From IMG/VR virus record IMGVR_UViG_3300047444_000247, positions 1 to 31,493 of that record: DNA of 31,493 nt; one strand, given 5' to 3'. Origin of the DNA: a virus. Numbering within the stretch: the stretch's first letter is position 1; each line of letters begins with the position of its first letter. Of the stretch, positions 1-31,493 are shown piece after piece. A program made the translations under genes and the position numbers. The notes below the pieces were generated by a model that saw only the letters and a list, made by a program, of their open reading frames with translations, was not told the DNA's origin and did not search any database.

Positions 1-2
1 CT

Positions 3-344
3 TTGAAGAAGGCCCTCGGCATCAACTCGCCCTCCCGCGTTGCTACGGACATCACGGACAACTTCACGGGCACCATCATTGACCGGCAGAAAGCGGCGCT
101 GAACCCCATCAGCGCGCACGCTACCGCGCTTGGTCACGCTATGGTCCCGTCGAAGTCCCTGTTTGGGGGCAGCGGTTCGACAGCCTACCACGCATCCGCA
201 CCCACCTACCAGGGCGCACCCAACTACCGGGCAGCAAACAGCGGCGGCGTAACCGTGAACCACACGTACAACATCACGGACCAAACCAACCCGATAGCTA
301 CCGCCCACGAAGTCACACGACGACAAACGGCGTTAGCGGTATGA
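3..344 (+). CDS. Tail tape measure protein, C-terminal end (partial)
   Basis: Only the last 113 or so codons are in the window; the frame is open to the left edge, so the TTG at position 3 should not be taken as a true start. The opening motif KALGINSPSRV is the signature seen near the C-terminus of many siphovirus tape-measure proteins, which set tail length and sit in the tail tube. The rest is Ala/Ser/Asn-rich and low in complexity. Tail protein genes follow directly downstream, as expected. Assignment rests on this motif and on gene order; most of the protein is unseen. Confidence 0.75.
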   Translation: MKKALGINSPSRVATDITDNFTGTIIDRQKAALNPISAHATALGHAMVPSKSLFGGSGSTAYHASAPTYQGAPNYRAANSGGVTVNHTYNITDQTNPIATAHEVTRRQTALAV

Positions 345-360
345 GAGAGCAGGAGGCGGG

Positions 361-1269
361 ATGACTTTCCCAAGCCCCATAGTTTATCCCAGCCCCACTC
401 TTTACCCAGGGTTCGCAACACAGATCACCGAGGGACGCCAAGTGTCCCTCGGTGGTTTTGTGTTGGGCGACACGGACGAGTTCGGTGTCAGGTGGACGGT
501 CAGCAAGTTTGATGGTTGGGGTTCACCGGCGTCAACGGTGAGCTTCACTAACCGGGCGCGCGGGCATGGTTCGACGTCGTCGGATCCGTTCTATGGTTCC
601 CGGTTTATGACGATTGAGGGGCTTGTTCAGGCCCCGGACCTAGCGTCTCTTGATGCGGCATTCTACCGGTTGTCTGGTGCGGTCACGTTGGATCCGTTTC
701 CGATGCTCGTTGCTGAGGCGGCCGGGGTGAAGCGTGTCACGGCTCAGCGTCAGGGCGAGGTTGTCACCACTTATCTGTCGAACACGTTGGGCCGGTACTC
801 GATCCTCATTGCCGCTAAGGACCCGTTCAAGTACGGGGACGCGGTCACGGCATCGACTGGCCTGCCGTCAAGCTCTGGCGGCGCCACCTACCCGGCAAAG
901 TATCCGATGACTTATACGGGCGTCACCAACTCGGGCGTGATGACGATCAACAACATGGGCAACGCACCCGCCCCCGTGTACTTGCGGGTTGACGGTGTAA
1001 TCCCTGCTGGCGGCTGGTCCGTGAACCATCTGGGGCAGGAAGCAACGCTTTCGTTTGCGTCTTCCCTGGCCCTTGGTGCTGGCGAGTTCGTGACCGTGGA
1101 CATGCAGCGCCGTGAGGTGTTGGCGCAAGGTCAGTCAACCCGTAACGGCTGGGTCACTTCCCGCGGCTGGTTCCAACTGGATCCCGGGCCGAACAGTATT
1201 TCTTTCTCGTCCGTCGCTTACGGCCCAACCGCGATGCTGACCCTCACCACCTACCCGGCCTGGTCATAG
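361..1269 (+). CDS. Distal tail protein-like (phage tail family)
   Basis: 302 codons starting at an ATG preceded by a strong ribosome site (GGAGG, positions 352-356). It follows the tape measure by 16 bases. The beta-rich protein has an N-terminal part with WTVSKFDGWGSPAS, a middle with DPFPMLVAE and a C-terminal galectin-like part containing MTINNMGNAPAPVYLRVDG. This is the layout of actinophage Dit-type or minor tail proteins that cap the tail tube and hold the hub and fibres. Family assignment comes from position and general motif resemblance; no catalytic residues are expected. Confidence 0.7.
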   Translation: MTFPSPIVYPSPTLYPGFATQITEGRQVSLGGFVLGDTDEFGVRWTVSKFDGWGSPASTVSFTNRARGHGSTSSDPFYGSRFMTIEGLVQAPDLASLDAAFYRLSGAVTLDPFPMLVAEAAGVKRVTAQRQGEVVTTYLSNTLGRYSILIAAKDPFKYGDAVTASTGLPSSSGGATYPAKYPMTYTGVTNSGVMTINNMGNAPAPVYLRVDGVIPAGGWSVNHLGQEATLSFASSLALGAGEFVTVDMQRREVLAQGQSTRNGWVTSRGWFQLDPGPNSISFSSVAYGPTAMLTLTTYPAWS

Positions 1270-1285
1270 GCCTTTTGGAGCTGAC

Positions 1286-2314
1286 ATGACTACTACTTTT
1301 GGACCGGTTGACGCAACCGCCGGGTCACCAACCTACTCGGCTAAGCAGGAACGCCAGATGCGCGCCCCGCTGCTCGGCAACCCGACCGGGCGCGTCCTCG
1401 GGGCACGTTCGGGCTGGCGCGTTGGCACCTCGTCTAGCGTCGTCAGCGTCACGTCAACAACATGGACCCTGAACCCTTGCGCGGCGATGATCGAACCCGC
1501 GGCGATGCTATACCAGGGCGCTTACCCTTGGGTCACGGACGCCGCTATCACCGGCAGCGTTACCGCCGCTGATGCGACTAACCCGCGCATCGACATCCTT
1601 TACATCCAGATCAACGACAGCAGCGCCGGTGACGGTTCCGGGTCCCTCGCGGCGCCGGTCGGCTACCTTGCTGGTGCGGCTGCTTCGACACCGTCCGCGC
1701 CGACACTCCCGCCGCGTTCGTTCCTGGTGGCGACGATCAACGTTCCCAAGTCGGGCGGCGGATCCCCCACTGTCGTTTTCAACGCACAGTATTTCGTCGC
1801 ATCTGGCGCTGTTCTCCCCGTCATGTCGCAGGCGGAACGCGACAGCCTCACCCCCTATGACGGTTTCCGGGTTATGCGGATGGACACCCCCGCCCGGTAC
1901 GTCCAGACATGGAACGGGACGGCGTGGGACGGCCCGGGTGCTATTACACCGGCTGCACTGACGATCAAGAGCGGCTGGTCTGCCCGCGCCGCAGGGTTCG
2001 CTACCCCCGGCGTTTACAGGTCTGCGGGCCGCGTCTACCTGTGCGGCGCCGTCACTAACACCAGCGCCACAACCTCACTCACCGCGCTAATCCCCTACGT
2101 CCCGGTCCAGCTGCCTGCCGGGTTCGCCCCAACGAAAGCGTCACGGTTCCCGATCCAGTTCCAACCGACCCAGCAGTCAGGCTCCAGCACGAACGGTTAC
2201 GTGCAGGTAGACAACAGCGGCAACCTCACGATTGCCCTGTCCAGCACCGTCTCAGGTATGGCTTCCGGGGACGCCACTATCGACTTCGGCAACATTAGCT
2301 GGTTGGACGCCTGA
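1286..2314 (+). CDS. Minor tail protein (likely baseplate or receptor-contact protein)
   Basis: 342 residues, ATG start with GGAG eight bases upstream, 16 bases after the previous stop. The N-terminal two thirds carry RIDILYIQIND and PPRSFLVATINVPKSG, and are followed by a PARYVQTWNGTAWDGPG turn. This arrangement is common in actinophage and Gram-positive phage structural proteins that trimerise at the tail tip. The C-terminal third (about 225-342) is Ser/Thr/Ala-rich beta sequence. Function is inferred from the tail context; no enzymatic motif is visible. Confidence 0.6.
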   Translation: MTTTFGPVDATAGSPTYSAKQERQMRAPLLGNPTGRVLGARSGWRVGTSSSVVSVTSTTWTLNPCAAMIEPAAMLYQGAYPWVTDAAITGSVTAADATNPRIDILYIQINDSSAGDGSGSLAAPVGYLAGAAASTPSAPTLPPRSFLVATINVPKSGGGSPTVVFNAQYFVASGAVLPVMSQAERDSLTPYDGFRVMRMDTPARYVQTWNGTAWDGPGAITPAALTIKSGWSARAAGFATPGVYRSAGRVYLCGAVTNTSATTSLTALIPYVPVQLPAGFAPTKASRFPIQFQPTQQSGSSTNGYVQVDNSGNLTIALSSTVSGMASGDATIDFGNISWLDA

Positions 2315-2316
2315 CC

Positions 2317-2673
2317 ATGATCGAAGATGACCTGACACCCCGCGTAGCGGAAGCAATACCTGTTGTTCTGGCCCGCATGGAGGGCAAGTTGGACCGGGTA
2401 AACGACAAGGTAGACAACATCGTGCCCCGCGTCGGCAAGCTCGAAGACCGCGTGGATGCGCTGGAGAACGACACGCTGGTCCTCACGAAGAACGCGGAGG
2501 CCGAGGAGGCTAAGAAGATCGCCCTCGCCCTCGCTTTGAAAGAGGCGGACGAGACGCGGCGGAACCAGTCTGAGCAGTCATGGACGCCGATTCAGCGGTT
2601 CATGGCGGTCCTCGCGTCCATCGTCGGCGCCGTATCCCTCGCCATATACCTCTACTCAACACTCCACGGATAG
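2317..2673 (+). CDS. Coiled-coil protein with C-terminal membrane segment (possible lysis accessory protein)
   Basis: 118 residues starting two bases after the previous stop. Residues 18-85 form a charged heptad-rich coiled coil (KLDRVNDKVDNIVPRVGKLE and onward), and a single hydrophobic segment near residues 94-114 (MAVLASIVGAVSLAIYLYS) ends the protein. One C-terminal anchor with a helical cytoplasmic or external arm resembles the small XhlA/haemolysin-like proteins that accompany holins. The endolysin gene begins seven bases downstream and a holin-like gene follows, so a role in lysis is likely but not shown by sequence alone. Confidence 0.55.
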   Translation: MIEDDLTPRVAEAIPVVLARMEGKLDRVNDKVDNIVPRVGKLEDRVDALENDTLVLTKNAEAEEAKKIALALALKEADETRRNQSEQSWTPIQRFMAVLASIVGAVSLAIYLYSTLHG

Positions 2674-2680
2674 GGGCGCC

Positions 2681-3445
2681 ATGACGACCATCAACGAGTC
2701 ACTGACCGCGAAGGGTTACACGCCCGCCGCGCTTGTCCCCCAGGTGTTTGGCCGGCCCCGGACCATTGAGGGCATTGTCATTCACCACTGGGGGGCGACT
2801 GGGCAGCGGCACCAAGACGTTGTGAACTTCTTCGTCAACGGACCCGGCGAAACCTCCGCCCACTTCGTCGTGTCCGCTGGCCGCATTGACTGCCTCGTGT
2901 CACCCCTGGATGCGGCATGGCATTGCCCCGGCAAGAACGCCACACACATCGGCATCGAGTGCCACCCGGAAGCGACCGACGCGGACTACGCCACCGTAGC
3001 CGAACTCGTCAACTTCCTCCGTGCCACTTACGGGCCCCTGCCCCTGTCAATGCACCGGGACTGGTACAACACCGCATGCCCCGGCATCTGGAACCTGCCC
3101 CGCATCGACCAGCTCGCCGCAGGATCCGCAGCCGTCGCCCCGCAAAGCACCCCCACCAGCAAAGGACTGTTCATGACACTCACCCCAGCAGAAGAACAGG
3201 AAGTGCTGAAGGCCGCACGCCTCGTAGCGAGCTACCTGAATGCGCCCATCGCCGCCATTCCCGGCAAGGTCTGGGCTGAGACGGTCCTCCGTGGTGGGAA
3301 GAACGTAAGCGTGAAGCAGGAACTCGCCGACGCGAAGACCGCCGCGCAACTCGGACTCAACCAGGCCCCCGCACCCGCCGCGGGCCCCGCAATCGACGCG
3401 CACCAATTCATTGTCGCGCTCGGCAACGCCCTCCCCAAAGCATAG
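2681..3445 (+). CDS. Endolysin: N-acetylmuramoyl-L-alanine amidase (Amidase_2)
   Basis: 254 residues. It should cut the bond between muramic acid and the stem peptide of host peptidoglycan during lysis. Residues about 25-150 are an Amidase_2/PGRP fold: IVIHHWG (H35, H36), HFVVSAGRID (H61) and SMHRDWYNTACPG (H125, C133). The His-to-Cys spacing of eight matches the zinc ligands of T7 lysozyme. No signal peptide is present, so export through the downstream holin is expected. The last 90 residues form a separate helical domain, probably for wall binding, joined by a Pro/Ser/Thr linker; an in-frame internal start lies at that boundary (see findings). Confidence 0.92.
   Translation: MTTINESLTAKGYTPAALVPQVFGRPRTIEGIVIHHWGATGQRHQDVVNFFVNGPGETSAHFVVSAGRIDCLVSPLDAAWHCPGKNATHIGIECHPEATDADYATVAELVNFLRATYGPLPLSMHRDWYNTACPGIWNLPRIDQLAAGSAAVAPQSTPTSKGLFMTLTPAEEQEVLKAARLVASYLNAPIAAIPGKVWAETVLRGGKNVSVKQELADAKTAAQLGLNQAPAPAAGPAIDAHQFIVALGNALPKA
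3173..3445 (+). CDS. Possible internally initiated C-terminal product of the endolysin
   Basis: An in-frame ATG at codon 165 of the endolysin is preceded by AAAGGA (3161-3166) with a six-base gap, a better ribosome site than that of the full-length gene (GGGG at 2673-2676). Translation from it would give a 90-residue protein, MTLTPAEEQEVLKAARL and onward, consisting of exactly the domain after the linker. Enterococcal phage endolysin Lys170 and some clostridial phage endolysins are known to make their wall-binding domain this way. Whether it is used here is inference. Confidence 0.4.
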   Translation: MTLTPAEEQEVLKAARLVASYLNAPIAAIPGKVWAETVLRGGKNVSVKQELADAKTAAQLGLNQAPAPAAGPAIDAHQFIVALGNALPKA

Positions 3446-3454
3446 GAGCCCATT

Positions 3455-3781
3455 ATGACCACCACCCCCGTATCCCCGAAGGTCAAAGCCGGCGCGAACT
3501 GGGCAGCGTATGCGACGTTCACTCTCACGCTCCTGTCCACGATCACACCGGGCAACCTGAGCTTCCTCGGCGCGTATGCACCGCTCGCTTACGGTGTCGT
3601 GATCGGAGCTACCTACGCTGTCGGCGCGTACCTGAAAGCCGATCCGCTCCGGGACGCTGGCGCCGCTTCCGAGGCGTCCACTGTGAATGTTGTGAATGTG
3701 GCGCCCGCCACCGCCCCCGAGGTATCCGCGCCCGTGGTTATCGCCCCGGAAGTCGCGCCCGCCGAAACCCCCGCACAGTAA
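3455..3781 (+). CDS. Holin-like membrane protein
   Basis: 108 residues, with AGGAG upstream of the ATG. Two hydrophobic stretches (about 17-31 and 37-61, the second LGAYAPLAYGVVIGATYAVG) are separated by a short turn with Pro-Gly-Asn. A Pro/Ala/Val-rich tail of about 45 residues follows, presumably cytoplasmic. This is a usual form for actinophage holins, which pierce the membrane so the signal-less amidase can reach the wall. It sits directly after the endolysin. Holins share little sequence, so the call rests on topology and position. Confidence 0.7.
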   Translation: MTTTPVSPKVKAGANWAAYATFTLTLLSTITPGNLSFLGAYAPLAYGVVIGATYAVGAYLKADPLRDAGAASEASTVNVVNVAPATAPEVSAPVVIAPEVAPAETPAQ

Positions 3782-3799
3782 CTAGAGGATGGCCCCCAC

Positions 3800-4882
3800 A
3801 TGAGTCTCAGCTTCGTCTCAGTAGACATCAACACGGGGGCCATCATCGCGGACCTCCCCGATTTGAAAATGCAAGGGTCCATGAACCAGACCCTGATGCG
3901 GTACGAATCGCAGACGGCTGAGCTGCCCCTGGATAAGGCCCCGAGCAACTGGGAGACGGCAACCCGCGAAGGTTCGGCGGTCATCGTCTGCTTGGCTGAC
4001 GATGCGCAAACCCCATTGTGGGGCGGGATGGTCACGAGCCAGGAGATCAACGAAACCGGCGGCGTACCGTTGGGACTCGCAACCCTTGAGGCGTACCTTG
4101 ACCGGGTCTACGTCGGGGATGAGAACTTCAGCAACGTAGACCAGAACGTCATCGTCCAGACGCTTGTCAACAAGTACGTTGGGCGGCTGCACGGCATCCC
4201 CATCCGGGTTCAGATAGTTGGCACTGCTGGGCCTATCCAGAGTTACCACTTCGCCGACACTGACGACAAGACGCTCTACAGCATCCTGACGCAGCTCTCA
4301 GGCGTGGTCGGCGGCCCTGAGTGGACGATTGGCTGGGAGTACACCAACGGCAAGTACACGCCCGTCCTCTACGTCGGCAACCGGGTCGGTGTCGCCGCTC
4401 CCGCCGGCCTCAACCCTGACGCCGTGTTCAACATGCCCGGCCCGGTCAGCAAGTTCAAATTCGTCAAGTCCTACGCTTCCGGGTCCGGCGCTAACAACGT
4501 GATCGCCACATCCTCGGGCATGGGCGGCGCACGTCCGCAGTCGGCACCACAAACCCCCGCAACGGGTTACGACGGGCGCCCCATCTTCGAATACCGGTTC
4601 AGCCCGTCAACGCAGATCACCTCCACGGACACCATCACAGCCCACGCCCAACGCGCACTCATGGCAATGCAGAACGGGTCACGGTCCCTCACCGTCGAAG
4701 CGAACCGTCAAGAAGGCCCCAAACTTGTGGACGACTGGTCACTGGGTGACGACATCGGATTTGACCTGACCTGCACGGCATGGCCTGACAGTCGCGCAGG
4801 AACAGCGCGGGCCGTGGGCTGGCAACTGGACGACAACACCATTGTTCCTATCCTCGACGCATCAACCCTTGGAGGGCTCTAA
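3800..4882 (+). CDS. Minor tail protein, hub/tail-associated (Gp37/ReqiPepy-like)
   Basis: 360 residues. The opening MSLSFVSVDINTGAIIADLP, the MRYESQTAELPL strand and LWGGMVTSQEI match the tail-hub type proteins that in actinophages lie directly under the distal tail protein and share the fold of phage hub proteins (gp27/gpD). The middle includes DDKTLYSILTQLSG and WTIGWEYTNGKYTPVLYVG, and the C-terminus has DDWSLGDDIGFDLT, a beta-barrel motif of this group. It follows the lysis cassette by 18 bases, separating it from the distal tail gene. Its stop overlaps the next start (TAATG). Confidence 0.65.
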   Translation: MSLSFVSVDINTGAIIADLPDLKMQGSMNQTLMRYESQTAELPLDKAPSNWETATREGSAVIVCLADDAQTPLWGGMVTSQEINETGGVPLGLATLEAYLDRVYVGDENFSNVDQNVIVQTLVNKYVGRLHGIPIRVQIVGTAGPIQSYHFADTDDKTLYSILTQLSGVVGGPEWTIGWEYTNGKYTPVLYVGNRVGVAAPAGLNPDAVFNMPGPVSKFKFVKSYASGSGANNVIATSSGMGGARPQSAPQTPATGYDGRPIFEYRFSPSTQITSTDTITAHAQRALMAMQNGSRSLTVEANRQEGPKLVDDWSLGDDIGFDLTCTAWPDSRAGTARAVGWQLDDNTIVPILDASTLGGL

Positions 4883-6009
4883 TGGCGAACATCCCCGGAA
4901 TCCCAGGATCTCAGGTCAGTAACGACTCCGACACCACGCGTCAGTTTGCTGACGTTTGGCGCGCGATCAGGGAGCTTGCAGCCCAGGACCTCCTCGCAAC
5001 AGCGGGCATCAGCGCACAGCCAAACGGCATAACAGTCGGTGGGTCCGAAATCGTGAACGGACCGCTCACCGTGAATGGCGCCTCGACAATCAACGGCCAG
5101 CAAACGGTCAAGGGCGCGATGACGATAGCCGGAACTGACGGCGCTGGAGGATCGCTAAGCGTTACCGGCACCGCGAGCTTCACGGGTGACACGACAATCG
5201 GAGGCAACGCCAATGTCACCGGGAACGTCACCAAATCCAACTCATGGGGCACGGCAAGTCTCGGCGCCCCCGCTGTCGTTGGAACTGCCGGCGCATCTAG
5301 CCCGGCAGTAACATTCACCCGCACGGGAACAACGTTCGGGCAAAGCGTCGGCATGGGCCTCAAAGACTCCTCCGGCAACACCTCACTAACCATCAACGGG
5401 CCACACGCATCAGACCCAGCATTCTTGCAGTTGCTGTCAGACCAAAGCTTCGTTCTGGGATCTGGAGCGACCATTGGCCCAGAGGTGACCGGCAGCCCGG
5501 GCGCCAACGGAAACGTCGGGCTGTTCGGCGGTTCCACTAACGGCGGCGTTACGATTTCGCCCTATGGAACTGGCAAGTGCCAGGTGTACGGTAACTTCGC
5601 GGTCACGGGGACTAAGGCGTTCATCATGGATCACCCGGTGAACCCGGGGACGATGGAACTCATGCACGCGGCGACTGAGTCCCCGGTGAACGGTGTTGAG
5701 TATTGGGGTACGGTAACGCTCGACTCAACAGGGAAAGCCACCGCGACGTTGCCCAGCTACTTTGAGGCGCTGACTAAGTCGACCGGGCGCAACATCCAAC
5801 TCACGCCCATCGGGCGCACAACAGTCCAGGTTTCCGCGGACCGGATCTCCGGCGGGAAACTCACAATCTACGGCGCGGCGGGGCAGGCGGTTGACTGGCT
5901 GGTGAAGGCCGAAAGGCAGCGCATCGTTGACGGTTACGACGAACTCAGCTTCCCCGTGGAACAGGACAAGGTTCTAATCGGCCCGCAACTCCCTGAAGCT
6001 TCCCGTTAG
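4882..6009 (+). CDS. Tail fibre-like minor tail protein with NG/TG beta repeats
   Basis: 375 residues; its ATG shares one base with the preceding stop, so translation is probably coupled. Residues about 50-115 hold a run of short strands with NG or TG turns (LTVNGASTINGQQTVKG, then SLSVTGTASFTGDTTIGG), typical of trimeric beta-prism or beta-helical fibre shafts. The C-terminal part (about 250-375) contains FIMDHPVNPGTMELMHAATE. The motif DHP.(N/D)P......H..TE is shared by many phage fibres and by bacterial DUF-type surface proteins. Likely a host-contact fibre. Its TAG overlaps the stop of the opposite-strand metalloprotease gene by three bases. Confidence 0.65.
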   Translation: MANIPGIPGSQVSNDSDTTRQFADVWRAIRELAAQDLLATAGISAQPNGITVGGSEIVNGPLTVNGASTINGQQTVKGAMTIAGTDGAGGSLSVTGTASFTGDTTIGGNANVTGNVTKSNSWGTASLGAPAVVGTAGASSPAVTFTRTGTTFGQSVGMGLKDSSGNTSLTINGPHASDPAFLQLLSDQSFVLGSGATIGPEVTGSPGANGNVGLFGGSTNGGVTISPYGTGKCQVYGNFAVTGTKAFIMDHPVNPGTMELMHAATESPVNGVEYWGTVTLDSTGKATATLPSYFEALTKSTGRNIQLTPIGRTTVQVSADRISGGKLTIYGAAGQAVDWLVKAERQRIVDGYDELSFPVEQDKVLIGPQLPEASR

Positions 6010-6686
6010 CGGCAGTCGATAGCTGCTGTCTCGGCAGGGTCGAAAGCGATGGCAGCTCCGACGCGCTCGTTCATGACAGTGCCCGGCTTGTGATCCAGGC
6101 CGAGGACGTGGCCTAGTTCGTGGGTGAGTGTGTCAGAGGCAAGCCCGCCGAGCCCATCAACGGTAATCTTCGCCGACGTGATGACGTTGCCGATTTCCAT
6201 TGGCTCGGTCATGGCCCACCAGTCGTTTTTGCGCAGAACTTTCGCGTCGGCTTGGGACAGCGGAACGACTAGCAGTACATCTCCCGGGGTTACTGGCGTC
6301 CGGTAATCGGCGTGATAAGCAACTTCACGGACAATCTGCACGGTGTAGCCAAGGTCCCGCAGGTACTCGACAGGGTACGCAAGCTCTTTCACAACGGTAC
6401 GGGCGTCCACTCCGGGCGCCGCTGCGTAATAGATGCGTATGGGCAGGGTGCAGGCCCACCGGCTTGTCATCTTGTCCGGCGCTGCTATACGCGGGGTTTC
6501 TGCTACCTGCTTATCGGCGAGGGTAGCTGGCAGGTCATAGGACAGCTTCAGGGTCTTAGGCGCGAACGGCACTGACAGGACCGCTGGGGCTGCGACGACC
6601 GGGGCGCCTGACGCTGTGACGGCGCTGATGAGCGCCGCGGCTACTAGGCCGGCTCCCCATTTCTTTACCCCCATGCCCCGAACCAT
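6006..6686 (-). CDS. Secreted zinc metalloprotease, metzincin/matrixin type
   Basis: The only leftward gene inside the tail block. Starts are possible at TTG 6695, ATG 6686 and ATG 6674; none has a clear ribosome site. The 6686 start is used here (226 residues). A signal peptide is plain: Lys-Lys, then the hydrophobic run WGAGLVAAALISAVTASG, then Ala-rich sites for cleavage. Near the C-terminus is THELGHVLGLDHKPGTVMN, the full HExxHxxGxxH zinc site with a Met-turn Met (numbered from the TTG: H192-H202, M208). Two cysteines, one early in the mature part and one next to last, could pair. The protein is probably exported from the lysogen or infected cell. Substrate is unknown. Confidence 0.85.
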   Translation of the reverse strand: MVRGMGVKKWGAGLVAAALISAVTASGAPVVAAPAVLSVPFAPKTLKLSYDLPATLADKQVAETPRIAAPDKMTSRWACTLPIRIYYAAAPGVDARTVVKELAYPVEYLRDLGYTVQIVREVAYHADYRTPVTPGDVLLVVPLSQADAKVLRKNDWWAMTEPMEIGNVITSAKITVDGLGGLASDTLTHELGHVLGLDHKPGTVMNERVGAAIAFDPAETAAIDCR

Positions 6687-6721
6687 ACCAAACAAATGGA
6701 CTAATTAACAGGAGGCCCTTC

Positions 6722-7081
6722 GTGGCGCTACAAGACTGGGCTGACGGGGTCTTCGGTAATACGCCGTTGTCCGCGGCACGCCTGAACACCCGGGATCAGA
6801 TTTTGGACGCGGCTAATGTGCAGCTTTCCCGCGACCCGAGCGCGTTGTTCACGGGGGCTGTGACGAACGACGTCAACGGTGCACCCGTGAGCGCGTCGAT
6901 CACGTGGCCTGACGGTGTAACTGGGGTGTATTCCGGGACCGCCTCCACCGCGTTCCCTGGCGCTGTGGATGCGTACACGATCACCCGCACAGGATCCCCC
7001 ACGAAGACGTATACGCAACCCGCAGTGACCCGCGACGCGTCCGGGAACATCACCAACCGCCCGGCCATCACGGTCAGCTAG
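6722..7081 (+). CDS. Small tail-region protein of unknown function
   Basis: 119 residues, GTG start with a strong GGAGG (6711-6715) seven bases upstream. The N-terminus MALQDWADGVFGNTPLSAARLN resembles the short opening module that precedes fibre and spike proteins in several actinophages; the remainder is beta-rich with Gly and Thr turns (SITWPDGVTGVYSGTAS). It lies between the metalloprotease promoter side and the tailspike and ends nine bases before the spike gene, so it probably forms part of the tail tip or spike attachment. No enzymatic motif is seen. Confidence 0.6.
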   Translation: MALQDWADGVFGNTPLSAARLNTRDQILDAANVQLSRDPSALFTGAVTNDVNGAPVSASITWPDGVTGVYSGTASTAFPGAVDAYTITRTGSPTKTYTQPAVTRDASGNITNRPAITVS

Positions 7082-7090
7082 GAGCAACGC

Positions 7091-8671
7091 ATGGGATTCC
7101 TCGACGCCCCAACCAGCCCACAGACCACAGCTGCCCTTGCTGGGAAAGTCGCCAAGGGTGAAGTTGCTATCCGGCTGGCGGACTACTCCCCCGCAGCGGA
7201 CGGCACCACGGACGACTCCGCAAAAATCCTGACCGCCGCTAACGCCGCCGCCGCCGCTGGGTTGCCCCTCATCTTCAACGGCTCCAAACGGTACTGCGTG
7301 AACGCTGGCGTGACGTTCCCCGCCGGGTTGCGGGTCCAGACGTTCGGGTGCACGTTCGTGAAGACCGTCAACAACTCCACATTTGTTCTGACCACAGGTG
7401 ACAGCTTCCACGCCGACACCCTGAAGTTGGAGATCGCAGGCGGGGCATCGAACGACGCGGGTATCTGGGTCAACGGCATTGACACCATCATCGATCGGAT
7501 CAAGGTCACGTCCCTGACCGCCGATCAGGCGGGGGCAAACGCGCTGTTCATCGGTGACGCGAGCGTTGTCAAGACGAATATCCGAATCAACGCTATGTCG
7601 CTGACCGGGTTCCGATCCCCCATGCGGACACTGAATGTGTCCGAGTCGGCTATCGGCAACATCACGATAAACAACCACATGACCGGCGTTTACGTCATCA
7701 ATACCTCCGACACGACGTTCGGTAAGGCCAAGATCACGGGGACATCCCCCGCGTCCGCTACCGGCCCGTGGAACGGTATGAACGGGCTACTGATCGAATC
7801 GCAGAACGCCGACTTCACCACCATCAATCTGCGCTTCCGGGACTGGATCGTGGATGGCTCCCCGGAACACGCCTACCGCATCGGCGGCTCTTACTCGGTC
7901 GCTGACATCACGTTCGAGGACTGCATCGCCCGCAACCCCGGCAACGCGCCCGGCAACGTCTCCACGGGCGGCTCAGGGTTCAAAGTCCTCGGCGTCGTGG
8001 GGCACTGGCACTACAACATCCGGTGGATCAACTGCACCACCGAAGACGGTAACGTAAACGCGGCAGGCATCAACAACTTTGCCGGCTACCACCTCGGCTT
8101 CGTGGACGGCGCAACGCTGGTCAACCCAACCTTGCGCGCCAAGAACAAAACTTACTCCATGCAGATTGGGCTGCTCATGTTCGCGTCCAAGAACGTGGAT
8201 GTGGTTGAGCCGAACATCAAGGACACCTTCCGTCAGGCGCTCTACATGTTCAAGGACTCCACCGAGCCATCGCCGCCTATCGGGCTGAGCAACATCAGGA
8301 TCAATGGCGGGCTTGTGGACGCCGCAGGGAACAGCATCGTCGTGAACCTGGACCCTCAGTCGTCCGTGATGAAGGATGTCTTCATTGACCTCGTGGCTTC
8401 ACGGGGCTCTACCTCGTTCCGCGATGAGAACACCACAACATCAGGCTCCGACGTTGGCTCCTACAGCAACGTCAACGTGAAGCTGCGGTATATCAACGCC
8501 CCCACCGGGTCCACCACACCGCCGAACAACTCGCCCAACAACCTGGTGGTGTTCGACTACACCGGCCCAATCTACGGTTCCACCGGCATCCCATCAGCAG
8601 ACGGTGGGACGTACCTCGACGCCACGGGTAAACGGTTTATCCGCAAGGGTGGGGCCTGGGTGCAGCAGTAG
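7091..8671 (+). CDS. Tailspike, right-handed parallel beta-helix (pectate lyase-like fold)
   Basis: 526 residues, with a GGAG ribosome site. Near residues 28-45 the motif LADYSPAADGTTDDSAKILT is the 'DGxTDDt' calcium-loop opening of Pectate_lyase_3/glycosyl-hydrolase 28-like beta-helix proteins. It is followed by LIFNGSKRYCV and many short strands with Asn/Asp turns (VDVVEPNIKDTF, NIRINGGLVDAAG). Such spikes bind and often cut host surface polysaccharide. Candidate acidic residues cannot be chosen without a structure. Being the last gene of the rightward late block is typical for host-range proteins. Confidence 0.8.
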   Translation: MGFLDAPTSPQTTAALAGKVAKGEVAIRLADYSPAADGTTDDSAKILTAANAAAAAGLPLIFNGSKRYCVNAGVTFPAGLRVQTFGCTFVKTVNNSTFVLTTGDSFHADTLKLEIAGGASNDAGIWVNGIDTIIDRIKVTSLTADQAGANALFIGDASVVKTNIRINAMSLTGFRSPMRTLNVSESAIGNITINNHMTGVYVINTSDTTFGKAKITGTSPASATGPWNGMNGLLIESQNADFTTINLRFRDWIVDGSPEHAYRIGGSYSVADITFEDCIARNPGNAPGNVSTGGSGFKVLGVVGHWHYNIRWINCTTEDGNVNAAGINNFAGYHLGFVDGATLVNPTLRAKNKTYSMQIGLLMFASKNVDVVEPNIKDTFRQALYMFKDSTEPSPPIGLSNIRINGGLVDAAGNSIVVNLDPQSSVMKDVFIDLVASRGSTSFRDENTTTSGSDVGSYSNVNVKLRYINAPTGSTTPPNNSPNNLVVFDYTGPIYGSTGIPSADGGTYLDATGKRFIRKGGAWVQQ

Positions 8672-8821
8672 TCAGGCCCGCAATCCTTTGACACGGATAG
8701 CCGCGGTGGCGATCAGTACGTCTACGTCGTGGAGCATGGCGGCGTCGTTCGCGCCCTCCAGCATGTCAGCGGCGGCGCGCAGGTCAGCAACAGCCTTAAG
8801 TAAGTCATCACGAGTAGCCAT
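8672..8821 (-). CDS. Small protein of unknown function, 49 residues
   Basis: Reads MATRDDLLKAVADLRAAADM then EGANDAAMLHDVDVLIATAA, an all-helical amphipathic sequence. An in-frame ATG at 8833 would add four residues. The stop codon abuts the tailspike stop with no gap, the kind of tight convergent packing that supports a real gene. Its upstream side contains the late-operon terminator hairpin (8837-8864), and no convincing promoter was found beyond it. Not recognised; a coding assignment is moderately likely. Confidence 0.45.
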   Translation of the reverse strand: MATRDDLLKAVADLRAAADMLEGANDAAMLHDVDVLIATAAIRVKGLRA

Positions 8822-8836
8822 GCACGAAAGCATACA

Positions 8837-8869
8837 GGCCCCCATCTCTTCGGAGGTGGGGGCCCTTTC
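8837..8869 (+). terminator. Terminator at the end of the tail/late operon
   Basis: A 12-base-pair stem (8837-8848 with 8853-8864, one G-T wobble) closed by a TTCG tetraloop, followed on the + strand by CTTTCT. The stem is nearly all G/C and the tetraloop is the stable UUCG type. It lies 165 bases after the tailspike stop. On the other strand no T-run follows, so it should act mainly on rightward late transcripts. Confidence 0.75.
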
Positions 8870-8931
8870 TGCGTTGGCAACTCGCCTGCAACTCTCAGCT
8901 TCCGCCAAGCTTGGCCTGTCAAGGTCTTTCG

Positions 8932-9075
8932 GTGACAACAGACCTGCGCAAAGGTACGGGCGACAAGCTCGCCGACATCGAGTACTACGCCATCGACTTG
9001 GAGGCCTCCGCGACCCCCGAAGAAGCCCGGATCGGCCACAACCTCATGATGATCCTCAAGGGCAAGAACAGGTAG
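8932..9075 (+). CDS. Possible small protein, 47 residues
   Basis: GTG start with AAGG (8921-8924) seven bases before it. It reads MTTDLRKGTGDKLADIEYYA and ends with RIGHNLMMILKGKNR before TAG. Codon third positions are mostly C or G and the composition is protein-like (DKLADIEYYAIDLEASATPEE). It begins after the late terminator, so it would need its own promoter. No family is recognised. Evidence is codon pattern and ribosome-site spacing only. Confidence 0.4.
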   Translation: MTTDLRKGTGDKLADIEYYAIDLEASATPEEARIGHNLMMILKGKNR

Positions 9076-9210
9076 CGCGCCGCACGTCGTGTGACTCGCC
9101 ACTCGAACGCGAACCAAAGAAGCGCCCACCCGGCATAGCTTTTGACGTGCAAAGTCGCATATGTTGAGAGCGTTCCGTCGCATCCCCAAAATGCCACCGG
9201 AGCCAACGAA

Positions 9211-9253
9211 CGTCCCCGCACCGGTTCCTCATCCAGGGGCCGGCGCGGGGACG
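9211..9253. other. Long GC-rich inverted repeat
   Basis: CGTCCCCGC (9211-9219) pairs perfectly with GCGGGGACG (9245-9253), and CCGG at 9221-9224 can pair with 9240-9243 inside. No T-run follows on the + strand, so it is not a standard terminator. It ends 26 bases before the next start and may affect that gene or end read-through. The rest of the 9,076-9,279 gap holds no convincing gene. Confidence 0.5.
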
Positions 9254-9279
9254 ATCTGCGTTCCGGATAGCATTGCGTC

Positions 9280-9633
9280 ATGGCATCGTTCACCCTCGAC
9301 GGCACCAGCTACGAATACCTGCTCCCTGACCCGGGCCACCTCGAGGCGACCAAGTCCTGGGAGTACGGGAACTACCCCAAGATCATGGCGAGCGTCCCAT
9401 TGGCCGGCGGCGCCACGGTGGACGTATATGCCCACGCCGAGCGGTGGAACCCCTCCCACATCCTGGTCTCGTGGGGCGACGACGCAGGCCATCCGCACTG
9501 GTCGTGGATCCCCGCTGGGAACGTCCGCCGCGTCACCGACTCCGAATGGGACATCGAAGACTACCGCCGGTGCCCCGAGACGCTGCGTGGGATTAGGTGG
9601 GGGAATAGGCTGCCGGGGTTCCTGCCGGGCTAA
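9280..9633 (+). CDS. Conserved-looking small protein of unknown function
   Basis: 117 residues beginning MASFTLDGTSYEYLLPDPGH, with several Trp and Tyr (WEYGNYPKI, WGDDAGHPHWSWIPAG), suggesting a compact beta protein. There is no ribosome site; instead TAGCAT (9268-9273) lies exactly six bases before the ATG, the spacing expected of a -10 box for a leaderless message, although no good -35 is visible. Its stop overlaps the stop of the opposite-strand HTH gene by four bases. Placed next to attP, it might be expressed in the lysogen. Not recognised. Confidence 0.6.
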   Translation: MASFTLDGTSYEYLLPDPGHLEATKSWEYGNYPKIMASVPLAGGATVDVYAHAERWNPSHILVSWGDDAGHPHWSWIPAGNVRRVTDSEWDIEDYRRCPETLRGIRWGNRLPGFLPG

Positions 9634-9860
9634 CCGAACGGGTCGTCCTCTTCGATGCGAAATCCGAATGCGTCATACTCGCCGTCAGCCTTCGGCGGAT
9701 TCCTGATCTTGTCGATCAGGGCTTCAACGTCGTCCGCCGCGAACATCACGCGGTTGCCTACCCGCGTGAATGTCTTGTGCTGCCGAGCCAGGCGCCGGAC
9801 GGTAGCCTCATGTAGACCGAGCTCCTCGGCGACCTGAGCAGGAGACTTGAAATAGGGCAT
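9630..9860 (-). CDS. Helix-turn-helix protein, excisionase-like (candidate directionality factor)
   Basis: 76 residues. SPAQVAEELGLHEATVRRLARQ (6-27) is a MerR/excisionase-type helix-turn-helix, followed by a wing, TRVGNRVMFAADDVEALID, as in the HTH_17 family. The acidic tail EYDAFGFRIEEDDPFG ends the protein. Small proteins of this family next to integrase genes often bend attP DNA and direct excision. The gene is divergent from the integrase with attP between them. It could equally be a regulator. No good promoter or ribosome site was identified upstream. Confidence 0.7.
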   Translation of the reverse strand: MPYFKSPAQVAEELGLHEATVRRLARQHKTFTRVGNRVMFAADDVEALIDKIRNPPKADGEYDAFGFRIEEDDPFG

Positions 9861-9935
9861 GCAATCAATGATGCGTCACATGTGCCTCGTGCGGCCCCAC
9901 GTGGACCGGAGTTGCCTAGTCCACCTCGGGCAATG

Positions 9936-9956
9936 GGCTACACCATCGGCTACACC
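9936..9956 (+). repeat. attP arm repeat, left pair
   Basis: Two copies of GGCTACACC (9936-9944 and 9948-9956) separated by ATC. The same 21-base block recurs at 10146-10166 on the other side of the tRNA-derived core. Paired short direct repeats flanking the core are how arm-type sites bound by the N-terminal domain of tyrosine integrases usually look. Confidence 0.65.
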
Positions 9957-9984
9957 GAGCGGATGGCGAACTAACCGGAGACAC

Positions 9985-10011
9985 AAAAAAACCCCGATTC
10001 CTCGGGGTTTT
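9985..10011 (-). terminator. Bidirectional terminator next to the attP core
   Basis: ACCCCGA (9991-9997) pairs with TCGGGGT (10002-10008) around a four-base loop. On the minus strand seven T residues follow, an excellent intrinsic terminator; on the + strand four follow. It stands six bases past the 3' end of the tRNA-Phe segment, so after integration it could end transcription of the rebuilt host tRNA gene. Confidence 0.75.
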
Positions 10012-10016
10012 CTCAG

Positions 10017-10063
10017 TGGCTCCGACCGGCGTCGATCCGGTGACCTTTCGATTTTCAGTCGAA
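10017..10063 (-). other. attP: attP core: 3' half of a tRNA-Phe gene
   Basis: Read on the minus strand, the 47 bases form a complete anticodon arm TTCGA-CTGAAAA-TCGAA with anticodon GAA, a five-base variable loop, a T arm (ACCGG, loop ATCGACG, CCGGT), the acceptor strand CGGAGCC and discriminator A. The matching 5' half (acceptor GGCTCCG and D arm) is absent. An isolated 3' tRNA half beside an integrase is the signature of an attP core that rebuilds the host tRNA on integration. CCA is not encoded. The exact crossover length needs the host attB. Confidence 0.85.
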
Positions 10064-10145
10064 CGGGATAGGCTTGAAAGAGGCTAAAAACCCCGGAATC
10101 TAGCCAAACTAGGCGGTCAGTGCAAGACTATGCCGGACAGGTAAT

Positions 10146-10166
10146 GGCTACACCATCGGCTACACC
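10146..10166 (+). repeat. attP arm repeat, right pair
   Basis: GGCTACACC at 10146-10154 and 10158-10166, identical in sequence and spacing to the left pair at 9936-9956. It lies between the core and the integrase ATG at 10180. If the integrase is started upstream at GTG 10120, this block would be translated as part of its N-terminus, which is unlikely. Confidence 0.65.
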
Positions 10167-10179
10167 AAGGAAGGCATAC

Positions 10180-11391
10180 ATGCGCGGCAAGGGTGAAGGC
10201 TCTCTCTACAAGAACTCACAGGGCCTCTGGACAACCTCAATCGAACTTCCGCCAGGGCTCGACGGCAAGCGACGCCGCAAGGTCATTCGGCGCAAGGTCA
10301 AATCCGAAGCCATGAAGGAAATGCAGGCGACCATCGCGCAGCTGCGAAAATCCGGCGATCTGTCTACCAGCTCCACCACCGTCGAGAAGTGGCTGACGTA
10401 TTGGCTGGACAACATCGTTGAGCCGAATGAACGGCCCAAGACCACAGCCGGCTACCGCTCCGTCGTGACAAACCACATCATCCCGGCCATCGGCAACGCG
10501 AAGCTCGAGAGGGTCACCGCCGACCACGTCCGCAAAGTCCATGCCCGCGTCCTCGGGACGCCCAAGAGCCAAGCCGTCCGCAAACTGCCAGCGTCGGAAT
10601 GGCCGGCTGATACCGTCATGCTATCTAGCACGTACGCGCTAAATGCCCACAACGTGTTGTCGGCCGCGTTCAAGGCCGCCCTCGCTGAGGGGAAGATGCA
10701 CTCCAACCCCTGCACCGTCGCTGCCGCTCCGCGCAAGACGTTGACCGAGCAGAAGGCCCTCACGCTCGACCAGGCCGTGCAGCTGCTCCGATACCTTGCC
10801 ACGCACGAGCGCGGCGCGCAGTGGGCCACATACCTGCTCACCGGGGCCCGCCGCGGGGAGATCATCGGGCTGGAAGCGGACCGGGTCGGCGACGTGCTGG
10901 ACCTATCGTGGCAGCTGCAGCGGATCACGGACATTAGCAAGGCGCCCAAGGACTTCGAGCACCGGCCGCTTGGTGGCACGCTCTACCTCACCCGGCCCAA
11001 GTCCCGGGCGGGATGGCGCATCGTCCCGCTCGTGGAACCGCTCAAAACGATCCTGACCCGCCACATGGAAGCAGGGCACGGCGACGGGCTGCTGTTCACC
11101 CGCGACGACGGGGCCCCGCAGGACCCGGACGCCGTCAGCGAGGACTGGAAGACGCTTCTGGCTGCCGCGGGCCTCCCGTCGGACATCGTTCTCCACGGAT
11201 CCAGGCACACTACCGTGGACCTTCTCTACGAGGCCGGCGTTCCGGAGGCGGTCATCTCCGAAATAGTCGGGCACTCCACCCGCGCCGTCACCCGCGGCTA
11301 TAAATCCAAGGGAAACCACAAGCAGCTCACCGAAGCCATGAACCTCATGAGCGAACTGCTCGGACGGCCCCAGAAGGAAATCTCCCACTAG
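10180..11391 (+). CDS. int: Tyrosine site-specific integrase
   Basis: 403 residues from ATG 10180, chosen because AAGGAAGG stands just upstream and because the longer GTG form would translate the attP arm repeat. The N-terminal part (MRGKGEGSLYKNSQGLWTT) is the arm-binding AP2-like domain; about 60-160 is the SAM-like core-binding domain (WLTYWLDNIV); the rest is catalytic. The catalytic set is complete: R224 (TGARRGE), H339 and R342 (HGSRHT), H365 (VGHS) and Y374 (TRGY). It recombines attP with attB in a host tRNA-Phe gene. A terminator follows the stop by about eight bases. Confidence 0.95.
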   Translation: MRGKGEGSLYKNSQGLWTTSIELPPGLDGKRRRKVIRRKVKSEAMKEMQATIAQLRKSGDLSTSSTTVEKWLTYWLDNIVEPNERPKTTAGYRSVVTNHIIPAIGNAKLERVTADHVRKVHARVLGTPKSQAVRKLPASEWPADTVMLSSTYALNAHNVLSAAFKAALAEGKMHSNPCTVAAAPRKTLTEQKALTLDQAVQLLRYLATHERGAQWATYLLTGARRGEIIGLEADRVGDVLDLSWQLQRITDISKAPKDFEHRPLGGTLYLTRPKSRAGWRIVPLVEPLKTILTRHMEAGHGDGLLFTRDDGAPQDPDAVSEDWKTLLAAAGLPSDIVLHGSRHTTVDLLYEAGVPEAVISEIVGHSTRAVTRGYKSKGNHKQLTEAMNLMSELLGRPQKEISH

Positions 11392-11398
11392 CACGACG

Positions 11399-11428
11399 AA
11401 GGCCCCGCCAAAATGGCGGGGCCTTTTT
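11399..11428 (+). terminator. Terminator after the integrase
   Basis: A 12-base-pair stem (11399-11410 with 11414-11425) around a three-base AAA loop, ending in five T residues. It is symmetrical enough to work in both directions and lies between the convergent integrase gene and the leftward XRE gene. Confidence 0.85.
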
Positions 11429-11434
11429 GTCGTT

Positions 11435-11695
11435 CTACTGGCGTGAAGCTCGGACTGCGGCCGTTAGCAGCGACAGGAGGTCAACTTTCAGCGCACGGCA
11501 AATATCCTCGACGTCGGTGGCCGTGAACGCAGACTCTCCGCGGAGCCTCTTCGAGAGGTAGGACTGTGATCTGCCGGTTAGTCTCGCCAGCTCGGCGCCG
11601 GACACCATGAGCCGCGCCATTTCGGACCGAACCTCCTCCGCGACGGCGCGCGAAAACGGGCCGGGGACCGGCTGTGAACCACTGTGCATTGTCAT
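11435..11695 (-). CDS. XRE-family helix-turn-helix regulator
   Basis: 86 residues; ATG with AAGGACGG upstream at suitable spacing. The HTH spans about 30-60: MVSGAELARLTGRSQSYLSK then LRGESAFTATDVEDICRALKV, a clear Cro/C1-type fold in which the second helix is RSQSYLSKRL. A short N-terminal extension (HSGSQPVPGPFS) precedes it. It lies between the integrase terminator and the immunity region. It could be a lysogeny repressor or a second regulator beside the product at 12,016. No dimerisation or cleavage domain is present. Confidence 0.8.
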   Translation of the reverse strand: MTMHSGSQPVPGPFSRAVAEEVRSEMARLMVSGAELARLTGRSQSYLSKRLRGESAFTATDVEDICRALKVDLLSLLTAAVRASRQ

Positions 11696-11900
11696 AGCGT
11701 AACCGTCCTTGCACTCAATCCCGCCCTGACCTGCGGTAACACTTCATAAGGACATGACTACCGCATATGCGCACTGGACCGCAACACATCGCGTGGTCTG
11801 GTCGCTAGCGCACTTGGGGTAGATTAACGCAAGAAAAGCGCAGGAATTCCTATAGGCTCCTCCGCACGAGAGACTTTGTCGGGGTAAACCGATAGGGTCC

Positions 11901-11918
11901 TTCGAACACAGTTTCGAA
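11901..11918. promoter_or_regulatory. Possible operator: paired TTCGAA palindromes
   Basis: TTCGAAcacagtTTCGAA: two identical six-base palindromes with centres 12 bases apart, in the 241-base gap between the two leftward regulators and 18 bases before the possible GTG at 11937. Another perfect palindrome, CGCATATGCG, lies at 11762-11771. The remaining gap shows no convincing promoter. Binding by an XRE protein is speculation. Confidence 0.3.
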
Positions 11919-11936
11919 TTTCCGGGGGTACCAGCA

Positions 11937-12065
11937 GTGAGTAAAGAACAGACGATCCGCACCGTTGAGGATCTAGTGAAAGCTGCCGCAGCGGCCGGCG
12001 TGCGCCCGTCTGAACTTATCGAGCGAGTCGCGCCTCAGCGCGCTCCATCAACTCGCGAGGGCTAA
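11937..12065 (+). CDS. Possible small protein, 42 residues
   Basis: GTG start with a weak GGGGG upstream. It reads MSKEQTIRTVEDLVKAAAAAG then VRPSELIERVAPQRAPSTREG, a helical, charged, protein-like sequence. It runs into the opposite-strand XRE gene, with the last 50 bases overlapping it tail to tail. It could be a small immunity-region protein or an antisense ORF by chance. No family recognised. Confidence 0.4.
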   Translation: MSKEQTIRTVEDLVKAAAAAGVRPSELIERVAPQRAPSTREG

Positions 12066-12255
12066 GGCCAAGAACGACCGCAATATCAATCAGAACCGGA
12101 AGCGGTATGCTGCGCTGGTTCTTCATGTACTTGGTCAGCGTGACCGGGTGGATACCTACGCGCTCGGCCAGGGTCTTCTGATCCATGTCAGCTTCGACTA
12201 GTTCGACCTTGATCTGTGTCGCTAGTGATGCCTCTAGACCCTCAAAGTTGTTCAT
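12016..12255 (-). CDS. XRE-family regulator, probable immunity repressor
   Basis: 79 residues. TQIKVELVEADMDQKTLAERV then GIHPVTLTKYMKNQRSIPLP (about 13-52) is a full Cro/C1-type HTH domain with a conserved helix after it (VLIDIAVVLGLSPRELMERA). No C-terminal dimerisation or protease domain exists. It is divergent from the Cro-like gene at 12,406 with 150 bases between them, the standard layout of a lysis-lysogeny switch. Its ATG is the predicted transcription start itself, so the message is probably leaderless. Confidence 0.82.
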   Translation of the reverse strand: MNNFEGLEASLATQIKVELVEADMDQKTLAERVGIHPVTLTKYMKNQRSIPLPVLIDIAVVLGLSPRELMERAEARLAR

Positions 12256-12291
12256 GCGACTAATTTAAGCACGCGCCTTGTTGACTTGCAA
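12256..12291 (-). promoter_or_regulatory. Promoter of the leftward repressor, leaderless
   Basis: On the minus strand TTGCAA (12291-12286) and TAAATT (12267-12262) are 18 bases apart. Only AGTCGC separates the -10 box from the ATG, putting the expected start point on the A of the start codon. There is no ribosome site. The sequence CGACTAAT overlaps the -10 on the + strand (12257-12264) and recurs at 12297-12304. Confidence 0.6.
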
Positions 12292-12369
12292 CGTTTCGAC
12301 TAATCGGCTATGCCATTCGGTACTCGAATGACAACCATGCAATTACTCGAACGCGACACGCCGATGTAC

Positions 12370-12406
12370 TTGCTTCTTAGTCATTTGATTAAGTATGGTC
12401 ATTGCA
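12370..12406 (+). promoter_or_regulatory. Rightward early promoter, leaderless
   Basis: TTGCTT (12370-12375) and TATGGT (12394-12399) are separated by 18 bases, with six bases between the -10 and the ATG at 12406. The arrangement mirrors the leftward promoter. The -10 box matches consensus at four of six positions, so this is a moderate call. TACTCGAA occurs twice just upstream (12321-12328 and 12344-12351). Confidence 0.45.
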
Positions 12407-12663
12407 TGGCTAGCAAAGAAGCGGTGCAGAACCCCGCAAATGAAACCGAAATCGACCTCATCAACGCCACGCGAGAAGCCAAGGGCATCAGCATGAACGC
12501 CCTCGCCGACGCGACCGGCATCCCCTACCCAACACTCCGCCGAAGCCTCAAAGGCGGGCGCGCACTCAACCTCCTCGAACTCCGAGCCATCGCCGCGACC
12601 CTCGAAGTCCAACCATCCCAGCTCCTGCCGGCAGACCTCACAGCAGCACAGGACGCAGCATGA
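12406..12663 (+). CDS. XRE-family regulator, Cro-like, first gene of the early operon
   Basis: 85 residues from ATG 12406; an upstream start at 12310 is less likely because that extension would cover the promoter and has no protein-like character. IDLINATREAKGISMNALADA then TGIPYPTLRRSLKGGRALNL is a standard Cro/C1-type HTH, and LLELRAIAATLEVQPSQLLP completes the five-helix domain. Divergent from the presumed repressor, it probably acts as Cro, shutting repressor transcription when the lytic route is taken. Its TGA overlaps the ATG of the next gene (ATGA). Confidence 0.78.
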   Translation: MASKEAVQNPANETEIDLINATREAKGISMNALADATGIPYPTLRRSLKGGRALNLLELRAIAATLEVQPSQLLPADLTAAQDAA

Positions 12664-12854
12664 GCGCCGGCAAGCTGGCCTACACGTTCGAGGAAGCCGC
12701 CGACCAGGTCGGATACTCCGTCCGCACACTCCGCAGGGCCGCCGCAGACGGAATGCTAATCGTCCGCTATGGCACCGCTTCCAAGCCCGTCATTCGCCAC
12801 TCGGAGCTCGAAGCCTGGCTCGAATCCCTGCCCACCGAAGCCGCGGGCAAGTAG
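12660..12854 (+). CDS. Excisionase-like helix-turn-helix protein
   Basis: 64 residues. YTFEEAADQVGYSVRTLRRAA (8-28) is a MerR/excisionase HTH, then a wing YGTASKPVIRHSELEAWLES typical of HTH_17 and phage Xis or AlpA-like proteins. Its ATGA start overlap with the Cro-like gene means it would be made as soon as the early operon turns on, which suits a protein promoting excision on induction. A second protein of the same family lies near attP (9,630-9,860); which one is the directionality factor cannot be told from sequence. Confidence 0.75.
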   Translation: MSAGKLAYTFEEAADQVGYSVRTLRRAAADGMLIVRYGTASKPVIRHSELEAWLESLPTEAAGK

Positions 12855-12856
12855 CC

Positions 12857-13366
12857 ATGGACGAGCTAACCGACATGATCGCCGCAGGGCACTGGACCAA
12901 CGGACCCCGGCCGCTCTCCACCTATCCCGAGCTGGGCCCGTTCATCTACTACATCCAGTGCGGTTCATTCATCAAGATCGGGACCAGCATCAACCCAGAG
13001 TCTCGCTGCAACCAATTGCGGCGCGGCGGCAAGGCTATCCGTCCCTCGCTTTGGGTCGAGGATCCGCGCCTGATCGCTTACCTTCCCGGCAATGTAGCCA
13101 AGGAACGCAGTCTGCACCGCGAGTTCGCCGGCCAGCGCGACCAGGGCGAATGGTTCGTGCTCACTGAAGAACTAATCGACCACGTAGCCGAAGCCCAGAT
13201 GCAGCAATGCCTCATGGAAGTCGGCATCCACAACAAGCAGTACGAAGAAAAGGTAGCAGCAGGCGAATGGCCAGCGCTCAGCGTTGATCTTGCCGCCGCC
13301 TACCGGACCCACCTCGCATCCAAGGATGCACTCGACCCCGAATGGGCCGAAGCTCTCACCGCCTAA
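12857..13366 (+). CDS. GIY-YIG family protein (T5orf172/MUG113 type)
   Basis: 169 residues. FIYYIQ (29-34) and FIKIGTS (38-44) are the two GIY-YIG strands, R50 follows, then ERSLHREFAGQR (83-94, with E83 and H87) and GEWF (97-100) as in the T5orf172/MUG113 branch. This branch is common in phages near regulators and is thought to be a nuclease or nuclease-like DNA-binding protein. The start is two bases after the preceding stop. A helical C-terminal part (about 100-169) is not recognised. Activity is inferred from the motif. Confidence 0.78.
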   Translation: MDELTDMIAAGHWTNGPRPLSTYPELGPFIYYIQCGSFIKIGTSINPESRCNQLRRGGKAIRPSLWVEDPRLIAYLPGNVAKERSLHREFAGQRDQGEWFVLTEELIDHVAEAQMQQCLMEVGIHNKQYEEKVAAGEWPALSVDLAAAYRTHLASKDALDPEWAEALTA

Positions 13367-13464
13367 CAGGCAACAGCACCACCCACGCCCGCTTCAGGGC
13401 AAACACCCAAACCCGCACCACCCCCACCCGTTGCGTTCGTCCCTCGGAGAAGGAGTTATTTGTC

Positions 13465-13737
13465 ATGCCCAAAATCAGCCTCGCCGTCATGGAAAACAAG
13501 ATCCGCGACCACTACGACGCCGCAAACAAGCCGCGCCCCGAACGCCGCGCCGTCCGCATCATCGCCAAGGAAGCCGCCCGCCGCTTCGAGCACTTCACGC
13601 ACACCCCGGACGAGATGGAGCAGCTGCTCGCCTACTGCCTCCACTACTGGGACGAGACCGGCGAAACGGCCATCGAGAACGTACAGCAGGAACGCAACGA
13701 GGCTGCAGCAGCTCGACGCCAGGTGGTGGCCTCATGA
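13465..13737 (+). CDS. Small helical protein of unknown function
   Basis: 90 residues. The start is fixed by AGAAGGAG (13448-13455) with a nine-base gap to the ATG; a longer reading from 13342 would be Pro/Thr/His-rich and unlike a protein. The sequence is helical: ENKIRDHYDAANKPRPERRA, then FEHFTHTPDEMEQLLAYCLH with an acidic end. The 98 bases before it are C-rich and show no other feature. Its stop overlaps the next start (ATGA). Not recognised. Confidence 0.7.
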   Translation: MPKISLAVMENKIRDHYDAANKPRPERRAVRIIAKEAARRFEHFTHTPDEMEQLLAYCLHYWDETGETAIENVQQERNEAAAARRQVVAS

Positions 13738-13928
13738 GCGACTTGACCGGCTCGCACCGGGCCGCACGCCGGAACCTGTCGACCCAGCCGGTCCAGGGCA
13801 GGGCCGCGGCGGCGAAGGTCAAGCACCCACCGATCAGCCCGGACGAGCTCGCGTTCATCATCGACCGGGCCCGCGAGCAACGCACTGAGGAATCCATCAC
13901 CGCTTATTCAAGGAAGAAGGAAGCATGA
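13734..13928 (+). CDS. Small basic protein of unknown function
   Basis: 64 residues, start coupled to the previous stop by ATGA. The first half is basic and rich in Arg, Ala and Gln (SHRAARRNLSTQPVQGR); the second half is helical and charged (PDELAFIIDRAREQRTEES) and ends in Lys-Lys-Glu-Ala. It could bind nucleic acid, but nothing specific is recognised. The chain of exact four-base overlaps on both sides supports it being translated. Confidence 0.65.
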   Translation: MSDLTGSHRAARRNLSTQPVQGRAAAAKVKHPPISPDELAFIIDRAREQRTEESITAYSRKKEA

Positions 13929-14026
13929 GCGACACGCCAATTTATGACCAGTTGATGCGGGAAGCTGCCGCAGACAACGCAGACGCCCACACCCTGCGGA
14001 CGACGTTCGGGGTGATGTGCGCATGA
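13925..14026 (+). CDS. Micro-protein, 33 residues
   Basis: MSDTPIYDQLMREAAADNAD then AHTLRTTFGVMCA. The start overlaps the preceding stop (ATGA) and its own stop overlaps the next start (ATGA), so it fits the coupled cascade on both sides. No family recognised and too short for domain calls. Confidence 0.55.
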   Translation: MSDTPIYDQLMREAAADNADAHTLRTTFGVMCA

Positions 14027-14307
14027 TCGCCGCGGTTCTCGAAGACTCCCACGAAGCCTGGCACGAGGACGCGCTGGCCACGATCATCGGCCTAGCAAAC
14101 GCGCAGCACCTCTTCTCCGCTGATGACCTCGCCCGAGAGATGCGCCGGCCACCTCACCCGAACGCGCCCGGCCAGGCATTCAGCGCGGCCCGCGCCGCCG
14201 GCTACATCACGGCTGTTGGCTACCAGCAGTCCGCAACCAAGTCCCGCAAGAACGGCGTCATCCGCACGTGGACGCGCCAAACCACCAGCAAAGGAGCTGC
14301 AGCATGA
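14023..14307 (+). CDS. Probable winged-helix-type small protein
   Basis: 94 residues from ATG 14023 (an in-frame GTG at 14017 would add two). SADDLAREMRRPPHPNAPGQ then AFSAARAAGYITAVGYQQS, with a basic end KSRKNGVIRTWTR, is a pattern widespread in actinophages: HPN, an Ala-rich helix, a strand, then a short wing with a Trp-Arg end. It looks like a winged-helix domain and so may bind DNA. Function is unknown. Starts and stops overlap neighbours by four bases. Confidence 0.68.
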   Translation: MIAAVLEDSHEAWHEDALATIIGLANAQHLFSADDLAREMRRPPHPNAPGQAFSAARAAGYITAVGYQQSATKSRKNGVIRTWTRQTTSKGAAA

Positions 14308-14456
14308 ACGGCTTTTTCGTCTTTGTCCTCGCCGTGACGATATTCGGCGCGGTTGTCCTGATCCCCCGCGCCCTCGCCCATGACCGGCTGTTGTTCGAGC
14401 TGGAGCATCTGGACGATGAGGCGCTGGCCGAGGCGTTGGAACGGGGCGCGCTGTGA
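14304..14456 (+). CDS. Small single-pass membrane protein
   Basis: 50 residues from the ATGA overlap. Residues 2-21 (NGFFVFVLAVTIFGAVVLIP) are one hydrophobic membrane segment; the rest is acidic (ELEHLDDEALAEALERG) and presumably cytoplasmic. A reading from 14268 lacks a membrane-protein-like extension and is rejected. Possible roles such as superinfection exclusion are guesses. Confidence 0.65.
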   Translation: MNGFFVFVLAVTIFGAVVLIPRALAHDRLLFELEHLDDEALAEALERGAL

Positions 14457-14644
14457 TCCCGGGTTTTGAGTCCGCACAGCGCGCGTTCGAGAACATGCTC
14501 CCGCCGGAGGACGTGGAGCAGTGCGAGGACGGCGACTGCGACGAATGCACCGAGTGCTTGGCCGCGATCGCACAGGACCAGGCAGACGCCTACGCCGAAG
14601 GCAAATGGGAAGAACACCGCCTCGAGAGCAGGTACGGCGCATGA
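14453..14644 (+). CDS. Small acidic protein with a Cys cluster
   Basis: 63 residues, GTG start overlapping the previous stop (GTGA). The centre VEQCEDGDCDECTECLAAIA has four cysteines in a short acidic stretch and could hold a metal ion. The remainder is helical and ends KWEEHRLESRYGA. It belongs to a set of small Cys-rich products in this operon. Function unknown. Confidence 0.62.
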   Translation: MIPGFESAQRAFENMLPPEDVEQCEDGDCDECTECLAAIAQDQADAYAEGKWEEHRLESRYGA

Positions 14645-14925
14645 GCCTCCCGAAGTGCGCCGTCCAGTATCCATCGTGCGGTGCTTGCGGGGGCGAGACC
14701 GAGCACGACGGTGACTCGTTCTATTGCGACGATTGCCAACTCGACTACGGCAACGGGGACGACGGGAACGAGGCGCAATTCCGCGACGAGGAAATACTGC
14801 CGTGCGGAAAGCCGTGCGACAACTCGTGGCACGGCCCGAAGAACTTCGACCTGGCCTGCACGCCCTGCCAGCTCCCAGCGACTCACACGGATCTGTGCTG
14901 GACCGACTGCAAGGACAAGCCATGA
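14641..14925 (+). CDS. Zinc-ribbon-like small protein
   Basis: 94 residues from the ATGA overlap at 14641; the longer frame from 14521 lies over the previous gene and is not preferred. Three Cys pairs are visible: CGACGG and CDDC near residues 13-32, CGKPC in the middle, and CTPC towards the end, with a further WTDC close to the terminus. Spacing suggests one zinc ribbon and a second Cys-rich knuckle. It may bind nucleic acid or protein. Not assignable to a named family. Confidence 0.65.
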   Translation: MSLPKCAVQYPSCGACGGETEHDGDSFYCDDCQLDYGNGDDGNEAQFRDEEILPCGKPCDNSWHGPKNFDLACTPCQLPATHTDLCWTDCKDKP

Positions 14926-15230
14926 GCGCGCCGACGATCGACCCCGCCGCGGCCGCCTCAGTCGTTACGGCCGCTAACCGATGCCGGGACGTGCTGACAG
15001 CCCGCCTCGAAGCTGACCCGGACAACCCCATCGCCGACGACATCCGCACACTCATCGACGCCGCGGACAAGATCGCCGCCGACTACGAAGAAGGACCACA
15101 TGAGCACGAAACGAGACTTGACGCGCAAGCAGATTGCGAAGGACATCCTGAACACTGTGGCGCACAAAGCCATGACGATCCAAGCGGACGGCGGCGAGAC
15201 GGCTCTAATCATGGCCGAGCTGTTCATTAA
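14922..15230 (+). CDS. Small helical protein with an unusual long overlap
   Basis: 102 residues from the ATGA overlap. Residues 1-58 are helical and protein-like (AAASVVTAANRCRDVLTARL, then NPIADDIRTLIDAADKIAAD). After about residue 60 the sequence becomes His/Asp/Gly-rich (HPEHCGAQSHDDPSGRRRDG), because the last 131 bases are also the start of the next gene in another frame. Either the tail is tolerated extra sequence or a small deletion removed an earlier stop. Function unknown. Confidence 0.55.
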   Translation: MSAPTIDPAAAASVVTAANRCRDVLTARLEADPDNPIADDIRTLIDAADKIAADYEEGPHEHETRLDAQADCEGHPEHCGAQSHDDPSGRRRDGSNHGRAVH

Positions 15231-15465
15231 GCGTGTAGAGGCGGACATCAAGCCCCGCACCATCACCACCCCGGAAGAACTCGACGCCCTGCCTGTTGGG
15301 TCTGTGGTGCTCCACCACGGCCGAGCCTTCCAGCACTACCCGGCGTACCCGGCACCGTTCGATGAGTACCAGCAGTGGAAGTGCGGTGACGGTGGATTCG
15401 TTCGCTCGACCAACGATGGCAGCATGATCCTCCCGGCTCTCGTCATCCACGAGGCCACCCGATGA
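15100..15465 (+). CDS. Small protein with EELDALP domain (paralogue of the 18,780 gene)
   Basis: 121 residues with ATG preceded by GAAGGA. The N-terminal 50 residues are helical (KQIAKDILNTVAHKAM). From about 53, RTITTPEELDALPVGSVVLH begins a beta-rich domain ending ALVIHEATR. This module is frequent in actinophage early regions and usually contains a conserved Trp (here QQWKCGDGGF). The gene at 18,780 carries the same module with RTVTTVEELDALP. Role unknown. Stop coupled to the next start (ATGA). Confidence 0.72.
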   Translation: MSTKRDLTRKQIAKDILNTVAHKAMTIQADGGETALIMAELFIKRVEADIKPRTITTPEELDALPVGSVVLHHGRAFQHYPAYPAPFDEYQQWKCGDGGFVRSTNDGSMILPALVIHEATR

Positions 15466-15560
15466 GGGCGGCGCGTTGGACGTTTCGCCGCCGCCTCGTC
15501 TGCTTCTTCGGTGAGCAGCTGGTCCCCGGCCGCCACTACCAGTTCCGGGTGAGGGCATGA
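15462..15560 (+). CDS. Micro-protein, 32 residues, basic
   Basis: MRAARWTFRRRLVCFFGEQL then VPGRHYQFRVRA; basic with one hydrophobic patch. It fills exactly the space between two genes with ATGA overlaps at both ends, which is the main support. No family. Confidence 0.5.
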   Translation: MRAARWTFRRRLVCFFGEQLVPGRHYQFRVRA

Positions 15561-15766
15561 GCGGGCGTTTCGCGCAGGGCGGCTTCGTCCCCGGACCGCC
15601 CGCGACTGTGAACATGAAGGCCCGGACAGTCGGCGGCCGGACCGAATATTGGGAACCGTCAATCGGCGCATGGGTGCCAGTCTGGACGGCCGCTGAAATA
15701 GAAGAGATCGGAGGCGCTGCATTGCAGTCGCTCCGTGAAGCTCAGGCGCGGGCCGATCATGGCTGA
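15557..15766 (+). CDS. Small protein of unknown function
   Basis: 69 residues beginning MSGRFAQGGFVPGPPATVNM, then RTEYWEPSIGAWVPVWTAAE and a helix to the end. The first stretch GGFVPGPP is a common opening of small actinophage proteins. ATGA overlap in front and an eight-base overlap with the following gene. No function assigned. Confidence 0.6.
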   Translation: MSGRFAQGGFVPGPPATVNMKARTVGGRTEYWEPSIGAWVPVWTAAEIEEIGGAALQSLREAQARADHG

Positions 15767-15875
15767 TCCGGACCCGGACGCCGAAGCGCTCGCCCGTGCC
15801 ATCCTCACCCGTCGCCGGAGGAAATGCATCGCCGAGGGCGCGCACACCGAGGACTGCCAACGATGCGGCCTCTAG
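15759..15875 (+). CDS. Micro-protein, 38 residues, Cys/His end
   Basis: MADPDPDAEALARAILTRRR then RKCIAEGAHTEDCQRCGL. The end has C, H, C, C in the arrangement C-x(5)-H-x(3)-C-x(2)-C, a possible metal site. It overlaps both neighbours (8 and 13 bases). Short, but the Cys pattern recurs in other products of this operon. Confidence 0.5.
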   Translation: MADPDPDAEALARAILTRRRRKCIAEGAHTEDCQRCGL

Positions 15876-15994
15876 GGTGCACCTGCCCACGGTCCGTTTA
15901 CAACCCGCGGCAGCCGCGACCGACCGACCCGGACTGCCAGTTACACGGCGAACCGGAAACGACTGACTTTCAAAAAACAGCTACCGCCAGCTAG
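15863..15994 (+). CDS. Micro-protein, 43 residues, CxC motif
   Basis: MRPLGCTCPRSVYNPRQPRP then TDPDCQLHGEPETTDFQKTA. CTCP followed by DPDCQLHGE is a recurring actinophage small-protein pattern (C-x-C then C-x2-H) that probably binds zinc. The stop codon lies inside the following terminator hairpin, ending this transcription segment. Confidence 0.55.
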   Translation: MRPLGCTCPRSVYNPRQPRPTDPDCQLHGEPETTDFQKTATAS

Positions 15995-16005
15995 GCGGTT
16001 TTTTT
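15983..16005 (+). terminator. Intrinsic terminator inside the early region
   Basis: ACCGCC (15983-15988) pairs with GGCGGT (15994-15999) round a five-base loop, followed by a run of T residues to 16005. It overlaps the last codon of the preceding gene and stands before the exonuclease gene, so some read-through or a promoter not recognised here must serve the recombination genes. Confidence 0.75.
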
Positions 16006-16024
16006 ATGCCCAGATTGGGGACAC

Positions 16025-16705
16025 ATGAGCATCACGATTTACAAGGAGCTTGAGCAGGGCAGCGACGAATGGTTGCAGGCGCGGGCAGGGATTGTTACCG
16101 CCAGCGTCGTCGGCCAGCTTGTCACGCCGACGCTGAAGACCGCGAACAACGACACTTCCCGCGGCCTGACTAACTCGCTCGTTGCTGAGCGGATCACGGG
16201 CCGCGTTGTGCAGGTCAATCCGAGCCAGGCTATGCAGCGCGGGACATTGGATGAGCCCTATGCCCGGGAGGTCTACGCCGAGCATCACGCGCCCGTCGAT
16301 GAGGTTGGCTTCATCGTCCGCGACTTCGGCAAGTTCAAGTTGGGTTACTCACCTGATGGTTTGGTCGGCGATGACGGGCTGATTGAGATCAAGTCCCGCG
16401 ATCCGAAGAAGCACCTTGCCACGATCCTCGCCGATGAAGTGCCAGCCGAGAACATGGCGCAATGCCAGACCGGATTGCTAGTCACCGGGCGCGCATGGAT
16501 CGACTACACGTCCTACGCCGGCGGAATGCCGTTGTGGACGAAGCGCGTCTACCCGGATCAGCGATGGCATGACGCCATCACCGACGCGGCGCTGACTTTC
16601 GAGGCGAACGCCGCGGACATTACCAACCGCTACCTTGCTGCCGTCGAAGGCCTCCCGGCAACCGAATACATCGACCACTTCCAAGAGCCGGAATTTACCT
16701 TCTGA
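16025..16705 (+). CDS. YqaJ-family exonuclease (lambda exonuclease type)
   Basis: 226 residues. QGSDEWLQARAGIVTAS (11-27) and RGTLDEPYARE (72-82) are conserved openings of the YqaJ/lambda-Exo nuclease family; GYSPDG (107-112, D111) and LIEIKS (119-124, E121 and K123) supply the metal-binding PD-(D/E)xK residues; MAQCQ (144-148) is the usual Gln motif. It would degrade one strand of duplex ends to feed phage recombination and replication. Ribosome site GGGGA. The next ATG shares one base with its TGA. Confidence 0.9.
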   Translation: MSITIYKELEQGSDEWLQARAGIVTASVVGQLVTPTLKTANNDTSRGLTNSLVAERITGRVVQVNPSQAMQRGTLDEPYAREVYAEHHAPVDEVGFIVRDFGKFKLGYSPDGLVGDDGLIEIKSRDPKKHLATILADEVPAENMAQCQTGLLVTGRAWIDYTSYAGGMPLWTKRVYPDQRWHDAITDAALTFEANAADITNRYLAAVEGLPATEYIDHFQEPEFTF

Positions 16706-17160
16706 TGTGGTCGAACCAACTAGGACTCTCCGCGCAGGCCATTGCTGGCGGCGGTACCAACCATCCGTGGGATCCGAGCGACCTCCTCCGGTGCATCAAC
16801 TACTGCGAGAGCCGAGGCATCAGCACTAGTGAATTGCAGAGGCGCATGACTGGCCGGTCGACCGAATGGGTGCGTCTCATACCCGAGTGGGACAACCTGG
16901 CCGCATTGCTTCGGCGCGAGATGGACACGCGCACCGACCGGACGGCGCCACGCACCTACGCCGAGATGAAGCGCGTACTAGCTGGCGGCGTCGGTTGCAC
17001 GGCTTGCGACTCCACCGGGCGCGGGACCGAATGCGCCAAATGTAAGGGCACCGGGAAGCGTTCCGGTGGACGATGCCGGGCCGAGCGCTGCTACCAGGGC
17101 GCCGATTTCTGCCCAAGCTGCCACGGACGCGGCTACACCACTACCGAGAAAGCGAACTGA
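16705..17160 (+). CDS. Zinc-finger protein of the exonuclease module (DnaJ-like Cys repeats)
   Basis: 151 residues, start overlapping the exonuclease stop (TGATG). The N-terminal 90 residues are helical (LLRCINYCESRGISTSELQR). The C-terminal part has C-x2-C units with Gly in between: CTACDSTGRG, CAKCKGTGKR and CPSCHGRGYT, close to the CxxCxGxG repeats of DnaJ zinc fingers. It probably binds DNA or a partner protein beside the exonuclease. The N-terminal part is not recognised. Confidence 0.7.
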   Translation: MWSNQLGLSAQAIAGGGTNHPWDPSDLLRCINYCESRGISTSELQRRMTGRSTEWVRLIPEWDNLAALLRREMDTRTDRTAPRTYAEMKRVLAGGVGCTACDSTGRGTECAKCKGTGKRSGGRCRAERCYQGADFCPSCHGRGYTTTEKAN

Positions 17161-17163
17161 ACC

Positions 17164-17784
17164 ATGGACATCACAAAGGCTCTGGCGCCAAAGTCAGACC
17201 AAAAAAATGCCGACGACTTCCTCAGCGGCCCACAAACGTTCACCGTCGAGTCGGTCACGGAGGGCACGGAAGAACAGCCGGTCAACATCAACCTAGTCGG
17301 CCACCCGGGAACGCCCTATAAGCCGAGCAAGTCGATGTTGCGGGTGCTGGCCAAGCTCTGGGGCACCAGTGGCGCGGCTTGGGCTGGCCGGAGTCTGACC
17401 CTCTACACCGACCCCACCGTGAAGTTCGGTGGCGTGACCCTGGGCGGCATCAAGATCAGCCACTTGTCCCACATCAGCAAGCGGGAACAGGTGAGCCTCA
17501 CTGTCACCCGCGGCAAGAAGGGCACGCACACGGTTGAGCCGCTACCCGACGCGCCGGCCCCGCAGCAGGCCGAGCCGCAGACCGAACCGTGGCGGGCGCA
17601 GTGGCAGGCGATCACGAACGCACTCACCGCGGCCGGTTACGACGGCGACGGACCCCACATGCTCGCCACGGCAGGGCAAATCATCGGCGCCACATGGGCC
17701 CACCCAAACAAAATCACCGCCGAGGACGCACAGAAAATCCTTGCCGCCGTACGAGAAGACAACCACCAGGAGCAGACCAAATGA
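17164..17784 (+). CDS. Conserved phage recombination-module protein (unknown function)
   Basis: 206 residues. KPSKSMLRVLAKLWGTSGAA then AGRSLTLYTDPTVKFGGVTL and GGIKISHLSHISK form a block that recurs in actinophages next to exonucleases and SSB genes. The position beside a YqaJ exonuclease would suit an annealing or ssDNA-handling partner, but no RecT, Red-beta or ERF motif is visible and that role is only inference. A Pro/Gln linker (about 128-142) leads to a C-terminal helical part (WRAQWQAITNALTAAGYDGD). Confidence 0.68.
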   Translation: MDITKALAPKSDQKNADDFLSGPQTFTVESVTEGTEEQPVNINLVGHPGTPYKPSKSMLRVLAKLWGTSGAAWAGRSLTLYTDPTVKFGGVTLGGIKISHLSHISKREQVSLTVTRGKKGTHTVEPLPDAPAPQQAEPQTEPWRAQWQAITNALTAAGYDGDGPHMLATAGQIIGATWAHPNKITAEDAQKILAAVREDNHQEQTK

Positions 17785-18077
17785 GCGCACTCGAGCACGA
17801 CCTAATGACGGCGCTTAACTGGGCAGGGATCGACGCTGCCGCCAATACTGCCGACTTTGAACTGGCTCATGAGCTAGCCAAGGCCCCAAGCCTCGCCGGA
17901 TACGTCAAGGCCGAACCGTCATGGGCGGAAACGCTCATCAATGACGGAACCTACGAATACACAGTCAGCTCCGACTGTGACGGCTCGAATGTGCAGCGCT
18001 GGCGCCGAACGCCGGGGCTCACATACGAGGGCGCGGCATCACCCTGGCAGACATACGAGCCGGAGGCCAGCAAATGA
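17781..18077 (+). CDS. Small acidic protein of unknown function
   Basis: 98 residues from the ATGA overlap at 17781. It starts with helices (EHDLMTALNWAGIDAAANTA) and ends with beta-like, Trp-bearing sequence (SDCDGSNVQRWRRTPGL, WQTYEPEASK). Longer readings from 17589 overlap the upstream gene and are arginine-rich shadows. No family. ATGA overlap with the next gene. Confidence 0.62.
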   Translation: MSALEHDLMTALNWAGIDAAANTADFELAHELAKAPSLAGYVKAEPSWAETLINDGTYEYTVSSDCDGSNVQRWRRTPGLTYEGAASPWQTYEPEASK

Positions 18078-18274
18078 CCGCCGCAACCGAGGGAACGGTC
18101 GGCGTTTCGATCACGGCCGGCCACATCGCCGCAACCGACCAGCCCATCCACCCCGTAATCGGCCAGCAAGTCGTCATGGGAACCGGCGTCGACTTCATGC
18201 TCCACATCACCCCCGACGTCGCCCGGCAATGGATCGGCGTCCTTGAACAGATCGCAAAGGAAGGCAACGCATGA
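18074..18274 (+). CDS. Small protein of unknown function before ssb
   Basis: 66 residues, beta-rich first half (TVGVSITAGHIAATDQPIHP) then VDFMLHITPDVARQWIGVLE and a charged end. It is coupled by ATGA at both ends and lies between the recombination genes and ssb. The pattern of a helix with 'ARQWIGVLEQIAKEGN' is seen in small phage proteins that sit near ssb, but no function is known. Confidence 0.62.
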   Translation: MTAATEGTVGVSITAGHIAATDQPIHPVIGQQVVMGTGVDFMLHITPDVARQWIGVLEQIAKEGNA

Positions 18275-18783
18275 GCGGCGAAACCTACATCAGCATCATC
18301 GGAACGATGGTGGCAGACGCTGAATTGCGTTACCTGCCGAACGGCACCGGCGTCTCGAACTTCACCGTGGCCGTGAACGCAAGGAAGTTCAACAAGCAGA
18401 CCAACGAGTGGGAGAAGCGGCCGGCGAAGTTCTGGCGCTGCCAGGCGTGGAACCAAGGCAAGGCGCTGCTCGCTGACAACGTCGCCAACGTCCTGAAAAA
18501 AGGCGACGCGGTCGTGGTGTACGGCGAGCTTGAGACGCGCGAGTACACGACCAAGGACGGCGAAAAGCGATCCGCTGACGAACTCCGCGTCGAAGGTATC
18601 GGCAAAGATCTCCGCTGGCATCAGGCTTACTCCAACGACGTCCCCGTGGCATCCGCCCGCGGCGGCAACTGGGGAGGCAGCCAGCCTGCATCGTCCGCCG
18701 ACGGTTGGGGAAATTCACAGAATTCACAGACATTCACAGAAGGCGGCTGGGGTAACGGACCCGACTCGGAGCCCGCGTTTTGA
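18271..18783 (+). CDS. ssb: Single-stranded DNA-binding protein
   Basis: 170 residues. ISIIGTMVADAELRYLPNGT, VSNFTVAVNARKFN and FWRCQAWNQGKALLADNVAN are the bacterial SSB OB-fold (about 5-112). A Gly/Ser/Trp/Asn-rich flexible linker follows, and the protein ends GPDSEPAF, an acidic tip like the DDDIPF that recruits host replication proteins. It coats single strands in phage replication and recombination. Three copies of ATTCACAG lie in the linker coding region. The next gene starts with a TTG that overlaps its stop. Confidence 0.95.
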   Translation: MSGETYISIIGTMVADAELRYLPNGTGVSNFTVAVNARKFNKQTNEWEKRPAKFWRCQAWNQGKALLADNVANVLKKGDAVVVYGELETREYTTKDGEKRSADELRVEGIGKDLRWHQAYSNDVPVASARGGNWGGSQPASSADGWGNSQNSQTFTEGGWGNGPDSEPAF

Positions 18784-19118
18784 GCGCCCGGGATGAACTG
18801 GCGAAGCTGCTTTTCCGGCATAGCGTGAGCGATGGGTGCGGCGACACGGTCGGCGAGATTGCCGACCTCTGCGACAAGGCCGCCGACGCTATCCTCGCCG
18901 CCGGATACCGGAAACCCCGCACCGTGACGACCGTCGAAGAGTTGGACGCGCTGCCGCAGGGAACCAAGCTCTACTCGCCAGCGACAACGCACTCGTGGGT
19001 GCTGAATGACCTCAGCCAACACGGCGGCGTCAAGGTCCACGGAACAGGCGGCGGATATACCTACCTCGAAGACTTCATCAAGCACGAGGCGCCGCTGGTC
19101 ATCCTGCACGAGCCGTAA
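18780..19118 (+). CDS. Small protein with EELDALP domain (paralogue of the 15,100 gene)
   Basis: 112 residues, TTG start overlapping the ssb stop, with CGGAG eight bases in front. N-terminal part: KLLFRHSVSDGCGDTVGEIA then DLCDKAADAILAAGYRKP, a helical module common in actinophage early proteins. From 46 on, RTVTTVEELDALPQGTKLYS runs to a final VILHEP, the same module as the C-terminal part of the gene at 15,100. Function unknown. A terminator region begins 22 bases after the stop. Confidence 0.72.
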   Translation: MSARDELAKLLFRHSVSDGCGDTVGEIADLCDKAADAILAAGYRKPRTVTTVEELDALPQGTKLYSPATTHSWVLNDLSQHGGVKVHGTGGGYTYLEDFIKHEAPLVILHEP

Positions 19119-19140
19119 CCCACCCGCACCACCACCAGAC

Positions 19141-19198
19141 AAGGCCGCCACCGAGCGGCCTTTCCCATTTGCGGCGCCCGGCACAAGTCGGGCGCCGC
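19141..19198 (+). terminator. Two tandem hairpins after the EELDALP gene
   Basis: AAGGCCGC/GCGGCCTT (19141-19148 with 19155-19162) is followed by one more T and then C residues, a moderate terminator. Immediately after, GCGGCGCCCG (19171-19180) pairs perfectly with CGGGCGCCGC (19189-19198) but has no T-run. Together they separate the ssb segment from the redoxin segment. Confidence 0.6.
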
Positions 19199-19223
19199 AT
19201 CCATATCCCCGAAGGAACCACCA

Positions 19224-19517
19224 ATGACTACCGACCTGACGGAACGCATCCAAGCACGGGATGGCGTCGCCTGGGTGATCTACACCAAGCCGGACTGCCA
19301 GCCCTGCCGCATGACCAAGCGCAAACTCGACGCTGCCGGCATCTACTACACAGAAGTCGACGTCACCAAAGACGAAACCGCCCTCGCCTACGTGAAAGCC
19401 CTCGGATACACCGGAGCGCCCGTCGTCTACGTCTCCACGACCGACGGCGACTTCCACTGGTACGGACTGCGCAAAGACCTCTTGGACCTCTACATCGCCC
19501 AAGCGGAATCCGCATGA
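19224..19517 (+). CDS. Glutaredoxin-like redoxin (NrdH type)
   Basis: 97 residues; GAAGGA ribosome site. YTKPDCQPCRMTKRKL places a CQPC active site at residues 25-28; GYTGAPVVYVST carries the cis-Pro (P67) of the thioredoxin fold. The lack of an extended N-terminus and the length fit NrdH-like electron donors, which supply reducing power to ribonucleotide reductase and so raise dNTP supply during phage replication. No reductase gene is in the window, so it may serve the host enzyme. Confidence 0.85.
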   Translation: MTTDLTERIQARDGVAWVIYTKPDCQPCRMTKRKLDAAGIYYTEVDVTKDETALAYVKALGYTGAPVVYVSTTDGDFHWYGLRKDLLDLYIAQAESA

Positions 19518-19705
19518 CCGCGGATCCCTGCTGCGTCCTCTGCAAAGGCCCGCACGACATCTGCCTCAGCCGGCACTCCTGCCAGCACCACAAAGAAGCC
19601 CAGGCGCAAGACGACGCCAACCACCGCGCCCGGCAGCTCTACCGCGACCCCACCGGCAACGAAGCAGTCGCCAACATAACCCGCGAACGAAAGGGACGAC
19701 GATGA
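19514..19705 (+). CDS. Small Cys/His-rich protein
   Basis: 63 residues from an ATGA overlap. MTADPCCVLCKGPHDICLSR then HSCQHHKEAQ: the first 22 residues contain five Cys and several His in a C-x2-C and C-x(4)-H-x-C like pattern, a likely metal site. The rest is charged helix. Longer readings from 19169 are Arg-rich shadows. Unknown role. Confidence 0.6.
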   Translation: MTADPCCVLCKGPHDICLSRHSCQHHKEAQAQDDANHRARQLYRDPTGNEAVANITRERKGRR

Positions 19706-19989
19706 GCCCCCGCAAGAAGAAAACCCCACCCCCGCCGTCGCACGTATTCCGCGCCTTCTGGCCCGTCGTCGGCGAACCCGTCACGACCAACGGCGAGCGC
19801 GACGAGCTCCTCGCCATCGCCGCCCAAGACCTCCGCGACGTAGCCCTACGCCACCGCGCCCACATCACCGGGCCCGGCAAAGGCTACCTCGCACCAGGCC
19901 GCAACTTCCCCGGCGCACACGGCGCCCACCAAGTCATCGTCATCGAAGCACCCGCCGTCGCAATGCCGCCACGGCCCTACCACCACTAA
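19702..19989 (+). CDS. Small protein of unknown function upstream of the methylase
   Basis: 95 residues, ATGA overlap. A basic and Pro-rich start (MSPRKKKTPPPPSHVFRAFW) is followed by DELLAIAAQDLRDVALRHRA and a tail with VIVIEAPAVAM. No motif recognised. It ends nine bases before the methylase start and is probably cotranscribed with it. Confidence 0.6.
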   Translation: MSPRKKKTPPPPSHVFRAFWPVVGEPVTTNGERDELLAIAAQDLRDVALRHRAHITGPGKGYLAPGRNFPGAHGAHQVIVIEAPAVAMPPRPYHH

Positions 19990-19997
19990 GGAACACC

Positions 19998-21263
19998 ATG
20001 AGCCTACGACTAGGCGAACTTTGCGCCGGATACGGCGGTCTCGGCATGGCCGTTGAGGAAGTGTTCGGAGCTGAGTCGGCATGGTTCAGCGAGTTCGACG
20101 CTGCCCCGTCCAAGATCCTCGCCCACCACTGGCCTGACGTCCCCAACTACGGCGACATGACCAAGATCGACTGGGCCAACATCGAGTCCGTGGACATCAT
20201 CAGCGGCGGGACGCCCTGCCAGGACCTATCCGCAGCCGGCCGCCGCGCCGGCATGAACGAGGGCACCCGCTCGAACCTTTGGGTGCAAATGCGAGAAGCC
20301 ATCGTCATCCAAAAGCCGACCTACGTGGTCTGGGAAAACGTGAGAGGGGCCTACAGTGCCACAGCCGCTAGCGATCTGGAACAGTGCCCGGGATGCATGG
20401 GAGATACCGGGGACGGAGGGACTGTTCTGCGAGCACTTGGACGTGTACTCGGAGACCTTTCCGACCTCGGGTATGACACTCAATGGCGTGGCTTACGAGC
20501 TGCCGACGTGGAAGCCTGCCACGGACGATTCCGAGTCTTTGTCCTTGCTCAGGACCGTGATGGCGGACGAAGCCGGCGGCGGCCCGCTGTCACCCGCGAT
20601 GGCGAAGCACCGCGGGCAAACGCTACGCCTGACAGGTCAGATCATCGACCTCGTGGAACCGGGCAGGCTCCCGCAGCCGGGCGAGGCCACGACGGCAAAA
20701 CCCGCGGCACTGACGGCCGATTCGCACCCCTTGCTACCGACGCCGGTGTCGAGTCCTCCAGGAGGGACGCCAGAGAACCATCTTCGGAAGAAACCGGGCC
20801 GGAACGTCGTAACGGACCTTGCGATGCTTCTGGAGAACGACCTACTGGAGAGCGGCGGCAAGCTACTGCCGACGCCGACAGTCGGGATGATGATGGGCGG
20901 TTCGGAAACGCGCAGCGGGTCGCGGAACGGGGAGAAGCTACTCCCGGGAGTAGCGAAGGAGCTGGCACTGCTACCAACTGGGGAGAGTACGAACCCGCAA
21001 TCCGCCGATGGGAAGCTCGACTCGGACGGCCAGCTCCGAGGCCAACAGAACCTACTGGACGCAATAACGGCCACCGACTAAGCCCCCGATTCACCGAGTG
21101 GATGATGGGCCTGCCCGACGGATGGGTAACAGACCCAGCCATCGGGATCTCACGCAACGACCAACTCAAGGCCTGCGGAAACGGCGTCGTCCCCCAGCAA
21201 GCATTCGCGGCACTGCAGGACATGCTCACCGCATTCGCCCAACTCAGAAAGGAGGCCACCTGA
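19998..21263 (+). CDS. DNA cytosine-5 methyltransferase
   Basis: 421 residues, with GGA six bases before the ATG. Motif I ELCAGYGGLG (7-16), catalytic motif IV GGTPCQDLS (70-78, nucleophile C74), motif VI ENVRG (113-117), motif VIII with GRFRVFVLA (176-184) and motif X GNGVVPQQA near 394-402 are all present. A C-terminal block LSPRFTEWMMGLPDGW is typical of phage enzymes. It methylates cytosine in phage or host DNA; no cognate restriction gene is visible, so an anti-restriction role is likely. The region between motifs VIII and X (about 187-340) is Arg/Gly/Asp-rich and lacks motifs in this frame, while another frame of the same DNA looks protein-like (next entry). Confidence 0.92.
   Translation: MSLRLGELCAGYGGLGMAVEEVFGAESAWFSEFDAAPSKILAHHWPDVPNYGDMTKIDWANIESVDIISGGTPCQDLSAAGRRAGMNEGTRSNLWVQMREAIVIQKPTYVVWENVRGAYSATAASDLEQCPGCMGDTGDGGTVLRALGRVLGDLSDLGYDTQWRGLRAADVEACHGRFRVFVLAQDRDGGRSRRRPAVTRDGEAPRANATPDRSDHRPRGTGQAPAAGRGHDGKTRGTDGRFAPLATDAGVESSRRDAREPSSEETGPERRNGPCDASGERPTGERRQATADADSRDDDGRFGNAQRVAERGEATPGSSEGAGTATNWGEYEPAIRRWEARLGRPAPRPTEPTGRNNGHRLSPRFTEWMMGLPDGWVTDPAIGISRNDQLKACGNGVVPQQAFAALQDMLTAFAQLRKEAT
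20356..21081 (+). CDS. Overlapping ORF with LLPTP motifs, nested in the methylase gene
   Basis: 241 codons in another frame, from GTG 20356 with GAGAGGGG (20342-20349) six bases ahead, to TAA 21079-21081. It has a family-like opening, YSETFPTSGMTLNGVAYELP (31-50), then LLPTP at 126-130 and 160-164 and LLPTG at 185-189. I recognise this combination (SETxPxSGM, then repeated LPTP) from phage proteins associated with C5 methylases, where in some it is part of the enzyme's variable region. Here it is out of frame. It may be a real overlapping gene, an alternative version of the recognition region, or a conserved by-product of the methylase codons. Confidence 0.5.
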   Translation: MPQPLAIWNSARDAWEIPGTEGLFCEHLDVYSETFPTSGMTLNGVAYELPTWKPATDDSESLSLLRTVMADEAGGGPLSPAMAKHRGQTLRLTGQIIDLVEPGRLPQPGEATTAKPAALTADSHPLLPTPVSSPPGGTPENHLRKKPGRNVVTDLAMLLENDLLESGGKLLPTPTVGMMMGGSETRSGSRNGEKLLPGVAKELALLPTGESTNPQSADGKLDSDGQLRGQQNLLDAITATD

Positions 21264-21751
21264 TGGCCAGACAGTACGGGCAGATCAAGGTGGGCATCTG
21301 GGTTGATGATGACTTCCTCGACCTGTCCCCCATGGCTCAATGGCTTTTCATCCACCTGTCCACGCACGCGGACCTGAGTCACTGCGGCGTCGTGGACTGG
21401 CGCCTCAAGCGCATCGTTCCCAAGGCCAATGGCCTCACCCTGGACATCCTCGAATCAGCCGCGCAGGAGCTCATCGAGAACGTCTACATCATCGCCGACG
21501 AGGACACCGAAGAAGTCCTCGTGCGCTCCTTCATGCGGAGCGACGGACTCCTGAAGCAGCGGAACATGGGCGCGGCCGTAGCGAAGGCTTACGCATCCGT
21601 AGCGTCCCGAAGCATCCGCGGCGTCGTCGTCCACGAGCTCCACCGGTTGCAGACCGAAAACCCTGAATGGACCAGCTGGGGAGCCTTGAAGGATGCCATG
21701 GCCGGACGGTCCATAAACCCCCGCGAAATGGTATCCAGCGAGGCTGCCTAA
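21263..21751 (+). CDS. Replication-associated helix-turn-helix type protein
   Basis: 162 residues, ATG sharing one base with the methylase stop and preceded by AAAGGAGG, one of the strongest ribosome sites in the window. MARQYGQIKVGIWVDDDFLD, then LSPMAQWLFIHLSTHADLSH and VDWRLKRIVPKANG match a protein common in actinophage replication modules (winged-helix opening, as in replisome organisers). Its place between ssb/methylase and a repeat-rich gap suggests replication initiation, but activity is not shown. Basic C-terminal helices could bind DNA. Confidence 0.65.
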   Translation: MARQYGQIKVGIWVDDDFLDLSPMAQWLFIHLSTHADLSHCGVVDWRLKRIVPKANGLTLDILESAAQELIENVYIIADEDTEEVLVRSFMRSDGLLKQRNMGAAVAKAYASVASRSIRGVVVHELHRLQTENPEWTSWGALKDAMAGRSINPREMVSSEAA

Positions 21752-21890
21752 ACCCATCGGGGAAGGGTTCCGGAAACCCTTCCATAAAGGGTTTCGTACA
21801 GCATCGAAAAAGGGTTTACCGATGGGGTCTTGAAAGGCATCGGTAACACCTGCACCTAACACCTGCACCTTCACACCTAACACCTATCCG
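21752..21890. repeat. Repeat-rich intergenic region, candidate replication origin
   Basis: Four related copies of AAGGGTT (direct at 21763, 21787, 21810; inverted as AACCCTT at 21775), the first two forming the hairpin GGAAGGGTT-CCGG-AAACCCTTCC. CCCATCGG at 21753 is inverted as CCGATGGG at 21819. Then six copies of CACCT between 21847 and 21885, in units AACACCTGCACCT. No DnaA box (TTATCCACA-like) was found. Repeats directly after a replication-type gene suggest an origin with iterons; this is inference. Confidence 0.45.
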
Positions 21891-21950
21891 CTCCAACCAA
21901 GTCTGTTTCTTAACTCACCAGAGCGCGATTTTTGGTTGAAAGGAAATCCA

Positions 21951-22283
21951 TTGACCATCACCGACCAGCAAGCCAGGGCGGTCGCGTACCTGCTCCACGA
22001 GGTCAGACCGGACTGGGGTGTCCAATCCCTGCTGACCCTCATCACGAAGCACGACGTCGAGTTGGGGCCACTCATCATCGCGGCCACAACCAAGGCCATG
22101 GAGGCAACGTGCGTGACACCCGCACCGATCTTCACACCGGGCCCACACTGGCCGGCCAAGTCCAGAGCAGCACTACCCCGGCCCGAACCATGCAAGCTGC
22201 ACATCGGCGAACAAGCCCACAACTGCCGATGCTGCGCCGCAGACCGAAAAGCAGAACCACCCACCCACGAAAGCGAGAACTGA
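21951..22283 (+). CDS. Zinc-binding small phage protein
   Basis: 110 residues from TTG 21951, chosen because AAAGGA stands six bases ahead; another TTG at 21936 would add five residues. The N-terminus is helical (QQARAVAYLLHEVRPDWGVQ). The C-terminus has CKLHIGEQAHNCRCCAADRK, a pattern (C-x2-H-x(7)-C-x-C-C) found in many actinophage proteins close to replication genes and probably a zinc site. Unknown role. Follows the candidate origin. Confidence 0.65.
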   Translation: MTITDQQARAVAYLLHEVRPDWGVQSLLTLITKHDVELGPLIIAATTKAMEATCVTPAPIFTPGPHWPAKSRAALPRPEPCKLHIGEQAHNCRCCAADRKAEPPTHESEN

Positions 22284-22285
22284 CC

Positions 22286-22552
22286 ATGAGCATGACTCGA
22301 GACAAGATCATCGCCGCTCAGGCCGAAGCAAGCCGCTTCATCAAGGCCGGCAACGAAGCGCTGAGCCGCCTGAACGCCGAAAACGAGGACCGCAACCACT
22401 GGTACGAGCAGCGGCACAACGCAGGGATCGATGAGCCGCACCCGCCCACCGAACCGCAGCCGTACGACTACAGCTACGGATCCAAGGAAACCGGCGCACT
22501 TCGCCGTGCATCGCTCGACCTCACCCGCACCCTCGCCGAGCTCCGAAAATGA
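22286..22552 (+). CDS. Small helical protein of unknown function
   Basis: 88 residues, ATG two bases after the previous stop. The sequence is helical and charged (MTRDKIIAAQAEASRFIKAG, then LSRLNAENEDRNHWYEQRHN), with a Pro/Tyr-rich middle and an end ALRRASLDLTRTLAELRK. Likely a coiled-coil. Coupled by ATGA to the next gene. No family. Confidence 0.62.
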   Translation: MSMTRDKIIAAQAEASRFIKAGNEALSRLNAENEDRNHWYEQRHNAGIDEPHPPTEPQPYDYSYGSKETGALRRASLDLTRTLAELRK

Positions 22553-22695
22553 CCGAACGCATCAGAGCCGCCATCCGGATGCTCTACCCCGACCACATGA
22601 CACCCACAGCAAAGAACGTCCTCGAAAGAATCCTGGACGACGAACACATCGAAGCCCCGGCAACCGCTGGGGCTTCCGCATTGGAGGACCAATGA
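22549..22695 (+). CDS. Small protein, 48 residues
   Basis: MTERIRAAIRMLYPDHMTPTA then KNVLERILDDEHIEAPATAG. Helical, with ATGA overlaps both before and after, which is the main support. Its DNA carries a hairpin GAAGCCCC/GGGGCTTC (22651-22658 with 22669-22676) near the 3' end. Not recognised. Confidence 0.58.
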   Translation: MTERIRAAIRMLYPDHMTPTAKNVLERILDDEHIEAPATAGASALEDQ

Positions 22696-22889
22696 CCAAG
22701 TTCCGCAAAGGTGACCATGTCCGCGTCATTGCGCGCAGAAGCTACCACTTCGACCAAGTCGGCACCGTGGCTGAAATCGACAGCAGCCAGCACTTCTCGT
22801 TTGGCGTCTCAGGCCTCGACCGCCCACTGCTCTGGTACGGCCCCAACGAGCTCATCCTCGCCGAACACCAGATGCAGGAGGCGCCGTGA
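22692..22889 (+). CDS. Small SH3/KOW-like protein
   Basis: 65 residues from the ATGA overlap. FRKGDHVRVIARRSYHFDQV then GTVAEIDSSQHFSFGV: 'KGDxVRV....GTVxEI' is the pattern of a small SH3-like beta-barrel as in KOW and similar domains. GLDRPLLWYGPNELILAE completes it. May bind protein or nucleic acid. GTG of the RusA gene overlaps its stop. Confidence 0.65.
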   Translation: MTKFRKGDHVRVIARRSYHFDQVGTVAEIDSSQHFSFGVSGLDRPLLWYGPNELILAEHQMQEAP

Positions 22890-23302
22890 TCCACGCCTTC
22901 GTGCCCGGCACACCCGTCCCGCAAGGATCCGTGGACGTCTACCGCGGCCGCGTCGTCTCCGTGAAAGCGCCGCTGCGGGAATGGCGGAACAAGATCCGGG
23001 CATCGACCATGGCACGCCACAACGGCGAACCGATGGACGGCCCGCTGAACGTCTCGCTGGTCTTCCAGCTCGCACCGCCCAAGAAGCCACGATGGTGGGC
23101 GCCGGCCGTCAAGCCCGACCTCGACAAGCTCATCCGCGCCGTTCTGGATTCCCTCTCCACCACCAAGAACCGCAAGACCAAAGCCGTCATCAAAGGCGTC
23201 ATCACCGACGACGCCCGCATCATCCACATCGATGCCGACAAGACCTACCACGGCACACCCGGCGTCTACATCACCATCACCCACGCAGGAGAAAACACAT
23301 GA
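22886..23302 (+). CDS. rusA: RusA-family Holliday junction resolvase
   Basis: 138 residues, GTG start overlapping the previous stop. KPDLDKLIRAVLDSL (76-90) and GVITDDARI (104-112) are the RusA signature; D78, D80 and an Asp of the D108-D109 pair should hold the metal, with K81 nearby. It resolves four-way junctions formed during phage recombination and replication, clearing branches before DNA is packaged. It works with the exonuclease and SSB encoded upstream. Confidence 0.93.
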   Translation: MIHAFVPGTPVPQGSVDVYRGRVVSVKAPLREWRNKIRASTMARHNGEPMDGPLNVSLVFQLAPPKKPRWWAPAVKPDLDKLIRAVLDSLSTTKNRKTKAVIKGVITDDARIIHIDADKTYHGTPGVYITITHAGENT

Positions 23303-23649
23303 GCAAGGAATTGATGACCCAAATCGTCCGTGAACACTGGGTGGAGAACTGGGAGCACCCCACGTACCCGACAGCGGTTCGGTGCATGGCTGAAGGTTGC
23401 CAGTGGGAAGGGCGCTTCCCGGGCGACATCGCGGGCCATGTCGCAGACGTTCTCACCTCGGCAGGATTCTCCAAGCTGCCCGAGCCGGGAATCGAATGGG
23501 GAACCCGCACGAAATGGGGAGCGCGTCCGAGCACAAGCAAGAAGAATGCGCTCGACTACATCCAGCTCTGCCATGAATGCGGGGATAGCGCCACCCTCAT
23601 CAAGCGCCGTGCCGCCATCGCACCCGGGCCATGGGAGGACGCCGAATGA
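23299..23649 (+). CDS. Small protein with Cys pairs
   Basis: 116 residues from an ATGA overlap. AVRCMAEGCQWEGRFPGDIAG includes C-x(4)-C, and LCHECGDSATLIKRRAAIAP near the end has C-x2-C, so a zinc ribbon assembled from the two halves is possible. The longer ORF from 22711 is an Arg/Pro-rich shadow. No family. Coupled to the next gene (ATGA). Confidence 0.62.
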   Translation: MSKELMTQIVREHWVENWEHPTYPTAVRCMAEGCQWEGRFPGDIAGHVADVLTSAGFSKLPEPGIEWGTRTKWGARPSTSKKNALDYIQLCHECGDSATLIKRRAAIAPGPWEDAE

Positions 23650-24236
23650 TCTGCACCGCGCCCGACTGCGGCCACATCACGAGCCTCTACCTCTGCACCG
23701 AACACATCATCGAACTCGACGGACTCCTCAAAGACGTGCCGGTCCTCATCCTGTTGTTGGACGGGGCGCGGGCCGGGACCGCCGTAGTCCGCAAGCCCGG
23801 CGGTGGCGGAGGTGGCGGGACCACCGGATCCCGAGAACCCGGGAACCTCGACGCCATGATGCTGCAGACATGGCTCAACCACCTCCCCGACCGGGCGCAC
23901 GGCGAAGCGATGGGCAACCCCGACGCCGGCCAGACGCTCTACATGGCCCGCATCTGGGTCAAGCAGGCAAGACACCTAGTCTGGGGCGCCGAAGAAGAGA
24001 CTGTCGACCACGAAGCCAACAGCGCACGAGTCAAGGACATCGCGCCACCCATGCCCACCCGCCAACTCATCCCCTGGCTCCGCGAGAAAGCCGGAATCGC
24101 CATCAACGGCAAAGACATCCGCAACTGGGCCCAACGAGGAAAGCTCACACCCGTAGACCGAGACCCCTCACCCACCTACCACCCACACGAAGTCCTCGCA
24201 GCATGGCACAAAACCCGAACGGAGGAAGTACGATGA
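23646..24236 (+). CDS. Protein with N-terminal Cys motif and C-terminal HTH-like part
   Basis: 196 residues from ATG 23646. It starts with MICTAPDCGHITSLYLCTEH, a C-x(4)-C...C-x2-H motif. A Gly-rich stretch (KPGGGGGGG, about 50-57) is a flexible linker. The centre is helical (MLQTWLNHLPDRAHGEAM), and the end has TRQLIPWLREKAGIAINGKD then IRNWAQRGKLTPVD and YHPHEVLAAW, which resembles a MerR-like HTH. This design is frequent in actinophage early regions. Likely DNA-binding; function unknown. Confidence 0.68.
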   Translation: MICTAPDCGHITSLYLCTEHIIELDGLLKDVPVLILLLDGARAGTAVVRKPGGGGGGGTTGSREPGNLDAMMLQTWLNHLPDRAHGEAMGNPDAGQTLYMARIWVKQARHLVWGAEEETVDHEANSARVKDIAPPMPTRQLIPWLREKAGIAINGKDIRNWAQRGKLTPVDRDPSPTYHPHEVLAAWHKTRTEEVR

Positions 24237-24397
24237 CCGGCGTCAAACAGCTCCACTACAACCACGACGAAGGCGTATGCCAATACCGAAACTGCGGCCG
24301 CCCAATCCCAGACGGCATCAGCATCCAAATCTGCGACAAACACCTGCGACTCGCCTATGCCGCCTACCTAATTGCCAACCCGGGCACAGTGCATTAA
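24233..24397 (+). CDS. Small Cys/His protein, last gene of the early operon
   Basis: 54 residues from an ATGA overlap. GVCQYRNCGRPIPDG then ISIQICDKHLRLAYAAYL: C16, C21, C34 and H37 form a likely zinc site of the form C-x4-C...C-x2-H. It ends the long coupled series and is followed by a strong terminator. Function unknown. Confidence 0.62.
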   Translation: MTGVKQLHYNHDEGVCQYRNCGRPIPDGISIQICDKHLRLAYAAYLIANPGTVH

Positions 24398-24435
24398 AGT
24401 GACTCAAAGCGGCGTAATTGCCGTACCCAAACACT

Positions 24436-24466
24436 AAGCCGAACGCCACAAGCGCTCGGCTTTTTT
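24436..24466 (+). terminator. Terminator of the early operon
   Basis: AAGCCGA (24436-24442) pairs with TCGGCTT (24456-24462), with an inner CGC/GCG pairing, and TTTTTT at 24461-24466 follows. It stands 38 bases after the last early gene. The bases between here and the tRNA genes (24467-24555) show no other feature. Confidence 0.85.
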
Positions 24467-24555
24467 GTTGCCCAGATAGCACCTCACCCCCAGGAGGTCA
24501 GCGTCTCCCGCGCAGGGTCAAGCGCACCGCCGCTCGCTGAGAAGCGCCGGCGCAT

Positions 24556-24628
24556 GGCAGTAGAAGAGGCAAGGTGCCAGGGCTGGCTGTAAACCGGTCC
24601 ACGGTAGGTTCGATTCCTACTGCTGCCA
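24556..24628 (+). tRNA. tRNA-Tyr, anticodon GTA, with an irregular D arm
   Basis: Acceptor GGCAGTA pairs with TGCTGCC (one G-T), discriminator A, no encoded CCA. Anticodon arm GCTGG-CTGTAAA-CCGGT gives anticodon GTA at 24589-24591. Five-base variable loop; T arm GTAGG-TTCGATT-CCTAC. The D region AGAGGCAAGGTGCCAG has the expected 16 bases but forms only a three-pair GGC/GCC stem, so folding is unusual. Bacterial tRNA-Tyr normally has a long variable arm, which is missing here. Confidence 0.75.
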
Positions 24629-24632
24629 CGGA

Positions 24633-24694
24633 GTAGTAGCAACCTGAACGGACTCCCGGGAAGGTCAGCCATGCACAGCGGTAATGGCTACTAC
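24633..24694 (+). other. Stem-closed element of 62 bases between the two tRNA genes
   Basis: GTAGTAGC (24633-24640) pairs perfectly with GCTACTAC (24687-24694), and CCAT/ATGG pairs inside. The size is close to a tRNA, but no T-loop TTC and no anticodon arm are evident. It may be a decayed tRNA, a processing signal or a small RNA. Confidence 0.35.
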
Positions 24695-24696
24695 AA

Positions 24697-24769
24697 GGTT
24701 CTCTAGTCCAACGGCAGAGACGGCAGGTTCAAAGCCTGAACAGTCCCGGTTCGAATCCGGGGAGAACCA
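24697..24769 (+). tRNA. tRNA with anticodon CAA and a short variable loop
   Basis: Acceptor GGTTCTC/GAGAACC is perfect, discriminator A, no encoded CCA. D arm GTC...GAC; anticodon loop TTCAAAG places CAA at 24730-24732 (stem GCAGG/CCTGA with a mismatched end pair); variable loop ACAGT; T arm CCCGG-TTCGAAT-CCGGG. By anticodon it would read the Leu codon UUG, but the long variable arm of leucine tRNAs is missing, so true identity is uncertain. Confidence 0.75.
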
Positions 24770-24791
24770 CGGCGGCCCCAGTGTCGCTCCC

Positions 24792-24914
24792 ATGAGCACG
24801 ACCGCCGGCCCATTCACCCGGCAAGGGCTGAGGCAAGCCATAAGGCAGGCCCGGCGCGATATTCGACCCATCGCCAGCCCACTGATCGAAAGCACGCCGA
24901 CCAACAACCGATGA
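24792..24914 (+). CDS. Possible small basic protein, 40 residues
   Basis: MSTTAGPFTRQGLRQAIRQA then RRDIRPIASPLIESTPTNNR. It is protein-like in composition, but no ribosome site is apparent before the ATG. It starts 23 bases after the tRNA, in the gap before the strong start at 24,960. Not recognised; a chance ORF is possible. Confidence 0.35.
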   Translation: MSTTAGPFTRQGLRQAIRQARRDIRPIASPLIESTPTNNR

Positions 24915-24959
24915 AGCGGCCTAGCAAGTAGATCACCAACCACTGAGCAGGAGGCAATT

Positions 24960-25292
24960 ATGGGTTACGCCCACTACACGCTCCCAGACGGCCGAGAGGC
25001 CGGATATGGCGTAGAAGCTGAGTGCGACAAGGAAGACTGCTCTAAGCAGATCGACCGGGGCCATGGCTACCTCTGCGGCGAACAGCCCGAAGGATGGCGA
25101 AGCGAAGAGGACTGGGGCTGCGGTAACTACTACTGCGGCGAACACCTCAACGACCATGCTTGCAAGAACGATATGTGCGGCGCCTACCCATTCGGCGACG
25201 GCGACATATGCGAACGACTGGACAGGCACAACGGACCACACAAGGACCGCGACGGCACCGAGTTCACCAAGACCGAGGACGATGACGAGTAG
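24960..25292 (+). CDS. Cys/His-rich protein of unknown function before the HNH gene
   Basis: 110 residues with AGGAGG seven bases ahead of the ATG. It has a compact set of Cys and His: CDKEDCSKQI, GHGYLCGEQ, GCGNYYCGEH and HACKNDMC, likely binding two zinc ions, followed by an acidic tail (TEFTKTEDDDE). The strong ribosome site and the TAG-GTG junction with the following HNH gene suggest that they are made together. Actinophages often have such a protein near the packaging site; its function is not known. Confidence 0.68.
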   Translation: MGYAHYTLPDGREAGYGVEAECDKEDCSKQIDRGHGYLCGEQPEGWRSEEDWGCGNYYCGEHLNDHACKNDMCGAYPFGDGDICERLDRHNGPHKDRDGTEFTKTEDDDE

Positions 25293-25661
25293 GTGCCAAG
25301 CGCGCCACGCAAGCCATGCTCCACAGTCGGCTGCCCCGAGCTCGTACCCCCAGGCCAAGGCAGCAAGTGCGGCGAACACGTGAAGCTCGCCGACCAAGCC
25401 AGAGGCAGCAGCGCACAGCGAGGCTACGGCCACCGACACCAACGCCAATTCCGTGAAGGTGTACTCGCCAAGCACCCCATCTGCCAAATGTGCAGGGTCA
25501 AGCCAAGCACCGACGCCGACCACTACCCCAAGAGCAAGCGCGACCTTGAGAAGCTCGGGCTCAACAGCAACGACCCGCGCTACGGACGCGGCCTCTGCCA
25601 CCCATGCCACAGCAAGCACACTGCAACCGCCCAACCCGGCGGATGGAACGCGCCCTTCTGA
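25293..25661 (+). CDS. HNH endonuclease next to the packaging site
   Basis: 122 residues from a GTG immediately after the previous stop. Two zinc sites are visible: C9, C14, C26 and H29 in the N-terminal part, and C64-x2-C67 with C102-x2-C105 bracketing the active site. The HNH residues are DADHYP (H77), N91 or N93, and H106 or H109. In HK97-type phages an HNH protein beside the terminase genes is needed for efficient cos cutting. The order HNH, G/C tract, terminase supports that role here. Confidence 0.9.
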   Translation: MPSAPRKPCSTVGCPELVPPGQGSKCGEHVKLADQARGSSAQRGYGHRHQRQFREGVLAKHPICQMCRVKPSTDADHYPKSKRDLEKLGLNSNDPRYGRGLCHPCHSKHTATAQPGGWNAPF

Positions 25662-25671
25662 CAGGGCCACG

Positions 25672-25710
25672 AGGGGTGGGGGGCACCCCCCTTGGGGGCA
25701 CCCGCCCGCA
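25672..25710. other. Candidate cos site: G/C tracts between HNH and terminase
   Basis: GGGGGG (25678-25683), CA, then CCCCCC (25686-25691), followed by a second GGGGGCACCC (25694-25703) that repeats 25679-25688. Such G-run/C-run sequences directly before the small terminase gene are typical of 3'-overhang cos sites in actinophages with HNH genes. No cut position can be given from the sequence. The rest of the 25,662-25,789 gap is A/T-richer and carries the ribosome site of the next gene. Confidence 0.5.
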
Positions 25711-25789
25711 CCGCCGGTGAGGTCTTTTCTCGCCGCCGCGAAATTGAGTGTTTCTGTGGAGGGCCTTTTCGAGCCTTTGGAGGTTCCCC

Positions 25790-26272
25790 GTGGCGACTGT
25801 TGGCCGAAAGCCGAAGCCGACCTTGCAGGTGGTCCGTGAGGGCAATCCGGGCAAGCGCCCACTGAAGGATTCGGTGACGTTTTCGCCGTCTGACTTGCAC
25901 GAGCCTGAGTGGTCGGATTGGTTCGATGGCGGCTCGGGTGAGCTCATCCGTGCTCAGGGTACTGCTTCGAGGTTGTGGCGTAAGTTGGCGCCGACTCTGT
26001 CCCGTTCTGTGGGGCTGGTGGGTGAGCAGCAGGAGACCCTTGTCGAGTACTGCGTGACGTATGCCCGCATTGAGCAGGGCGAGCGCGCTTTGTCTCATGA
26101 GGGCGTTGTCGTGATGACCGAACGCGGCCAGGTGAAGAACGCTTGGACTTCCATCCTGAACGCTTACCGGTCGCATTTGCGGTCGTTGATTGGAGAGTTG
26201 GGCCTTTCCCCGTCAGCCGCTACAAGGCTTGGCGGAAGGGACACTGACGATGAGGACGATCCCTTCGACTGA
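25790..26272 (+). CDS. Terminase small subunit, P27 family
   Basis: 160 residues from GTG 25790, which has GGAGG at suitable distance; the ORF extends further upstream without a plausible start. VGRKPKPTLQVVREGNPGKR (4-23) is the P27-family signature. Helices with WRKLAPTLSRSVGLV and TYARIEQGERAL and LSPSAATRLG near the end complete the family pattern. It recognises the cos DNA and loads the large subunit. It overlaps the large-subunit gene by 23 bases. Confidence 0.9.
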   Translation: MATVGRKPKPTLQVVREGNPGKRPLKDSVTFSPSDLHEPEWSDWFDGGSGELIRAQGTASRLWRKLAPTLSRSVGLVGEQQETLVEYCVTYARIEQGERALSHEGVVVMTERGQVKNAWTSILNAYRSHLRSLIGELGLSPSAATRLGGRDTDDEDDPFD

Positions 26273-27986
26273 TGATCTACCTGTTCCGTATGAGGCGCTG
26301 ATTGAGCTTGGCCTGACGGATGAGCAGATCAAGGATGCGTTGGAGCGTGCGCCGCTGGTGCGGGCGTTCCAGGCGGACAAGCAGCCGGGCGCATGGTTCG
26401 ACGTCGAGCGCGCGAATAAGGCGCTGCGGGCCATGGGGGCTTTCAAGCACACGAAGGGCCGATGGGCCGGTGTGCCGATGCGCCTGGGTGAGGGTTTGGA
26501 CTCGTGGCAGGTTGTCTGGGTCTTGGCTCCGGTTTTCGGCTGGGTCTACCACGACGCGGAGATTGACCGTGTTGTGCGAGTGGTCCGCTCTGTGTGGATT
26601 GAGATCCCGCGCAAGAACGGGAAGAGCACTTTCGCGTCAGGCATTTCCGGCGTGCTGCTGCTGGCTGATGGTGAGATGGGCGCGGAGGTTTACAACGCGG
26701 CCGGGTCAACTACTCAGGCCGGCCGCGTGTTCGATGACGCCAAGCGGATGCTGCAGACCTCGAAGGCCGCACGGTCGCGCATTGAGCCCCTGAAGGAAGT
26801 CGTGCGCGTCCCAAAGACGGGCTCCATCCTTCGGGTACTTTCCCGGGTGGCAGAGACGGCGCACGGCTTGAACGTCTCAGGCGCGACCATTGACGAGATC
26901 CACACGCTACGGCTGCAGCGCAAGCTTGTCGAGGCGATCGAGACCGGCACTGGCGCCCGTGACCAGCCGCTCGTCATTTTCATCACGACCGCAGATGAGG
27001 CCGAAGAGGGCACCATCTACGACGAGAAGCACATGTACACCCGCAACGTGGCCAACGGGATCATTCAGGACCCGCGGTTCTACGGCGTTGTGTGGGCGGC
27101 CGAAGAGACGGACGATCCTTTCGCGGAATCAACGTGGCGGATGGCCAATCCGGGCTTGGGGAAGTCGCCGACGCTGGCGTACATGCGCGACCAGGCGTTG
27201 AAGGCCCAGTCCTCCCCGAGTGCGTTCCCGGCGTTCTGCCAGCTGTCCTTGAATCTGCGTATGCGGAATCAGTCGCGGTGGGTGGACTTGAACAAGTGGG
27301 ACGACTGCAAGGCGCCCTTGGAGCGTACGGCGCTGCGTGGCCGGCGTGCGTGGGGAGGCTTGGACCTTTCTGCCGTCTCTGACTTCACCGCATGGTCGGT
27401 GTGGGCTGAATCGAATCGCCCCGGCTTCCAGCTGGACCTGTTCACAAGGTTCTGGGTGCCGGGAGAGAAGGTCGTGGACCTACAGCAGCAGCTGCAGGTC
27501 CCGCTCCAGCAGTGGATTGATGAAGGCTGGGTGACGGCCACTGAGGGCGATGTCATCGACTACACGGCGGTGAAGTCGGCTGTGATCGGCGACTGCAAGC
27601 ACTTCAACATGCAGCGCGTCTCCTATGACCGGATGTTCGCCGGCCAGCTGGTGCAGGAACTCGATGCTGATCTGAAGGGCGTTGAGCTTGCCCCGGTGGC
27701 CCAGACGTTCCTTGGCTTGTCTCCTGCGTGCAAGGAGATGGAGCGGCTGTGGTCGAACGGGCAGATGCGCCATGAGGAAAACCCGGTCATGCGCTGGATG
27801 GCTTCCGTTGTGGAGGTCAAGAACGACGGGCTGGACAATATTCGGCCGGTGAAGCCTGACCGCAAGAAGTCCAGTTCCCGCATTGATGGGTTCCAGGCGG
27901 CGGTTACGGCCATGGATGGCATCGTGCGGACAAGCCTGAAGAAAAAGACAAGCGTTATTTACACCGGATCCAGTACGCGCCGATAG
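26250..27986 (+). CDS. Terminase large subunit
   Basis: 578 residues from ATG 26250 with GGAAGGG before it; the TTG at 26190 would put 60 bases of extra sequence inside the small-subunit gene. ATPase: Walker A IPRKNGKST (119-127), Walker B TIDEIH (213-218, catalytic E216), coupling motif ITTAD (245-249). Nuclease: GGLDLSAVSD (369-378, D372) and a late Asp/Gly (RIDGFQAAVTAM) as usual. It pumps DNA into the capsid and cuts at cos. Third positions here favour G and T more than in the early genes. Confidence 0.95.
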   Translation: MRTIPSTDDLPVPYEALIELGLTDEQIKDALERAPLVRAFQADKQPGAWFDVERANKALRAMGAFKHTKGRWAGVPMRLGEGLDSWQVVWVLAPVFGWVYHDAEIDRVVRVVRSVWIEIPRKNGKSTFASGISGVLLLADGEMGAEVYNAAGSTTQAGRVFDDAKRMLQTSKAARSRIEPLKEVVRVPKTGSILRVLSRVAETAHGLNVSGATIDEIHTLRLQRKLVEAIETGTGARDQPLVIFITTADEAEEGTIYDEKHMYTRNVANGIIQDPRFYGVVWAAEETDDPFAESTWRMANPGLGKSPTLAYMRDQALKAQSSPSAFPAFCQLSLNLRMRNQSRWVDLNKWDDCKAPLERTALRGRRAWGGLDLSAVSDFTAWSVWAESNRPGFQLDLFTRFWVPGEKVVDLQQQLQVPLQQWIDEGWVTATEGDVIDYTAVKSAVIGDCKHFNMQRVSYDRMFAGQLVQELDADLKGVELAPVAQTFLGLSPACKEMERLWSNGQMRHEENPVMRWMASVVEVKNDGLDNIRPVKPDRKKSSSRIDGFQAAVTAMDGIVRTSLKKKTSVIYTGSSTRR

Positions 27987-28008
27987 GGCGCGGCAGTAGG
28001 AGAACCAC

Positions 28009-28329
28009 ATGAGTCAGACGCCAAGCATCGGTCGCATCGTCCACTACGCGCTGAGCGAGCAGGACGCCGCGCAGATCAACAAACGCCGCGAAGACTTCCG
28101 GCAGTTCGTGAAGGCGAGCGGCGGGAACTACCCCAGCGACGGCTACGTGGCCCACATGGGCAACCCCGTTGAAGCGGGCGACATGTTCCCCGGCATCGTC
28201 ATCCGCGTGTGGGAAGCGGCCAAGTCGTGCAACCTCCACGTACTCCTCGACGGAAACGACACCTTCTGGGCTTGCTCAGTAAGCGAAGGCGACGGCGCAC
28301 GTCAATGGTCTTGGCCTCCCCGGCCTTGA
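28009..28329 (+). CDS. Conserved small phage protein between terminase and portal
   Basis: 106 residues, AGGAGA ribosome site. SIGRIVHYALSEQDAAQINK then GYVAHMGNPVEAGDMFPGIV and LHVLLDGNDTFWACSVSEGD is a beta-rich pattern that I recognise as a repeated small actinophage protein, often in early or packaging regions, with VxYxLxxxDA, HxGNxVxxGDxxP and LLDGNDTxWA. Function is unknown. Its placement between terminase and portal may reflect a moron-like insertion; codons end mostly in C or G, like the early genes rather than the flanking late genes. Confidence 0.72.
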   Translation: MSQTPSIGRIVHYALSEQDAAQINKRREDFRQFVKASGGNYPSDGYVAHMGNPVEAGDMFPGIVIRVWEAAKSCNLHVLLDGNDTFWACSVSEGDGARQWSWPPRP

Positions 28330-28373
28330 CGAATGCCACGAAGTTTCAGCGCAACGGACAGAGGAGGTAGCTG

Positions 28374-29816
28374 ATGGTCGCTCTGACTCTCGAAGAGGCG
28401 CAGAAACTCACCGAACGCCATTCGAACGAACTGCTTTACCGTAGGCCGAGCATTGATGAGCGCCTGAACTACTTCCGCGGGACCACCGGGACGTTGAAGT
28501 ATGCCTCAGAGAAGTTCGGGGAGTATTTTGCCCGCCGGTTCTCCGGATTCTCAGACAACTGGTGCATGCCGGTGGCCCAGGCGGCCGCTGAGCGCATGAA
28601 CTACACCGGGTTCCGCCTGTTTGGTGAGAATAAGGGCTTCGATATGGAGCTCGCCCGGGTGTGGGAGGCCAACGACGCCGACCGCGGCTCGTCTGAGGCG
28701 TTCCTCGTCTTCGGGGCAGCGTCCCGCGCATACGCTCTTGTCTCCCCTAACGACGGCAACACCCCGCGGATTACGTGGGAGCATCCGGCGCAGACTCTGG
28801 TCGATACGGATCCGCAGACGGGCGAGCGGCGCTCGGCCCTCGTCGTCTGGGCAGACGACAAGATGGACTACGCCACCCTCTACACGCCGGAATGGATCTA
28901 CAAATTCCAGCGTGAGACGGGCGAGGACCGGTACCTGAACTATGACCGGGACGGCCGCTACTTTGACCGCGCCGTCCTCGGCGGCTGGACACCACGCAAC
29001 GGTGCCGAACCGGAAGCCAACCCGCTCGGCGTTGTGCCGGTCGTGGAGCTCCGAAATCAGACGCTGCTGGACGATTCCCCGCTGTCTGATATTCAGGGCG
29101 TCATGGCGATGCAGGACAGCGTCAATCTGGTCTGGGCCTACCTGCTGAACGCGCTCGATTCCGCGTCTCTTCCGCAGAAGGTCGTGACGGGCGCTGATGT
29201 TCCGCAGATCCCGATCCTGGACAGCAATGGCCTTGAGATTGGCAGCCGGCCGGTGGAGCTGGACAAGCTTCACGGGGAGACGATTCTGTGGCTGCCCGGC
29301 GGTGAGGCCAAGATCGCTGAGTGGTCCGTGGCGCAGCTGGACGCATTCGGCAATGTGATCGAACGGGCCGTGCAGCACATTGCGGCCCAGACGAGGACTC
29401 CCCCGCACTATCTGCTCGCGGACATGGTCAACACGGCGGCCGAGTCGCTGACAATCGCCGAAGCCGGGCTCGTGTCCAAGACTCGGGAACGTATCCGCTA
29501 CGTCAACCCCGCGCTTCGAGAGGTCAACAGGCTTGTTGCTCTCTGCCAGGGCGCGGATGAGAGGCGCATATCGGCAATTGCTTCGGGCCAGAACCTTTGG
29601 GGCGATGTCCAGTACCGTTCCGAAGCGCAGATGGCCGACGCGATGGTGAAGATGAAGCAGGTGGGCTTCCCGTTCGAGTACATCGCCGAGCGCTACGGTT
29701 TGGGCCCGGACGAGGTGCAGCGCGTACTGGAGATGCGCAAGGCAGAACTCGCCGCCGACCCGCTGGCAGCCGCTCAGGCTGCCATGCAGATGCCCGCTGG
29801 AGGTAATGCCGCATGA
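28374..29816 (+). CDS. Portal protein, SPP1 gp6-like
   Basis: 480 residues; GAGGAGG seven to nine bases before the ATG. The pattern LYRRPSIDERLNYFRGTTGT, then WCMPVAQAAAERMNYTGFRL and the late DMVNTAAESLTIAEAGLVSK and FEYIAERYGLGPDEVQRVLE are typical of actinophage SPP1-type portals. Portals form the dodecameric ring through which DNA enters the capsid. The length (450-500) is usual. The stop overlaps the next start (ATGA). Confidence 0.9.
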   Translation: MVALTLEEAQKLTERHSNELLYRRPSIDERLNYFRGTTGTLKYASEKFGEYFARRFSGFSDNWCMPVAQAAAERMNYTGFRLFGENKGFDMELARVWEANDADRGSSEAFLVFGAASRAYALVSPNDGNTPRITWEHPAQTLVDTDPQTGERRSALVVWADDKMDYATLYTPEWIYKFQRETGEDRYLNYDRDGRYFDRAVLGGWTPRNGAEPEANPLGVVPVVELRNQTLLDDSPLSDIQGVMAMQDSVNLVWAYLLNALDSASLPQKVVTGADVPQIPILDSNGLEIGSRPVELDKLHGETILWLPGGEAKIAEWSVAQLDAFGNVIERAVQHIAAQTRTPPHYLLADMVNTAAESLTIAEAGLVSKTRERIRYVNPALREVNRLVALCQGADERRISAIASGQNLWGDVQYRSEAQMADAMVKMKQVGFPFEYIAERYGLGPDEVQRVLEMRKAELAADPLAAAQAAMQMPAGGNAA

Positions 29817-30088
29817 GCACCTACAACATCCCGGAAGCCGTTCAAGTTAGCGCAGAAATCGCCTATCTTGAGGCTCACTTCAAGTCGAACGGTGACCACA
29901 TTCGTGCAACCCGCGCCGCCCTCGAAGCCGCGTCGCATCTCCTGATGGCTGAGGCGTGGGAGCAGGGTGCAACCGCTGGGTGGAAGCAGTCAGGCGAAGG
30001 CTGGAATGCCGAATACCCTGATGAATCGACCGGCGAGTGCTCCGTTGACCTGACTGTGAACCCTTACAAGCAGCATGGCAACGGCTGA
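29813..30088 (+). CDS. Small protein between portal and MuF-like protein
   Basis: 91 residues from an ATGA overlap. Helical at first (EAVQVSAEIAYLEAHFKSNG, then ATRAALEAASHLLMAEAWEQ), then Trp/Glu-rich and ends in NPYKQHGNG. It overlaps the following gene by 14 bases. No family recognised. Alternatively a regulatory or assembly accessory protein. Confidence 0.62.
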   Translation: MSTYNIPEAVQVSAEIAYLEAHFKSNGDHIRATRAALEAASHLLMAEAWEQGATAGWKQSGEGWNAEYPDESTGECSVDLTVNPYKQHGNG

Positions 30089-31121
30089 GGACGTAGCAGC
30101 AGCCCATTATTTGCAGCAGGTTCAGGCGAGTAGCACGGCGGCTTACAGGGCTCAGGCTTTGTGGCAGGCGGTGGATCGTACCCGGATCGCTGATTCGTGG
30201 GCTGAGATGTTGCCTTATATGGTGCAGACGGTGTCGGCGGCGCAGTATTTGGCTGCGTCGTCCGCTAATGAGTATGTGGTTGCTGCTCTTGACGCTCAGG
30301 GGCTGGATTCGTCTGGTGCTGAGGTGGCGCCGCGTTCGTTCGCTGGTGTTGCTGCTGACGGCAGGGATCTTGCGGGTTTGTTGGCGTCTCCTGTTTATAC
30401 GGCGTTGGATGGTATCAAGCAGGGGTTGAGTGTGGATCGGGCGATGGCTGGCGGGTTGAATCAGCTTGTCATGTTGGCGTCGTCCACGGTTACTGATGCG
30501 GGCCGGGTTGCGGTTGGTGTTGGTGTTGCTTCCCGTAGCGTCCGTACGGGCTATGTGCGGATGCTCTCCCCGCCGTCGTGCGCTAGGTGCGCGGTCCTTG
30601 CGGGGAAGTTTTACCGCTGGAATGACGGGTTCGCCCGTCACCCGCAGTGTAAGTGCATCCACATCCCGACGTCTGAGAACGCGTCTGGGGATAAGCGCAC
30701 CGACCCTTACAAGTACTTCAATTCGCTCTCTGCGGATGAGCAGAACAAGTACTTCACGAAGGATGGTGCGCAGGCGATCCGTGACGGTGCTGACATGGGC
30801 CAGGTTGTGAACGCACGCCGGGGCATGTCTACGACTGCGGGTGGCTCGAAGGTCACATCCGAAGGCACAACCCGTCGCGGTTACTGGGGTGGCCAGCAGG
30901 CTACCCGCGACCGTCGCGGTTCGGAGCGTTACGGCGTGTCAAATAAGCAGCGCATGATGCCCGAGGAGATTTACAAACGCGCGAAAACCCGTGAGGACGC
31001 CGTGAGGATGCTCCGGGAGTACGGCTACATCACCCCCGCTGGTCAGGTTCCTGCCGCTATCCGCGGTGAGGGTTACGGCTTCACGGGTGGTCGCGCTAAC
31101 CGTCTTGGCTACGGGCATTAG
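30075..31121 (+). CDS. MuF-like head morphogenesis (minor capsid) protein
   Basis: 348 residues. It overlaps the previous gene and has no ribosome site of its own, so translation is probably coupled. The N-terminal helices (AAAHYLQQVQASSTAAYRAQ) and the late block SPPSCARCAVLAGKFYRWND with RHPQCKC and HIP (C169, C172, C192, C194 and nearby His) are the actinophage MuF-like/VG minor-capsid pattern; the Cys set could bind zinc. Such proteins help assemble the head, follow the portal and may be injected. Codons use many G- and T-ending triplets (GTG, TTG, GCT), unlike the C-ending early genes. Confidence 0.82.
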   Translation: MATAEDVAAAHYLQQVQASSTAAYRAQALWQAVDRTRIADSWAEMLPYMVQTVSAAQYLAASSANEYVVAALDAQGLDSSGAEVAPRSFAGVAADGRDLAGLLASPVYTALDGIKQGLSVDRAMAGGLNQLVMLASSTVTDAGRVAVGVGVASRSVRTGYVRMLSPPSCARCAVLAGKFYRWNDGFARHPQCKCIHIPTSENASGDKRTDPYKYFNSLSADEQNKYFTKDGAQAIRDGADMGQVVNARRGMSTTAGGSKVTSEGTTRRGYWGGQQATRDRRGSERYGVSNKQRMMPEEIYKRAKTREDAVRMLREYGYITPAGQVPAAIRGEGYGFTGGRANRLGYGH

Positions 31122-31134
31122 CCCAGCTAAACAG

Positions 31135-31166
31135 CCCCTCTTTACCGCAATGGTGAGGGGTTTTTT
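31135..31166 (+). terminator. Terminator between MuF-like gene and scaffold
   Basis: CCCCTC (31135-31140) pairs with GAGGGG (31155-31160), inner ACC/GGT pairing, then six T residues. It lies 13 bases after the MuF-like stop and inside the late block, so it may lower transcription across the head genes or mark a promoter boundary. Confidence 0.75.
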
Positions 31167-31201
31167 CATGCCCCGCAACGGGGACTGACAGAAAGAAAAT
31201 C

Positions 31202-31493
31202 ATGTCTGAAGTGCTTGAAACTGTTGACCCGATCACCCCCGTTGAGCCCGCCCCGGCTGGCGCAGACCCGGTTGACCCGCCCGAACCGGGCGAGGACTCG
31301 CTTGGTGATGCCGGCAAGAAGGCCCTCGATGCGATGAAGGCCGAGCGTAACGCCGCCAAAGCTGAGAAGGCCGCTCTCGCCGCCGAACTGAAGGCGCTCC
31401 GGGACGCCGCCGCACTGGCTGACAAGCCCGCGGATGAGCAGGCCATCGAGAAGGCCCGGCAGGAAGCCCGCGCTGAGGCTACGGACGCTGCTA
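31202..31493 (+). CDS. Scaffolding protein, N-terminal part (runs off the window)
   Basis: At least 97 codons; the frame is open to the right edge. The start is acidic and Pro-rich (DPVDPPEPGEDSLGD), then a helical KKALDAMKAERNAAKAEKAA stretch that continues as a coiled coil. 'GKKALDxMKxERNxA' is characteristic of siphovirus scaffolding proteins that guide assembly of the capsid shell and leave it before DNA entry. The major capsid gene is expected next, outside the window. A weak ribosome site (GAAAG) precedes the ATG. Confidence 0.8.
   Translation, partial: MSEVLETVDPITPVEPAPAGADPVDPPEPGEDSLGDAGKKALDAMKAERNAAKAEKAALAAELKALRDAAALADKPADEQAIEKARQEARAEATDAA

Follow-up and report, generated by a model that had tools for sequence, protein, structure and literature searches.

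A phage C5-cytosine methyltransferase gene read in two frames, and its probable two-chain product

Does a stretch of some 240 codons inside a phage C5-cytosine methyltransferase gene encode two proteins at once and, if so, what would the second of these do? The question is raised by a DNA of 31,493 nucleotides, here called the window, which is the record of a temperate tailed phage with genes for an integrase, a RecE-like exonuclease, a single-strand binding protein, a terminase, a portal and a head protease. A preliminary description, made from the sequence alone, had noticed the two open frames and had considered a lasting double-coding arrangement, possibly giving two versions of the target-recognition region, or a frame switch after which one frame is dead. 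The analysis presented here makes it quite probable that a two-chain C5-cytosine DNA methyltransferase is encoded at the locus in overlapping frames, with the second chain, beta, providing the recognition domain in trans to the catalytic chain, alpha. The positions of both chains and of their parts are collected in Table 1. A small ORF with a thioredoxin domain (phrog_22; window 19224-19517) is situated just 5' of the methylase region.

Table 1. Features of the methyltransferase locus, in window coordinates
Feature	Position	Strand	Remarks
alpha, C5-cytosine methyltransferase chain, 421 aa	19998..21263	+	motifs I-VIII, linker, motifs IX-X
alpha catalytic domain, motifs I-VIII	19998..20552	+	HMM match 20004-20552
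alpha linker	20553..20978	+	unconserved Asp/Ala/Arg-rich read-through of the LPTP modules of beta
alpha C-terminus: WGEYEPAIRRWE, motif IX (RLSPRFTEWMMGLPDGW), motif X (LKACGNGVVPQQ)	20979..21260	+	alpha-type substitution phase
beta, +1-frame ORF, 241 aa	20356..21081	+	GTG start, TAA stop; putative target-recognition-type chain
beta ribosome-binding site AGAGGGG	20343..20349	+	within the alpha motif VI codons (ENVRGA); read directly
double-coding core, beta head (AIWNSARDxWE...SETFPTSGMTLNGVAYELP) over the alpha motif VIII region	20359..20552	+	both proteins conserved; HMM match 20359-20538
LPTP modules, beta frame	20553..20978	+	
beta module LLPTPVSSPPGGTPENHLRKKPGRNVVTDLAMLLENDL	20731..20862	+	recurs in frame 1 (type I/II loci) and frame 0 (type III loci)
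beta module LLPTPTVGMMMGGSETRSGSRNGEKLLPGVA	20863..20973	+	recurs, order shuffled, in other loci

The two chains and their homologous loci

Chain alpha is matched by PF00145 (E=2.5e-30, Pfam profile search), by phrog_363 (2e-67, PHROG profile search) and, by sequence as well as by fold, by M.HhaI. Its motifs I, IV (PCQ), VI (ENV), VIII, IX and X follow each other in the correct order for a C5 methylase. The AlphaFold2 model of the chain matches the folds of M.HhaI and M.HaeIII, with a pLDDT of 90-98 for most of residues 1-190 (lower at about 120-150) and of 96-98 for the C-terminus, to which residues 272-307 of M.HhaI, covering motifs IX and X, are aligned. Residues 205-311, in the linker, are unconserved and predicted to be disordered (pLDDT <50), so that alpha does not itself display a target-recognition domain between motifs VIII and IX. 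As the preliminary description had correctly read and placed them, the alpha frame gives motif VIII followed by LATDAGV and ATADADS, and the beta frame gives SETFPTSGMTLNG, LLPTPVS and LLPTPTV. The beta frame ends within the start of the alpha C-terminus.

Relatives of beta alone are found in 137 phage records. A profile search of the LPTP frame, proposed at the outset, proved informative: beta matches positions 71-204 of phrog_1008, annotated as 'DNA methyltransferase', and positions 214-323 of the same profile are matched by the alpha C-terminus. Therefore, the LPTP part and the methylase C-terminus are a single protein in some phages. Beta has no match in Pfam, nor in the PDB by sequence and profile search, and the low-confidence AlphaFold2 model of beta alone (mean pLDDT 64.7) has no fold match in the PDB. 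Pfam and PHROG searches detected no HNH domain in beta, phrog_1008 being the sole match.

In total, 171 unique homologous loci were mapped in phages, IMG/VR and actinobacterial genomes. They were translated in all frames, and three parts were located by HMM: the N domain, which is catalytic and spans motifs I-VIII, the beta head, and a C-terminus composed of WGxY, IX and X. All 171 loci have the beta head in the +1 frame, a count that is partly by construction since many were retrieved via that head; nearly all loci retrieved with alpha alone and having a full N domain and C-terminus carry the head too. The distance from motif VI to the beta head is near-constant in almost all mapped loci. Two of the 171, L181 and L214, have a stop codon within the head and may be decayed or recoded copies.

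The loci differ in the frame that encodes the remaining parts. In type I (n=42), motifs IX-X are in the beta frame. Type II (n=101), the window among them, has IX-X in the alpha frame, with the LPTP modules in that of beta. Type III (n=20) also has IX-X in the alpha frame, with a beta-frame stop well before them; in the loci examined, the frame-1 head is intact, and the run of LPTP modules has passed into the alpha frame, where it lies on a single chain between motifs VIII and IX. A broken second frame beside an intact methylase frame, the case that the preliminary description had set against double coding, thus occurs in type III only, and there in a limited sense, with the head retained and the modules moved into the methylase frame. 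In the remaining 8 loci, the C-terminus match is absent or in the third frame.

One locus departs further from these layouts. In L096 (2643-4091), alpha terminates within the linker and beta after several modules; further modules and motifs IX-X are encoded by a third ORF (MTDKLLPTP...), again in the alpha frame, so that this may be a three-chain version. Related loci occur commonly in the phages and chromosomes of actinobacteria, most of them with only one frame annotated. The public annotations of Abidatro (L005), MidnightRain (L003) and 1191A (L004) contain one frame only or a shortened, headless beta gene, and the beta chain is therefore largely missing from those records. MidnightRain and 1191A are isolated phages that share the layout of the window.

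Alpha is predicted to be disordered where a target-recognition domain is expected, and the type III loci have LPTP modules exactly there. Position and synteny thus point to beta as most likely the recognition domain in trans. Alpha would consist of the catalytic and cofactor motifs I-VIII, a disordered linker and then motifs IX-X. Beta, translated from its own GTG within the motif VI codons of alpha, would have a conserved head followed by LPTP modules that vary in set and are shuffled in order, and would fill in trans the interval between motifs VIII and IX that is the target-recognition domain in ordinary C5 methylases. The two chains would bind each other and beta would contact the target sequence; the complex would methylate DNA and could protect the phage from host restriction. 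That beta is real and translated but has another role, for example as a separate regulator, an adaptor or an antirestriction protein, is unlikely: its lack of any fold or sequence match to a known target-recognition domain would fit such a role, but the fusion of IX-X to beta in all type I loci, the placement of the type III modules inside the methylase chain and the annotation of phrog_1008 all tie it to the methylase.

Start of the beta chain and a frame change in Streptomyces

The proposal that the second frame has its own GTG and ribosome site holds. The Shine-Dalgarno-like AGAGGGG stands 6 nt ahead of the GTG. Of the near relatives, 16/17 have a beta-frame start together with a ribosome site (0.15 expected), as do 76/158 loci (3.2 expected), the expected counts being obtained by redrawing the alpha codons synonymously. 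Furthermore, ENVRG has its Arg encoded by AGA in 32% of the loci, vs 8% elsewhere in the gene. The ribosome site and start of beta are under selection, and beta is presumably translated from them.

A second kind of frame change affects alpha itself. In 23 loci, nearly all of them from Streptomyces (L191, L201, L214, L216-L219, L221, L226-L234 and L236-L241; at about locus position 2828-2860), alpha shifts frame by +1 at TTCCCCTGTCAAAGAC (TTC CCC TGY CAR AGR C), directly after the catalytic Pro-Cys-Gln. The coding-type substitution phase flips at this site, and in nearly all 23 loci there is no start codon ahead of the second alpha part. A programmed +1 frameshift is likely here; this candidate, if confirmed, would be a recoding site within a catalytic motif.

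Since this conserved frame change looks programmed, recoding seems to occur in the family, and it could be imagined that programmed frameshifting also joins the two frames of the methylase locus into one long chain, made up of the alpha N part, the LPTP modules and the C part. Such a fusion is nevertheless quite improbable. Beta has a selected ribosome site and start codon of its own, and the alpha frame of the type II loci is open across the whole linker, which a hop into the beta frame would not need. Moreover, the head overlaps motif VIII, and one of these two conserved segments would be lost on fusion.

Selection in the two frames

The GC content by alpha codon position is.60/.47/.81 before beta, ~.77/.57-.70/.50 over beta and.65/.47/.75 after it. 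The codon-phase GC switches to the beta frame exactly across 20356-21080, and the coding composition of the overlap therefore belongs to the beta frame. Among pairs of which the window is one member, the substitution rates at the three alpha codon positions are.130/.112/.395 in the N domain,.137/.086/.200 in the head,.443/.127/.122 in the linker and.095/.065/.418 in the C-terminus, and the sets of Arthrobacter-type phage, Leucobacter-type and Streptomyces loci agree with this pattern. Fourfold-site divergence in alpha is.537 in the N domain,.235 in the head and.582 in the C-terminus; in beta it is.210 in the head and.586 in the linker. Therefore, the head is constrained in both proteins, the linker in beta only and the C-terminus in alpha again.

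In the first ~60 shared codons, there is purifying constraint on both frames (synonymous divergence falls from 0.54 to 0.24). From the end of the head to about 20978, only the LPTP frame is conserved as a protein and the Asp/Ala-rich alpha reading is a passenger. Lasting double coding, as first suspected, is thereby upheld for both frames. The methylase frame, taken as the main one throughout, loses that rank in the long second part of the overlap, where the +1 frame is the conserved protein. The idea of two versions of the target-recognition region has to be given up as well, the alpha reading being unconserved and predicted to be disordered.

Although it is a passenger, the alpha linker is kept open. 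When synonymous beta codons were shuffled within each linker and the alpha-frame stops counted, about 155 stops were expected in the 101 type II loci and 0 were found, the linker being open in 101/101 loci vs 27 expected. In the 42 type I loci, where alpha need not read through, 381 stops were found vs 363 expected. Selection against stops therefore acts only where motifs IX-X are in the alpha frame. The case is a family-wide one: by the same shuffle, the open alpha linker of the window alone is not rare (P=0.18). The locus is, then, a same-strand overlapping gene pair with purifying selection in both frames, as seen from the fourfold sites in the head and, in the linker, from the beta substitution phase together with the avoidance of alpha stops. 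In the proposed two-chain enzyme, the alpha linker would be merely the beta gene read in the other frame, and its freedom from stops would let ribosomes through to motifs IX-X.

These data also bear on the view that a past frame switch has left alpha as the only functional protein and the LPTP frame as a relic that owes its openness to a GC-rich composition. Long open frames are common at high GC and all catalytic motifs are on alpha alone, but in the linker the beta wobble position is substituted 3-4 times as often as the other beta positions and, given the selected ribosome site of beta as well, a relic is very improbable. A frame switch with one frame now dead, as initially envisaged, is likewise at odds with the type II loci, which keep both frames open with the LPTP frame under purifying selection. 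Codon bias or a conserved mRNA structure mimicking a second frame, the dull alternative of the preliminary description, is hardly credible and was rejected: a structure could in principle produce the synonymous constraint of the head, but the constraint is strictly three-base periodic, in the beta-frame phase, over >400 nt, and the same modules are conserved as peptides in two frames, the type III loci carrying them in another one.

Movement of domains between the chains and known split enzymes

On the N-domain tree, from which L206 (false C-terminus assignment) and L096 were left out, motifs IX-X change chain at least 10 times, with at least 5 changes forced by the starred branches (type I label); some of these switches may instead stem from phage-to-phage recombination, which could inflate their count. 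Domains that are able to sit on either chain are to be expected if both chains form one enzyme, and the repeated switching of IX-X thus suggests one two-chain enzyme. In the isolated Arthrobacter phage Jinkies (L002, 2300-2340), the alpha frame reaches DWGAV, within the WGxY element, and stops, and the C-terminus continues in the beta frame. This is apparently a recent indel that shifted IX-X between the chains; the annotation of Jinkies holds only the beta-side ORF. The balance of the evidence leans towards a split C5 methylase family, widespread in actinophages and actinobacteria, with the recognition chain out of phase inside the catalytic gene, in which, owing to the shared overlap, single indels have repeatedly moved whole domains (IX-X and LPTP modules) between the chains and in which, with the Streptomyces +1 frameshift at Pro-Cys-Gln, every one of the three frames of a single strand is in use.

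The partition in the window fits neither of the closest known enzymes. In M.AquI, one chain holds motifs I-VIII and its partner holds IX-X along with some of the variable region (PMC3404938). The type I relatives share this partition. In contrast, the window has IX-X on the catalytic chain, an overlap of 241 codons and a second chain that begins within motif VI. The small subunit of M.EcoHK31I is reportedly read from an overlapping alternative frame. This enzyme needs two polypeptides, with motifs I-VIII, X and the target-recognition domain on the large chain and motif IX on the small one (PMC3404938). It resembles the present locus in having two polypeptides and a catalytic chain with I-VIII and X. 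In the window, however, the large chain keeps motif IX and has a linker predicted to be disordered, and the small chain takes the place of the recognition domain; LPTP modules have not been reported for M.EcoHK31I.

Out-of-frame HNH endonucleases in actinophage methylases (the ShiLan domain, Pacc40) are homing insertions that only some phages carry, and they lack a detectable ribosome site (PMC11855218). The likeness lies in an in-frame reading that is a disordered passenger and a GTG-started other frame that is the real protein. Their origin and function differ, beta being a fixed part of an enzyme, with a selected ribosome site, instead of a patchy HNH insertion. For the split-frame family, all that the literature (mainly openly available papers) yielded was methylase annotation of a general kind (Tweety, PMC2884959) and the paper on out-of-frame HNH endonucleases (PMC11855218). 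The PHROG database treats phrog_363, which matches alpha, and phrog_1008, which matches beta and the C-terminus, as separate methylases and leaves their overlap unrecorded, although they represent the same family. To our knowledge, long conserved double coding on the same strand is rare outside small-genome viruses, and its recognition usually rests on a single locus or a handful of them. In the present family, selection is seen across a large number of independent loci, and the relatives in which one frame need not stay open serve as an internal control.

The arrangement would explain the discordant 'DNA methylase' genes at the same place in phage and bacterial records, and it indicates that annotation pipelines discard a modular recognition chain. 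How split methylases divide labour between their chains can be tested directly, given the repeated movement of motifs IX-X. Finally, the swappable LPTP modules suggest a changeable specificity, which is relevant to the escape of phages from restriction.
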